A stretch of DNA of 64,000 bases from Alphaproteobacteria bacterium. GTDB taxonomy: Bacteria > Pseudomonadota > Alphaproteobacteria > Caulobacterales > Hyphomonadaceae. The notes beneath the pieces were generated by a model, which did no database searches, had not been told where the DNA came from, and saw only the letters and a program-made list of their open reading frames with translations. This document shows positions 1 through 64,000 of the stretch, piece after piece; positions within the stretch are counted from its first letter, which is position 1; each line of letters starts with the position of its first letter. The stretch lies in assembly GCA_018969425.1 (NCBI GenBank), contig JAGWYJ010000001.1, positions 1 to 64,000 on the forward strand, given 5' to 3'. A program made the position numbers and the translations under genes.

Positions 1-151
1 GCAGCCCCGGCTTCAACGTGATGCGCCCCTCAACTTCAACCTTGCCAGCCTCAATCGATGCGCGCGCCTGAGCGCGGGAGGGAGCAAGACCGCGCCTCAC
101 AATCTCCGCATCAAGCCGGCGGCGCTCTTCTCCCTGATCCGAGTCCGTCAA
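1..151 (-). CDS. tlyA: TlyA-family rRNA methyltransferase, N-terminal S4 domain (partial, runs off the left edge)
   Basis: Reverse-strand reading gives LTDSDQGEERRRLDAEIVRRGLAPSRAQARASIEAGKVEVEGRITLKPGL, which resembles the S4 domain of TlyA. No ATG in frame; a TTG start at 151 is preceded by GGAG. Confidence 0.6.
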   Translation of the reverse strand, partial: MTDSDQGEERRRLDAEIVRRGLAPSRAQARASIEAGKVEVEGRITLKPGL

Positions 152-372
152 TTCGCTCGCTCCGATACGCCGCGCTGTCGGCAGCCTCTCTGCGTGAAGA
201 CATGAAGCGGCCTCTCGTCAATAGGCGTTTGTTCGACGCGCTTTGACGTTTCCAGACGCAGGTTCCATAAGGCGTCTTATCGTCCGTTCCGGGCCAGCAG
301 CCGGAAGCGGCCGTCGCAACTCACCTGAGCAGGTTCGCGCCGATGCTTCTGACCCCTGTTGAACGAAATAAT

Positions 373-1359
373 ATGTCCGAGCCGAACGCTGAAGCGTTCA
401 TCTTCGGTTTCGAGTTTCATTCCGGGCAGCGTCCTCGCCCGATCGCGTGGTCGGAGGTGAAGGAGATCGGAGCCTCTGTAGCCACGGGCTGGCGCTGGCT
501 GCATTTCAACAGGCTCGCCAGGGCGACCGAGGAGTGGCTTGAACAGCGATCCGGCCTCGATGAAACCGTTATATCGGCGCTCCTGCAGAACGAAACCCGC
601 CCGCGGTGCGTGGCTCACGGCGAAGGGCTTCTGCTCAACCTTCGAGGCGTCAACTACAACCCCGGCGCCGAACCCGAGGACATGATATCGGTCCGCATAT
701 GGGCTACCGGCTCTCTCATCGTGTCCATGAGGTCCTATCCTGTCCGCGCCATTCACGAGATCCGGGAGGACGTCGCGCGCAGCGATACGCCGCTGACGCC
801 GGGAGGCCTTCTCGTCAGAATCTGCGCCCAGCTCGTCGACAACATAGACCCGATCGTCGAGCATCTTCGGGACGATGCCGACCAGTATGAAGAGCAGCTC
901 CTGTCGCCCAACGCCCGCCTCCCCCGGAACGCACTCGCCGAATTCAGGGGGACGATCCTCCTCCTGAGGCGCTATATTCAGCCCCAGAAAGAGGCCGTCG
1001 CGCAGCTGCTTCGGGAGAACTCATCGCTCATTGACGCTGCTCAGGCGATTCTGCTCAGAGAGACGGGCGACCACATCACCCGGATCTCAGAGGAGCTGGA
1101 TACGATCCGTGAGCGGGCGGCCGTTCTCCAGGATCAGGTCGCAGGCCACCGACAGGAAATCCTCAACCGACGCCTTCTCGCCCTGTCCATCGTATCGTCC
1201 GTCTTCCTGCCGCTGACCTTCCTGACCGGCCTCCTCGGAATGAACGTGGCGGGGATCCCATTCGCGGGCGAACTCTGGGCCTTTCCCATGATCGTCGTTC
1301 TGCTGACGCTTGTGGCGGGCAGCCTTCTTGGGGTGCTGAAACTTCTGAAATGGATGTAG
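373..1359 (+). CDS. zntB: CorA/ZntB-family divalent metal transporter
   Basis: C-terminal TM segment with the CorA GMN signature (LTGLLGMNVAGIPFA) and a ZntB-like N-terminal domain. Start chosen at the internal ATG (MSEPNAEAF). Confidence 0.85.
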   Translation: MSEPNAEAFIFGFEFHSGQRPRPIAWSEVKEIGASVATGWRWLHFNRLARATEEWLEQRSGLDETVISALLQNETRPRCVAHGEGLLLNLRGVNYNPGAEPEDMISVRIWATGSLIVSMRSYPVRAIHEIREDVARSDTPLTPGGLLVRICAQLVDNIDPIVEHLRDDADQYEEQLLSPNARLPRNALAEFRGTILLLRRYIQPQKEAVAQLLRENSSLIDAAQAILLRETGDHITRISEELDTIRERAAVLQDQVAGHRQEILNRRLLALSIVSSVFLPLTFLTGLLGMNVAGIPFAGELWAFPMIVVLLTLVAGSLLGVLKLLKWM

Positions 1360-1372
1360 AGCGGTTTTCGAG

Positions 1373-1900
1373 ATGATCATCACTCCCCGAGCCGACTTCC
1401 AGATCGTCGAGGCGTCCGGACGAGATATCGCAGGCATCTGCGACATCTATAATCAGGCGGTGCGGGAAACCTATTCAATCTGGTCTGAGACGGAGACAAC
1501 GCCGGAACTTCGAAGGCGGTGGATGGAGACGCGGCGAGCTGACGGCTTTCCGGTGCTCGCGGCTCGATCCTCAGGTCCCGACAACCGCGTCCTCGGCTAT
1601 GGAAGCTTCGGAACCTTTCGCGACTTTCCCGGCTTTTCGAAAACAGTCGAGCATTCCGTCTACGTAGCGCCCGAGGCGCAGGGACAAGGCGTCGGACGCG
1701 CCCTTCTGGACGCATTGATCATATCCGCGCGCCAACGCGGACTTTCAGCGATGGTCGGCGCCATCGATTCGACCAACGAGGCCTCTCTGGCGCTCCACGC
1801 GAAGCTCGGCTTCGAGGTGCAGGGACGACTGACGGGCGTCGGCCACAAGTTCGGCCGACGTCTCGATCTGATCTTCATGGTCAGGCAGGTCGACAGCTGA
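1373..1900 (+). CDS. GNAT N-acetyltransferase (phosphinothricin acetyltransferase-like)
   Basis: IYNQAVRETYSIWSETETTPELRRRW; HSVYVAPEAQGQGVGRALLDALI acetyl-CoA binding motif. Confidence 0.85.
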   Translation: MIITPRADFQIVEASGRDIAGICDIYNQAVRETYSIWSETETTPELRRRWMETRRADGFPVLAARSSGPDNRVLGYGSFGTFRDFPGFSKTVEHSVYVAPEAQGQGVGRALLDALIISARQRGLSAMVGAIDSTNEASLALHAKLGFEVQGRLTGVGHKFGRRLDLIFMVRQVDS

Positions 1901-1909
1901 AACCACTCC

Positions 1910-3823
1910 TCAGGCGGTAATGCGCCGAAGAGCCGCCTCATCACCTCGTCCGAGCGCTTTGATGGCCGCGGCAGCGATGGATCTCGCGTCGAGACCCGCA
2001 TCCTCGTACATTCTCTCGGGACGGTCCTGATCCTGGAAGCGATCGGGAAGATGGAGGGTACGAATACGAAGTCCTGCATCCAGCAAGCCATGCGAGGCGA
2101 GATGTTGAAGCACAAAGGCGCCAAAGCCGCCCATGGCTCCTTCCTCGATGGTCAGCAGCACCTCGTGATTGCGAGCCAGATCTGAAACGAGATCAGCATC
2201 CAGAGGCTTCGCGAACCGCGCATCAGCGACGGTGGTGGAGAGCCCCTGCGCCGCGAGCATGTCGGCGGCCGACAGCGCCTCCTGCAATCTGGCCCCATAC
2301 GACAGGATCGCAATCGAAGCCCCCTCGCGGACTATCCGCCCCTTGCCGATCTCGAGAGGCTGGGCGTCGATCAGCAGCGGGAGCCCCAAGCCCTCTCCCC
2401 GAGGGTAGCGGAAGGCGGAGGGACGATCGTCGATGATATGAGCGGTCGCAACCATGCGCTGCAATTCTGTCTCATCGGCTGCGGCCATCAGAACGAAGCC
2501 CGGCAGGGCGCCGAGATAGCCGATATCGAACGACCCGGCGTGGGTGGGACCGTCAGCGCCCACCAACCCGGCGCGATCCAGAGCAAAACGCACAGGCAGA
2601 CGCTGAATGGCGACATCGTGGACGACGCTGTCGTAACCTCTCTGAAGAAAGGTCGAGTAGATCGCGGCGAAGGGCTTCACGCCGTCTGCGGCCAGACCGG
2701 CGGCGAATGTGACCGCGTGCTGCTCGGCTATGCCGACATCGAAGCATCGCTCCGGAAACCTCTCGGCGAAAAGATCCAGACCGGTTCCCGAAGGCATGGC
2801 TGCCGTGATGGCGACAACAGACGGATCCTTTTCCGCCACCCGAATGAGCTCGCGAGCGAACACCGAAGTATAGGATGGCGGTCCAGCCTTGGCCTTCGCC
2901 TGCTCTCCGGTCACCACATTGAACTTGGACACCCCATGGTATTTGTCGTCGGCGTTTTCCGCCGGGGCGTAACCATGACCCTTCTGGGTCACTACGTGCA
3001 CCAGCACCGGACCGTTATCCATGTCGCGCACATTCTCGAGAACCGGTATCAGCGCGCTGAGATCATGCCCATCGATCGGTCCCACATAGTAGAAGCCAAG
3101 GGCGTCGAACATATCGCCCCCGAGCGCGAAATTGCGCGCATAGTGCTCGGCCTTCTTGGCCGGACCCTCGAGACCGATCGCGCGCACCATCGACTTCGCC
3201 GCCTTGCGAAGGGTCCGATAGCCTTTTGAGGACACCGTCCGGGACAGATAGTGGCTCAGCGCCCCCACAGGAGGCGCGATGGACATGTCGTTGTCATTCA
3301 GCACAACGATCATCCGGGTGTTCATGCCGCCCGCATTGTTCATCGCCTCATAGATCATGCCGGCGGTCATCGCGCCGTCTCCGACGACTGCGATCACCCG
3401 GTTGTCGCGCCCGGCAAGATCCCGCGCGACCGCAAAGCCGGCAGCCGCGGACACGGAGGTGCCCGCATGAGCGGCGCCGAACGGATCATACTCGCTCTCA
3501 TCGCGCTTGGTGAAACCCGAGAGCCCCCCGCCCATCCGCAAGGTGCGGATACGATCGCGGCGACCCGTCAGAATTTTGTGGGGATAGGCCTGGTGCCCGA
3601 CATCCCAGACGAGACGATCACGCGGGGTGTCAAAGACGGCGTGCAGAGCGACCGTCAGCTCCACCACTCCAAGGCCGGCCCCCAGATGCCCGCCGGTCAC
3701 GGAAACCGCGCTGATGGTCTCCGCCCGCAGCTCGTCGGCGATCTGCTTCAGTTCATTCCTCGACCGCCCCCTGAGGTCGGCCGGGGTGCGGATCTGATCA
3801 AGAAGAGGCGTCTGGCTGGTCAT
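1910..3823 (-). CDS. dxs: 1-deoxy-D-xylulose-5-phosphate synthase
   Basis: 637 aa; thiamine-diphosphate motif [18 protein letters not shown] and transketolase C-terminal domain. Confidence 0.97.
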
Positions 3824-3854
3824 TCAGGCATCTGTTCAAAAACTGCACCTCGCC

Positions 3855-4760
3855 TTAATGGCGACGATTGAGCACAAAGTCGACGGTCTGAACCAGCAAA
3901 GACGCGCGCGTCCCAAAAGAGGACAGGTGCTGCTTGGCCTGGGCGGCAAGATAGATCACCCTTTCCCGAGCGCCCTCGACCCCCAGAAGGGTCACAAAGT
4001 TAACCTTCCCGGCGTCCTTGTCTTTTTCGATCGCCTTTCCAAGCGTCTCCTCATCCCCTTCAACATCAAGAAGGTCGTCAACGATCTGAAAGGCGAGCCC
4101 CAGATCGGTCGTAAAGCCTGCGACGGCCTGACGCTCGTGATCATGGGCCCCGCCCAGCAGCGCACCCACCTCCCCGGCGAAGGTGATCATGGCTCCGGTC
4201 TTAAGTCTCTGCATACGAGTGAGGACCTGAAGGGGATCCTCGCCATCGATCTCGGGGCGCATGTCGATCATCTGACCTCCCACCATCCCGCGGGGGCCGG
4301 CCGCATGCGCCATTCGTTCGATCAGGCGACATCGCATGACCGCATCCCGGTGCGTTTCAGGCGAAGCCATGATCTCGAATGCGAGCGTTAAAAGAGCGTC
4401 CCCCGCCAGAACCGCAGTGGCCTCGTCGAAGGCCTTGTGGACGGTAGGCTGACCGCGGCGGATGTCGTCATCATCCATGCACGGCAGATCGTCGTGGATC
4501 AGGGAATAGGCGTGAACGCACTCGATCGCCGCCGCCGCCCGCAACAGGGCCTTCTCGGGGGCTCCGAACATCCGGCCGACCTCAATGGCGATGAAGGGTC
4601 GGATGCGCTTACCCCGCCCTAAAGCCCCATGCCTCATCGCTCTCATCAGCTGGGCCTCAGGGCCCGAAGCGGACGGGATCAGCTGATCGATCGCCACCGT
4701 GATGCGATCTCCAACCTCATTGAGGCGGCGTTCAAAAACAGGGTCTACGGCGATCTTCAA
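3855..4760 (-). CDS. ispA: Polyprenyl (farnesyl) diphosphate synthase
   Basis: Aspartate-rich motifs DDLPCMDDDDIRRG and DDLLDVEGD; lies immediately upstream of dxs. Confidence 0.95.
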   Translation of the reverse strand: MKIAVDPVFERRLNEVGDRITVAIDQLIPSASGPEAQLMRAMRHGALGRGKRIRPFIAIEVGRMFGAPEKALLRAAAAIECVHAYSLIHDDLPCMDDDDIRRGQPTVHKAFDEATAVLAGDALLTLAFEIMASPETHRDAVMRCRLIERMAHAAGPRGMVGGQMIDMRPEIDGEDPLQVLTRMQRLKTGAMITFAGEVGALLGGAHDHERQAVAGFTTDLGLAFQIVDDLLDVEGDEETLGKAIEKDKDAGKVNFVTLLGVEGARERVIYLAAQAKQHLSSFGTRASLLVQTVDFVLNRRH

Positions 4761-4799
4761 CGTATGTCTTCTCCAGGCAGCGAAGAGTTCGACAGCGGC

Positions 4800-5096
4800 T
4801 CAGGTCTCTTCGACACGCTCCACCCCCTTTGGACCCTCAGGTCCCAGAACTATTTTTTCGACCTTGAGCTCGGCAGCCTTAAGTTTCTGTTCGCAGTGAG
4901 CCTTCAATGCCGCGCCGCGCTCATAAATGCGGATCGAGTCCTCCAATGGCACGTCCCCGGCTTCGAGGCGATCGACTATCTTCTCAAGGGCGGCCAACGC
5001 ATCCTCAAAACTCATCGTCGCGATATCCGGCGCATCAGCGGACTGAGGCATCATCGTCTCCATGGTCGCATAGAAAGACTGTGCCGAAATCCGCAC
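4800..5096 (-). CDS. xseB: Exodeoxyribonuclease VII small subunit
   Basis: [55 protein letters not shown] is typical XseB; upstream of ispA. Confidence 0.95.
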
Positions 5097-5127
5097 TCAG
5101 TGTGCGGCGATCGGACAGACAGAACGG

Positions 5128-5748
5128 TCATCTCCTGCGCTCGTATACGCGAAATGACCAGTAGGCGTCTCCACCATCGCGCACGCAATTCCAACCGCGT
5201 CGAGCCAGCGGCCGCCGCAGCATCCGGTTGAACCACCCATGAGCCGCAAGCACGACATCGCGTCCCTCGGAAGCCGTCTCGATCAGAACCTCCGCAGCTT
5301 TGCGAGCCCTGGCTCGCGTCTCAACCGCCGACTCCTGTCCGCCCGAGTGGCCGAGCAGCCAGGCAAGGCGCGCGATCTTGTTCCACGTCTTGGGCAGATA
5401 ACGACGGCGATCCGACCATTCCGGAGGAGGAAGGGGCGCCTCGTTGAAAATCTCATTGGTCGCGATGCTCCGTCCCGGAGCGATCATGGCCGCCGTCTCA
5501 ATGGCGCGCGGACGAGCGCTCGCCAACACGACAGCATCTATCGCGCGTTGCGCCAACTCTTCAGGGCAGGACTGACCAGCGGCGAGAGATCCGATCTCAT
5601 AAAGGGCCCACCAGTCCTTGTAAGCACGCCAGTCCAGCGGCGGTCCGGCCTCACGGTCCAAAGCGGGACGCCCATGGCGCGCGACGATGATCCTCCCGGG
5701 ACGGGTGGGACGCATCGTGCGTTCCTTTTCGAGGGATACGTCCGTCAT
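5128..5748 (-). CDS. Histidine phosphatase family protein
   Basis: RHG motif (IIVARHGRPAL) and C-terminal VVLAAHGWFNRML. Confidence 0.8.
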   Translation of the reverse strand: MTDVSLEKERTMRPTRPGRIIVARHGRPALDREAGPPLDWRAYKDWWALYEIGSLAAGQSCPEELAQRAIDAVVLASARPRAIETAAMIAPGRSIATNEIFNEAPLPPPEWSDRRRYLPKTWNKIARLAWLLGHSGGQESAVETRARARKAAEVLIETASEGRDVVLAAHGWFNRMLRRPLARRGWNCVRDGGDAYWSFRVYERRR

Positions 5749-5889
5749 TTCGCGTCCAGCCCAGAGCCCGCCTTCCCCAAAGGGCGATGGAGAAGGAGCG
5801 GCTTCCTGCTTACTTCAACCCCGACAAAAACGGAAATCCCATTCATATCGCGACTCGGCGAGGGGTTCGCTACCGCCCAAAGGGACCAA

Positions 5890-6759
5890 TCAGAGAGCCC
5901 GCCAGAGGCGGGGGGCGGCGCACTCCGCGCCTTCGGCGCGACGGCAGGAGTAGAGGCTGAACAACACCGTCTCAGCCCGACCGATCAGATGATCGAAGGG
6001 AACGAACCCGATCGCCGGCTCGCCGCCTGAAATAGCGCGGCAATTCCAGGCGTCCGGGAAGGCCGCCGCCATGCCTGGATGGCCGGATGATGCGCGACTG
6101 TCCTCAGAGTTGTCCCGATTGTCGCCCATCATGAAGACATGTCCTTCCGGGACCCTGAAGATCGGGGTGCGGTCGAGACATTCATTGTCGGAAAACTCAT
6201 GAATGAGATGGGTCCCATCTTCGCCCGGGAGGCTCTCGCGATACTCGGCGGCCGTGCGCAGCATTCGTGAGCTGTCGCCCTGAACATAGCTGAAGGTCCG
6301 GACCAGCTCCCGCTTCACCTCCTCGCCGTTCAGAAACAAAAGGCCGTCCCTGTACTGAACGGTATCTCCCGGCAGCCCGACAATCCGCTTGATCATCACC
6401 TTATTGCTGGAGGGATGCTGGAAGACAATCACGTCGCCGCGGCGGGGCGTAGATCCCATCACGCGATTGGAAGGGTCGCTGGCGTCGTCTCCAATAAACC
6501 AGGCGCCGACGCCGAAGGGCGCCGAATGACGGTTATAGCCATAGGCGAACTTCGAGACCGCGACGCGATCGCCCACCTGAAGCGCAGGCACCATGCTCTC
6601 CGACGGGATCGAGCGCAGCTCATAGACGAATGTCGAAAATACGAGCCAGAAGGGCAAAAAGACCGCAATCGTGAAAACTGTCTCACGGATCTCGTGAACA
6701 ATCTTCTGGACCCAGGTCTTCGGCTCTGTCGCCTGCTCGGTTGTGGTGTCGTTGGCCAT
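5890..6759 (-). CDS. lepB: Signal peptidase I
   Basis: Ser/Lys dyad motifs SIPSESMVPALQVGDRVAVSKFAYGYN and MIKRIVGLPGD, plus FMMGDNRDNSEDSR. Confidence 0.96.
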   Translation of the reverse strand: MANDTTTEQATEPKTWVQKIVHEIRETVFTIAVFLPFWLVFSTFVYELRSIPSESMVPALQVGDRVAVSKFAYGYNRHSAPFGVGAWFIGDDASDPSNRVMGSTPRRGDVIVFQHPSSNKVMIKRIVGLPGDTVQYRDGLLFLNGEEVKRELVRTFSYVQGDSSRMLRTAAEYRESLPGEDGTHLIHEFSDNECLDRTPIFRVPEGHVFMMGDNRDNSEDSRASSGHPGMAAAFPDAWNCRAISGGEPAIGFVPFDHLIGRAETVLFSLYSCRRAEGAECAAPRLWRAL

Positions 6760-6855
6760 GCCCTGAACCCTGAACCCATGCTGGTCTGGCCCGACAGCGC
6801 CAGCAGGCGCCGCACGGGACAGAGGGCCACATACGCACCGCCGGAGGGGGGGACG

Positions 6856-7908
6856 TCAAGACACCCGTCTGTATAGAGTGATCCCGTCGGAGGTTTCGGC
6901 GCTGACCAATCCCCGTCCGATCAGACAGTTCAGGTGAGCGACCGTCTCGCCCGTCGCCATCCCCAGGGTGTCGCGATCAATGGCGCGCGCGAACATCGCG
7001 CCGAACAGGTCGATGGCCCGCCTTGGCGGATCCAACCGGAGGAGCACCCGCTCAAGGGCGGTCTCATGCCCGGCCATCAGCGCGTCAAGCCGCTTGTGGG
7101 CGCCATAGAAAGGTTCGTTGTGAGCGGGAAGAACCAGACAGTCGGCCGGAAGCATATCCCGCAGCTTGCGACATGATTTCAGCCAGTCCGACAGCGGGTC
7201 CGCCGCCGGCTCCGTCGGGAAGACTGACACATTGGAGGAAATCCGGGGAAGAATCTGGTCGCCTGATATGAATACGTTGAGGTCAGGCTGCCAGAGACAG
7301 GCATGATCCGGAGAATGGCCGCAGCCGGTCACGACCCGCCACAACCGCCCGCCAATCTCGATCTCCTGACCATCTTCAAGGCGACGATAGGCGTCAGGGA
7401 GCTGCGAGACGCCTTTCCCAAAACCCCCGAAACGATCCACATAGCGATCGAGGTCCTCCTGCTCCCACCCCGCCGCACGATAGAATTTCACCCCCGCCTC
7501 AGGCGCCTCGCGTCCCGTGTCGGCGACGAGCATCCGACAGGTGATGTACTCCAGCCGGGTCATGAGAAGCTCGCACCCGAATTTTCGCGTCATCCAGCCG
7601 GCAAGGCCGACATGATCGGGGTGCATGTGGGTGACGATGACGCGACGAACCGGACGTCCCTCAATAGTCTCTGCGAATATCGTTCTCCAGAGCGCCTTCG
7701 TCTCGCTGGTCTGAACGCCGGTATCGACCACCGTCCAGCCGTCTCCGTCCTCAATCAGCCAGAGATTGATCCATTTCAGGGCGAAGGGCAGCGGCATGCG
7801 CACCCACCGAACGCCAGGCGCGACCTCGATCGCCGTTCCAGGCGCCGGCGGCTCTGCAAACGGATAATCATACCGCGCCCGGGGGGTCTTGCCTTCAAAA
7901 CCATCCAT
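6856..7908 (-). CDS. MBL-fold metallo-hydrolase
   Basis: THMHPDHVG metal-binding motif and downstream GCGHSPDHACLW. Confidence 0.88.
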   Translation of the reverse strand: MDGFEGKTPRARYDYPFAEPPAPGTAIEVAPGVRWVRMPLPFALKWINLWLIEDGDGWTVVDTGVQTSETKALWRTIFAETIEGRPVRRVIVTHMHPDHVGLAGWMTRKFGCELLMTRLEYITCRMLVADTGREAPEAGVKFYRAAGWEQEDLDRYVDRFGGFGKGVSQLPDAYRRLEDGQEIEIGGRLWRVVTGCGHSPDHACLWQPDLNVFISGDQILPRISSNVSVFPTEPAADPLSDWLKSCRKLRDMLPADCLVLPAHNEPFYGAHKRLDALMAGHETALERVLLRLDPPRRAIDLFGAMFARAIDRDTLGMATGETVAHLNCLIGRGLVSAETSDGITLYRRVS

Positions 7909-8122
7909 GCAGACCGATCCTTCCGCTGCTCGACCTCACTGTACCCGCCCGAGGCCGTCCGGCAAACCGCTCCGGAGACCTTTAGAGCAAAACGACGTCG
8001 TTTCCATTTCACTGGCGATCAGTCTGGACGATCCGCTGCAGGGCGCCTATGTGAAAAGTCGTCTTATCCAGGCCGCCGCCTCCGTCCGGAGACCGGCTCG
8101 ACGTCTTGCTCAGGAGACCCCA

Positions 8123-8734
8123 ATGTTGAAGATCCTCGTCGCGGCGTCTATCGCCGCCTTCGCTTTTACGGCCTCAGCTTCAGCCCAGGCGCCGGCGGCG
8201 ACCTATGTGGTGGACAAGACCCATGCCAGCCTGACATGGAAACTCGCTCATCAGGGCCTCTCGAATTACACCGCCCGCTTCACCTCCTTTGATGCTGAAC
8301 TCTTCTTCAATGAAGCCGACGTGTCGAAGTCGAAGCTGAGCGTTCAGATCGACCCTAAGACCGTTGAAACCGACTTCGCAAAGACCCGGCCGGCAGGAAA
8401 CACGACCGACTTCAATGCTGAGATCGCCAGCGGCGCCAATTTCATGAATTCGGCAAAATTCCCGTCCATCACCTTCGTATCGAAGTCGATCTCCAAGACC
8501 GGAGAGAAGACCGGAAAACTGACCGGAGACCTAACCTTCCTCGGCGTGACGAAACCCGTCACTCTGGATATCGTCTACGTGGGCAATCGGAACGATCCGC
8601 GAGCGAATAAGCACAAGGTCGGCTTTTCCGCGACGGGAAAGATCAAGCGTTCCGACTTCGGAATGAAGTACGGCATCCCCATGATCGGGGATGAGGTCCA
8701 GCTGATGATCGAGGCGGAGTTCGTTCAGAAGTAA
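8123..8734 (+). CDS. YceI family periplasmic protein
   Basis: Signal peptide (MLKILVAASIAAFAFTASASAQA) then YceI-type sequence TYVVDKTHASLTWKLAHQGLSNYTARFTSFDAEL. Start placed at the ATG at 8123. Confidence 0.9.
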   Translation: MLKILVAASIAAFAFTASASAQAPAATYVVDKTHASLTWKLAHQGLSNYTARFTSFDAELFFNEADVSKSKLSVQIDPKTVETDFAKTRPAGNTTDFNAEIASGANFMNSAKFPSITFVSKSISKTGEKTGKLTGDLTFLGVTKPVTLDIVYVGNRNDPRANKHKVGFSATGKIKRSDFGMKYGIPMIGDEVQLMIEAEFVQK

Positions 8735-8743
8735 TCCTCCAGA

Positions 8744-8769
8744 AGGCGGACGGGTCTTCCCGTCCGCCT
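8744..8769 (+). terminator. Hairpin aggcggacggg-tctt-cccgtccgcct downstream of the yceI gene
   Basis: Perfect 11-bp stem, 4-nt loop, 9 nt after the stop codon. No T-tract. Confidence 0.6.
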
Positions 8770-8879
8770 CAGTCAGACGAGAGGAGCCGCGACCGCCCCC
8801 TGAGGTCGCGGATTTACGGGACGAGCAAGGAATGCGACCTTGGTCCCATCAACCACGCAAACCGACCCCGGGACCTAAC

Positions 8880-10130
8880 ATGACCGCCGGATCCGCCACA
8901 CGTTATACCCGCGTCGCCATCGCCCTTCACTGGGTGACCGCCGCCGCGATCCTCGCCCTCATCGCCGTCGGGTGGATAATGGGAGACATGCCCAAAGGTG
9001 AGGCCCAGTTCGCCACTGTGCAGCTCCACAAGTCCTTCGGCATCCTCGTACTTCTTTTGTCGGTTGCGCGAGTGGGGTGGCGGCTGATGAACCCGCCTCC
9101 GCCGGCGCCGCCGATGCCCGCGCTGCAAGGGGCCGTCGCGCGGGGCGTTCACATCGCGTTCTATGTCCTGATTATTCTGATGCCCCTTTCGGGCTGGATC
9201 ATGGTGTCCGCCTCGCCCCGCGGCATCGCTACCGAGCTCTTCGGCATGGTCCCCTGGCCGCATATCCCCGGTCTCGCCGACCTGAGCCCCGACACCAAAC
9301 GCGCACTTCATGAGCCGCTGGAATTTGTTCACTCCAAGCTTGCCTGGGTGATCATCATCCTCCTTGCGTTGCATGTCGGGGGCGCCCTTAAACATCTCTT
9401 TGTCGATAAGGACGGCCTGCTTGCGCGAATGGCTCCAGGCCTCGTCGGCCGGGCCGAACCGCCAGCGTCTCCCGGAAGGGGCGCCGCGATCGCCTTCGGA
9501 GCCGCTCTGCTTCTGTTTATTCTGATTGCGGGGGCAGGATATCTGACCCGCCCGCAGGTCGCGGCCACGACAGGAGAGACCGCGCAGACCATGGAGGCGA
9601 CCCAGTCCGGTCCCGAGGCCCCGGCCTGGACAGTCGACCCAGCAAAAAGCTCCATACGCTTTAGGGGCGCCTATATGGGCCGTCCCTTCGAGGGCGGATT
9701 TGAAACCTGGAGCAGCCAGATCCGTTTCGATCCTGACCGACCCGAGGCCGCGCGTATCCGCGTGACGGTTGCGACAGGGTCCGCCCGCACCGGGGAGGCT
9801 TATTATGACGAGAACCTCCCTCAAGGAGACTGGTTCGACGCGGGGACATTTCCGGAAGCTGTGTTCGAGGTGAATGAAGGCGTCTTCAGGACAGGGCCCA
9901 ACGAATATGAAGCGACAGGCATTCTGACCCTCAAGGGCGTCGTGCATCCGGTTCGCCTGCCCTTTCGCGTCGATATTACGGGAACGACAGCGCACGCCAC
10001 AGGCGGGACCTCTCTTAAACGAACCGCCCTTGGTATCGGACGGGAAACGCTCACCGCCGCCCGCAATGACGAAGAATTCGTGGCCGATGACGTCGAGCTG
10101 ATCATCGACCTGACCGCCGAGCGTCAGTAG
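8880..10130 (+). CDS. Cytochrome b561-like membrane domain fused to a C-terminal YceI domain
   Basis: Four-TM N-terminus with conserved His (ALHW, QLHKSFG, HSKLAW, LHVGGALKHLF), then WTVDPAKSSIRFRGAYMGRPFEGGFETWSSQIRFDP... (YceI). Confidence 0.85.
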   Translation: MTAGSATRYTRVAIALHWVTAAAILALIAVGWIMGDMPKGEAQFATVQLHKSFGILVLLLSVARVGWRLMNPPPPAPPMPALQGAVARGVHIAFYVLIILMPLSGWIMVSASPRGIATELFGMVPWPHIPGLADLSPDTKRALHEPLEFVHSKLAWVIIILLALHVGGALKHLFVDKDGLLARMAPGLVGRAEPPASPGRGAAIAFGAALLLFILIAGAGYLTRPQVAATTGETAQTMEATQSGPEAPAWTVDPAKSSIRFRGAYMGRPFEGGFETWSSQIRFDPDRPEAARIRVTVATGSARTGEAYYDENLPQGDWFDAGTFPEAVFEVNEGVFRTGPNEYEATGILTLKGVVHPVRLPFRVDITGTTAHATGGTSLKRTALGIGRETLTAARNDEEFVADDVELIIDLTAERQ

Positions 10131-10257
10131 TCGAACTCTGCGGCGCGCCGCGCCGTCAAGGTCGAACGCCCCCTTCCCCAGGGGCAATGACCTGCCCGCA
10201 CCCGCTCAGGAGCGGGCCGTGTGCCGGCGGTCGTACCGCTTCGCGAAGAGGATCCCT

Positions 10258-11250
10258 ATGCCACGCTCCCCTCAACCGCCTCCATTCGCGGCCAGCCCCA
10301 GCCCCAACGTCTCCGATGAGGCGCTGAGGGAAGCGGCTCGACACCTGCTCTCCGGCGGGCTCATCGGAATGCCCACGGAAACGGTCTACGGACTCGCCGC
10401 TGACGCCACTAACGGCCTCGCCGTAGCGGCCATCTACGCCGCCAAGGGGCGGCCAAGCTTCAATCCGCTGATCTGCCATGTCGACGGCCCCGAGATGGCG
10501 GCAGCCTGCGCCCGGATCGATGCGCGGGCGCTCGAGCTGATGGACCGGTTCTGGCCGGGCCCGCTCAGCCTCGTGCTGCCCCGGAGCGATACCTGTCCGG
10601 TGAGCGAGCTCGCAACCGCCGGCCTCTCCTCCATCGCTGTCCGATCTCCCGCTCATCCTGTAGCCCTTGAACTGATCCGTCAGGTCGGACGTCCCCTCGC
10701 AGCTCCCTCCGCCAATCGCTCGGAAGAACTCTCTCCGACCACGGCCCGACATGTGATCGAGGGACTGGGCGAGCGCGCGCCGATGGTTCTCGACGGCGGG
10801 ACGTGCCTCGCCGGAATCGAATCAACGATCGTCTCGCTGATCGGCCCGGACCCGGTGATGCTGCGTCCAGGCGCCGTAACGAGACATGAGATCGAGCAGA
10901 TCATCGGACCTCTGTCGACGCCCCATTCGTCTTCCGGAGTGATCTCGCCAGGGATGATGAGACGACACTATGCGCCTCGCGCGCGCCTTCGACTGAATGC
11001 GACGACCGTTGGTGCCGGAGAGGCCTTCCTCGCGTTCGGTCCCTCTCCTGCAAGCATTATCGCTACGTTGAACCTGTCGGAGAGCTCTCGCTTAGATGAA
11101 GCGGCGGCCAATCTTTTTTCAATGCTGCGCGAGCTCGATTCAAAATTCGAAGCCATCGCGATCGCGCCGATTCCGAACGAAGGACTTGGCGAAGGAATCA
11201 ACGATCGGATCAAACGAGCATCTGCACATCTTTTTGAAGATGGTGTATGA
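10258..11250 (+). CDS. L-threonylcarbamoyladenylate synthase (Sua5/YrdC/TsaC family)
   Basis: GGLIGMPTETVYGLAADATN, KGRPSFNPLICHV and a C-terminal Sua5 domain (LRPGAVTRHEIEQIIG). Confidence 0.93.
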   Translation: MPRSPQPPPFAASPSPNVSDEALREAARHLLSGGLIGMPTETVYGLAADATNGLAVAAIYAAKGRPSFNPLICHVDGPEMAAACARIDARALELMDRFWPGPLSLVLPRSDTCPVSELATAGLSSIAVRSPAHPVALELIRQVGRPLAAPSANRSEELSPTTARHVIEGLGERAPMVLDGGTCLAGIESTIVSLIGPDPVMLRPGAVTRHEIEQIIGPLSTPHSSSGVISPGMMRRHYAPRARLRLNATTVGAGEAFLAFGPSPASIIATLNLSESSRLDEAAANLFSMLRELDSKFEAIAIAPIPNEGLGEGINDRIKRASAHLFEDGV

Positions 11251-11350
11251 GGGATTCGCTGAGTCGTTTTCCTGAGGGATCATCTCAGCGAACAATTGGA
11301 TGATCGCTCACTTCGAGACATCATCTGAGGGACCATCAAGGAGACTTAGA

Positions 11351-11482
11351 ATGGCAACTGCGAAAAAACCTGCTGCGAAGAAGCCGGCTGCGAAGCCTGC
11401 TGCGAAGCCCGCCGCGAAGAAAGCCCCCGCCAAAAAAGCGGCTCCGGCTCCTGCGAAGAAAGCTGCTCCGAAGAAGAAGTAA
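11351..11482 (+). CDS. 43-aa Lys/Ala/Pro-rich basic protein (histone H1-like, low complexity)
   Basis: MATAKKPAAKKPAAKPAAKPAAKKAPAKKAAPAPAKKAAPKKK. ATG preceded by AAGGAGAC RBS-like sequence. Confidence 0.75.
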   Translation: MATAKKPAAKKPAAKPAAKPAAKKAPAKKAAPAPAKKAAPKKK

Positions 11483-11572
11483 TCTCTTCCTCTTCGGCGA
11501 TCGGGGCCCTAGTCGTCAGCCACGCTGATCCCGCCCCGAGAGCAGAGAACTTCGAACTTGAGTTGAATTCCT

Positions 11573-11601
11573 CGCGCCCATCTGATCATCAGATGGGCGC
11601 G
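11573..11601. repeat. Perfect 29-bp inverted repeat cgcgcccatctgatCatcagatgggcgcg
   Basis: 14-bp arms with a 1-nt centre in the noncoding gap between the KAP-rich protein and the SPFH-like gene. No T-tract on either side. Confidence 0.8.
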
Positions 11602-11942
11602 AACTCTTTGGGCGGTGTCTTTACGCATCCAGGCGCCCGATCCGGATACGCACTGTCGTCATCTGCAGTCGCACCCCAACTCGCAAAGCCTGTCCGTCGC
11701 CGCCTTTCGACCCTCAGCGCTCCCCTCGTCCTCCGACGCACCGATAGAGCCCCCCGCGACCAGCCAACCCGAGCTCCAAGCCGCGCCGCATGAACTCAAT
11801 AATTAACCAACAACCGATCAAAGCCCGTGATCCGCACCTGCGGCGCTCAAGCATCCTGGCAATTTTGATTTGTGGATAAGTTGACGAAAGGCTAATCTAG
11901 GCCTGCTGCATTCGGGAGACAGCACTCCGGGGACTTCAGGCT

Positions 11943-12971
11943 ATGGAATTCGTTGCGATCCTTGGCGTGGTAATACTCGCCGTTGTCTTGGTCGTCCTGA
12001 TGTACAGGGCTGCGAGAACATTTGAGGCCGGCGCTCACGCGACCTTCATCACCACCAAGGGCGGAGACTACCACGGAGCGCTGCGCGAACCGACGACAGT
12101 CTGGAACCCCTCGATCCGCGTGCTCCGAGACCGGCATGCGCCCGATATCAGTTTCATGACCTGCGACGCCTCCGGTCAGGAGTATTTCGAGAAGTCGCTG
12201 GTGATCCGACGCACGGGCGAGATTTCCCTTCGGGTCAACACCTGCGCGCCCCGTCCCTTCATCTCTCGCTCCTCGGAGAACCGACAACTGAGGGTCAAGG
12301 CCCGAGTGGCGTTTCAACTCGACATCGACCGCATCCAGATACCGGTCCAGATGCAGTCGTTCGGAGCTCTTCTCGGCGCACGGATCGAGAACCTCTTCGA
12401 CAACGCCATCGGCGAATACGAAAATCAGGATGTCCGCTCCCGCCAGGGCGAAATTGAGGCCAAGGTGCTCCAGCAGCTTCAGGACATCGAGTTTCCGCCG
12501 GACCCCACGCATCCCTCGGGAATGCCCCTTGGCATTCGCGTTTATGAGGCGGCCATGTCGATCGAGCCCGTGGCGAACGTCGCGACGGACGGGGACGCTC
12601 CCGGGGCGCGGGGAGCGATGTCCTACTCGACTGAGGAGCTTGATGAGCTCGCAGACATGCTTGAGAAGGCCAATCCTGCGACTGTCGAGACGCTCATGAA
12701 GATGATGGAGCTTCAGACCCGGCACAATATCGTGGAGATGCTTTGCAAGTCGGGGGGGCTCGTCGCCTTCACAGCGCCTGAGCTCGGTCTCTCCGAGCGC
12801 CCGCTCGACCGGAAAATCAGCGGCGCCAATCGAATGACCCCCGCCCCCAAGGAACAGGACGGGCCGGCGACCCTCACTTCGACGCCCGCAGCCGCTCCGG
12901 CCGAGACGCCGCCGCCGGCGCTCGACGCGGCAAGCGCTTACTACGCCAAAGGCGCTCCCAAGCGGGACTGA
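11943..12971 (+). CDS. Single-pass membrane protein with SPFH/band-7-like domain
   Basis: N-terminal TM (FVAILGVVILAVVLVVLMY); VKARVAFQLDIDRIQIPVQMQSFGALLGARIENLFDNAIGEYENQDVRSRQGEIEAKVLQQL resembles SPFH architecture. Pro/Ala-rich C-terminus. Confidence 0.55.
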   Translation: MEFVAILGVVILAVVLVVLMYRAARTFEAGAHATFITTKGGDYHGALREPTTVWNPSIRVLRDRHAPDISFMTCDASGQEYFEKSLVIRRTGEISLRVNTCAPRPFISRSSENRQLRVKARVAFQLDIDRIQIPVQMQSFGALLGARIENLFDNAIGEYENQDVRSRQGEIEAKVLQQLQDIEFPPDPTHPSGMPLGIRVYEAAMSIEPVANVATDGDAPGARGAMSYSTEELDELADMLEKANPATVETLMKMMELQTRHNIVEMLCKSGGLVAFTAPELGLSERPLDRKISGANRMTPAPKEQDGPATLTSTPAAAPAETPPPALDAASAYYAKGAPKRD

Positions 12972-12983
12972 AGCGGAGGGCTG

Positions 12984-14408
12984 TCAAAGGACGCGCCCGG
13001 GGTTCATGAGGCCCCGGGGATCCAGCGCAGCCTTGATCGCCCTCATCATGTCCATCTCCACCGGAGACTTCCTCGCCGCCAGCTCCTCTCGCTTGAGACG
13101 GCCAATGCCGTGCTCGGCGGAAATAGAACCGTTGAGGTCGCAGACCAGATCATGCACCGCCCTTGATACGATCACCCCCTCTCCCTCGACGAAGGCGTCC
13201 TGATCGACCCCAGGCGGCGGGGTCACATTATAATGCATGTTCCCGTCCCCGACGTGACCGAAGGCGATGATATCCGCTCCCGGAGCCAGACGCCCTACCA
13301 GGGCCTCGGCCCGTCTCATGAACTCAGGAAGGCGCGAGACCGGAACCGAGACGTCATGCTTCAGCGCCTTGCCGTGAGCCCGCTCGGCGACAGCGATGTT
13401 CTCTCTGATCTTCCAGAGCATGCGAGCCTGCGCATCGCTTTCAGCGATCACCGCATCTGAAATAAGACCGGCCTCGGCCGCCGCTCCCAGACAGCCCTCT
13501 ATCACTTCCCGGGCTCCTTCCGGCCGCGCCAGCGAGATCTCCATCAGCACTCTCCATGGCGCGGAGGTGGGAAGAGGATCACGAACTCCAGGAATGTGCC
13601 TCAGCACAAGATCTAGGCCGAACGCGGGGATGAGCTCAAAGCCGGTTACGGCCCCCCCTGTGTAGGCTTTCGCCGAAGCGAGGAATGCGACAGCGTCCTC
13701 ACACGAGCCGACCACGGCCCATGCCGTCTGACGCAGGGCTGGTGAAGGAAAAAGTTTGAGACTCGCCGCCGTAACGATGCCGAGGGTGCCTTCGCCGCCT
13801 ATGAACAGATGCTTGAGGTCATAACCGGTATTGTCCTTCCTGAGCCCTCGCAGACCATTCCAGATCCGTCCATCCGGCAGGACCGCCTCAAGGCCCAGCA
13901 CCAGATCACGCATCATGCCGTAACGGAGAACCGCCACGCCGCCGGCATTGGTCGACACCAAGCCGCCAATAGTCGCCACACCCTCAGCGCCCAGCGATAG
14001 CGGGAAGAGGCGTCCATGGGCTGCAGCCGTCTCCTGAGCGCGCGTCAGAACCACGCCGGCCTCCAGGGTCATGGAGTCGTTCAGCGGATCCACCTCACGA
14101 ACCTTGTCCATGCGTCGCATCGAAATGAGGACCTCACCATAGGGCACGCCGCCGTTCACCAGCCCCGAGTTTCCACCCTGAGGCGTCATCGCAATGCCCA
14201 TAGCCGAGCAGATTGAAACCGCCGCCGCCGCCTCGGAGACAGAGGCCGGCTTGACGAGAACAGGCGTCGCCCCCTTCCAGCGGCCTCGCCAGTCAGTGAT
14301 CAGAGGCGCCAGTTCGTGAGCGTCCGTAGAAACTCCCCGAGGACCGAGGGCGTCAGTCAGACGCCTCACCAGCTCATCCACGTTCCCGCCAGGCTCCAGG
14401 TCAACCAT
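12984..14408 (-). CDS. FAD-binding oxidoreductase, GlcD/D-2-hydroxyacid dehydrogenase family
   Basis: PQGGNSGLVNGGVP FAD-binding loop, GGLVSTNAGG, and C-terminal GSISAEHGIGRLKREEL. Start set at the internal ATG. Confidence 0.9.
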   Translation of the reverse strand: MVDLEPGGNVDELVRRLTDALGPRGVSTDAHELAPLITDWRGRWKGATPVLVKPASVSEAAAAVSICSAMGIAMTPQGGNSGLVNGGVPYGEVLISMRRMDKVREVDPLNDSMTLEAGVVLTRAQETAAAHGRLFPLSLGAEGVATIGGLVSTNAGGVAVLRYGMMRDLVLGLEAVLPDGRIWNGLRGLRKDNTGYDLKHLFIGGEGTLGIVTAASLKLFPSPALRQTAWAVVGSCEDAVAFLASAKAYTGGAVTGFELIPAFGLDLVLRHIPGVRDPLPTSAPWRVLMEISLARPEGAREVIEGCLGAAAEAGLISDAVIAESDAQARMLWKIRENIAVAERAHGKALKHDVSVPVSRLPEFMRRAEALVGRLAPGADIIAFGHVGDGNMHYNVTPPPGVDQDAFVEGEGVIVSRAVHDLVCDLNGSISAEHGIGRLKREELAARKSPVEMDMMRAIKAALDPRGLMNPGRVL

Positions 14409-14480
14409 TCCGCACTCTCCTTCAACAGACGAGCTCCCAAAGGCTGCGTCAGGAACGCATCTCACCTGCTTGCGAGCCGC

Positions 14481-14522
14481 CGCCCCGAGTCGGGGCGCCG
14501 ATCCGGGCTCCGCCCCGGATCG
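14481..14522. repeat. Two adjacent perfect hairpins in a divergent promoter region
   Basis: CGCCCCG-AGT-CGGGGCG (14481-14497) followed by CGATCCGGG-CTCCGC-CCCGGATCG (14499-14522). Confidence 0.7.
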
Positions 14523-14682
14523 ACGAAAGCATCTCTTGACTGTCCCGATCCAGAGACGGCCAAACCCGCACCCGGTCAAGCCGCTGCCTGAGGGGCGCGC
14601 CGGCCGCTCGACCAAGGCGCGACTTGACGGACGCCTCGCGCGAGGCTCCAACCTCCCTGAGCGTACATTCGGGAGATGCGAC

Positions 14683-15465
14683 ATGGCCTATTCACCCTTC
14701 AACCTGTCCGGAAAGGTCGCTCTGGTCACCGGCGGCAACCGCGGCATCGGACTTGGAATGGCCGACGCCCTCGCCCAGGCGGGCGCCCGCGTCGCGATCT
14801 GGGGAACCCATGCCGGCAATAACGCCAAGGCGGTTCAGAGCCTTCTAGCCCACGGAGGGGAGGCTGCGGCCTGGACCGTGGATGTGTCGGACGAAACAGC
14901 GGTAGCGCAGGCGATGCGAGACGTGGTCGCCACCTTTGGTCGTGTCGACAGCGTCTTCGCGAACGCAGGCATCGGCGGCGGCGCGAAGTCGTTCGCCGAG
15001 TTCCCGACGGAAACCTATCGCCGTGTTCTCTCGGTGAATCTCGACGGCGTGTTCTTCACATTACGAGAGGCATGCAAGCATATGGTCGAACGCGCAGGCG
15101 CCGGAGACCCGGGAGGCTCCCTCGCCGGCGTCGCCTCCCTCGCCGCCATCGAGGGAGCGGCCCGGAATGAAGCCTATGCCGCGACCAAGGGCGCGGTCAT
15201 GTCGATGATCAAGTCAATCGCAGTCGAGCATGCCCGGTTCGGGATACGCGCGAACTCCATTCTCCCGGGATGGATCGCCACCGACATGACGCAAGGCGCT
15301 CAGGACAGCGCCGCGTTTGCTGAAAAAGTCCTGCCGCGCGTTCCGGCGCGTCGCTGGGGACAGCCGGCGGACTTCGGAGGCGTCGCCGTCTATCTTGCCT
15401 CCGACGCGTCGTCCTATCATTCAGGCGACAGCTTCGTGATCGACGGCGCCTACTCCATCTTCTGA
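14683..15465 (+). CDS. SDR family oxidoreductase
   Basis: ALVTGGNRGIGLG Rossmann motif and YAATKGAV catalytic motif. Confidence 0.92.
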   Translation: MAYSPFNLSGKVALVTGGNRGIGLGMADALAQAGARVAIWGTHAGNNAKAVQSLLAHGGEAAAWTVDVSDETAVAQAMRDVVATFGRVDSVFANAGIGGGAKSFAEFPTETYRRVLSVNLDGVFFTLREACKHMVERAGAGDPGGSLAGVASLAAIEGAARNEAYAATKGAVMSMIKSIAVEHARFGIRANSILPGWIATDMTQGAQDSAAFAEKVLPRVPARRWGQPADFGGVAVYLASDASSYHSGDSFVIDGAYSIF

Positions 15466-15497
15466 TCTTCGTCTCGTTCCAGGGGGAGCACCCTTCC

Positions 15498-18365
15498 ATG
15501 ACCGGCTTCGGATTCGAATTTCGCCGCATACTTTTTAGCGTAGCGGCGGCCTTTTCCGCCTGCATGGCGCTGAGCTCGTGCCAGCCGGCAGGCGAACGCG
15601 CCGATATCCAGAGCGTGTCCGTCCCGCCTCTCGAACCGGCTTTCCGCCAGCTTGAGAACGGTCTCAGGGTCTACTCCCTGCCCGACCCGACCACCGCCAG
15701 CGTGACAGTTCAGGTATGGTATGACGTCGGGAGCAAGGATGATCCGCCGGGGCGCTCCGGATTTGCGCATCTGTTCGAACACCTGATGTTCAAGTCCACC
15801 CGCAACATGCCGCCGGAGTTCTTCGATCGCCTGACGGAGGATGCTGGCGGATATAACAACGCCTCGACCTGGAATGATTTCACCAACTATTACGAGACGG
15901 TTCCGGCCAATCATCTCGAACGAGTTCTGTGGGGTGAGGCCGAGAGAATGGGCTCGCTTGTCGTAGACGAGGCCAACTTTCGATCCGAACGCGATGTGGT
16001 CAAGGAAGAGCTCCGGCAGAACGTCCTGTCCCAGCCCTATGGCAAACTGTTCGCGCTCTATATCGCCCAGGCCTCTTTTGACGTTCACCCCTATGGCCGG
16101 CCCGGCATCGGATCCATAGCAGACCTCGACGCTGCTACGATCGAGGACGTCCGGGCGTTTCACGCGGCCTATTACCGGCCGGACAACGCCGTACTTGTCG
16201 TGTCAGGCAATTTCGATCAGGCCCAGCTGGACGCATGGGTCGACCGCTATTTCGCAGGCATCAAGACGCCCGACCGTCCGATCCCGCGCGTCGCTGCGAT
16301 CGAACCCGAACGCAAACAACCGAAGGACTATACGGTTTACGAACCCAATGTCCCGCTTCCGGCGATCGCGATGTCATGGCCTTCACCGGCCGCCGACAGC
16401 CAGGACGTCGCGGCGTGGTCGCTGCTGGACGCGATCCTGACCCGAGGTCAGTCCTCCAGGCTCTACCAGTCGCTGGTCTACGAACAGAAGGCTGCGGCGG
16501 AGGTGTTTTCAAGTTTCGAGGTCACTCAGCACCCCGGGGTGTATTCACTCGGCATGATCCTGAGCGAGGGAAAAAACGCGGAAGAGGGCCTCGGCCTTCT
16601 TAAAACGGAAATATCTCGCCTGCGTGACGGCGGCGTGACCGAAGCGGAGATCGCCGAGGCGCGCAACGAGCTCATTGCCGCAGCGCTTGAGTCGCGCGAG
16701 ACCGCAGAAGGTCGAGCCTTCGAGCTCGCTCGCTCCGTCATTCTTTTCAAAGACCCGAAGGCCTCGGACGTCCTGATCTCCAGGCTGCAGGACGTGACGA
16801 TCGCAGACATCGCGAGAGTTGCCGGAGATATTCTTCGCGACGATCGCGTCACCACAATCCGCTATCTGCCTGAGGAACTTCAGAACGGCGCCGAAGAGGC
16901 CAAGTTCGCCGACGCGCCCGGGATCCAGGCGACACGGCTCGACATCCCCCAGGGGGAGATCCCTTCCTATGAGCTGGCGTCAGAGGCGCAGCGTCAGACG
17001 CCTCCGACGGCCGGAGCGCCGGTCGCCGCCAGCGTTCCCGACGCCCAGACGAAAACCCTCCCCAACGGTCTGAAGGTTATCGTCGCATCCAAGCCCGGAC
17101 TGCCTCTTGTCAGCGCCAGCCTTAAGCTCCCAGCCGGAACGGCCCTTGACCCGTCCGGGAAGGCCGGCCTCGCCGCAATGACGGCTGATCTGGCCACGCG
17201 CGGGGCCGCCGAGCGCTCAGCGACAGACATCTCCCGTCAGATCGAAAGCCTCGGAGCTGCGATCTCGGCCGGAGCGGGCCCGGATGCGACAGATGTCTCG
17301 ATCATGACCCGAACGGACTACGCAGACGATGTGTTCGCGATCATGTCTGATGTCGTTCGGGCCCCGACATTCGGCCAGGATGAGCTGGATCGCGCTCAAC
17401 GCGAGACGCTGGACGGTCTGATGGTCGCTCTTCGTCAGCCCTCATCGGTCGGACGTTTCGCCATGAACCGGGTGATCTTCGGCAATGACGGGTATGGCTC
17501 AACCCCGACCCCCAACAGCGTCAAGTCGTTGTCCCGGGAGGACATCGCCGCCTTCCACTCGCGCTTCTGGCGCCCGGAGGGAGCCGTCCTGGTCATCGCC
17601 GGCGGCATCGAGGCGGACGCCGGCTTCAGGCTCGCCGAAACGGCTTTCGGCGATTGGCGCCCGGAAGGGTCGGCGGATAAGCCCGAGACTCAGGCCGCGT
17701 CCGTATCCCCGAAACCGCGTACTGTGGTGATCGACATTCCGGAGATCGGACAAGCGGCAGTTCTGATGGGCGCCGTCGGACCGGCGAGACTGGATAAGGA
17801 TTTCTTTTCCGCGCTTGTTGCGAACGACGTTCTCGGGGGCGGATATTCCGCTCGCCTGAATTCTGAGATCCGCATCAAAAGGGGATTGTCCTACGGGGCT
17901 CGATCGCAGGTATCGTCCCGGCAGAAGCCTGGACCTATCATCGCCTCGGCCCAGACACGAAATGACGCCGTCCCGCAGGTGGTCGATCTCATGACCGCCG
18001 AGCTGAAACGACTCGGCAGCGAGCCAATCAGCGAGGCGGAGATGACAGCAAGAAAGGCGGTTCTCGTCGGGTCCTTCGGACGGGATGTAGAGACGGCAGG
18101 GGGACTGGCCGCTCAGCTCTCATCGCTCGCCCAGTTCGGGCTGCCGCCTGACAGCCTCGGCGACTTCTCGGAAGCTGTCGTAGGGGTTACAGCCGCTGAG
18201 GCCGGGGCCTCGGGACGAACCCTTTATGACCCGGCGCGTTCCAACCTCATCATTGTAGGGGATGCGAAGATCTTCTGGGACAAGATCATACGCATGCGTC
18301 CTGACGCCGAGCGCATCAGCATCGACGCCCTTGACCTTGACCGCGCATCTTTGAAAGCGGAGTGA
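15498..18365 (+). CDS. M16 family (insulinase-like) metallopeptidase, two-repeat form
   Basis: 955 aa; lipoprotein-like N-terminus (LSSCQP) and inverted zinc motif HLFEHLMFKS (HxxEH). Confidence 0.94.
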   Translation: MTGFGFEFRRILFSVAAAFSACMALSSCQPAGERADIQSVSVPPLEPAFRQLENGLRVYSLPDPTTASVTVQVWYDVGSKDDPPGRSGFAHLFEHLMFKSTRNMPPEFFDRLTEDAGGYNNASTWNDFTNYYETVPANHLERVLWGEAERMGSLVVDEANFRSERDVVKEELRQNVLSQPYGKLFALYIAQASFDVHPYGRPGIGSIADLDAATIEDVRAFHAAYYRPDNAVLVVSGNFDQAQLDAWVDRYFAGIKTPDRPIPRVAAIEPERKQPKDYTVYEPNVPLPAIAMSWPSPAADSQDVAAWSLLDAILTRGQSSRLYQSLVYEQKAAAEVFSSFEVTQHPGVYSLGMILSEGKNAEEGLGLLKTEISRLRDGGVTEAEIAEARNELIAAALESRETAEGRAFELARSVILFKDPKASDVLISRLQDVTIADIARVAGDILRDDRVTTIRYLPEELQNGAEEAKFADAPGIQATRLDIPQGEIPSYELASEAQRQTPPTAGAPVAASVPDAQTKTLPNGLKVIVASKPGLPLVSASLKLPAGTALDPSGKAGLAAMTADLATRGAAERSATDISRQIESLGAAISAGAGPDATDVSIMTRTDYADDVFAIMSDVVRAPTFGQDELDRAQRETLDGLMVALRQPSSVGRFAMNRVIFGNDGYGSTPTPNSVKSLSREDIAAFHSRFWRPEGAVLVIAGGIEADAGFRLAETAFGDWRPEGSADKPETQAASVSPKPRTVVIDIPEIGQAAVLMGAVGPARLDKDFFSALVANDVLGGGYSARLNSEIRIKRGLSYGARSQVSSRQKPGPIIASAQTRNDAVPQVVDLMTAELKRLGSEPISEAEMTARKAVLVGSFGRDVETAGGLAAQLSSLAQFGLPPDSLGDFSEAVVGVTAAEAGASGRTLYDPARSNLIIVGDAKIFWDKIIRMRPDAERISIDALDLDRASLKAE

Positions 18366-18367
18366 GG

Positions 18368-18395
18368 CTTCGCCCCTGGGATTTCAGGGGCGAAG
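18368..18395. terminator. Hairpin cttcgcccctg-ggattt-caggggcgaag between convergent genes
   Basis: Perfect 11-bp stem between the M16 peptidase stop (+) and the aminotransferase stop (-). Probably bidirectional. Confidence 0.65.
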
Positions 18396-18400
18396 GGTGA

Positions 18401-19735
<1,335 letters not shown>

Positions 19736-19787
19736 TCAGCCTCCAAAGCCGTTTGAAGGCTGAGCGATCCTCCATTACCCTTCCCCG

Positions 19788-21722
19788 ATGGCTGAACCTC
19801 CCTCCGATCCGACCCTCAGCGAGCCCGCCCCCGCCGTCATGCGAGACGGCGAGACCCGCCGTATGGCGGGGGTCGAGGTGATCCGCGATCAACTCCGGCG
19901 GCTGCCCGCCCGCCCGGGCGTCTACAGGATGTATGGAGAGGCCGAAGACCTCCTTTATGTCGGCAAGGCCCGAAACCTCAGAAATCGGGTGGGCAGTTAC
20001 GCCAAGATCGGCGGCCATACCCAGCGGATCGCCCGTATGATCTCGCTGACGCGATCCATGGAATTCGTGGTCACACAGTCCGAAACGGAAGCGCTGCTTC
20101 TCGAAGCCAATCTGATCAAGCGGCTGAAACCGCGTTTCAATATCATCCTCAGGGACGATAAGTCGTTTCCTCATATTCTGATCCGCGAGGATCATGAGGC
20201 TCCGCAGATCCTCAAGCATCGAGGGGCTAAGCGCACGAAAGGGCGCTATTTCGGTCCGTTCGCGTCGGCAGGGGCGGTCGACCGAACTCTGGACACGCTT
20301 CAGAAGGCGTTTCTTCTCAGAACCTGCACGGACAGCATTTACGCGAGCCGCTCGCGCCCGTGCATGCTTCACCAGATGGGACGCTGCTCAGCTCCCTGCA
20401 CGGGGGTGATATCTCTAGAGGATTACGCCCGACTCGCGGAACAGGCCGGCGAGTTCCTGGACGGCCGCGCGGACGAGCTTCAGAAGCGACTGAGCGAGGA
20501 CATGGAGCGGGCGGCCGAGGGCATGGACTATGAACGCGCCGCCAAGCTGCGCGACAGGATCAAGGCTCTCGCAGCGGTCCGCGCCTCTCAGGGGGTCAAT
20601 CCTGAGGGAATCGTAGAGGCGGATGTGTTCGCGATTCACAGCGACGCCGGACAGTCCTGCATTCAGGCCTTTTTCTTCCGGGCCGGACAGAACTGGGGCG
20701 CGACCGCCTATTATCCTAAGCATGAGGCTGACGACCTTCCATCCTCGGTGCTGACCGCGTTCATCGCCCAGTTCTATGACGAGCGGCCGGCCCCTGGCCT
20801 CATTCTGCTCTCCCACGACATCGAAGACCCGGAACTTCTCCGAGACGCCCTCGAAATGCGGGCTGAGCGTCGTATCGACATCCGCACCCCACAGAGAGGC
20901 GAGAAGCGCGATATCGTCTCGCAGGCCGCCCTCAACGCGCGGGAGGCCCTCGGACGCAGGCTCGCCGAAACACAGAGTCAGGCCCGCATTCTGGCGGCGG
21001 TGCAGACGATATTCGACCTGCCTCATCCGCCAATGCGGATCGAGGTTTATGACAATTCGCACATCCAGGGGACAAACGCCGTCGGGGCCATGATCGTGGC
21101 CGGCCCGGAAGGTTTCGAGAAATCCTCATACCGAACGTTCAACTTCAAGGACACCGATCTCGAACCCGGCGACGACTACGGAATGATGAGAGAGGTGATG
21201 CGCCGCCGCTTCGCCCGCCTCAGGAAAGAGGCCGAAGAGGTCGGCCCGGGCAAACGTCCGGAGACCTGGCCTGACCTGGTTCTCATAGACGGCGGACCAG
21301 GACAGCTCTCGGCCGCGCGCGACACGCTTGAGGCCCTCGGGTTCGTCCATGGCGACCTCAATCTGGCGGCCATCTCCAAGGGGCCGGACCGGAATGCGGG
21401 ACGCGAGCAGTTCTTCCGGCCCGGAAAGGCGCCGTTTCAGCTTCCGCCCTCAGATCCGGCCCTCTATTACCTCCAGCGACTGCGCGACGAGGCCCATCGC
21501 TTCGCGATCGGTTCGCATCGGGCCAGACGCTCCCAGACCCTGAGCGAAAATCCCCTCGACGATATCCCCGGCATCGGTCCTGCAAGAAAGAAGGCTCTGC
21601 TCCATCGCTTCGGATCGGCGCGGGGCGTATCACGGGCGACAGAGGCTGATCTCGAAACGGTCGAGGGGATCAACGCCGCCCTCGCCCGCCGTATCTTTGC
21701 TCATTTTCAGGCGCCCGGTTGA
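19788..21722 (+). CDS. uvrC: Excinuclease ABC subunit C
   Basis: GIY-YIG domain (RPGVYRMYGEAEDLLYVGKARNLRNRV), UvrC homology region and C-terminal HhH. Confidence 0.98.
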   Translation: MAEPPSDPTLSEPAPAVMRDGETRRMAGVEVIRDQLRRLPARPGVYRMYGEAEDLLYVGKARNLRNRVGSYAKIGGHTQRIARMISLTRSMEFVVTQSETEALLLEANLIKRLKPRFNIILRDDKSFPHILIREDHEAPQILKHRGAKRTKGRYFGPFASAGAVDRTLDTLQKAFLLRTCTDSIYASRSRPCMLHQMGRCSAPCTGVISLEDYARLAEQAGEFLDGRADELQKRLSEDMERAAEGMDYERAAKLRDRIKALAAVRASQGVNPEGIVEADVFAIHSDAGQSCIQAFFFRAGQNWGATAYYPKHEADDLPSSVLTAFIAQFYDERPAPGLILLSHDIEDPELLRDALEMRAERRIDIRTPQRGEKRDIVSQAALNAREALGRRLAETQSQARILAAVQTIFDLPHPPMRIEVYDNSHIQGTNAVGAMIVAGPEGFEKSSYRTFNFKDTDLEPGDDYGMMREVMRRRFARLRKEAEEVGPGKRPETWPDLVLIDGGPGQLSAARDTLEALGFVHGDLNLAAISKGPDRNAGREQFFRPGKAPFQLPPSDPALYYLQRLRDEAHRFAIGSHRARRSQTLSENPLDDIPGIGPARKKALLHRFGSARGVSRATEADLETVEGINAALARRIFAHFQAPG

Positions 21723-21826
21723 ACGATCATGTCGGATGCCGGTTCAGCAGACATTCATAAAGTCTGGTCGAAGATAATCCTCGCCCCTGAGGCCGCGTTC
21801 CAACCTGAAAAGGCCGCAGCGCCATC

Positions 21827-22402
21827 ATGAGACACCGATGGTTCTCACCTCTCCTGATCGCCGGTGCGCTGACAAGCGCGAGCGCCCTCTCGCAGCCAGC
21901 CCCCGAAGCGTCCCGATCTGCCTCGACAAGCTCGTCGGCCATGATGCGGGCAGGTCAGCTCAGCCCGGGCGCCAAGATTGTCGCGTCAACACTCAGGTCG
22001 GGCCTTATGAGATCGCGCAACAGCGCGCGGGAGAGTTCTCGACCTATACCGCCAGACATACTTGAAAAACTGACGCCATTCTTTTCCAGAGAGCTCCTTG
22101 AATCTGTCCGCTACACGATCGGCGACGTCACACCGGACGGCCTCGCCGGCTTTGCGATCCGTAACGGCAACGCCGCCGCTGTGACCCTGATCGACACCGT
22201 TGTGTTCCGCCATGCTAATTACGTCTCGGACCTCGCACTCTGGGCGCATGAGCTTCATCATGTCGAACAATACCGGGCCTGGGGAGTAGACGGTTTCGCC
22301 GCACGCTACGCCTTTTCCTGGACGCAGGTGGAAACTGAGGCCCGCGATCGGGCAGCCGAGTTCAGGGAGTGGCGAGAAGCCGCCTCGACGTCCGTTCGGT
22401 AA
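21827..22402 (+). CDS. DUF4157-like protein with HExxH-type motif, exported
   Basis: N-terminal signal-like segment; LWAHELHHVEQYRAWGVDGFAARYAF (HELHH). Confidence 0.6.
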   Translation: MRHRWFSPLLIAGALTSASALSQPAPEASRSASTSSSAMMRAGQLSPGAKIVASTLRSGLMRSRNSARESSRPIPPDILEKLTPFFSRELLESVRYTIGDVTPDGLAGFAIRNGNAAAVTLIDTVVFRHANYVSDLALWAHELHHVEQYRAWGVDGFAARYAFSWTQVETEARDRAAEFREWREAASTSVR

Positions 22403-22521
22403 GACGCCTGGGCGGTCGGGGAGAGATCCCCGAGTTAGTCCTTGTCCGGCTCGAGTCCCCCCCGTACACATTTGCGACAGCGAGACCGGCGGAAGACCGG
22501 CGACTGGGAGGATCTGAGGTC

Positions 22522-23610
22522 ATGATCAGGACGGGCGCCGATACGCCGAGCCGTGAAGAAATTCTGGAGCCAGACCTCAGGATCATCGACCCCCACCACC
22601 ATCTCTGGGATCGTCGCTCAATCCTGCCATCCCTTCCGCCCGTCACGCACCCTTTTGAGCAGATCGTTCGGCGATCGACCGTATATCTCCTCGATCAACT
22701 CAACGCGGACCTTGCCCTGGGCCACCGGGTTGAGGCGACCGTCTATCTCGAATGCGGCGCCATGTATCGCGCGGACGGGCCTGACGACATGAAGCCCATC
22801 GGCGAGACCGAGTTTGTGAACGGGATCGCGGCGATGTCCGCCAGCGGCGCATACGGTCCGGCCCGCGCCTGCCTCGGGATCGTCGGCCACGTCGATCTCA
22901 CCCTCGGCGCGCGCGCTGGCGCGATCCTCGACGCTCACATGGCGGCAGCCCCGGCTCGGTTCCGCGGCATTCGGCATAGCGCCTCCTGGGATGCTGATCC
23001 GCGCGTCCTCGGGCCGCTTGTTCGTCGACCGGCCGGCGTCTTTCTCGACAGACGTTTCAGGGAAGGGTTCGCCGAGCTTTCACGCAGAGGGCTTTCCTTC
23101 GACGCCTGGCTGCTCGAACCCCAGCTTGAGGACCTGATCGATCTGGCGCGCAGCTTTCCGGACACGTCGATCGTGCTTGATCACGTCGGCACTCCGCTGG
23201 GCATAGCCTCGTACGAAAATCGACGGGATGAACGGTTCAGGATCTGGAAAGACGCCATTCTCGCCCTCGCCGCCTGTCCGAACGTACATGTGAAGCTGGG
23301 CGGCCTCGCTATGCCCTTCTGCGGCTTTCCGTCCTGCCTCTCGAGTCCAAGAGCCCCCTCGAGCCAGCTTGCGAAGGAATGGAGGCCCTATATCGAGACC
23401 TGCATCGAGGCCTTCGGCGTCAAGCGCGCCATGTTCGAGAGCAACTTTCCGGTCGACGAAGTCAGTTGCTCCTATGAGAGGCTCTGGAACGCCTTCAAGA
23501 TCATCACCTCTGGCGCTTCAGGGGCGGAGAAGGCTGATCTCTATTTCAACACAGCCAATCGTTTTTACAGACTTGGACTCTCTCCTTCTGCGGATCCGGG
23601 AGCCGGATGA
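22522..23610 (+). CDS. Amidohydrolase family protein (PDC hydrolase/TIM-barrel type)
   Basis: IIDPHHHLWDR metal motif, IVLDHVGTPLG, and MFESNFPVDEVSCSY. Confidence 0.9.
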   Translation: MIRTGADTPSREEILEPDLRIIDPHHHLWDRRSILPSLPPVTHPFEQIVRRSTVYLLDQLNADLALGHRVEATVYLECGAMYRADGPDDMKPIGETEFVNGIAAMSASGAYGPARACLGIVGHVDLTLGARAGAILDAHMAAAPARFRGIRHSASWDADPRVLGPLVRRPAGVFLDRRFREGFAELSRRGLSFDAWLLEPQLEDLIDLARSFPDTSIVLDHVGTPLGIASYENRRDERFRIWKDAILALAACPNVHVKLGGLAMPFCGFPSCLSSPRAPSSQLAKEWRPYIETCIEAFGVKRAMFESNFPVDEVSCSYERLWNAFKIITSGASGAEKADLYFNTANRFYRLGLSPSADPGAG

Positions 23611-24776
23611 TGAATTTCGACCTAGACGACGATCACAGGCTTACGCAGGACCTGACCGCCCGCTTCGTGCGAGAGGCTCTGACGCCTCTGGAGACAAAGG
23701 TCCTTGAACGCGACGCAGCCGGCCAGGGCGCTCATCTGACCGAAGACGAGACGCGTCGTGTGGACGCATTGGCTCAGGACATGGGACTTTGGGGACTGGA
23801 TGCGCCTACCGATGTCGGCGGGATGGACCTTCCCACGACGGCGATGGTCGGGGTCAATATCGAGATGGGACGCACATGCACGCCCTATCACCTGCCCCCG
23901 GACAGTCCGAACCTGCGCATGCTGATGGCGACCGTCAATGAGGACCAAAGAGCCCGCTATCTCCTCCCCTATGTACGGGACGGGCTTGTGTCCGCGATCG
24001 GCATCTCGGAGCCCGGCGCTGGCGCCGATCCTGCTGCCATGATCACGACCGCTGTTCGCAGCGGTTCGGATTACGTCATCAACGGGAGAAAAATCTGGAT
24101 TTCCCGGGCCGCAGAGGCGGACTTCACGATTCTGATGGCGGTCACCGACAAGTCCCGGGGAGCGAAGGGCGGGGTCTCCGCTTTTCTGGTCGATCGCGAC
24201 ACCCCGGGGTTCAACGTACTTCGCCGTATCCCCATGATTGGCGGTCAGTTCACCTATGAAATCGCGCTCGAGGATTGCCGTATTCCCGCCGCCAACCTCC
24301 TGGGCAGAGAAGGAGAAGGGTTCGCCCCGATGCAGCTGCGACTGTCGACACGGCGGCTGCAGATGGCCGCATGGTGCATCGGCATGGCGAGCCGCGCGCT
24401 CGAAATGATGATCGAGTACGCCCCTCAGCGCTCCACATTCGGCCAAAGCCTCGCCAATCGGCAGGCGATCCAGTGGTGGGTCGCCGATGGCGCAGCCAAA
24501 GTGCGCGCGGCGCGACTGATGACATATGAAACGGCCTGGAAACTCGATCAGGGCCGGGACGTTCGAAGCGACGTCTCAATGGTGAAAGTCTACGCCACAG
24601 AGATGGCCTGGGAGATTCTCGATAATGCGATGCAGACCTTCGGCGCCATGGGAATGACGAAAGATCTTCCCTTGCAGCTCATGGCCGGACAGGTGCGCAC
24701 AATGCGTATCTATGACGGCCCGTCGGAGGTCCATCGGTGGGTCGTCGCGCGCGATCTGCTCGGGCTCAAGCGATAG
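23607..24776 (+). CDS. Acyl-CoA dehydrogenase
   Basis: GISEPGAGADPAAMITTAV, KIWISRAAEAD and QTFGAMGMTKDLPL with terminal GPSEVHRWVVARDLL. Confidence 0.94.
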   Translation: MMNFDLDDDHRLTQDLTARFVREALTPLETKVLERDAAGQGAHLTEDETRRVDALAQDMGLWGLDAPTDVGGMDLPTTAMVGVNIEMGRTCTPYHLPPDSPNLRMLMATVNEDQRARYLLPYVRDGLVSAIGISEPGAGADPAAMITTAVRSGSDYVINGRKIWISRAAEADFTILMAVTDKSRGAKGGVSAFLVDRDTPGFNVLRRIPMIGGQFTYEIALEDCRIPAANLLGREGEGFAPMQLRLSTRRLQMAAWCIGMASRALEMMIEYAPQRSTFGQSLANRQAIQWWVADGAAKVRAARLMTYETAWKLDQGRDVRSDVSMVKVYATEMAWEILDNAMQTFGAMGMTKDLPLQLMAGQVRTMRIYDGPSEVHRWVVARDLLGLKR

Positions 24777-24816
24777 TCGGAGCCCAGACAGCAGCTGCAC
24801 ATTCGGAGTTCATGCG

Positions 24817-25602
24817 ATGACTACGGCGCCCCAGGACGACTACTCGATAGCGATTTTCGACCACATCGCTCACATTCGTCTGACGCGCCCGCCTCACAAC
24901 ATGATGACCCTGTCCCTTGCACACAGCCTCGCAGACACCCTTGAGACGCTTGATGCGAGAGAGGATGTGCGAGCCGTCGTCCTCTCCGCTGAGGGACGCA
25001 GCTTCTGCGCAGGAGCGGACCTCTCACGACGCCCGGATCAGGCGAAGGAGGAGACCAGGCCAGACCGGAACCCTCTTTACGACGCGGCCGTCCGCCTCGG
25101 CGCAACGCAGACCCCCATTGTCGCCGCCGTTCAGGGACCGGCGATCGGCGCCGGACTCGGGCTCGCTCTCATTGCGGATTTTCGTGTCGCCTCGCCCGAA
25201 GCACGCTTCGCCGCCAACTTCGTGAAGCTCGGCTTTCACCCTGGTTTCGGTTTGACCTACACGCTCCCGCAGGCCATTGGCCCCCAGCGGGCCCGGCTCA
25301 TGTGTCTGACCGGCCGACGCATTCGTCCCGACGAAGCCCTGAACTGGGGACTGATTGACGCCCTGACGGAGGAGAACGGTCTTCTCGAAACAGCTATCGC
25401 CCTCGCGCGAGATATAGCTGAAGGCGCTCCGCTGGCGGTAAAAGCGACACGGGCGAGCCTTCGTCCGGATCTCGCCGCTCACATACGAAAGCACACGGAC
25501 CACGAACACGCCGAGCAGGTCCGTCTGATGAAAACCGCCGACTTCGCCGAAGGCGTCCGGGCTGTCGCAGAGCGACGGCCCGGACGTTTCACAGGTCGAT
25601 AA
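24817..25602 (+). CDS. Enoyl-CoA hydratase/isomerase family protein
   Basis: AEGRSFCAGADLS and AAVQGPAIGAGLGLALIADFRVAS crotonase motifs. Confidence 0.92.
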   Translation: MTTAPQDDYSIAIFDHIAHIRLTRPPHNMMTLSLAHSLADTLETLDAREDVRAVVLSAEGRSFCAGADLSRRPDQAKEETRPDRNPLYDAAVRLGATQTPIVAAVQGPAIGAGLGLALIADFRVASPEARFAANFVKLGFHPGFGLTYTLPQAIGPQRARLMCLTGRRIRPDEALNWGLIDALTEENGLLETAIALARDIAEGAPLAVKATRASLRPDLAAHIRKHTDHEHAEQVRLMKTADFAEGVRAVAERRPGRFTGR

Positions 25603-25615
25603 AGCCCGGCGCCCC

Positions 25616-27475
25616 TCAGGGGGAGGCCGCCTTACGGCTTTCAATCCAGCGTTCGACGCGGGCCGTCAGCACGGGCAGCGGAACACTTCCGCCTCCCAGA
25701 ACAACGTCATGAAACGCCCTGTAGTCGAAGGCGTCGCCCAGGGCCGCCTTCGCCTGATCGCGCAGCTGCTGGATGCGGATCATGCCGATCTTGTAGGCGG
25801 TCGCCTGCCCCGGGGTGGAGATATATCGGCGCACTTCCGACCGAACCGCGCCTTCAGGGACCGGCGAGTTTTTCATGAAGTACTCAACCGCCTGCTCCTC
25901 AGTCCATCCCTTGGAATGAATGCCGGTATCCAGGACAAGTCTGCAGGCTCTCCAGATTTCGCCGCCAAGACGACCGAAGTCCGAGTAGGGATCCGTATAA
26001 AAACCCATCTCCTTGGCGAGAGCCTCGGCATAAAGCCCCCATCCCTCCGAATATGCGGTGTAGCCATACTGCGTCCGGAACTTCGGAAGTCCCTCACGCT
26101 CCTGAGCGATGGAAATCTGCATATGATGGCCAGGATTTCCTTCGTGAAAGGCGATGCTCTCAAGCTGATAGATCGACATGGCGTTCATGTCGGAGAGATG
26201 AGCATAGAAGACCCCCGGGCGAGAGCCGTCGGGAGCTCCTGCGAAGTAATGCTGCGCTCCGCCCGGCTCCTCGCGAAACGCCTCGACACGCCGAACCTCG
26301 AGAGGCGCTTTGGGAAGAAGGCCGAAATACTCGGGAAGCTTCTTGTTCATGCCGTCCAGGTAGGTGCGCGCCAACGCGAGATACTTTTCACGTCCTTCAT
26401 CGGTATTCGGAAAATAAAACCGCCGATCGGTTCGCATGAAGGTGAAAAACTCTTCGAGGTCGCCCTTGAAGCCGACCGCATCCTTGATTTTCTCCATCTC
26501 CTGGCGGATCCGAGCCACCTCACTGAGCCCCAGCTCATGGATCTCGTCTGCGGTCATCTCAGTGGTCGTCATCTGATTCAGCATGGCGTCGTAGTAAGCT
26601 GCGCCGTTGGGCAGCGAACCGACCCCCTTCGCATCCGGAGAGGTGTTGGCGCGGTCCGCCGTAAGCCAGGCTGACACACGGTCATAGGCCGGCTTCATCT
26701 CATCCTTCATGGCCGAGGTCAGATCCCGCGTGAGCGCCTCAGCGTCCTCCTTGCTGACGAGGCCCGCCTTCAGCAGTCCCTCAATCTTCGTCTTCCCGTC
26801 AGCGAACAGAGCGGAGTCCGCCCCGGCGGAGAAAGGCGCGCCGCTCATGAGGCGCTTCACTTCACCCAGCGCCTGATCATAGGCGAAGCGCGGTTGACGA
26901 ATGCCGTCCGCAGCCGCGGCTTTGGCGCGGTCAAGAAGCTGATCCAGCGCATCATCGATCAGCCGCACCCGGGCGATGTAGGCGTCCATATCCGACCGGG
27001 TCTCGACACGATGGAAGTTGATCAAAAAATTTGGAATGGAGGTGTGCCCGCCGCCCCGGGCAAAGAGGTAGCGCTGCCGCCGGAACGTGTCTGCACGTTC
27101 CTCCCGATCAAGCTCCAGAGCCCACATGTCGTAGGACGTACGGGCCTCCTCATCGAGCAAATCGTACGTGAAATCCGATTTCATGCTGGCAACGCTCTCG
27201 CGTCTCCAGTCCAGCCGACGCTTCAGTCCTTCTTCGCTTCGATCATCCAGCCGGTCATAGCCTTCTCGCCTCCCCTGGGAGGTGAGCTCCTCAGGGCTCA
27301 TGGCGAGCTCTTCCTCGTACTCTGCATCCAGATAGGCGGTCAGCCTCTGACTTTCCGTAGCGACAGCCTGGGCGCGTTCAGCCTGCTCGGCGGCGGCGCG
27401 CTCAGCCGGCGTCGGACCGCAGGCTCCAAGCGCCAGAAGGGCTACAGCCCCAAGAAGACATCTACGCATCGCCAC
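25616..27475 (-). CDS. DUF885 family protein (lipoprotein-like, HExxH)
   Basis: Lipobox ALGACGPT, SIAFHEGNPGHHMQISIAQE and YSEGWGLYAEALAKEMG. Confidence 0.88.
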   Translation of the reverse strand: MAMRRCLLGAVALLALGACGPTPAERAAAEQAERAQAVATESQRLTAYLDAEYEEELAMSPEELTSQGRREGYDRLDDRSEEGLKRRLDWRRESVASMKSDFTYDLLDEEARTSYDMWALELDREERADTFRRQRYLFARGGGHTSIPNFLINFHRVETRSDMDAYIARVRLIDDALDQLLDRAKAAAADGIRQPRFAYDQALGEVKRLMSGAPFSAGADSALFADGKTKIEGLLKAGLVSKEDAEALTRDLTSAMKDEMKPAYDRVSAWLTADRANTSPDAKGVGSLPNGAAYYDAMLNQMTTTEMTADEIHELGLSEVARIRQEMEKIKDAVGFKGDLEEFFTFMRTDRRFYFPNTDEGREKYLALARTYLDGMNKKLPEYFGLLPKAPLEVRRVEAFREEPGGAQHYFAGAPDGSRPGVFYAHLSDMNAMSIYQLESIAFHEGNPGHHMQISIAQEREGLPKFRTQYGYTAYSEGWGLYAEALAKEMGFYTDPYSDFGRLGGEIWRACRLVLDTGIHSKGWTEEQAVEYFMKNSPVPEGAVRSEVRRYISTPGQATAYKIGMIRIQQLRDQAKAALGDAFDYRAFHDVVLGGGSVPLPVLTARVERWIESRKAASP

Positions 27476-27629
27476 CTCACCATCGTTCTGCGCCGCTGAC
27501 CGAAGTCGGCGGACGGATTTCGTCTCGCGTTCTACACCGACAGGAACCGAATGAGAACCTGAGCGCTTTCCCCGACGAGCGTCTCATCATAGAGGTCTTT
27601 CAGGCCAAATCTGAACAGGACCTCGCGCC

Positions 27630-28421
27630 ATGAACCGCTTCACGGGAAAATCGATCATCGTCACAGGCGCCGCCTCCGGGATCGGACGAGCTGCCGCCAT
27701 CCTGTTCGCAGCAGAAGGCGGGCGGGTCCTCGCCGCCGATCGATCGCCCCAGATCCATGAAACGGTGGAGATAATCCGCAAATCCGGAGGTCTCGCCCAC
27801 GGAATGGAGATGGATGCGGGGCATGAGGCCGATGTCAGGAAAATGGTCGGCGAAGCCCTTCGTCTTCACGAGGGTCTCGATGTGCTGTTCGCCAATGCCG
27901 GCGTCTCGGGAGGAATGCCGTCCCTGTTCGAGCAAACGGAGGCCGACTGGAAGGCCGTGCTTCAGGTGAACCTTATCGGTCCGATGCTGGCCATTCAGGC
28001 GGCTGCCCCTGAAATGATCAAGCGCGGGGGCGGCGCTATCGTCTGCACGGCCAGCGTCGCAGGCCTGCGATCCGGCGCCGGGAGCCCTGCCTATTCGGCA
28101 TCGAAGGCCGGAGTGATCAGCCTTGTATCGCTGGCGGCCAATCAGCTCGCGGGCACGGGGGTTCGGGTCAACGGAATCTGCCCCGGGCTGATCGAAACCG
28201 GCATGACCCGCGAGATCTTCACACGCGCCGCCGAACGCGGAACGACAGACCGTATCGGACAGCTTAACCCAACCCGCCGAGCGGGCGTTCCCGAAGAGAT
28301 CGCCCGCGCCGCCCTTTTCCTCGCATCTTCTGACGCAAGCTACATCAACGGCCATGCCCTGGTGGTCGATGGCGGGCTGTCGTCGTCTCTTCCTGTCGTG
28401 CCGCCCAAGCCGCGGGGCTAG
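27630..28421 (+). CDS. SDR family oxidoreductase
   Basis: [15 protein letters not shown] and YSASKAGV motifs. Confidence 0.92.
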
Positions 28422-28441
28422 AGAAAGACTGACCGCAAGCG

Positions 28442-30457
28442 TCAGTGTCTGGACAGGATGGCGAACCTGAAACCGCGCCCTCCAAGCGGGGCGAGATCCT
28501 TCAGGGGAGATGCGTGCACCCGGACCTCCTCGTCGGTCAGATTGATCCCTTCGAGGATCAACTGAACGTCGTCGGTAAGATTGTAGGACACCTGAGCTCC
28601 GAGGGTGAAGTAGCTATCGGTGGGCAACTCATAGGCGGCGACCTTTGACTGCTCGGCTACCCAACGGAGGTCAAGCCCAGCCCTCAGCCGTTCGGCTTCA
28701 GCTTCTATCCCGAGGCTCGCCGAACCGGGGGGAATGCGCGGAAGGTCCCCTCCCGCGTCCAATTTGGCCCTCACCACGTCTACGCCCAGACGGGCCTTCC
28801 AGGCAGCGCCAGCCGCTGTTCCCAGATCCAGCCCGGCCTCAATCTCGGCGCCGGTGAAAACGGCGTCATCCTGGGCGGCTTCAAACACGGGCAGCCCGTC
28901 AACCGAACCGCCGGAGGGAGCGAGATAGATAAAGTTCGCGAAGTCGAACTGGTAGAGGCTGGCGTCGAACCTGAGCGGGCCTGCGTCCCAGCGAGCGCTC
29001 GCCTCCATGCTTAAGCCTGTCTCGGTGACGAGCGATGCGTCTCCCACCTCGTACTGCCGGGTCGCAAGGTGCGGGCCGTCGGCGAACAACTCCACATCGG
29101 TAGGCGCGCGCTCGGTACGGCTGAAGGTCAACCCCAGAAACAATCGGTCCGTCACATGCTGATGAACACCCAATGATGCGTTGACCGTATCGAACCCACG
29201 CGTCGCTCCGGCGAGATTCTCCAGATCGATGCGATCCAGCCTCAATCCTCCCTCAAGCCCCCACTCGCCCGTATCGAACGTCTCGAAAACAAAGGCTCCC
29301 ACGGATCGGGTCACGGTCGGAGATACGAACGCCTCATCTCCCAGCGCCCGGAAATCGCGCCTCAGACTCTGGAGGCCGAAACTTCCTTCCAGCCCCTGGG
29401 CGCCGCCATGTTCCGCCTCAATGCGAGCCTCATAGCCGCTGTTCGTGAAGACCGTACCGGCAAGGCCGGGCGCCTCAAACTCCGTATGCTCATAGTCCAC
29501 CGCCGACAGAGCGCCCACGAGGCGACGAAGAGGCCCGCGGGCCATATCTATCCCGCCGCGCATATCCAGTCTGGCCTGTTCCATGTCGATGAATGGGCGG
29601 CCGTTGCTATCGCCCTCCCCCTCATGAGCATGACCGCCGACGACCCCGTAGCGAGAGCCGCTCAAACGGATCGCTGCGCCAAGAAAGGCCGAGTCCGAAA
29701 GGTAAGTCAGCCCGGCGCTTAATGCATTGGACTCGACAAACGAGTTCGAAAGGACGCCCGGTTCAACCGCTTCGTCTGCGTGATCCTCGCCTTCCGCCGC
29801 CTCGGCGGCCAGCAGGCGGCGTGACTCTGACAGACCTGGGATTTTCAAGTCGCCTGCCTCCCTGAGAGACAGCGACACCACGCCGACAAGAGATCCCGTT
29901 GAGCCGGTCGCACGCGCGGCCGCCATGGAGCCGCTGTCGACCGTCGTATATCCGGCATAGGCCTGCATCGAGGCGTCTCGGGACGGCGCTCGTTCGACGA
30001 TCAGTCCGTCAATGACGTTGACGACGCCTCCCGAGGCCCCGCCGCCATAAGCAAGGGTCGCCGGCCCCCTGAGAATCTCGATCCGCTCGGCTCCCAGAGG
30101 GTCGCCTGTCACAGCATGGTCAGGACTGGCGGCGGATGCGTCGATCACACCCAGACCATTGGTGAGAACCTGGACGCGCTCAGCGCCCAGACCGCGAATG
30201 ACCGGACGGCTCGCACCCGGGCCAAAGGCTGTGCTTGAGACACCCGGGAGACCCTCCAGCGTATCGCCCAGGCCGCTGCTCAGGCGCAGGGCGATCGCCT
30301 CTTCATCGAGAACCGTCGTGCTGGCGATCAGTTCGTCGCTCGTTCGATCCGGTCCCACGCCGGTCACAACCACCACTTCCGGCGACGCATCGACCGTCTG
30401 GGCCAGGCCGGCGGGCGCCAAAGCCGCCCCGATCGCGAAAAACCAAATTCTCCGCAT
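28442..30457 (-). CDS. TonB-dependent receptor, probable zinc receptor (ZnuD-like)
   Basis: Signal peptide MRRIWFFAIGAALAPAGLAQ, plug domain (LPGVSSTAFGPGASRPVIRGLGAERVQVL), C-terminal beta-strand (GFRFAILSRH). His-rich loops (GEDHADEAVE, GGHAHEGEGDS). GGAGGA RBS before the start. Confidence 0.85.
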   Translation of the reverse strand: MRRIWFFAIGAALAPAGLAQTVDASPEVVVVTGVGPDRTSDELIASTTVLDEEAIALRLSSGLGDTLEGLPGVSSTAFGPGASRPVIRGLGAERVQVLTNGLGVIDASAASPDHAVTGDPLGAERIEILRGPATLAYGGGASGGVVNVIDGLIVERAPSRDASMQAYAGYTTVDSGSMAAARATGSTGSLVGVVSLSLREAGDLKIPGLSESRRLLAAEAAEGEDHADEAVEPGVLSNSFVESNALSAGLTYLSDSAFLGAAIRLSGSRYGVVGGHAHEGEGDSNGRPFIDMEQARLDMRGGIDMARGPLRRLVGALSAVDYEHTEFEAPGLAGTVFTNSGYEARIEAEHGGAQGLEGSFGLQSLRRDFRALGDEAFVSPTVTRSVGAFVFETFDTGEWGLEGGLRLDRIDLENLAGATRGFDTVNASLGVHQHVTDRLFLGLTFSRTERAPTDVELFADGPHLATRQYEVGDASLVTETGLSMEASARWDAGPLRFDASLYQFDFANFIYLAPSGGSVDGLPVFEAAQDDAVFTGAEIEAGLDLGTAAGAAWKARLGVDVVRAKLDAGGDLPRIPPGSASLGIEAEAERLRAGLDLRWVAEQSKVAAYELPTDSYFTLGAQVSYNLTDDVQLILEGINLTDEEVRVHASPLKDLAPLGGRGFRFAILSRH

Positions 30458-30472
30458 GAAGTCCTCCAGAGG

Positions 30473-30497
30473 TGATATGTTATAATATATCATTTTC
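30473..30497 (-). promoter_or_regulatory. Zur-type operator TGATATGTTATAATATATCATTTTC
   Basis: ATGTTATAATATATCAT differs by one base from ATGTTATAATATAACAT (gammaproteobacterial Zur core). Near-perfect inverted repeat 16 nt upstream of the receptor start. Confidence 0.75.
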
Positions 30498-30677
30498 CTC
30501 CAAAGAGGCAAGGCGTGAGTTGAAAACGGCGGCGGCCTGAAGGTCCTTCCCGGACAGCCTCTTTGACGGAGCGGATCGAGCCTTTTCCGCAGACCGGCGG
30601 ACTTGTCTGCAACCCGCCCCCTCGAAGCGGGAGACAAACCAGTCTAGTCTGAGCTCATAGCCCGCCGCGGAGCCGTC

Positions 30678-31334
30678 ATGATCAAGCACCTGCCCAATGC
30701 GCTCACCGTCACCCGCTTCGTGCTGGCGCCGTTCGTGGCTTACGCGCTCTACATCGCCCTCTCCCTACCCCTGGACGCCGCCTCCGAGCCTCTGACCTAT
30801 CCTGAGCGCCTTGCCGAGGCGGAAAACTGGGCGCTCCTCGCGGCCGGGCTGTTCGTGTTCGCCGCCCTCACCGACCTCTTCGACGGTATGGCCGCCAGAG
30901 CGCTCAAGACGGATTCGAAGTTCGGACGGATTCTCGACCCGATCGCCGACAAAGCCCTGGTCGGTCTGCCTCTTCTCGCCGTTTCGGTACACGCCTACCG
31001 CGCCGACTGGCCGTTCTGGGCGGCGATAGCAGCTGGAAGCGTGATCATTGTCGGACGCGACAGCCTGATGACCATCCTCCGGCTCACCGCTCGCGACGGG
31101 GAAGGCGCGCGGGTCTCGTCTCTGGCCAAGTGGAAGACGGCCCTTGAACTCGTCTGTGTCGGGTGCCCTGTTCTCCTCGCGGCGGCGCCGGCGATCGTGA
31201 AGACCATCGGCGCAGGCGACGGCTTCGCCGCAAGCCCCTCGCTCCTCATGGGCTGGACAGGTCTCCTGGGGGCTACGGCGGCTCTATCAGTCCTGACAGC
31301 CGTCCAGTATCTCACGCCGCCCAAATCGTCGTGA
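30678..31334 (+). CDS. pgsA: CDP-diacylglycerol--glycerol-3-phosphate 3-phosphatidyltransferase
   Basis: CDP-alcohol phosphotransferase motif LTDLFDGMAARALKTDSKFGRILDPIADKALV; N-terminal LPNALTVTRFVLAP. Confidence 0.93.
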   Translation: MIKHLPNALTVTRFVLAPFVAYALYIALSLPLDAASEPLTYPERLAEAENWALLAAGLFVFAALTDLFDGMAARALKTDSKFGRILDPIADKALVGLPLLAVSVHAYRADWPFWAAIAAGSVIIVGRDSLMTILRLTARDGEGARVSSLAKWKTALELVCVGCPVLLAAAPAIVKTIGAGDGFAASPSLLMGWTGLLGATAALSVLTAVQYLTPPKSS

Positions 31335-31367
31335 CCCCTTCACCCGCATGATGTCTGAAAACGGTTA

Positions 31368-31397
31368 GGCCGCACCTGTGGGACGACAGGTGCGGCC
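31368..31397. terminator. Hairpin ggccgcacctgt-gggacg-acaggtgcggcc between convergent genes
   Basis: Perfect 12-bp stem with 6-nt loop, between pgsA (+) and the chemoreceptor (-). Confidence 0.65.
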
Positions 31398-31580
31398 AAA
31401 TCCGACAGGCGGGACCGGAGGGGACGGCGCCCGCGCCTGCCTCGTCAATCCGATCGTGCAGCGAGGGGAACAGGCGCACTCGGATCCACGACGAAGTCTG
31501 CTCCCAGCCCATGAAAAATGGGTGAACTCAGCCTCGCGAAGTTTAACGTTCCGACCGCGCAGGCCGACCGGCCCCCATGA

Positions 31581-32939
31581 TCAGGCCGCCCGGATCGTCG
31601 ACAGGAAGCGATCCACCTGGGTGCGCAGCTGCTCGGCCTGACGACCCAGCTCAGAGGAGGCGCTCACGACCTCCCCGGCCGCGGCGCCGGTCTCAGACGC
31701 CTCGCGCTGCACCAGAGAGATATTGCTGGTCACATCCTGGGTGCCGGCTGCGGCTTCCTGGGTATTGCGGGCGATCTCACGGGTCGTTGCAGACTGCTCT
31801 TCGACGGCCGCGTTGATCGCTGCGGAAACCGTATCGATCTCGTTGATCGTCGTCTGAATGGCGAGAATGGCATCGACCGACTGCCGGGTGATGCCTTGCA
31901 TACTGGCGATCTGCGCGGCGATATCTTCCGTCGCGCGCGCCGTCTGACCGGCAAGCGACTTCACCTCGGACGCCACAACAGCGAAACCGCGCCCCGCCTC
32001 ACCCGCGCGTGCGCTTTCAATGGTGGCGTTGAGAGCGAGAAGGTTGGTCTGAGCGGCGATATCCGAGATAAGGGATACGACCTCGCCGATCTTGTTGGCG
32101 GCCTGGGAGAGCTGCGACATGGTTTCGCTCGTATCCCGGGCGCGGATCACGGCATTGGCGACGATGCGCGAGGCGTGGGTCACCTGACCTGCGATCTCCG
32201 TCACGGACCGGCCCATTTCCTCCGCGGAGGAGGCGACGACCGTCACATTGCTGGTGGCCTGCTCGGCTGCCGCCGATACAGCGATCGCTTTTCCCGTTGT
32301 CGATTCTGCGATCGAGGCCATGGTCTTGGCGGTCAGCTCAAGCTCAGTTGCGGCGGACGCAACCGAGTCAACGATTCCGCCAACCGAATTTTCAAACGTC
32401 TGCGCAATATTATTGAGCAGCTTCTGTTTCGCGATTTCCTCGGCTTCCAGATAGATCGAGATCGCAAAATCCATGTCGAGCATCGCCGCCCTTATAAAAG
32501 CTCCTGACAGGCGCTCGACTTCCGCGTGAAACGCCTTGGGCGACTTCAGCTTCTTATTGGCGTGACAATTGACGGCGATGAGGTTCACCACCCTCGAGAT
32601 GATGAAATTGTAACCCGCGATGTACCAACGAGGTTCAAGACCGATCCTGGCGTGGGTCTCTCCAATCCTTCGAACCGACCGAACGTAGTCTTCGTTGAAA
32701 TCGCCACGAAGGATCAGGCCCCAATGGTCCGCCTGCTTCTGGCTGGCGTGAAGCATCATCGCCTCGCTGGAAAACATCCCAGCCATCTGGGGCCATTTCC
32801 TGAGATGCTCATAAAACTGCCGGAGGATTCCGGGCAAAGCCTCCCGAACAGCCGGCTCCAGCTCCCGAAGAGCTTTCTGAGACACATGGTCGATCTGCAG
32901 GAATCTGAGACGCTCAGCGATATCCACATTGGCTGCCAT
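31581..32939 (-). CDS. Globin-coupled methyl-accepting chemotaxis protein (protoglobin sensor)
   Basis: N-terminal protoglobin-like domain ([17 protein letters not shown]...[43 protein letters not shown]), C-terminal MCP hairpin ([40 protein letters not shown]). Confidence 0.93.
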
Positions 32940-33002
32940 AGGACACCATCCTCAAACGTCGACCCGGCGGGTCGTGCGAATGGTTAACGTCGTGGAAGTC
33001 GA

Positions 33003-33017
33003 TTTACGTCGAGTTAA
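33003..33017. promoter_or_regulatory. CtrA-like box TTTA-N7-TTAA upstream of the chemoreceptor
   Basis: tttacgtcgagttaac, one mismatch to TTAA-N7-TTAA(C), 64 nt upstream of the chemoreceptor start. A separate TTAAC half-site lies at 32984. Confidence 0.4.
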
Positions 33018-33082
33018 CGACGAACCCGAACCGAGCGGTTTTGGGCCGCTTGCGCTGAATGGTCGCTGGCCAGCGAGGCCAA

Positions 33083-33982
33083 TCAGGGCTCAAGCCGGCT
33101 CAGGTCGCCCCGCAAGAGCTGCAGGATCGCAGAAAAGTCCCGTCCGCCATATCCGAGCCTGTCGAAAAGCGCATAGGTGGCTTCCGCCTGCGCCGCGAGG
33201 GGGGTGGCGGCTCCAGAGCGCGCCGCCGCCTCCTGAGCGAGCTTCAGATCCTTGAGCATCATGGCTGAGGCGAAGCCGCCTTCATAATTTCGATCGGCCG
33301 GGGTCTGGGGTCCCACGCCCGGCCACGGGGCATAGGTTGTGAGCGACCAGCACTGACCGGAACTTTTGGAGGCGATCTCGAAAAACCTGTCCGGAGCGAG
33401 CCCCAGGCGTTCTGCGAGGGCGAAGGCCTCGCAGACCCCAATCATCGAGATCCCCAACAGCATGTTATTGCAAATCTTCGCCGCCTGCCCGGCGCCGTGT
33501 TCACCCGCCCGAATGACGACCCTGGCCATGGGCGACAGAGCCGCTTCGACATCAGCGAAGACCTCCTCGGAACACCCGACCATGAAGGCGAGCGTTCCGG
33601 CCTCCGCCGCCGCCGTTCCTCCGGATACAGGCGCGTCGGCGAAGCGAAAGCCCGCCTCGGAGGCTTTTCCCGCAACCGCCCTCGCCGTATCGACGTCAAT
33701 CGTCGAGCAGTCCACCAGAAGCGCGGAGGAGGACGCGTAAGGGAGGACCTGCTCCTCATAGACGCGCCTCACATGAGGCCCCGCCGGCAGCATGGTGACC
33801 ACCACATCGGCGCCGCTTACGGCCGCTGCGGCGCTCTCGCACGTTTCGAGCCCCGCCAACCTTGCACGCTCCATGGCCGCAGAGGACAGATCGAACGCCT
33901 TGACGCGCCGTCCGGCGAGCCCCTGACGGGCAGCCATGCCGGCGCCCATATTCCCGAGACCGATAAACGCAACGCAGCTCAT
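33083..33982 (-). CDS. mmsB: 3-hydroxyisobutyrate dehydrogenase
   Basis: FIGLGNMGAGMAARQ, DAPVSGGTAAAEAGTLAFMVG, GAGQAAKICNNMLLGISM. Confidence 0.93.
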   Translation of the reverse strand: MSCVAFIGLGNMGAGMAARQGLAGRRVKAFDLSSAAMERARLAGLETCESAAAAVSGADVVVTMLPAGPHVRRVYEEQVLPYASSSALLVDCSTIDVDTARAVAGKASEAGFRFADAPVSGGTAAAEAGTLAFMVGCSEEVFADVEAALSPMARVVIRAGEHGAGQAAKICNNMLLGISMIGVCEAFALAERLGLAPDRFFEIASKSSGQCWSLTTYAPWPGVGPQTPADRNYEGGFASAMMLKDLKLAQEAAARSGAATPLAAQAEATYALFDRLGYGGRDFSAILQLLRGDLSRLEP

Positions 33983-34042
33983 TTCAACACCCTCACGGGA
34001 ACAGCCTTCAGGAGTTATCTCGGACGACGGCCCGTCACGCTG

Positions 34043-35554
34043 TCATTTCATGGTCGGGATGACAAAGGAGGACTCCGCCACGCCGCCTTCCGGCCAGCGC
34101 GCCGTCACAGTCTTGATCTTTGTCCAGAACTTCACGCCTTCCATGCCGTGCTGGTTGGTGTCGCCGAACGCCGATCGCTTCCATCCCCCAAAGGTATGGT
34201 AGGCCACCGGCACAGGGATCGGCACATTGACCCCCACCATGCCCACATTCACACGCGAGGCGAACTCGCGGGCCGCTTTGCCGCTGCGAGTGAACACCGC
34301 AACACCGTTGCCATACTGGTGTCGGCTGGGGAGCTCGATCGCCTCCTCCAGGGTCTCAACCCGCACCATCTGCAGAACTGGTCCGAAAATCTCCTCATGA
34401 TAGGTCTTCATCCCAGGCTTAACCCCGTCAAACAGGGTCGGTCCGATAAAGAAACCCTTCTCATAGCCCTGAAGAGCGAAGCCTCGTCCATCGACCACAA
34501 GCTCCGCGCCCTCCTCCTGACCGATACGAATATAATCGGCGATCCTGTTTCTATGAGCTGCGGAGACCACCGGACCGTACTGGGCGCCCGGATCGTTCGA
34601 AACGCCGACACGCAGAGTGCCGATCTCGGCGATCAGCCGCTCACGGAGCTCATCTGCGGTGCGCCGCCCGACAGGAACCACGACCGGCAACGCCATGCAG
34701 CGTTCCCCAGCGGAGCCGAAGGCCGCACTGACCAGATCCTTGACCGTCTGGTCCATGTCCGCATCCGGCAGCACCACGCCATGGTTCTTCGCCCCGCCCA
34801 TGGCCTGAACGCGCTTCCCGTTCGCCGCGCCGGTCATATAGATATATTGGGCGATGTCAGACGATCCGACGAAGCTCACCGCGCGAATGTCAGGGTGATG
34901 GAGGATCGCGTCGACCGCCGTCTTGTCTCCATGAACCACATTGAGAACGCCGCGAACATCCAGCCCCGCGGCGGCGCCCGCCTCAAGAAACAGCTCCGCA
35001 AGGCGGACTGGGACGCTCGGGTCCTTTTCCGAAGGCTTGAGAATGAACGTATTTCCGACAGCGACGGCGACCCCGAACATCCACATCGGAATCATAGCCG
35101 GGAAGTTGAACGGCGTGATCCCAGCGACAACACCGAGAGACTGGCGCATGGAGTAGACGTCGATGCCAGGCCCTGCGCCTTCAGTATACTCTCCCTTGAG
35201 CGCGTGAGGGATGCCGCAGGCGAATTCGATCACCTCGAGGCCGCGCTGAATATCGCCCTTGGAGTCGGCGATCACCTTCCCGTGTTCGCTCGACAGAAGT
35301 TCGGCGAGCGAGTTCATATTCGCCTCAACCAGACGCTTGAACTCAAACATCACGCGTGCGCGTCGCTGCGGGTTGACGGACGACCAGGCAGGGTGAGCGG
35401 CGGCGGCGGCCCGAACGGCCTGATCGACATCCTCGACGGAGGAGAACCCCACTTTCGCCTGAACTTCACCCGTGTTGGGATCGAAAACATCGCCCGCCCG
35501 ACCGCTGCTGGCCGGCCGGGCGACTCCGTCGACAAAACCCTCGATGCGTCTCAT
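34043..35554 (-). CDS. mmsA: CoA-acylating methylmalonate-semialdehyde dehydrogenase
   Basis: Aldehyde dehydrogenase with GVVAGITPFNFPAMIPMWMF, GSAGERCMALPV and GGWKRSAFGDTNQHGMEGVKFWTKIKTVTARWP. Confidence 0.95.
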   Translation of the reverse strand: MRRIEGFVDGVARPASSGRAGDVFDPNTGEVQAKVGFSSVEDVDQAVRAAAAAHPAWSSVNPQRRARVMFEFKRLVEANMNSLAELLSSEHGKVIADSKGDIQRGLEVIEFACGIPHALKGEYTEGAGPGIDVYSMRQSLGVVAGITPFNFPAMIPMWMFGVAVAVGNTFILKPSEKDPSVPVRLAELFLEAGAAAGLDVRGVLNVVHGDKTAVDAILHHPDIRAVSFVGSSDIAQYIYMTGAANGKRVQAMGGAKNHGVVLPDADMDQTVKDLVSAAFGSAGERCMALPVVVPVGRRTADELRERLIAEIGTLRVGVSNDPGAQYGPVVSAAHRNRIADYIRIGQEEGAELVVDGRGFALQGYEKGFFIGPTLFDGVKPGMKTYHEEIFGPVLQMVRVETLEEAIELPSRHQYGNGVAVFTRSGKAAREFASRVNVGMVGVNVPIPVPVAYHTFGGWKRSAFGDTNQHGMEGVKFWTKIKTVTARWPEGGVAESSFVIPTMK

Positions 35555-35945
35555 GTCGTCCTCTCTCCAGGATGGAGGAACGGATAGCGCCCAATCCGCC
35601 TGATGACCAGAGCGCCGCCCTTTTGGGCTCACCCTCTCAGCGTTCATCGCGCTCCGTTCTTCCGGGATCTTGGGATCGGGTCGTCGGAAAGGTCAGGACG
35701 TCATTCGCCCTCGACATCCCGCAGCCAACCATAAAGTCCGAGTTTTTTTGAACCGAAGCTACGTCCGCGCAAGACAATACGGAATTGTTTTGGAAATGCT
35801 GAAACATCCAACCTGTCGCAGCCAACCTGAAAATATGGATGACCATTTTTCATATTATTGAAAGCCCATACATTTATCTGTTAGATTTGTTTGCTCGCCA
35901 AACATGGCGATTCGAAATTATCTTTAGCCGGCTCAAGGATCGAAA

Positions 35946-36302
35946 ATGAAAGAAACGCGTTCAAAATCTCGAGGGAACCTGCCCAATATTGATGCTCTCT
36001 CAGTTTCCGAACTTGGAGATCTTATTGATCGCGCCGAAGCTCTGCGATCCGCCAAGATGGAGGAGGCTCGCGCAAACTTTCTTTCCGAAATGAGAAGCAA
36101 AGCGGCGGCGCTCGGAATCGATCTGGATGATCGTTCCGGAAAGGGCGGACGGCGCAAAAGATCAGACGCCGGGATCAAGCTCAAGCCGAAATATCTTGGC
36201 CCGAACGGAGAGACCTACACCGGTCGCGGTCCCACGCCCCAGTGGCTCAAAACTCTTGAGGCCAAAGGTCATAATCGCGACCGCTATCTTGTAAAATCCT
36301 GA
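35946..36302 (+). CDS. H-NS histone family DNA-binding protein
   Basis: C-terminal H-NS signature KYLGPNGETYTGRGPTPQWLKTLEAKGHNRDRYLV. Confidence 0.9.
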   Translation: MKETRSKSRGNLPNIDALSVSELGDLIDRAEALRSAKMEEARANFLSEMRSKAAALGIDLDDRSGKGGRRKRSDAGIKLKPKYLGPNGETYTGRGPTPQWLKTLEAKGHNRDRYLVKS

Positions 36303-36677
36303 GAGGCCCGCTCTGGGGCAGGCCCCGCCCGACGGGCGCAGGCGGGGTCTGTCGACAGTGTGGAAAACACGGACGTCTTCTCGGACTCCGCTCAGACTGC
36401 CAGCTCCCTTTTCGGCTGATGCTGCTGCGAACAGATCTGGAATAACTTTTCGCCAGAAAGCGTCATTGGCGCTAAGGCGGCGCAAAATAACTCTGCGCCG
36501 ATCTCCGGGTTCTGGATCATTCACGCCACAAGACTAGCTGTCACTGCAGAATGAGACGGCGCCCATCGGCCCCGAAGATCCTGACGTCCGCCCAGAAAGA
36601 TCACACAGCAGGGATCTTACCCGTCCGCCGACCCCCGAGGATCGTCGCCCGGCGCACCCCAACGACCGGGAGATAAG

Positions 36678-36754
36678 TGGTAGTGGGACCCGGAATTGAA
36701 CCGGGGACCTCAGGATTATGAGTCCTGCGCTCTAACCAGCTGAGCTATCCCACC
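36678..36754 (-). tRNA. tRNA with CAT anticodon (elongator Met or Ile2)
   Basis: Reverse complement GGTGGGATAGCTCAGCTGGTTAGAGCGCAGGACTCATAATCCTGAGGTCCCCGGTTCAATTCCGGGTCCCACTACCA folds as a cloverleaf with encoded CCA. Anticodon loop CTCATAA. Confidence 0.93.
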
Positions 36755-36826
36755 CTAGAAAGGAAGGCCGGTGATATACGCGCCAGGGCCCGGTTGCGCA
36801 AGCGCCCTCCCCGCCGATCAGCGTGA

Positions 36827-37960
36827 CTACCGTACGTTGAGCAGTCCTGTGACCCAGTCCCCGATCGCAAGCGAAGAGGTCAGACCCGGACTCTCGATCG
36901 CGATCAGGTTGACCAGCCCCTGAACGCGGTGCCGCTCAGGTCCGTCGATCAGGAAATCTCCAGGCGCCTCTCCGGGGCCCACAATCTTCGGACGGACGCC
37001 CGAGTAGTCCGGAGCGATCGCGCCGTCAGGCAGGCCGGGCCAGTACCTTCGAACTTCCGCATAGCAGAGCTCCGCTCGAGCCGGATCGACGGAATAGTCA
37101 AATGGGGGCGACACAGTCTCGTCAAGCCATTCGGCATCCGGACCCAGCCGTGTTCGCCCCGCAAGATCGACAGACAGATGGAGGCCGAGACTGGCGGAAT
37201 TGTGCATCGGGTATATCAGGCGACTGAAGGGCGGCGGCCCGGATGCGGAAAAATAAGATCCCTTCACCCATCTCATTTTCAGTCCAGGATACTGAGGCCC
37301 CCCATCGATGGCCCGAGCGATGTCCAGGGCGCGATGCCCTGCCGAATTGATCACAGCCCGAGCGGAAATCCGAACCGGAGACGCCCCGCCAGTCTCCAGT
37401 TCAAGGCCGTCCTCTTTCACGCGCCCGCGCACCACTGGGGTCTCAAAAACAACCGCCCCGCCTCGATCCTCGATTTCTCCCTGAAGGGAGAGAAAATAAG
37501 CGTGACTGTCGAAGATGCCTGAGACCGGCGAGACCAAAACCATTCGCACATTCCGACTGAGCGCAGGCTCAATCCGCCTTGCCTCCTCACCGGTGATAAC
37601 AGACAGATCCTCGACCTCGTTGGCCCGGGCGCGGGCCAGAAGACCAGGCACGGCCTCCGCTTCCGCATCGGTCACAGCCACTACGAACTTTCCGCACGCA
37701 CGGGCCTCAATCCCGCGCCGCTCACAGTACTCATAAAGCAGCCGGCGCCCGCGGACGCAGAGCCGGGCCTTCAGCGACCCCGACGGATAGTAAAGTCCGG
37801 CGTGAATGACCTCGGAATTGCGCGAAGACGTTTCGGTCGCAATCCCGGAGGCGGCCTCCAGAACCATGACGTCGCGCCCCGCAAGAGCGAGGGACCGCGC
37901 GACAGCCAGTCCGACGGCCCCGGCTCCAATCACGACCACATCCGTCTCGAAGCGTTCCAT
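36827..37960 (-). CDS. NAD(P)/FAD-dependent oxidoreductase (L-2-hydroxyglutarate oxidase-like)
   Basis: VVVIGAGAVGLAVARSLALAGRDVMVLE FAD-binding motif; SRNSEVIHAGLYYPSGSLKARLCVRGRRLLYEYC. Confidence 0.88.
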   Translation of the reverse strand: MERFETDVVVIGAGAVGLAVARSLALAGRDVMVLEAASGIATETSSRNSEVIHAGLYYPSGSLKARLCVRGRRLLYEYCERRGIEARACGKFVVAVTDAEAEAVPGLLARARANEVEDLSVITGEEARRIEPALSRNVRMVLVSPVSGIFDSHAYFLSLQGEIEDRGGAVVFETPVVRGRVKEDGLELETGGASPVRISARAVINSAGHRALDIARAIDGGPQYPGLKMRWVKGSYFSASGPPPFSRLIYPMHNSASLGLHLSVDLAGRTRLGPDAEWLDETVSPPFDYSVDPARAELCYAEVRRYWPGLPDGAIAPDYSGVRPKIVGPGEAPGDFLIDGPERHRVQGLVNLIAIESPGLTSSLAIGDWVTGLLNVR

Positions 37961-38066
37961 CGATCCTGTTTTGTCCCAGACAGCGTCTTGCAGCCGATAC
38001 AGAGCCACTTAGACCGGCCCAGGGAAACAGAGCAATGGCCGAATCGGAAGGCTGATCACGAACGCC

Positions 38067-41000
38067 CTACTCAGCCGCCTGCCGGGGAGAGGGAGCGTAG
38101 ACCTCCCTCCAACGCTCCATAAGTCCGCCGAGGCGGCGCTCCACCTCAACCGCCGCCTTCTCTTTCACGTGACCAAACCCACGGATCTCCGACGTGGCTG
38201 ACGCGATCTCAACGGCGAGGGGGTGATTTTCAGGCGTCAATCCTCGCGCCAGTTCGTCCAGGCGCGTGAGATATTCGTCGCGAAGCCGGCGCTCCATCCG
38301 CCGCTCAGCCGTCCACCCGAACGGATCGAGCGCTTTGCCGCGCAACCGCTTCCCGCCCTTCAGAACGCGAAAGACATGCATCATCCAGGGACCGAAGCGG
38401 CGCTTGATCAGCTCTCCATTCGAGCGCCGCCGGGACATGAGCGGAGGCGCCAGAAGGAAAGTCAGCCTGGCGTTTGGTCCGAACGCATCGATCACGGATC
38501 TCCTGTACGCCGGGTCCGCATACAGTCGCGCAACCTCATACTCATCTTTGTAAGCCATCAGGCGGAACAGCTCTCTGGCGGCCGCGTAAGACAGCTCCTC
38601 TCCAAGCCCCTTATCGGTTTCCGATGCTCGCAGACGCGCAAGGGCAGAGCGATAGATCTCCGCATAAGGACGATCCTGATAAGCGATAAGGGCCTCGATC
38701 CGACGGGCGATGAATTCGTCCAGCGGCGCCCTGATATCCGCAGGGCGAACGGGGCGCCCGACCCTCACCTGATCCGGATCCTCAACGGCTATTCTCCCCA
38801 GGTTAAACGCGGCCACGTTCATGTCGACCTGAACCCGGTTGAGACGCACCGCCTCCAGCACCGCCTCGGAGGATACCGGCAGCAGGCCCAGCTGCCAGGC
38901 TGCGCCGACCATGATCATGTTGGTGTAGATCGCGTCCCCAAGGTGATGTTCGGCCAGGGCCTCAGCGTCGACAGAGGCGTAACTCGCCGCCCGGGAGGCG
39001 ACGCGCCGTCCGAGGCGCGCGGCGTCGAAGCGGGCGTCACGACGATCGATCATCTCCTTCGTGGGGGTCACGTCCGAGCAGGCCGCCACCCGGGAGCGGA
39101 TAGGATCCAGCAAGGAGAGAGCGTCCGGAGAGGACGCCACAATCAGATCGCAGGCGATAAGCGCATCAGCCCCCTGAGGCGGCGTTCTGGCGGCCCGGAT
39201 ACTCTCAGGCGACTTCGCGAATCTCACATGGCTGAGGACCGGACCGCCCTTCTGGGCAAGACCTGTCATGTCCAGCGTCTGGGCGGCCCGTCCGTCGATG
39301 TGCGCCGCCATAGCGAGGATGGCGGCGATGGTGGTGACCCCCGTTCCGCCGACGCCCGTGAACACCACGCTCCAGACGCTGTCCAAGGCCGGCAGGACAG
39401 GCTCGGAAATCCGGCTGACGTCAAGGACCGGAGGAGAGAGCTCTCTTCGAGGCCCCTCATCGCTTCCCTCCACTGTGACGAAGCTGGGACAGAAGCCGTT
39501 AATGCAGCTGAGATCCGTATTGCAGGTCGACTGATTGATCCGACGCTTGCGACCGAACTCAGTTTCAACCGGCTCTATGGAGAGGCAATTGGACTGAACG
39601 GAACAGTCTCCGCACCCCTCGCAGACAGCCGTGTTGATGAAGGCGCGCTTCTGAGGAGCTGCAATTCGCCCCCGCTTAATCCGTCGTCGCTTTTCGGTGG
39701 CGCAGACCTGATCATAGATGAGAACCGACACACCCGGCGTCGCGCGCAGTTCCTGCTGGACATCGTCGAACCGACTTCGATCAAAGATCCGGACGCCCTC
39801 GGGAAGATCGCTGACAGACGCGTATCGCGTGGTGTCGTCCGCAACAATGACGATCGTGCGAACCCCTTCCGCCTCCACCTGCCGAGCGATCTGAGGAACC
39901 GTCTGGCCGGACTCGACGGCCTGCCCTCCCGTCATCGCTACGGCGTCGTTGTACAGGATCTTGTAGGTGACATTGACGCCAGCCGACATTGACGCCCGGA
40001 TCGCAAGCGATCCGGAATGGGAATAAGTCCCGTCCCCAAGATTGACGAAGACATGTCGCTCTTCGGTGAATGGAGACAGTCCGATCCAGGGCGCGCCCTC
40101 ACCGCCCATCTGCGTATGCATATCTGTGCGCCGGTCAGGCGAGAAGGTCGCCATGTAATGACAGCCGATCCCCGCCAGCGCCCTTGAACCCTCAGGAAGG
40201 CGCGTCGAGGTGTTATGCGGACAACCAGAGCAAAAGTGGGGGGTTCGGACATTGATCGGCTGAAGCGCGCTCACGGGCACACCCGCCCCGGGGAGCGTCT
40301 CGAGGTTTCTCTGAGCCCGGCGCGTGTGCGGCCCTTCAGGCAGAATCTCCATCAGCGCCGAGGCGATATCTGAGGTGGACAAGGTCGCCAGCTCAGAGAG
40401 GAAGGGGGCCCCGTCGCGTCGGGTCTTTCCCTCCACGATCGGTCTTTGATCGTCCGGAAGATGATACAGAACCGACTTCAGCTGGGGCTCAATCACCGCG
40501 CGCTTGTGTTCGAGGACGAGCACTCTTTCGAGCCCCCGACAGAAGCGGCTTACGCCCTCCGGCTCAAGGGGCCAGGTCATGGCCACCTTGTAGATGCTTA
40601 CGCCAAGGGCGGCCGCTTCGCTCTCCCCGAGTCCGATCGCAGCCAACGCCTCAAAGACATCTCGGGCCGACTGACCCGATACGACCAGACCGATACGCGG
40701 CGAGGGCGAATGAAGAATGACATGGTCCAGACTGTTGGCCCGCGCGAACGCCTGTGCGGCTGGCAGCTTGAACTCTCGCAGCCGCCTTTCCTTCGCCATA
40801 GGCGTATCCCCGATACGCAGGCCGAGACCGCCCTGCGGCAGCTCGAAGTCAGCAGGCCGCACAAAGACGTGACGATCCAAGCCGAGCTGCACGACCGCCG
40901 CGGAGTCCATGGTGTCCGCCAGAGCGATCATCCCGACCCACGCGCCGGAATACCGGCTTATCTCCCAGGCCGCCTGGCCATAATCGAGAACGTCCTGAAT

Positions 41001-41525
41001 GCTCGAGGGCGAGAGAATCGGCATCTCCGCATCGATCAGGGCGAACTCAGACTGGGACGGAAGGGTCGAGGATTTGCAATTCGGATCATCGCCGACCAGA
41101 GCCAGAACGCCGCCACGAGGATCCGTCCCGGCCATATTGGCATGCTTGAACACGTCGCCGGTTCGATCCACCCCTGGCGCTTTGCCATACCATAAGCCGA
41201 AGACGCCGTCGTACCTGGCCCCTGGAAACGCCTGAGCCTGCTGCGACCCCCACACGGCGGTCGCGCCCAGATCTTCGTTCAGCCCCTCCCAGACACGAAC
41301 GTCGTGGGATTCGAGAAATGACCGAGCCGCGGCGAGTTGCTGATCATAGCCGCCGAGAGGAGAGCCCCGATATCCGGAAATGAAGCCTGCGGTGTTGAGA
41401 CCCGCCCTCCGGTCGAGCCGCTTTCGATCGAGCGGCAGGCGCACGAGAGCCTGAATTCCCGTCATAAAGGCCCGACCCTCGTCGAGCCGATACTTGTCGT
41501 CCAGAGACACGCCCGTGGCTGTCAT
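38067..41525 (-). CDS. Indolepyruvate ferredoxin oxidoreductase family protein, fused large form
   Basis: 1152 aa; 4Fe-4S cluster region (CEGCGDCSVQSNCLSIEP), TPP-binding domain (CSGCPHNTST...), C-terminal gamma-like domain (FTGVGGTGVTTIAAILAMAAH). Confidence 0.92.
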   Translation of the reverse strand: MTATGVSLDDKYRLDEGRAFMTGIQALVRLPLDRKRLDRRAGLNTAGFISGYRGSPLGGYDQQLAAARSFLESHDVRVWEGLNEDLGATAVWGSQQAQAFPGARYDGVFGLWYGKAPGVDRTGDVFKHANMAGTDPRGGVLALVGDDPNCKSSTLPSQSEFALIDAEMPILSPSSIQDVLDYGQAAWEISRYSGAWVGMIALADTMDSAAVVQLGLDRHVFVRPADFELPQGGLGLRIGDTPMAKERRLREFKLPAAQAFARANSLDHVILHSPSPRIGLVVSGQSARDVFEALAAIGLGESEAAALGVSIYKVAMTWPLEPEGVSRFCRGLERVLVLEHKRAVIEPQLKSVLYHLPDDQRPIVEGKTRRDGAPFLSELATLSTSDIASALMEILPEGPHTRRAQRNLETLPGAGVPVSALQPINVRTPHFCSGCPHNTSTRLPEGSRALAGIGCHYMATFSPDRRTDMHTQMGGEGAPWIGLSPFTEERHVFVNLGDGTYSHSGSLAIRASMSAGVNVTYKILYNDAVAMTGGQAVESGQTVPQIARQVEAEGVRTIVIVADDTTRYASVSDLPEGVRIFDRSRFDDVQQELRATPGVSVLIYDQVCATEKRRRIKRGRIAAPQKRAFINTAVCEGCGDCSVQSNCLSIEPVETEFGRKRRINQSTCNTDLSCINGFCPSFVTVEGSDEGPRRELSPPVLDVSRISEPVLPALDSVWSVVFTGVGGTGVTTIAAILAMAAHIDGRAAQTLDMTGLAQKGGPVLSHVRFAKSPESIRAARTPPQGADALIACDLIVASSPDALSLLDPIRSRVAACSDVTPTKEMIDRRDARFDAARLGRRVASRAASYASVDAEALAEHHLGDAIYTNMIMVGAAWQLGLLPVSSEAVLEAVRLNRVQVDMNVAAFNLGRIAVEDPDQVRVGRPVRPADIRAPLDEFIARRIEALIAYQDRPYAEIYRSALARLRASETDKGLGEELSYAAARELFRLMAYKDEYEVARLYADPAYRRSVIDAFGPNARLTFLLAPPLMSRRRSNGELIKRRFGPWMMHVFRVLKGGKRLRGKALDPFGWTAERRMERRLRDEYLTRLDELARGLTPENHPLAVEIASATSEIRGFGHVKEKAAVEVERRLGGLMERWREVYAPSPRQAAE

Positions 41526-41657
41526 GAACTGATCGCCTCCCGCGCCCCAACCCGGGCCGCGCGACAAAATGTTCCTCTAAATTCGGCGGAAAAGTTTGCT
41601 TTTTCGTGCCGCATAATGCAGATTACAAGCAATAAAAATGCTTCTTTTTGCGATGCG

Positions 41658-42167
41658 ATGAAAGAAATGACCGAGCTGCTCGATCCTATCGACGCCAAGA
41701 TCCTCGACCTGATCCAGCGCGACGCGGCCCTCTCAGTCTCCGAACTCGCGGACAGAGTGGGACTTTCGTCCAGCCCTTGCTGGCGGCGCATCAAGCGTAT
41801 GGAGGAACAAGGGATCATCGACAAGCGCGTCACTTTGCTTAACCACGACAAGCTCGGACTGAACTTCTCGGTGGTCGCCAACGTGAAGCTTCAGCTTCCG
41901 AGTCGCGAGAATCTCGAAAAATTCGAACAGGCCGTTCGCAAATGGCCCGAGGTCATCGAATGCATGACGGTCACAGGCGCCGTCGATTATGTGATGAGGG
42001 TCGTCACGACCGACATGCACGCCTACGACAATTTTCTCCGGGACAAGATCCTCGCCCTCGGCCTCGTGTCGGATATTCAGTCCCGCATCATCGTGAATGT
42101 CTGCAAGCGCACCACGGCAGCCCCCCTCGGCCTTGTCAGCTCTTACGCGCCCCCACCCGAGCGATAG
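41658..42167 (+). CDS. Lrp/AsnC family transcriptional regulator
   Basis: LDPIDAKILDLIQRDAALSVSELADRVGLSSSPCWRRIKRMEEQGII HTH and AsnC ligand domain. Divergent from the oxidoreductase. Confidence 0.94.
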   Translation: MKEMTELLDPIDAKILDLIQRDAALSVSELADRVGLSSSPCWRRIKRMEEQGIIDKRVTLLNHDKLGLNFSVVANVKLQLPSRENLEKFEQAVRKWPEVIECMTVTGAVDYVMRVVTTDMHAYDNFLRDKILALGLVSDIQSRIIVNVCKRTTAAPLGLVSSYAPPPER

Positions 42168-42173
42168 GGTCGC

Positions 42174-42617
42174 TCAGACCTCAAGAGCGCCGACCGCAGT
42201 CTCCAGAGACGGCAGATCGATCTTCATCAGGTCCTTGGGCACCTCCGCCACAAGAGCGGAACGCACTCGTTCGCTCATGTGGGGCCGCATCATCCCTAAA
42301 AAGCGCGGAGGCGCGAACAGGATGAGCCCCCGCCTCGCGTCACCTGACAAATCATCGAGACGCTCGGTCAGATGCTGCGCAAACTCGCGTTCCGCCTCAT
42401 CATGAAGATCCCGGACTTCAAGCGCACCCCGTCGCGTTGCGGAATGCACAACGCGAGGGGGACGCCCTGATCCCAGGTCGGAGGTTCTGGGAACTCTTTC
42501 ATTCTCGATGCACTCAAGATCGTCCAGCTTCACCCCGTTAACCCGGTTGGCCACCTTGTACACGGTGGCCCCTGAAGCATCGGCGACTACAACCAGCGCG
42601 CCCTTCTTGACGATCAT
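42174..42617 (-). CDS. Host attachment family protein
   Basis: VVVADASGATVYKV... EREFAQHLTERLDDLSGDARRGLILFAPPRFLGMMRPHMS matches the host-attachment protein pattern. Confidence 0.8.
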   Translation of the reverse strand: MIVKKGALVVVADASGATVYKVANRVNGVKLDDLECIENERVPRTSDLGSGRPPRVVHSATRRGALEVRDLHDEAEREFAQHLTERLDDLSGDARRGLILFAPPRFLGMMRPHMSERVRSALVAEVPKDLMKIDLPSLETAVGALEV

Positions 42618-42751
42618 CCTGCTTCACCTTCATGCGCGAGCGAGCAAACCCCGCCCAATCCCGAAGACGAATGAATGCCATCCCCAGCAGCGCTGCGATT
42701 GACCAGGATCAGACCCGTATGACGGGTCGAAGCGCGCGAGCCCGGGATCTG

Positions 42752-43147
42752 TCAGGCAATGACGGCGTCAGCCTCTATCTCAACCAGCCAACCCGGATCG
42801 ATAAGCCCTGAGCAGGATAGAAAGGATGTGGCGGGCTCGATTTCGCGAAAAACGTCGCCGTGCGCCTCTCCAGCTTCCTTCCATCTGGAGATGTCGGTCA
42901 GGAACACACGGGTCCGCACGACATGCTTCATCTCAGCGCCCGCTTCCTTCAACGCCGCCTCGATTATCTCGAAACAACGCATCGACTGACCCTTGACATC
43001 CCCTGGCGCCGCTACCCCGCCGCCTGCCGCGATCGGGGCGCACCCTGAGACAAAAACCATATTCCCGACGCGCACCGCGCGGGAAAAGCCCAGCCCCAGC
43101 TTCGACCCGCTGGGAACCTTCAACACGCCCATATGATCAGACGTCAT
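42752..43147 (-). CDS. RidA family protein
   Basis: GLGFSRAVRVGNMVFVSGCAPIAAGG and HVVRTRVFLTDISRW. Confidence 0.88.
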   Translation of the reverse strand: MTSDHMGVLKVPSGSKLGLGFSRAVRVGNMVFVSGCAPIAAGGGVAAPGDVKGQSMRCFEIIEAALKEAGAEMKHVVRTRVFLTDISRWKEAGEAHGDVFREIEPATSFLSCSGLIDPGWLVEIEADAVIA

Positions 43148-43150
43148 GCC

Positions 43151-44332
43151 TCAGGCCCTCTCTACAGCCATGGCGATGCCTTCGCCGCCGCCAATACACA
43201 GAGCTGCAACGCCCCGCCTGACACCGCGCTGCTCCATCGCGTTGATCAGGGTAACGACGACCCGGGCTCCTGAAGCCCCAATGGGATGCCCCAGAGCGCA
43301 GGCGCCTCCATTCACGTTGACCCTCTCGTGCCCAACGCCCAGCTCCTTCATCGCGATCATCGGAACCACGGCGAAGGCTTCGTTGATCTCCCACAGATCA
43401 ACATCTGCAGCCGACCAGCCGGCCTTCTCGAGCGCCTTCTTCATCGCAGGCACCGGCGCTGTGGTGAAGTAGGCAGGCTCGTGGCTGTGAGCGGCTGTCG
43501 ACACAATCGTCGCCAGCGGCTTGAGACCCCGTCGCTCAGCTTCCGAACGGCGCATCAGAACCAGCGCCGCCGCGCCGTCGGAAATGGCGGAAGCGTTCGC
43601 AGCCGTCACTGTTCCATCCTTTGAAAACGCCGGCTTCAGGGTCGGGATTTTCTCAGGCATCGCAGAGCGCGGCAGCTCGTCTGTGTCGATGACCGTCTCG
43701 CCCTTTTTCGTCTTCACCGTGACCGGTGAAATCTCACGACGAAACCTTCCCTCACGGGTCGCAGCCTGCGCTCTGGTCAACGTCTCCAGCGCATAAGCAT
43801 CCTGCTGCTCACGCGTAAACTGATACTCGCGGGCGATCATATCCGCGAAATTCCCCATGGCTCCGCCGGCATAGGCGTCCTCAAGACCGTCAGTGGCCAT
43901 GTGGTCCCGGAGCGAGGCAGCGCCATACTTATGGCCCTTGCGGAGATCCACGAGATGGGGCGCATTGGTCATGCTCTCCATGCCGCCAGCCACCACCACA
44001 CGCGCCTCGCCGGCAAGAATGGCGTTTCGGCCCATGACCGCAGCCTGCATCCCGGAACCGCACATTTTATTGATCGTCGTGGCCTCTGCAGACTTCGGGA
44101 GATCCGCCTTAATTCCTGCCTGGCGAGCCGGCGCCTGTCCCTGGCCGGCTGGAAGACAATTACCCATATAAACCAGATCGATGTCGTCACCGGTGACGCC
44201 CGCGTCGGCGACGGCTCCCTTGATCGCGTGAGCTCCGAGCTCATTCGCCGAAAAACCGGAGAGATCTCCCAAAAGTCCTCCCATCGGGGTGCGGGCCATG
44301 CCGACAATCACCACGGGATCAGCTTCGCTCAT
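43151..44332 (-). CDS. Acetyl-CoA C-acyltransferase (thiolase)
   Basis: NKMCGSGMQAAVMG, NVNGGACALGHPIGASGARV and CIGGGEGIAMAVER. Confidence 0.95.
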   Translation of the reverse strand: MSEADPVVIVGMARTPMGGLLGDLSGFSANELGAHAIKGAVADAGVTGDDIDLVYMGNCLPAGQGQAPARQAGIKADLPKSAEATTINKMCGSGMQAAVMGRNAILAGEARVVVAGGMESMTNAPHLVDLRKGHKYGAASLRDHMATDGLEDAYAGGAMGNFADMIAREYQFTREQQDAYALETLTRAQAATREGRFRREISPVTVKTKKGETVIDTDELPRSAMPEKIPTLKPAFSKDGTVTAANASAISDGAAALVLMRRSEAERRGLKPLATIVSTAAHSHEPAYFTTAPVPAMKKALEKAGWSAADVDLWEINEAFAVVPMIAMKELGVGHERVNVNGGACALGHPIGASGARVVVTLINAMEQRGVRRGVAALCIGGGEGIAMAVERA

Positions 44333-44610
44333 CTGTCTCTTCCTCCAGGAACTCGCATGCGGCCACCAAAGTCTCAGCTGCCGGGAACGTCAAGCCGGAA
44401 GCGATCCCATAAAAGCCTGAGGCAAGCATGGCATGGAACGTCCCCCAATGCGACCCAACCTCCCCAACCGGGGAACCTCAATCGCACGCCGCCCCTGTAG
44501 AGCGAAGTCCGTCGCCCCAGAACCGCACCTCGCCCGCGCGGACCAGCGGCCTGTCCATAACGCACGACCTTTGATATACGACCTCAACTTCGGTTGCGAG
44601 GACCCATAAA

Positions 44611-45132
44611 ATGATCCGGACCGTTCCCCTCCTGTCCATACTCCTGGCTCTCAGCGCCGCGCCCGGCCTTGCGCAGGTTCCCAGAGGTTATGCTCCGGTT
44701 GCTCCGGAGGTGCGCGAACGAGCGGAGGAATCGAGCGCCTGGCGACTCCAGACCGGGGTTGAAGCCCTCCAGGCTAAGAACTTCGTCGTCGCAGAGACGG
44801 TCTTCGAAGAGGTCCTCAAACGCGACAATCGCAATCCAAGCGTCAATTTCATGATGGGGGTCACGAAAATGAGCCTCGAGAAATGGCCTGAAGCCCGTCG
44901 CTACCTGGAGATCGCAGTGAGAGGAGATCCCAAGAATCCAGACCCCAAAAGCCGCCTCGGGGTCACCCTGATCAAGCTCGGGGACATGGACGCTGCGATG
45001 GACCAGAGAGCCGCCCTGGTGAAGATGTCGGAGGCCTGCAAAGGACAGTGCAGACTGTCTGAGTATATCTCCGGAGGCATCGCGATGATCGACAGCGCAC
45101 GACCGCCCGCCGCGCCCCCCTCGGGGCCGTGA
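44611..45132 (+). CDS. TPR-containing exported protein
   Basis: Signal peptide and repeats (LQAKNFVVAETVFEEVLKRDNRNPSVNFMMGVTKMSLEKWPEARRYLEIAVRGDPKNPDPKSRLGVTLIKLGD). Confidence 0.75.
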   Translation: MIRTVPLLSILLALSAAPGLAQVPRGYAPVAPEVRERAEESSAWRLQTGVEALQAKNFVVAETVFEEVLKRDNRNPSVNFMMGVTKMSLEKWPEARRYLEIAVRGDPKNPDPKSRLGVTLIKLGDMDAAMDQRAALVKMSEACKGQCRLSEYISGGIAMIDSARPPAAPPSGP

Positions 45133-45366
45133 ACACGGAACGTCTGGGGCGCCGCCTTATCGCCACACGCTCAGGTGCGTTGGGATTTTGCTTGGTTGTC
45201 CGGCTCAAATTCGGAACTCTGTCGGCTGAAACACCGGTGATGCGGGCTCCGCGCCGATGGCAGTTGGGGGTCGTATAAGCCACCCGCCTGATTGGCCTCA
45301 GTTCGACGTTTAGCTCGGTGAGGCATGAACAGCAGAACGCGTCCACGCGACGCGGTCCGGGCGTGC

Positions 45367-46674
45367 TCAGAGATCTTCGAGGCGAGACTCCGCGGGCACG
45401 GTCGAGGTTATGAAGCCGCCGCCCAGAACGCGCTGTCCGTCCGGCAGGGAGTAAAGAACACACGCCTGTCCCGGAGCGACCCCCTCCTCCGGCTGATCAA
45501 AAAAGAAGGCGGGCGCTCCTTTCAAAAGGCCGAGACGACCTGGAACCGGCGCACGCGTCGATCGAACGCGCGCAAGCGCGCCAAGGCCTCCTTCGCATGC
45601 GCTCAGGAGATCACCATCGCCCAGCCAGTTATGTTCGCCGAGAGTCAGTTTCGATGTCAGAAGCGCCTCTCTGGGACCGACAACAACGCGACGACCCGGC
45701 GCATCGAGGCGAACCACATACAAGGGATCGCCAGCAGAGACACCCAGTCCGCGTCGTTGCCCGATCGTGAAGCGAATGACGCCTTCGTGACGTCCCATCA
45801 CGCGCCCGTCGAGGTGCACGATGTCGCCAGGCTCGGCCGCACCCGGCCTCAGACGCTCCACAATCTCAGAGTACTTTCCGGTCGGAACGAAGCAGATATC
45901 CTGACTGTCAGGTTTGGCTGCGACCCTCAGACCCAGAGCCGCCGCAGCGCGACGGACGTCGTCCTTCTTCATGCCTCCCAATGGAAACCGCAGAAAATCA
46001 AGCTGGGCCCGGGTCGTCGCGAATAGGAAATACGATTGATCACGATCAGGGTCTGCGGCGCGCGCAAGCTCAGCGCCTGAAGGACCAACCTGCCGGCGGA
46101 TATAGTGACCCGTCACCATGCATGCGGCGCCGAGATCGCGCGCCACCCCCAGCAGATCAGTGAATTTCACCGTCTGATTGCAACGTACGCAGGGAATCGG
46201 CGTTGCGCCCGCCAGATAAGAATCAGCGAAATCGTCCATGACCTGCTGACGAAAGCGGCTCTCGTAATCGAGGACATAGTGAGGAATTCCGAGCGCCTCA
46301 CATACCCGGCGAGCGTCGTGAATATCCTGTCCGGCGCAGCAGGCGCCCTGCTTTTTGAGAGCGGCGCCGTGATCATAAAGCTGAAGCGTGACGCCGACGA
46401 CATCATAGCCGGCATACTTCGCCAGGGCGGCGGCGACCGAAGAATCGACACCGCCCGACATGGCGACAACCACCCGTATGCCGGAGCGATCAGCGCCGAG
46501 GCCGAAGTCCAGATCAGCGCCAGACAGATTGACGCCCTCAAGTCGCGAGAAGTCGCAGAGCCCCGCCTCAGCGCCCTCATCGCCAAGAGAGACGGCCAGA
46601 GGGCCTGCGCCCTCAGGCGGAGAGGCGGCATCCCTCTCAGACGCCGGATCGCGTCGGGATATAAGCGTCGTCAT
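45367..46674 (-). CDS. mnmA: tRNA-specific 2-thiouridylase (start uncertain)
   Basis: [36 protein letters not shown], NPxPCVRCN-type [11 protein letters not shown] and [13 protein letters not shown]. Confidence 0.95.
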
Positions 46675-46825
46675 GTGCGCCTCCTACGGGGTCAAGGCCC
46701 GCAGCAAACCTAAGGGAGAAAATGCTGTAGCCCAGGTTGGCGGGAATGTGGAGATGCCGGCTAAGACGAAAGTCTGCATCATGGAGGGAATTTTCCGCTG
46801 CTGCGTTCTGACCTATGAGATCGCC

Positions 46826-47455
46826 ATGACCCACGATCCCGAACCGCCCTCCCACTATCTGTTTCAGACAAGCCAGCCTCGCGAGCTCCTCGCCTGCGCC
46901 GAGTTCGCCGCTGTTCAGGCCCGTCAGGTTCACGACGATCACGGGGCCTGGAGATGGCTTATCATCTCCCTTGTCCTCGGAGTTCAGAACGCCTGCCTGT
47001 GCGCGCTCGACAGCCGGGACGAGGATGGCACCAATGCGATGCGCCGCGCCGATGCGCGCCGGATCCGAAGATGGCGCGAGACGGGCGGCCGATCTCCTCC
47101 GCCCCACGCCCTGTCCGAACCCCGGATCGTATCAGTTCTTGAACTTGTGAATCGGGTCAGCGACCGGAAATTCCTTCCTCCCCCCTATCAGCTGCCCCTC
47201 GAAGCTGAGGCCGAGGAGCGTTTCTCGGCCCTTGTGGAGCTGCGAAACACCTTTCTGCATTTCAGTGAAGACGGATGGAGCTTTGACTTGCGGGAAGCCC
47301 CGCCGCTGGCGCTTGCGGCGTGCGATATCATACGCCACCTCGCGGTCACGCAGCCGACCTACCTCCCGCGGGCTGAGCGAGGCCACCGGGACCGCATCGC
47401 GCACGCCCTCGAGGACATAGAAGCCGCTATGGAGCATTTCGCCCACGGCGCATGA
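46826..47455 (+). CDS. Hypothetical protein, HEPN-like
   Basis: 209 aa helical ORF with FSALVELRNTFLHFSEDGWSFD containing R-x4-H. Start codon uncertain. Confidence 0.6.
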   Translation: MTHDPEPPSHYLFQTSQPRELLACAEFAAVQARQVHDDHGAWRWLIISLVLGVQNACLCALDSRDEDGTNAMRRADARRIRRWRETGGRSPPPHALSEPRIVSVLELVNRVSDRKFLPPPYQLPLEAEAEERFSALVELRNTFLHFSEDGWSFDLREAPPLALAACDIIRHLAVTQPTYLPRAERGHRDRIAHALEDIEAAMEHFAHGA

Positions 47456-47472
47456 GCAGAGACCGCTGTCCC

Positions 47473-48795
47473 TCAGGGACCTGCTCTTGAAACGCGCCAC
47501 ACGACATTCCCGACGTCATCAGCGACAAGAAGCGCGCCATCCTTTCCAAAGGATACGCCTGCAGGCCGCCCCCGGGCCTCATTTCGTTCATTGAGAAATC
47601 CTGTCAGGACATCGACCATAGCCCCCGACGGACGTCCTTCCGAGAACGGAATGAAAACCACCCTGTACCCGCTCGGAGGAGAGCGGTTCCAGGATCCGTG
47701 CTGACCGACAAAAGCCCCATTTGCGAAGGCCTCACCCAGTCCTCCGCCGGGAGCGAAGGCAAGACCCAGCGACGCCGTGTGCGCGCCTAGGGCGTAATCA
47801 GGTTCGACGGCGGTCGCCACCAGATCCGGTCGGGCCGGCCTGACCCGATCGTCGACATTTTTACCGAAATAGCTGTAGGGCCAGCCGTAAAACGCCCCCT
47901 CGGTCAGCGACGTCATATAGTCAGGCGGCAGATCAGGCCCGAGCTCATCGCGCTCATTCACCGTCGTCCAAAGGCGTCCCGTCTCGGGTTCAAATGCCAG
48001 ACCGTTGGGATTTCGAAGCCCCGTGGCGAACAGCATGCCAGCGCCGCTTTCGATGTCCACCTTCCACACGGCGGCGCGCCCCTGCTCGTTGTTCAGCCCG
48101 TTTTCGCCAATATTGCTGTTCGACCCGACCGTCGCGTAGAGCGCTCTGCCATCCGGGGTCGCGAGAATATTCTTGGTCCAGTGATGATTTATCGGCCCGC
48201 CCGGCAAATCCGCGACATGTCTGCCCGGATCATCGATCGACAGCACTCCAGGAGAATAAGGAAAGGATCTGATGCTGTCCGCATTGGCGACATAAAGGCG
48301 GTCTCCCGCCAGAGCCATTCCGAAGGGCGAATGCAGGCCTGAAAGCAAAACAGAGCGCACATCAGCCTCACCGTCCCCGTTCGTATCCCGCAACAGCGTG
48401 ATACGATCAGGGCTGCGCACGCCGGCGCCGGCCCCGCTCATGACCAGCGAGGCCACGAAGCCCCTCAGCCCCCCGGCCCCCGGCGACTTCGCCGGCGCGT
48501 TGGTTTCCGCAACGATGACATCTCCATTCGGGAGGACATACAGCCAGCGCGGATGATCAAGTCCGCGGGCGAACGCCTTAACTGTCAAACCGGAAGCCGC
48601 CTGAGGCGTCTCATCGGCGCCCCAGCCGACAGGCTTGGCGGTGCGGACAGTCGGAATGAGCGATGATTGCGGCGCCGGCAGGACGGGACGAGGCCCCACA
48701 GCGGACGGAGACGGGTTTACCGCTGGCTGCGCACAGCCTGCGACCACGACAAGTCCGATCAGGGCCGAGTACTTAAGACAATATCGCCAACGCAT
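47473..48795 (-). CDS. PQQ-dependent sugar dehydrogenase / L-sorbosone dehydrogenase-like lipoprotein
   Basis: Lipobox VVVAGCAQP, GLDHPRWLYVLPNGDVIVAETN, NPNGLAFEPETGRLWTTVNERDELGPDLPPDY. Confidence 0.9.
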   Translation of the reverse strand: MRWRYCLKYSALIGLVVVAGCAQPAVNPSPSAVGPRPVLPAPQSSLIPTVRTAKPVGWGADETPQAASGLTVKAFARGLDHPRWLYVLPNGDVIVAETNAPAKSPGAGGLRGFVASLVMSGAGAGVRSPDRITLLRDTNGDGEADVRSVLLSGLHSPFGMALAGDRLYVANADSIRSFPYSPGVLSIDDPGRHVADLPGGPINHHWTKNILATPDGRALYATVGSNSNIGENGLNNEQGRAAVWKVDIESGAGMLFATGLRNPNGLAFEPETGRLWTTVNERDELGPDLPPDYMTSLTEGAFYGWPYSYFGKNVDDRVRPARPDLVATAVEPDYALGAHTASLGLAFAPGGGLGEAFANGAFVGQHGSWNRSPPSGYRVVFIPFSEGRPSGAMVDVLTGFLNERNEARGRPAGVSFGKDGALLVADDVGNVVWRVSRAGP

Positions 48796-48926
48796 CCTGA
48801 CACCCTCGCCTACGCCACGCCGCCGACATCAGCCTTACGACCGCCCCGTCTGCAGCTGAAAGCTTCTCCAAACTGAACCCAGGCCACGCTGCCTCTAGCG
48901 ACACCATTCCCACCTTAAAAGGCGAG

Positions 48927-49109
48927 TCAGGTCTGCGCCGTCCATCGAGCCAACTCAAGATCCGGATCAAGGCCTAAGGACCGCACGACCTGCTCCCATC
49001 GCGTCAGCGCATCCCAGTAATAGTCGAAAATGCACGGACAACATCCTCGCCGGCAACACTCCTCAGGCGCAGGACGAACGGGCGGCGGAGGCGTCACGCT
49101 GTCCGTCAC
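48927..49109 (-). CDS. 60-aa oxidoreductase-like domain protein (OXLD1-type Cys motif)
   Basis: PPPPVRPAPEECCRRGCCPCIFDYYWDALTRWEQ: Pro-rich leader then CC-x3-CCxC-x2-DYYxxxL. Confidence 0.65.
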   Translation of the reverse strand: MTDSVTPPPPVRPAPEECCRRGCCPCIFDYYWDALTRWEQVVRSLGLDPDLELARWTAQT

Positions 49110-49168
49110 CGGCCCAAAACCGCCATTCGACCCTCAGCGCCCAACGCCATTGCGTCTCTATCCGCGTT

Positions 49169-50692
49169 CTATTTGCACTCGAACTGATCGGGGCTTCGGC
49201 CGTCTCCTGCGCCCTTGTAGACAGCCTGGGACGGATAGGCGCACACCCGACGTGAACCTCCCGAGGAGAATGACGCTGTCATCTCTGAAGGGATCTCTCC
49301 GCGGGTCGCCCAACGATCAAGAACATCCAGATAATCCACCCGATCGGGTCCCGGCCCACCCTGGCAGTGAAGAACGCCAGGTAACATGAATAACCTTACA
49401 TCGTCTTTCGCTGACGGATCACGCGCATAGACTTCGTCAACGTACCGGATCGACATTAAGGGAGACAGTGCGGCGTCCGACCAGCCGTGATACATCAACA
49501 GCTTGCCTCCCGAAGTCCGGAAGCCGGACAGATCCGGGTTCGTCGGACTCATCGTCTTCTGAAGCCACGCCGCCTCGCCCGCCAGCTTCGAGAGGTCAAA
49601 ACTCAGATAGCTCCAGTCAGGGTCCTGCTTGACGAAGTACTTCATGAAGCCGACGCCGAAACCGTAGGCGAGGCTCGGAACCCCCGGAGCGACCGCGTTC
49701 TTCGCCCCGGCAAGCCAGGTCCGCCAACCCGCCGGGTGGGATTCGCCGCCGAACGGAAAGCCGACATGATACGTCTTCCCGTTCTCCCTCGGCCCGTCCA
49801 GAATGGCTCTGACGGCGGCAAGTTCAGGTTTGGACAAGCAACCGTCCGCGTTAGCTCCCTTACACGCCAGTCGAGCAGGATCGAATGAACAGGCGCGGGG
49901 GTCGGCCATGACGCCGTCCTCAAGACCGTCGAGCTTGTCGCAGGATGCGAGCGCCGCCTTGCCCAGAGCGGACATGTCCGCTTGGTTCAGCACGGGCGCC
50001 GAAAGATCGCCCGGATCGGGATACATCTTGCGAGTGACGTTCACGAAGGTCGCCGCGATGCCCGTGAAATCCAGAGCCGGCGCGCCCGCCACGATCGCGT
50101 CGAAATCATCAGGATAGCGCTGGGCCGCCATCAAGCCCTGGCGTCCGCCGTTGGAGCACCCTGCGAAATAGGACTTTTCAGGGGAGCGACCATAGCGCGC
50201 CCGCACCGCCGTCTTGGAGACCTCGGTAACCCTGTGGATCGCGGCGTGCGCGTAATTCACGACGCGCTCCATTTCTCCGTAGGCCCATGAACCGTCGGCT
50301 CCGGCAGCCTTGTGACCTGTATCGGTGCCTGCGGTCGCGTACCCTTTCTGGAGGGCGCCAAGCGCCAGGGCCTGATTTTCGACCGATCCCGCAAAACCTC
50401 CCTGACCGCCCATAACGAACTTCCCGTTCCAGGCATCGGGCAGCCAGACCGCGAAATTCGTCTCTCTGCCGATCACCCCGGTCAGCTTGCAATGAGGCGC
50501 CGGAGCGTTGCCTGGGACAGCATCCACAATCTTTACGTCGGGAAGCTGCAAACCCTTGAGGCTCTCACAAGCGATCTGCGCGTGCGCCGCGTTCGACATG
50601 GCCAGCGCCAGAACCGCGCCGGACGCAAACCGAGTCAACACCAACTTCATGACCATATCCCAAAATCGCCAACCGGGAGGGAAGTGTCGCAT
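49169..50692 (-). CDS. Tannase/feruloyl esterase family alpha/beta hydrolase
   Basis: YFAGCSNGGRQGLMAAQRYPDDFDAIVAGAPA nucleophile region and VLHCQGGPGPDRVDYLDVLDRW. Confidence 0.92.
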   Translation of the reverse strand: MRHFPPGWRFWDMVMKLVLTRFASGAVLALAMSNAAHAQIACESLKGLQLPDVKIVDAVPGNAPAPHCKLTGVIGRETNFAVWLPDAWNGKFVMGGQGGFAGSVENQALALGALQKGYATAGTDTGHKAAGADGSWAYGEMERVVNYAHAAIHRVTEVSKTAVRARYGRSPEKSYFAGCSNGGRQGLMAAQRYPDDFDAIVAGAPALDFTGIAATFVNVTRKMYPDPGDLSAPVLNQADMSALGKAALASCDKLDGLEDGVMADPRACSFDPARLACKGANADGCLSKPELAAVRAILDGPRENGKTYHVGFPFGGESHPAGWRTWLAGAKNAVAPGVPSLAYGFGVGFMKYFVKQDPDWSYLSFDLSKLAGEAAWLQKTMSPTNPDLSGFRTSGGKLLMYHGWSDAALSPLMSIRYVDEVYARDPSAKDDVRLFMLPGVLHCQGGPGPDRVDYLDVLDRWATRGEIPSEMTASFSSGGSRRVCAYPSQAVYKGAGDGRSPDQFECK

Positions 50693-50829
50693 ACCCGGGA
50701 CCGAGGCTCAATCGCTTCACCATCAGGAAAACCGGACATCGAACGCGCGCCTGCCCTCCCCCATTGACACCTCCTCGTCCCCCGCTCAACTCACCTTAAA
50801 AGACCCCCTCCGATCCGCAGGAGAGCTCC

Positions 50830-51606
50830 ATGCGCAAGACCGCCATCGTTACAGGGTCCACCAGCGGCATCGGAGAAGCGATCGCCAGAGGTCTGGCTCA
50901 AGCCGGCTGCAATGTGATGCTCAACGGCTTCGGGTCTCCGGATAAGATAGAAACGCTTCGCCGCGAGATCGAAACGTCGAGCCTTTGCGAAGTCGCTTAC
51001 TCAGCCGCCGACCTGACAAGACCCGACGAAATCGAGCAGATGTTCGAATATGCGACCGCGAAACTAGGCCAGGTCGACGTCGTCGTGAATAACGCTGGGA
51101 TTCAGCACGTCAGTCCGATCGAGAGTTTTCCACCCGCAAAATGGGACCAGATCATCGCCCTTAATCTGAGCGCCGCTTTCCATACGACACGATTGGCGTT
51201 CCCTGAGATGAAAAAAGCCGGATGGGGACGGATCATCAACATTGCGTCCGCCCACGCCCTTGTCGCTTCTCCCTTCAAATCAGCCTATGTGGCTGCCAAG
51301 CATGGCTTACTCGGACTGACGCGCGCCTCTGCTCTTGAGGGCGCGGCCTTCGGCGTGAGGGTCAACGCCATTTGTCCAGGATATGTGAAGACCTCGCTCG
51401 TGGAAAATCAGATCGCTGACACTGCGCAGGCGCGGGGCCTCAGCGAGGAGGCGGTGATACGAGATGTCATCCTCGCCGCTCAGCCGACCCGACAGTTTGT
51501 CCGCACCGAGGATATCGCAGCTCTCGCTGTCTTTCTCATCAGCGACGCCGCCGCACAGATCAACGGCGCCGCCCTGCCGATCGATGGCGGCTGGACGGCG
51601 CAGTAG
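50830..51606 (+). CDS. 3-hydroxybutyrate dehydrogenase (SDR)
   Basis: AIVTGSTSGIGEAIARGLAQAGCNVMLNGFG, YVAAKHGLLGLT and NAICPGYVKTSLVENQI, characteristic of bdh. Confidence 0.9.
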   Translation: MRKTAIVTGSTSGIGEAIARGLAQAGCNVMLNGFGSPDKIETLRREIETSSLCEVAYSAADLTRPDEIEQMFEYATAKLGQVDVVVNNAGIQHVSPIESFPPAKWDQIIALNLSAAFHTTRLAFPEMKKAGWGRIINIASAHALVASPFKSAYVAAKHGLLGLTRASALEGAAFGVRVNAICPGYVKTSLVENQIADTAQARGLSEEAVIRDVILAAQPTRQFVRTEDIAALAVFLISDAAAQINGAALPIDGGWTAQ

Positions 51607-51613
51607 GACACAA

Positions 51614-52063
51614 ATGCCCGTACTTCCTCCTCTCGCACGAGGCCGTTCCTGTGAAGGGTGCACCGTCTGCTGCAAACTTCCGGAAGCGGCGTCTGTCAAA
51701 AAGCCCGCTCAGACATGGTGTTCGCATTGCGCAATCGGCGAGGGTTGCCGGATCTATGATCAGCGACCGGATGAATGCAGGACGTTCTTCTGCGGATGGG
51801 TCCTCGATGAGGGGCTTGACGACGCCTGGCGCCCTGAACGCTCACGCATGCTTGTCAAGTTCGAGCCGGGTCGGATCGTCATCCATGTCGACAAGGATAG
51901 GAAGGGCGCGTGGAGACGAGAACCTTTCCTTTCCCAGATCCGGACGTGGGCTCAGGCGGCGCTCCTACACAGAGGCGAGGTTATCATCTGGGACGGTGCG
52001 GATCGCCTGCGCATCATGCCTGACGGACAAGCCGTCGCCACAGCCGCTCCACGGAGGGGATAA
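51614..52063 (+). CDS. YkgJ-like cysteine cluster protein
   Basis: CEGCTVCCKLPE...WCSHCAIGEGCRIYDQRPDECRTFFCGW. Confidence 0.7.
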   Translation: MPVLPPLARGRSCEGCTVCCKLPEAASVKKPAQTWCSHCAIGEGCRIYDQRPDECRTFFCGWVLDEGLDDAWRPERSRMLVKFEPGRIVIHVDKDRKGAWRREPFLSQIRTWAQAALLHRGEVIIWDGADRLRIMPDGQAVATAAPRRG

Positions 52064-52068
52064 AGCCT

Positions 52069-52992
52069 CTATCTAAGAACGTTCAACAGCGACATGCTCT
52101 TCAGCATATTGAAAACGCTGGCGGAACTTTCATAGGCGAACTGAGCCTGATTGAGCCGGACCGCCACCTCCGCGAGATCAACCTCCACGATGCCGCCCAT
52201 CGCCTGATTCAGCGTTTGGACCTGATCGTCGTGACGTTTGATCGCCACGTCCGTATCGTTGAGCAAACGACCGTTCTGCGCCTGAGCCATCAGCAGCTTG
52301 TCGAATGCGGCCCCGAGACTTGAAAGCTCGTTCTGAAGCGCGGCGCTTTGCGCAGAGGTCAGGGAACGGCCAAAGGGACCGGACGGTCCGGCGTCAAACT
52401 CCGCCAGACGCTTGATCGACGCCAGAGCATCGGTGGCGATGTCCGAGGCGACGCCTCCGACGTTGATGGTCCTGCCCTCCTCGATACGAACGACCTGAGG
52501 GTCCGCCCCCTGCTGGATTGAGGACGCCAGCGGATTAGCCGCCAGCTCATCAAGGCTCTCGGCGATGATGGGCGGGCGATCATTGAGAACTCCCCCGAAA
52601 AGATACCGATCGCCAAGGCGGGTGTTCATCGCTTCGCGAACGATGGAAAAGGCTTCCTCGAGCTGATTTCTAACGCTGGCGCCGTTTTCAAGGCTGATGT
52701 TTTCGAACAGGCCCGCGCGGAGCTTCGAGACCACGTCGGATGCGCGCTCGAGGGCGAGATCCTGAACCTCCATCCGCGTCTTGACCTCCTCAGCCGCCGC
52801 CCGAAGGCTTTCCGTGCGGGCGAGCATGCGCCCGGCTGAAACCAGCGTCTGACTCTGGCGTCCGTATCCCTTGAGATCGGTCTCACGGGTCTGTTCAGAG
52901 CTCTGGCGGGCGGCCTCGACGAGGGACTTCTGCGCCCGCGCGAGATCGAGCATCGAGGACTGAGGGATCATTGCAGAGGCGATGCGGTTCAT
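52069..52992 (-). CDS. flgL: Flagellar hook-associated protein 3 (FlgL-like)
   Basis: Flagellin-like ends, GDRYLFGGVLNDRPPI, C-terminal LNQAQFAYESSASVFNMLKSMSLLNVLR; adjacent to flgK. Confidence 0.88.
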   Translation of the reverse strand: MNRIASAMIPQSSMLDLARAQKSLVEAARQSSEQTRETDLKGYGRQSQTLVSAGRMLARTESLRAAAEEVKTRMEVQDLALERASDVVSKLRAGLFENISLENGASVRNQLEEAFSIVREAMNTRLGDRYLFGGVLNDRPPIIAESLDELAANPLASSIQQGADPQVVRIEEGRTINVGGVASDIATDALASIKRLAEFDAGPSGPFGRSLTSAQSAALQNELSSLGAAFDKLLMAQAQNGRLLNDTDVAIKRHDDQVQTLNQAMGGIVEVDLAEVAVRLNQAQFAYESSASVFNMLKSMSLLNVLR

Positions 52993-53006
52993 GAGACTTA
53001 ATCCTC

Positions 53007-55112
53007 TCAAACCATCCGAAGGACGACGTCGTAGAGATCACGAGCGGCCTGAATCAGGCGCGAAGCTGCAGCGTAGGACTGCTGGTAAGTGGTCATGTTG
53101 ACCAGTTCTTCATCGAGGTTCACGCCCTCCTCGCTCAGTCGTCTCTGCTGAGCTTCCTCACGAACGGCCTCAGCGCCCGCCCGTGAAGCTTCAAGCGATT
53201 GCGCGCGAAGACCCGCATAGCCGGCAAGGCGGGCCCCGTACTCATCCAGGGATGAGGATTGGCCTACCATGCCGCCGGCGTCAGCAAACCGCCTCTGGAC
53301 TGTTCGTGACTCCTCCAGCGCTCCTGCGCCGCGCCCGTCCCCTCTGGATACGACCCTCGCGCCTGGCAGAGCTCCAGCCAGATCCGCCTGAGCCGTCGAC
53401 AGACGCGACGGATCGGAGACTATATCGGTTCTGACGGCAAGGCCTCGCGCCCGCTGAGCCGGCAGGCTCTCTCCAAGACCGAAAAGATCTGAAAGCGAAT
53501 ATCCCGTATCGCCCCGGCTTGTGCCGTCGTTAAACACGTCAATGCGGCTTGTCCCGTCTGTGCTGACAAGACGCAGCTTGCCGTAGGCGTCGAATGCGGT
53601 CTGGCCGACGCCCTGAAGCGCTGCGTCGATCTGAGAACGGAGAGCTGAGATGCTTGCTCCGCCACCGACGGTCAGATCTACGCGCCTGATGACCGCACCG
53701 TCTCCATTGCGAACCGCGAAGGTGACCTGCTGCCCAGCCTGGAAGCCATGCAAATCGGCTCCGGAGAGGCCTGTCTCGTAAGATAACGGGCGACCACGCG
53801 TAACCAGATCGTTGAGACCGAACGCATGCGCAAACCCCTTGCCTGCACGTGACGCAGGGTTTGCAGGATCATCCGACACGACCACGCCGGAACCTGGAAC
53901 CGACGAGGACAGAGACAGACGTCCAGCGGCGAATGCGGCGGCCCCGTTTGCCCCCATGGCTCCATTGAGCGCGGTTTGAAAGTCGCCGATCGAGTTTGCA
54001 AAGGATGTCACGACGCCTGAGTCGCTGGTGATCGATCCTGCAGAAAAATCGATGCGGTAATTGCGGGTCACGGCCCCGTCGGCGTTCACCAGAGCAATGT
54101 TTGTCGCGCCGGAAAAATTCAGCCGATCAGTGGCGATGAGACCCGTGTTGCGCCCTGTCAGCGCCTGCGGCGCCGGCAGGGAGGCCGATGCGTTGTGAGC
54201 TGCGTTCAGCGCCTCGGCGGCCCCCGCGGCGAGCTCGCCGAAGGATGCGGCCAGATCCGAGAGCTCCCGGTCGCGGGCCTTGAGAAGACCAAAAAGCTCG
54301 CCGGAGGCCAGATGCGGAGAAAACGCGGTCTCAACCGACGAACGCGGAGCAATCAGCACAACGCCGGGATAGTCTCCTCCCGTGCGGCTGTCCGGAGCAA
54401 GGCGCGCAGCATCCGTATCGACCAAAAGCGCGCCGTCTGTGGTTCTCACCTGAACCCCGCCCGTCGAGCGGGAGCTCACCCGAATATCGATGATCTCTGC
54501 GAGGCGATCGAGCATGACCGACTGCTCGGTCTGCGCATCGGTGGCGTCCACCCCGCCGAGGATGTTTCTCTGGATCAGACCATTCAGACGCGCGATGCCG
54601 CCCATCAGCTGATTGGCTTCCTCCATCACCTCGATCGCGCGACCGTCCGCTTCCGAACGAAGTCCGGAGATCTGATCAGATGCCCGCTGGAAATCTGAGA
54701 GCAGCGTCTGGACAGCGGACAGCGCCTCGGACCGGCGTAAGGATGAGGACGGATCCAGAGCCAACGCGCCAAAGGCGCCGAAGGCAGGGTCCATGGAGGA
54801 GAAAACTCCACCGGGATTCGACGGATCGCCCATCAGTCCCTGAGCGCGATCCATGAACTGCGCGAGGACGGATGCGGCGCCTGCCTCAGAGGCGCCGCGC
54901 ATTTCGGCGGCCGCCAGATAGGCGTTGGCGACGCGGGATATCTGGACCTCGACGCCGCCGAGACCCGTTATCTGTTGATTGACGAACTGAACATCGAGCC
55001 GGCTGTAACCCACCGTGTTGACATTGGCGACGTTGGTCGAGGCGGCGCGCAGCGCCTGCTGGTTCGCCGAGAGAGCGGACAAACCGTTACCCATGATGCC
55101 GGCTATGCTCAT
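53007..55112 (-). CDS. flgK: Flagellar hook-associated protein 1
   Basis: GLSALSANQQALRAASTNVANVNTVGYSR N-terminus and VNLDEELVNMTTYQQSYAAASRLIQAARDLYDVVLRMV C-terminus. Confidence 0.96.
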   Translation of the reverse strand: MSIAGIMGNGLSALSANQQALRAASTNVANVNTVGYSRLDVQFVNQQITGLGGVEVQISRVANAYLAAAEMRGASEAGAASVLAQFMDRAQGLMGDPSNPGGVFSSMDPAFGAFGALALDPSSSLRRSEALSAVQTLLSDFQRASDQISGLRSEADGRAIEVMEEANQLMGGIARLNGLIQRNILGGVDATDAQTEQSVMLDRLAEIIDIRVSSRSTGGVQVRTTDGALLVDTDAARLAPDSRTGGDYPGVVLIAPRSSVETAFSPHLASGELFGLLKARDRELSDLAASFGELAAGAAEALNAAHNASASLPAPQALTGRNTGLIATDRLNFSGATNIALVNADGAVTRNYRIDFSAGSITSDSGVVTSFANSIGDFQTALNGAMGANGAAAFAAGRLSLSSSVPGSGVVVSDDPANPASRAGKGFAHAFGLNDLVTRGRPLSYETGLSGADLHGFQAGQQVTFAVRNGDGAVIRRVDLTVGGGASISALRSQIDAALQGVGQTAFDAYGKLRLVSTDGTSRIDVFNDGTSRGDTGYSLSDLFGLGESLPAQRARGLAVRTDIVSDPSRLSTAQADLAGALPGARVVSRGDGRGAGALEESRTVQRRFADAGGMVGQSSSLDEYGARLAGYAGLRAQSLEASRAGAEAVREEAQQRRLSEEGVNLDEELVNMTTYQQSYAAASRLIQAARDLYDVVLRMV

Positions 55113-55180
55113 GATCGCCTCTTCGTCATCTGCGCTCGCGCCTCGTCCCGGCCCCTCTGGCCCCTGTCAGTCTGACCGAC

Positions 55181-55195
55181 CGGCAGTTTCTGCCG
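55181..55195. promoter_or_regulatory. FlbD/ftr-like inverted repeat CGGCAGTTTCTGCCG
   Basis: Perfect 6-bp arms; resembles two other TCTGCCG elements in the flgK-fliK intergenic region. Confidence 0.4.
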
Positions 55196-55323
55196 ACCCA
55201 GGCAGATTCGGGATTCTTGACCCGGCCCCTTCCAACTTCCTGAATAAAAAAGAGAAAACTTCACATATCGCCTTGCTTGACCTCGGCCGACGTCATCGGA
55301 CGTTCAGCTTCCTCGTTAACCAA

Positions 55324-55338
55324 GCAAGCAATGGGCCA
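55324..55338 (-). promoter_or_regulatory. Sigma-54 (-24/-12) promoter candidate for flgK-flgL
   Basis: Reverse complement TGGCCCATTGCTTGC; GG-N10-GC spacing kept, 13/15 to TGGCACGN4TTGC. Confidence 0.6.
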
Positions 55339-55455
55339 GTTCCCGAGGGAGCCGACGTGCGGGAAGGTCGAAACTCCAAGACGCCCCCCCGGGCCTCCAG
55401 ACGGGCCCCAAAGGGGACCGTCTGATCCACGTCGTGAACGCGGCAGCCGGTCGCC

Positions 55456-55470
55456 GGGCAAGTTCTGCCG
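55456..55470. promoter_or_regulatory. FlbD/ftr-like element GGGCAAGTTCTGCCG
   Basis: GGCA-N5-TGCC inverted repeat between the two candidate sigma-54 promoters. Confidence 0.4.
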
Positions 55471-55491
55471 CCCCGGCGACGCCAACGGACC

Positions 55492-55506
55492 GGGGAAAAT
55501 CTGCCG
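55492..55506. promoter_or_regulatory. FlbD/ftr-like element GGGGAAAATCTGCCG
   Basis: Shares GG-N6-TCTGCCG with the element at 55456-55470. Confidence 0.3.
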
Positions 55507-55565
55507 GGCTCACGCCACACCCTCAACATGTATCTGTTTTATTTGATATTTTTTTTCACAAAAAC

Positions 55566-55580
55566 TGGCCCATGGGTTGC
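55566..55580 (+). promoter_or_regulatory. Sigma-54 (-24/-12) promoter candidate for fliK-flgD-flgE
   Basis: TGGCCCATGGGTTGC; GG-N10-GC spacing, 60 nt upstream of the fliK ATG. Confidence 0.65.
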
Positions 55581-55639
55581 AGGTGATGTCTCGGTCCCGC
55601 TGGACCTCCATTTGAACGTCACGGACGCGACTATTCCTT

Positions 55640-56875
55640 ATGAGCCTGAGCGAAGCCCTTTTCACGCCTACACGACCGGCCTCGCCGCAGCCGACGGCTG
55701 CGCGACGGGCGGAGGAGCCGGCTTCGACCCGCGAGGAAGACACGAGCTTCTCTGAGATGCTCGATCAGGAAGACACGGAGGAGACAGCCCAACTCCCTTC
55801 CGCCGCAGGCGCCTCGGCTCCAGGGAGAGCAGCCGTTTCCCCGGAGACGGCTCTCATGCTCGCCGACCTCGCCCCCGTCGACCCGGCCGCCGCTGACGCG
55901 GTTACATCCGCCGTCTCGGAAGAGATTGCAGCGATGCTGGGCGCCGCGCTCACAGTCAGCGGGTCGACAAGCCCTCCGTTGGAAGGCGCCGGCCTTGTTA
56001 CGGCGTCGACAGGCCCTGGCCTCGTCTCAGCACCCCCCTCCTCGCCGATAGCTCCAGCCGCCGCGCTCGATACAGCCGCTGGTCCCGGCGCAGCGCGCGC
56101 CGAAGCGTCCGCCTCGAGCGGCTCCTCCGATCAGGCCGACACTCCGCCATCCTCCGGCCAAAAGACAGCCAACCCGGGGACGTCCCTCTCGAAGGAGACG
56201 ACAGGGGCTGCAATCAATACTGGCTCAGGGGGCGTGACGCCGCCTTCGCAGGCCGCCTCACAGACGCCGGCGCTGACACCCGATCTCTCCGCCCTTGCGT
56301 CATCCCCCCTCGACGGGCAGGCCGGCGCATCACCGTCGGGCGCCGCCCTATCGGGCCAGGGGCCGGCCGCAAGCGCAGCGACACCAGCCAGCCCCGCACA
56401 CCCCGCACTCGCCCAGGCCCCGGCCGCCGCCGTGCAGGTATATGTGCGTTTCGTGGAGCGGTTTGACGGACGCGCTCAGCAGTTCAACATCCGGCTCGAT
56501 CCGGCCGAGCTTGGAAGGGTCGACGTTCGCATCGAAATCGGCGCCGACCAGAAAGTGCACGCCGTTCTGGCGGCGCACGACAGCGCCGCTCTGAGCGACC
56601 TGATCCGCGGATCAAAGGCCCTTGAACAGGCTCTCGCCTCTTCCGGGGTCGATCTGGCGGACGGCGGCCTCAGATTCGAACTGTCAGACGACCGACAGGA
56701 CCGGAGCGGATCTGGAAGCGCCCAGACCGGGGACTCCAATGATCGTCGAAACCGGTCTGGAGCCGAACGGCTCCCGCCTGCAGTCCAACTCGGCGATTCA
56801 CTCCGGGGGCCGCAGCCGTCGACCCCCGGCCTGCTCTATTCCTGGCGTCCGGCGCGCCTCAATCTTCTGGCCTGA
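55640..56875 (+). CDS. fliK: Flagellar hook-length control protein (FliK C-terminal domain)
   Basis: Long Ala/Ser/Pro-rich N-terminus, then YVRFVERFDGRAQQFNIRLDPAELGRVDVRIEIGADQKVHAVLAAHDSAALSDLIRGSKALEQALASSGVDL. Confidence 0.85.
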   Translation: MSLSEALFTPTRPASPQPTAARRAEEPASTREEDTSFSEMLDQEDTEETAQLPSAAGASAPGRAAVSPETALMLADLAPVDPAAADAVTSAVSEEIAAMLGAALTVSGSTSPPLEGAGLVTASTGPGLVSAPPSSPIAPAAALDTAAGPGAARAEASASSGSSDQADTPPSSGQKTANPGTSLSKETTGAAINTGSGGVTPPSQAASQTPALTPDLSALASSPLDGQAGASPSGAALSGQGPAASAATPASPAHPALAQAPAAAVQVYVRFVERFDGRAQQFNIRLDPAELGRVDVRIEIGADQKVHAVLAAHDSAALSDLIRGSKALEQALASSGVDLADGGLRFELSDDRQDRSGSGSAQTGDSNDRRNRSGAERLPPAVQLGDSLRGPQPSTPGLLYSWRPARLNLLA

Positions 56876-56887
56876 CGGAGAAAGATC

Positions 56888-57553
56888 ATGACGGATCTGG
56901 TTTCCTTTGTTTCCGCGGCCTCGCCGGCAGCATCGACGTCAGCGGCGTCAAAGATGACCCTGTCGAACAATTTCGACACCTTCCTGACAATCCTGACCGC
57001 CCAGATTCAGAATCAGGACCCGCTCGAGCCAATGGACTCAACCCAGTTCACGCAGCAACTGGTCCAATTCTCAGGGGTCGAACAACAGATCCGGTCCAAT
57101 CAGCAACTTGAAACCCTCATATCCGCCACCCGATCGTCAGCAGGCGCCTCGCTTTCAGGTTACCTGGGGCAGCAGGCCGAAATCGCGAGCGATACGGCGC
57201 AATACTCGGGTGAACCCATAAGCTTCCTCTACTCCCTGCCTCAGGATGCGGCGAGCGCTGATCTGACCATTCTTGATTCAAGCGGACGCGCGGTCTTCAC
57301 GGCGGAAGGCGCAACGGAAGCGGGTCGCCATGGCTTCACGTGGAACGGTCAGATCTCCTCGGGAGCAGACGCGCGCCCGGGCATCTACACCCTGAAAATT
57401 ACGGCGAAATCGGCTGCCGGAGACCCCATCTCGGCCGAACAGGCTGTGCTCGCACAGATCACCGGGGTCGACCTCACCCATGGAGAACCGGCCCTGACCA
57501 CGCCAGTCGGGATTTTCGCCTATTCCGACATCCGACGTCTGACCCAGACCTGA
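56888..57553 (+). CDS. flgD: Flagellar hook capping protein
   Basis: NFDTFLTILTAQIQNQDPLEPMDSTQFTQQLVQFSGVEQQIRSNQQLETL. Confidence 0.95.
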   Translation: MTDLVSFVSAASPAASTSAASKMTLSNNFDTFLTILTAQIQNQDPLEPMDSTQFTQQLVQFSGVEQQIRSNQQLETLISATRSSAGASLSGYLGQQAEIASDTAQYSGEPISFLYSLPQDAASADLTILDSSGRAVFTAEGATEAGRHGFTWNGQISSGADARPGIYTLKITAKSAAGDPISAEQAVLAQITGVDLTHGEPALTTPVGIFAYSDIRRLTQT

Positions 57554-57642
57554 TTCCTACAAAAGCCTGCCCGTCCGTCCTTCACCTTCCACCCAGCCAT
57601 CACCTTTAACTGATCCACTCAGTCACATCGGAGCCAGACCCC

Positions 57643-59004
57643 ATGAGCATCAACTCAGCCATGCTCGCCGGCGCATCCGGAATGCGCGCAAACGCGAGCG
57701 CCCTCGCTGCGATCTCCGACAACATCTCGAATGTGAACACGGTGGGCTACAAACGCGTTCGAAACGACTTCGTCTCCCTTCTCGACGCCGGGACCGGAGG
57801 GACATCTCACAGCGCAGGCGGCGTCCTCGCCGCTCATTCGCAGCTGATTTCGGAGCAAGGCGCTCCTCAGGCCTCCAGCGTCGCCACGCATCTCGCCATT
57901 TCCGGGGCAGGCTTTTTCTCCGTCCGATCCTCCTCCGAGATCGGAGCGGCGTCGGACCCGCTTTACTTCACCCGCGCCGGACAGTTCGGACCCGATCAAA
58001 GCGGCTACCTCAAGAATGCGGCGGGCTTCTATCTGCAGGGATGGCCCGTCAACGCCGCCGGCCAGGTTACCGCCAGCCCGACTGATCTGGGAGACCTTGA
58101 ACCGATCCGGGTGTCCGGGGTCGTCGGAGGCGCAAGCTCAACCACTTCCGTCAGCCTCTCGGCGAACCTGCGCTCCTCGCAGCCCGTCTCAGCGGCGGCG
58201 GCGACCTATAACGCCGCGACCAACAATATGGCGTCCGGGGCCGTCACACCGGATTTTCAGGCTCCCATCCAGATCTATGACAGCCGCGGCGGTCTTAAGA
58301 CGCTCAATGTCTCGTTCCTCAAGCAGGGGCCGAACTCCTGGTACGCCGAAGTTCATCTGCCGTCCTCCGATGTCGTATCGGGCGGAGGCCTCGTCAACGG
58401 ACAGCTCGCGACCGGCATGGTCCGGTTCACCCCCTTCGGCCAGATCGATCTCGCCACTTCAACCCTGCCGAGCTCAGTGACCATCAATCAGAACGGCGTC
58501 GGAACCGGCCCTCAGTGGGCGGCCGGACTTGGTCTGGCGACGCAGACCATTGCGCTGGATATCGACGGATCCGCCTCGATCGGCGGACTGACCAGCTTTG
58601 ATGCGAACTCGGTGCTGAACGACACAGAAACAGACGGCACAGCTTTCGGCTCGCTCTCTTCTGTGGACGTAGGAGAAGACGGGTCGGTCAACGCTTTATT
58701 CTCGAACGGCCAGGTGCGCCGGATCTATCAAATCCCTGTTGCGACATTCGATAATCCCGACAGCCTTCTTGCAGAGCAGAAAGGCGTCTTCAGGATCGGA
58801 GCCGAAACAGGAGAACTCTCCATGAAGTCGGCCGGGACGCTCGGGGCCGGAGAGATCAGGCCCAGGGCGCTTGAAAGTTCGACTGTCGATCTCGCTGAAG
58901 AGTTCTCAAACCTGATCATCACTCAGCGCGCCTACTCAGCCTCTTCAAAAATAATCACGACGGCCGACGAAATGCTTGACGAGCTCATTCGTCTCAAGCG
59001 TTAA
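57643..59004 (+). CDS. flgE: Flagellar hook protein
   Basis: NASALAAISDNISNVNTVGYKRVRNDFVSLL and C-terminal VDLAEEFSNLIITQRAYSASSKIITTADEMLDELIRLKR. Confidence 0.95.
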   Translation: MSINSAMLAGASGMRANASALAAISDNISNVNTVGYKRVRNDFVSLLDAGTGGTSHSAGGVLAAHSQLISEQGAPQASSVATHLAISGAGFFSVRSSSEIGAASDPLYFTRAGQFGPDQSGYLKNAAGFYLQGWPVNAAGQVTASPTDLGDLEPIRVSGVVGGASSTTSVSLSANLRSSQPVSAAAATYNAATNNMASGAVTPDFQAPIQIYDSRGGLKTLNVSFLKQGPNSWYAEVHLPSSDVVSGGGLVNGQLATGMVRFTPFGQIDLATSTLPSSVTINQNGVGTGPQWAAGLGLATQTIALDIDGSASIGGLTSFDANSVLNDTETDGTAFGSLSSVDVGEDGSVNALFSNGQVRRIYQIPVATFDNPDSLLAEQKGVFRIGAETGELSMKSAGTLGAGEIRPRALESSTVDLAEEFSNLIITQRAYSASSKIITTADEMLDELIRLKR

Positions 59005-59031
59005 TAAAGGGCTGAATTGGGGTAACTTATT

Positions 59032-59071
59032 GGCCTCCGCGCGCCTTTAACGGCTGTGCGGAGGCCTTTTT
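59032..59071 (+). terminator. Rho-independent terminator after flgE
   Basis: GGCCTCCGC-(17 nt)-GCGGAGGCC followed by TTTTT. Confidence 0.85.
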
Positions 59072-59234
59072 CGACCCGCAATGAAACAGGTTGGCCGGCC
59101 CGCGGCCGAACATGGTCAGCGCGCCGTTTTCTCTTTCCGCCAATTTTACGGAAAACCGGCGAGCCGAGCTCAGCGCGGCCTTAAATCGCCTTCCCTATGG
59201 TCTGGATTACTGAGACCATCAAAGGGAGCTCGCT

Positions 59235-59504
59235 ATGCTCAGCCACAATGTGCAGAGCGCCGCCGTCGTCGGACCCGACGGGCGCAAACTGACCCTCGAA
59301 GACCTGCCCTCTCCTGGCATCAAACGCTGGGTGACCAGACGGAAGGCGGAAGTCGTCGCGGCTGTCCGCGGCGGACTCATCACAATTGAAGACGCCTGTC
59401 GCCGCTATGAACTTACGGGCGAAGAATTTGCCGGGTGGGAACACCTCTACGACCGTCACGGGGTCAAGGGGCTTCGCACCACCCGGATCCAGAATTATCG
59501 CTGA
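59235..59504 (+). CDS. sciP: DUF1153 protein, SciP-type CtrA inhibitor
   Basis: VVGPDGRKLTLEDLPSPGIKRWVTRRKAEVVAAVRGGLITIEDACRRYELTGEEFAGWEHLYDRHGVKGLRTTRIQNYR, the characteristic SciP sequence. Confidence 0.92.
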   Translation: MLSHNVQSAAVVGPDGRKLTLEDLPSPGIKRWVTRRKAEVVAAVRGGLITIEDACRRYELTGEEFAGWEHLYDRHGVKGLRTTRIQNYR

Positions 59505-59571
59505 AAGCCCTTAGGGATCACGGCGAACTAACGTCCTGTCCCTAACTTCTAAACGGATTTGGTAACCCTCA

Positions 59572-59586
59572 TTAAGGTTACGTTTA
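59572..59586. promoter_or_regulatory. CtrA-like box TTAA-N7-TTTA upstream of fliF
   Basis: ttaaggttacgtttacg, one mismatch to TTAA-N7-TTAA, 62 nt upstream of the fliF start. Confidence 0.5.
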
Positions 59587-59647
59587 CGCGACGCTGGGAA
59601 ATTCCTGCCTAGTCGAATGGGCGACGGGCAGTTTTTTCCAGGCGATC

Positions 59648-61294
59648 ATGGCCGAATCCACTGATCTCATTGCAAATCTCGCGCGCTCCGGACGGATGCG
59701 AATCGCTGCAGCCCTTGCGGTCACCGCCCTGGTCGGTGGGGGCCTGGGCGTTATCATGCTTCGCGGCGGCGAGGGCGATACGGCGCTCCTTTTCTCCGGT
59801 CTGGACCTCGAAGAAGCGGCAGAAATTGCCGGCCGACTGGATACGGCGAACATAAGCTACAATCTCGAAGGGGGCGGGTCCGCAATCTTTGTCGATCGGG
59901 CTCAGGTCGACGACGCCCGGATGATGCTCTCCGAACAGGGTCTTCCCACCCGGGGGTCGGTGGGATGGGAGATCTTCGACAAGACCGAGGCGCTGGGCAC
60001 AACCAGCTTTGTTCAAAATATCAATAAAATCAGAGCTCTTGAGGGTGAGCTCGCACGCACCATCTCCTCTCTGGATATGGTGAAGGCGGCGAGAGTTCAC
60101 CTCAACCTCCCTGACCGCCCCCTGTTCCAGAAAGATAATCAGCCGCCCACCGCTTCTGTCGTGGTTTCTCTTCGAGGATCCGAAATGGGAGCCGACAAGG
60201 TTCGGGCGATCCGGAACCTTGTCGCCACGAGCGTCCCCGGCCTTGAGGTCAAACACATCACGGTCGTCGACGATCAAGGACGCATGCTCGCGGCGGGAGC
60301 AGAGAGCTCCGAGGACGCCCTTGGCGGGGGAGACGGCGACGAGCGCAAGGTTGCGCTGGAGAATAACTTTCGCAACAAGGTCTCCGAGCTTGTGGAAAAC
60401 ATCGCGGGCCCCGGCGCGGCGCGCGTGCAAGTGTCCGCGGAGGTTGACTACAACCGCATAACCGAGAGCGCTGAAACCTACGATCCGGACGGCCAGGTAC
60501 TGCGCTCGTCCACCAGCGTCGAAGAGACGTCGTCTGACGTCGAGACCGAGCCGGCCGACGAGACCACTGTCGCCAATAATGTGCCTGACGGCGCTGATCC
60601 TGCTGCGGCCGCGGAGCCAGCCGCTCCCCAGCCGACCAGTCAGCGCCAGCAGTCGCGTACGGATGAGACTGTGAATTACGAAATCTCCAAGAGCACCCGC
60701 ACGGAGATTATCGAGGGCGGACGCATACAGAAGATCTCCGTCGCAGTCGTTGTTGACGATCGACGGGTGCCCGGCGTCGAAGGCGCGCCCCCCACTTATG
60801 AGCCCCGAACGCCGGAAGAGCTTGAGCGGATCTCCACCCTGGTGAAGTCAGCCATCGGCTTCAATGAGGCGCGGGGCGACACGGTGACGGTCGAAAATAT
60901 CTCGTTCGCTCGTCCGGAAGTGTCGATGGTTGAAGCCGAGGAGCCTGGCGCATTCGACTTTGACAAATTCGATCTCGTGCGCGGGGGAGAGATCGGCGCC
61001 CTCCTGATCACAGCTCTCGCTCTTGTCTTCTTCGTTCTGCGTCCACTGGTTCGCGGCCTGCTCTCAAAGCCTGAGGAAGACGCGCCGCTGACGCCGGCTC
61101 GCGCCCTGGCCGCCCCTCCTCCGCCGGAACCGGAGCCGGAGCTCGATATGGGCATTGATGTGGCGCGGGTGACGGGCCAAGTCCGAGCCTCTACGATCAA
61201 GAGGGTCGGCGAGGTCGTGAACCAGTACCCGGACGAGTCCAGCACCATCATCCGAACCTGGCTCCTCGATCAGAACCCGGATAGAGCGGCATGA
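59648..61294 (+). CDS. fliF: Flagellar MS-ring protein
   Basis: [69 protein letters not shown]-terminal FliG-binding tail. Confidence 0.96.
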
Positions 61295-62391
61295 GCCAGG
61301 CATCAGCAGCGAAGGCGGAACGCGAACAGGCCGCCGCCGCGACCGCGGCGGCTGAGATGGCGACTGCGGCCCGGACGGCCGAGCACATGTCGACGATCTC
61401 AAAGATGACCGGCCCGCAAAAAGCTGCGGTGGTCATGCTTGCGATCGGGGTCGAAGCGAAGCCGATCTGGGACCGTCTCGCAGAGGACGAGCAGAGAGAA
61501 ATCTCTCTTGCCATGTCCAATGTGGGCGAGGTGCAGGCCGAAATGGTCGAGCTCCTGATCAAGGACTTCGTCGGCCGCCTGTCGAGCGCCGGATCTGTCG
61601 TCGGTTCCTATGAGCATACCCAGAAGCTGCTGCAGCAGTTTCTCCCGCCCGATCGGGTCGAAGCTCTCATGGAGGAGCTTCGCGGTCCTGCCGGACGGAC
61701 GATGTGGGACAAGCTCGACAATGTGAACGAGAACGTCCTCGCGAACTATCTCAAGAACGAATATCCGCAGACAGTTTCCGTCATTCTGTCCAAGCTGAAG
61801 TCCGATCACGCCGCACGAGTTCTGACATCCCTGCCGCAGGATTTCGCACTCGAGGTCATTCAGCGCATGCTCCGCATGGAGCCGGTGCAGCGCGAGATCC
61901 TTGAAAAGATCGAGTCCACGCTGCGCTCCGAGTTCATGACGAACCTCGCACGCACCTCTAAGCGCGACAGTCATGAACAGATGGCGGACATCTTCAACAA
62001 TTTCGATCGTCAGACCGAAGGGCGCTTCATCTCCATGCTGGAGAGCAAAAACAAAGATGCCGCCGATCGCATCCGGTCACTGATGTTCGTCTTCGAGGAC
62101 CTCTCGAAGCTCGACCCGGGAGGGGTCCAGACCCTCCTCAGAAATGTCGACAAGAGCAAGCTCGGCCTCGCGCTCAAAGGCGCCAATGAGGAAATGAGGA
62201 ATCTCTTCATGTCGAACATGTCTGAACGGGCCGCCAAGCAGCTTCGTGAGGACATGTCCCTTATGGGGCCGGTGAAACTGAAAGATGTCGAAGCCGCCCA
62301 GCAGGACATGGTCAACACTGCAAAGGCCCTCGCCGACAATGGCGAGATCGTTCTCGCCGAAGGCGGCGGGGCGGATGAACTGATCTACTGA
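61291..62391 (+). CDS. fliG: Flagellar motor switch protein FliG
   Basis: [47 protein letters not shown], and [32 protein letters not shown]. Confidence 0.97.
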
Positions 62392-62410
62392 CGCGTAATC
62401 GGAGTCTCTT

Positions 62411-63019
62411 GTGAAAGCCTTCGCATTCGAAACGGAATTCACGCCTCACGGCGATGTCGTGGGCGGACCTGCGCAGAAGTTTTTCTCGCGCGCGGAAGCC
62501 GAGACCCTGGCGGCGTCTGCACGCGCGGAGGCCGAAGCCATGGCTCAGGCTCGCGGCTTTGCCTCCGTCGATCGCGTGATCCGTCAGCTTGCTCCAGTCA
62601 ATCCGCAGATTGTCAGGATCGCCGAGGCTTTGCGCCAGGAAGCCGCCGAGCTCGCTCTCATCGCCGCGCGGAAGATCGCGGGACGCGCCCTTGACGCTAA
62701 TGGAACCCAAACGGCTGTCGATGCTGTCGCGGAAGCCGTCAGGATGCTCAAAGGAGCGCCCTCCATCGTCGTCTGCGCACCCGCCGACGCGGTCGGCCCC
62801 ATCGAACGAAGACTGGAACAATTGAAAAAGGAAGGTCGCGTCGGCGCCATCAGCTTCCGCGCCGACCCAGGAGCGAAGCCGGGAGACTGGAGAGTCGAAT
62901 GGGGAGAGGGTCTCGTGGGCTTCAGTCGTGACCATGTTGAGGCTGCGATCGAAGCTCTTCTGACTGACCGTCTTCAGGACCCTGTTCAGGACCAGCTCGA
63001 CCTTTTCGCTGTCGCATAA
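62411..63019 (+). CDS. FliH/FlbE-like flagellar assembly protein
   Basis: Between fliG and fliN; ALIAARKIAGRALDANGTQTAVDAVAEAVRMLKG and DWRVEWGEGLVGFSRDHVEAAIEALL resemble FliH C-terminal features. Confidence 0.75.
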   Translation: MKAFAFETEFTPHGDVVGGPAQKFFSRAEAETLAASARAEAEAMAQARGFASVDRVIRQLAPVNPQIVRIAEALRQEAAELALIAARKIAGRALDANGTQTAVDAVAEAVRMLKGAPSIVVCAPADAVGPIERRLEQLKKEGRVGAISFRADPGAKPGDWRVEWGEGLVGFSRDHVEAAIEALLTDRLQDPVQDQLDLFAVA

Positions 63020-63034
63020 GAAAGACATAACGAC

Positions 63035-63376
63035 ATGCCCCCCAGCGATCTCAATCTTCCCGAACTTTCCCCAACCGGATCAGCGATGGGGGTCGGCGCC
63101 GCTCAGGATGACGGCGCGCGAGAGAAAATAGCGTCCGATCTGCAGCCGGTTTTCGATATCCCGGTCCTGGTGCAGGCGGTGCTCGGGCGGACACAGATGG
63201 AGGTATCCAATCTCCTTCAGCTCGGCCCCGGATCAGTTATCCAGCTCGACCGTCGTGTCGGCGAAGCGATCGATATCTACGTGAATTCCAGACTCGTCGC
63301 CCGAGGCGAGGTTGTGATCGTCGACGACCGGCTCGGCGTCACCATGACCGAAATCATCAAGAATACGGACGGCTGA
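63035..63376 (+). CDS. fliN: Flagellar motor switch protein FliN
   Basis: FDIPVLVQAVLGRTQMEVSNLLQLGPGSVIQLDRRVGEAIDIYVNSRLVARGEVVIVDDRLGVTMTEII (SpoA domain). Confidence 0.96.
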   Translation: MPPSDLNLPELSPTGSAMGVGAAQDDGAREKIASDLQPVFDIPVLVQAVLGRTQMEVSNLLQLGPGSVIQLDRRVGEAIDIYVNSRLVARGEVVIVDDRLGVTMTEIIKNTDG

Positions 63377-63424
63377 CATGACCGCGTTCACCTCCTTCAA
63401 CAGATCTGACCTTGGAGACGCCGA

Positions 63425-64000
63425 ATGCGCGTTCTGATCATCGGCCAACTCGCAGGCCAGCTCTCCAACGCGACGAAGATCGCTTTTGATCGTGGAGCCA
63501 AGGTCATCCATGCCGGGACGATTTCAGCCGCCCTCGACATGCTTCGTTCCGGCAAGGGCGCAGACCTTCTCATGGTTGATGTCCATGAGGATATCTCCCT
63601 TCTTGTTTCGGCGATGCAGCAGGAACGAATCGTAGCTCCAGTCATCGCCTGCGGCGTCGGAACAAGCCCGGACATGGCTGCTTCAGCTATCCGCGCCGGC
63701 GCAAGGGAGTTCATTCCTCTTCCCCCTGACCAGGAGCTGATCGCGGCTGTTCTGTCGGCGATTGCAGATGACGACCGACCGATGATCGCCCGTGACGCCA
63801 TCATGGTCGAACTGAAATCTCTGGCTGAACAGATCGCTCCCTCCGACGCGTCGATCCTGATCACGGGAGAAAGCGGCGTCGGTAAGGAGGTGATGGCGCG
63901 TCATCTCCACCGCCGCTCCCGACGGGCGGACAAGCCGTTCATTTCAGTGAACTGCGCCGCCATTCCCGAGAACCTCCTGGAGAGCGAACTCTTCGGTCAC
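63425..64000 (+). CDS. flbD: Sigma-54-dependent flagellar regulator FlbD (truncated at the right edge)
   Basis: Frame read by hand: degenerate receiver then [49 protein letters not shown] (AAA+ sigma-54 activator). Absent from the ORF track because it runs off the end. Confidence 0.88.

Follow-up and report, generated by a model that had tools for sequence, protein, structure and literature searches.

The 64-kb window (the whole stretch of DNA that was analysed, 64,000 nucleotides) contains two flagellar transcription units which, according to gene calls and Pfam matches, run in divergent directions from one common intergenic region. On the reverse strand lies flgK (53007-55112), which codes for hook-associated protein 1 (Pfam FlgK_D1, 109.8 bits; NCBIfam flgK_ends, 226 against a cut-off of 171) and whose closest relative at the protein level is 94% identical; it is followed by a flgL-like gene (52069-53010). 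On the forward strand, fliK (55640-56875; above the Pfam cut-off) is the first gene of the hook operon fliK-flgD-flgE (55640-59004; Pfam Flg_hook, FlgD and FlgE_D2). Further along inside the window the gene order is fliF-fliG-fliH-fliN-flbD. The 5' part of flbD occupies 63425-64000 on the forward strand and the complete gene (C41:63425-64801) runs past the window edge, which agrees with an earlier note on this DNA that had put flbD at its right end. The sequences singled out in that note are all present where it had located them.

The intergenic region carries two conserved sigma-54 -24/-12 boxes with GG-N10-GC spacing in opposite orientations: TGGCCCATTGCTTGC (55324-55338, reverse strand) facing flgK and TGGCCCATGGGTTGC (55566-55580, forward strand) facing fliK-flgD-flgE. 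A weight scan of the 64 kb ranked the fliK box top (score 16.5) and the flgK box second (15.7), as against 12.5 for the next-ranked site. The geometry of the boxes predicts that flgK transcription starts at about 55312, which would give a leader of about 200 nt, and that fliK transcription starts at about 55593. Across the whole genome, the strict box pattern TGGCNCN5TTGC shows no enrichment relative to its backward control (34 matches vs 27); hence the single sequence is weak proof when taken alone, and it is conservation that decides. Directly after the flgK -12 element (window ~55314-55322) we also observed TGGTTAAC, which is conserved in genera g1, g7 and g10; within the initiation region it may be either a half-site for CtrA or a sequence preference of the melting region.

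Around these boxes are several palindromes of the ftr type. Two central sites, GGGCAAGTTCTGCCG (55456-55470) and GGGGAAAATCTGCCG (55492-55506), are separated from the fliK box by 103 and 67 bp and from the flgK box by 125 and 161 bp, respectively. The flgK leader contains the perfect palindrome CGGCAGTTTCTGCCG (55181-55195), centered at about +123 of the predicted flgK start, along with a degenerate second site recognized from the sequence (55200-55214; half-site AATCTGCCT on the flgK strand). With at most one mismatch, the consensus CGGCARAWHYTGCCG has 5 matches in the window versus 0.18 expected, a count attained in 0 of 100 shuffles, bearing in mind that the pattern was picked after the sites were known and that palindromes score on both strands. 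Loose ftr patterns show no excess over controls in single-genome counts, and we therefore relied upon neither these nor the single-genome sigma-54 counts. Two other candidates were rejected: a palindrome inside the fliF coding region (59817) with the appearance of a perfect ftr, which we take as chance because the closest relative alone has it at that position, and a perfect ftr-like palindrome at fliI/ctrA (G000:C41:70718-70732) that is common only to the closest relative.

The genome also codes for the trans-acting factors that such a region would call for. The full FlbD protein matches the curated NCBIfam FlbD equivalog model NF050807 (769.1 vs a cut-off of 750) and combines a Sigma54_activat (AAA+) domain with an HTH_8 (Fis-type HTH) domain; a receiver domain was not matched in Pfam. 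There is one RpoN in the genome (Sigma54_DBD, 231.6 vs a cut-off of 22.8) and a FliX (Pfam FliX, 96.8 vs a cut-off of 25; the NCBIfam equivalog score of 114.7 is under its cut-off of 175). Two AT-rich stretches, one between the flgK start and the leader ftr (55240-55259) and the other between the central ftr sites and the fliK box (55530-55559), are possible IHF bends, each of them a weak match with two mismatches to the IHF consensus. Order-wide, IHF-like sequences with at most one mismatch are found in the first interval in 43/106 cases (5.6 expected) and in the second in 42/101 (9.2 expected). Within the family, FlbD is found only in genera that have the FlgK type of the window. Four genera of family f1 (g4, g5, g8 and g9) possess a short FlgK type (~480 aa) and yield no FlbD match at E 1e-100, which suggests a different flagellar control system inside the same family.

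The region recalls the flaN/flbG divergent unit of Caulobacter crescentus, in which we take flaN to be flgK and flbG to be the hook operon, with ftr2 and ftr3 presumably situated near +86 and +120. As in that unit, with its ftr1, ftr2 and ftr3, the operons here diverge and have sigma-54 boxes in both directions, ftr sites lie both between the promoters and downstream of the flgK/flaN start, and FlbD, RpoN and a FliX recognized by the Pfam model are present. The parallel with Caulobacter drawn in the earlier note is hence well matched by the layout seen in the sequence, down to the ftr downstream of the flaN start. The differences are that the host family is Hyphomonadaceae and that the leader is longer. 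Named Caulobacter and Phenylobacterium loci (L039-L042) have the same layout, leader ftr sites included, but with a flgK box of the TGGCGCC type as opposed to the TGGCCC type found here. Further, the leader site is centered at about +123 here as against about +89 in genus f2 g19, and the central pair is 36 bp apart rather than the usual 21-23. Class III flagellar genes need sigma-54, IHF and FlbD (PMC3096577), and the titles of two studies cited therein speak of ftr2 and ftr3 as required for flaN/flbG expression (Mullin and Newton 1993) and of a 3' enhancer plus IHF (Gober and Shapiro 1992). In other polar flagellates the enhancer-binding proteins for the rod and hook genes are FlgR, FlrC and FleR (PMC7064773); these systems use sensor kinases, whereas the FlbD system uses FliX.

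We then assessed conservation upstream of flgK in 124 genomes that represent four families of the order, defining ftr as CGGCA-N5-TGCCG with at most two mismatches, a definition picked after the window was viewed. Both divergent sigma-54 boxes, strictly defined, are found in 99 of the 124. Of the 110 genomes with a flgK box, 106 have a leader ftr (at most two mismatches) downstream of the predicted flgK start (10.7 expected from shuffles), and of the 111 with a fliK box, 101 have a central ftr (12.7 expected); here the shuffles preserve base composition but not relatedness and genomes of the same genus are not independent. The center of the leader site assumes preferred, clade-specific distances (~+89, +99, +116, +126 and +143), and ftr sites are often paired at a spacing of 21-23 bp, i.e. 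two helical turns; in the leader, pairs with a spacing of about 21 bp are frequent across the order. This sequence conservation at fixed positions across the order is what argues strongly against chance. The view that the sigma-54 and ftr matches are mere coincidences of GC-rich DNA, to which the single-genome sigma-54 and loose ftr counts at the level of the controls might lend themselves, is refuted by such order-wide conservation at fixed distances and deserves practically no credence. The divergent sigma-54 promoters predicted by the earlier note, whose boxes score highest in the 64 kb and recur across the order, and its FlbD-type sites, namely the two central ones and the perfect leader palindrome, likewise kept across the order, both hold up as putative regulatory elements.

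The earlier note had left two readings for the leader palindrome: an RNA structure or an FlbD repression site. Taken in isolation, CGGCAG-AAA-CUGCCG could indeed form a 6-bp hairpin, as would befit an RNA element acting either as a hairpin or as a protein-binding leader. However, in the predicted fold of the ~200-nt flgK leader the two halves of the palindrome are unpaired with each other, and the stability of the fold is no better than that of shuffles (z = +1.04). Nor is there clear covariation among 106 distinct leader sites: pairing between the halves is near the expectation from independence save at the innermost position (50 vs 39 expected pairings), where the excess cannot stem from a hairpin because its loop would be one base. 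The leader has no match in Rfam. Moreover, the central sites, which fall between the two starts and belong to neither predicted transcript, share the consensus of the leader sites (correlation of 0.78 over flanks and core). The lack of fold, covariation and Rfam signals, together with this common consensus, therefore places the constraint on a DNA motif, so that the suggestion of an RNA structure goes unsupported and an RNA element is very improbable. For the leader palindrome (55181-55195), the likeliest role is that of a downstream FlbD enhancer and counterpart of ftr2/ftr3. By the same analogy, repression through this site appears less likely than activation, because the homologous C. crescentus ftr2/ftr3 are, in the title of the 1993 study, required for flaN/flbG expression.

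A further question is which site serves which promoter. The earlier note had envisaged one shared enhancer cluster for both operons; on this reading FlbD at the central sites would activate both promoters, with the leader palindrome fine-tuning or repressing flgK. The central sites are upstream of both promoters, and their distances from the flgK box are within the normal range for an enhancer; FlbD also has the capacity to repress from sites on a promoter or downstream of it, as with C. crescentus fliF (PMC3930126). Nevertheless, distance is conserved toward fliK only. Among the 11 genomes of the window's genus in which both boxes are present, the promoter spacing ranges from 165 to 263 bp, a variation of 98 bp. 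In all 11 the best central ftr holds a distance of 103-105 bp to the fliK box (median 105, SD 0.6), whereas its distance to the flgK box tracks the promoter spacing (SD 29.3 bp). This distance test gives no information for roughly half of the genera, where the promoter spacing is nearly constant, and best-site distances are scattered in three (f2 g21, f4 g28 and f1 g6). The flgK promoter has leader sites of its own, and across genera g1, g7 and g10 the start of the leader site is 142-147 bp from that of the flgK box; in four genomes of this comparison the ftr located there has 3 mismatches and is degenerate, and a better match is 163-177 bp away. Since sigma-54 enhancers tolerate changes in distance, the fixed fliK spacing is no proof that flgK ignores the central sites.

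Natural separations of the two operons bear on the same point, for each operon retains its own ftr sites. In genome G004 an insertion has widened the gap between the boxes to about 490 bp; ftr sites remain at 83 and 105 bp from the fliK box, and flgK retains its leader sites. In G021 other genes lie between the operons, with about 4.4 kb separating fliK and its box from the flgK box: fliK still has a box of its own (L256:4739) and an ftr pair at 4640 and 4663 (92 and 69 bp), and flgK retains its box and leader sites. Conversely, in the six genomes of genus g3 the flgK sigma-54 box and the leader ftr are both absent (0/6), with the fliK box (6/6), the central ftr (5/6) and FlbD retained; this is probably a single evolutionary event, as all belong to one clade. 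The cited C. crescentus title, in which the homologous downstream elements are described as required, also speaks against a single shared enhancer with a fine-tuning or repressing leader site. In light of the distance rule in the genus, the separations in G004 and G021, and the co-loss in g3, we favor two dedicated enhancers over one shared cluster as the likelier reading of the sequences, with which some cross-talk would be compatible, and consider a single shared enhancer unlikely. As a separate observation, the g3 genomes (L019-L024) display a conserved GTAAAGGATTGCGAAATCTCC..TTAATAAAAT block at -110 to -75 before flgK, in the place of the sigma-54 box and leader ftr, which is possibly another promoter type.

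We hold it highly probable, as one joint explanation, that this Hyphomonadaceae intergenic region is orthologous to the divergent flaN/flbG control region of C. crescentus and forms an FlbD/sigma-54 unit in which the central sites act mainly on fliK and the leader site mainly on flgKL. Its observed basis comprises the sequence elements, the genes for the trans-acting factors, their conservation and distances, and the lack of an RNA-structure signal. Under the two-enhancer explanation, sigma-54 RNA polymerase would sit closed at two back-to-back promoters, and FlbD, an AAA+ enhancer-binding protein, would remain restrained by FliX as long as the early basal body is incomplete. FlbD on the ftr palindromes would then reach the polymerase by looping, probably with help from IHF. 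The two central sites, about 65-105 bp upstream, would mainly drive the fliK-flgD-flgE hook operon, and flgKL would mainly be driven by its own FlbD site at about +120 in the transcribed leader, functioning as a downstream enhancer. FlbD binding, the role of IHF, sigma-54 dependence, the sign of the regulation and the start sites are all predictions in this scheme.

A broader proposition, to which we assign even chances, is that the flgK promoter of Caulobacterales has relied since before the split of the families on an in-leader enhancer at near-fixed, clade-specific distances, with the hook operon using a separate upstream enhancer, such that the seemingly shared promoter pair would in fact be two insulated modules. 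If this is true, flgK transcription, once initiated, would run through flgK's own activator site. A downstream enhancer is an unusual arrangement for a sigma-54 promoter, and the clade-specific distances offer natural variants for testing enhancer position, IHF and transcription through the site. The known system gains from this work a footprint spanning the order, a distance rule and a set of natural separations. A textbook regulatory region is thereby carried beyond a single model species to a whole order, and comparison alone indicates the probable assignment of sites to promoters.

A search for the motif at other flagellar promoters recovered it at one flagellin promoter, at flgF/fliL and at fliF, conserved at each; the check proposed in the earlier note, on whether other flagellar promoters are enriched in the motif, hence speaks in favor of the finding, with the reservation that the loose motif is not enriched genome-wide. 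Upstream of fliF, the ftr4-like site GGGAAATTCCTGCCT (59596-59610) occupies the same aligned place in all 10 sequences compared and is preceded in 10/10 by a conserved TTAA..TTTAC block; a second element lies at 59626-59640. The upstream block as a whole (window 59560-59648; also L086-L092, L096 and L097) presents a TTAA-rich CtrA-like sequence followed by GGGAAATTCCTGCCT and GGCAGTTTTTTCC, and its sequence resembles a CtrA promoter combined with an FlbD site of the ftr4 type. Repression of fliF by FlbD acting through ftr4 is on record for C. crescentus (PMC3930126), and here too a conserved ftr-like element stands between the TTAA-rich block and the fliF start. Because of this precedent we place the repression-type site sought by the earlier note at fliF: the ftr4-like element is found there and not in the flgK leader, and repression is predicted by analogy. 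Thus, the site at 59596 is proposed to be an FlbD repression site of the early operon containing flbD, and, as flbD belongs to the fliF operon, the block would close a feedback loop.

In the flgF/fliL intergenic region (L085:15178-15435, C20) an ftr pair is conserved in 12/12 genomes, and no standard sigma-54 box oriented to flgF was found in that region; TTAAGGATT and GTTAACC blocks accompany the pair. One flagellin gene per genome in the genus has an ftr 119-122 bp upstream of a conserved TGGCACG-N4-yTTGAA box. In this flagellin box, seen at G000:C20:290-305 (locus L085) and in nine further genomes of the genus, the -12 GC, as a rule invariant, is replaced by GA, or by GT in G014, and the ftr about 120 bp upstream of it is perfect or near-perfect.
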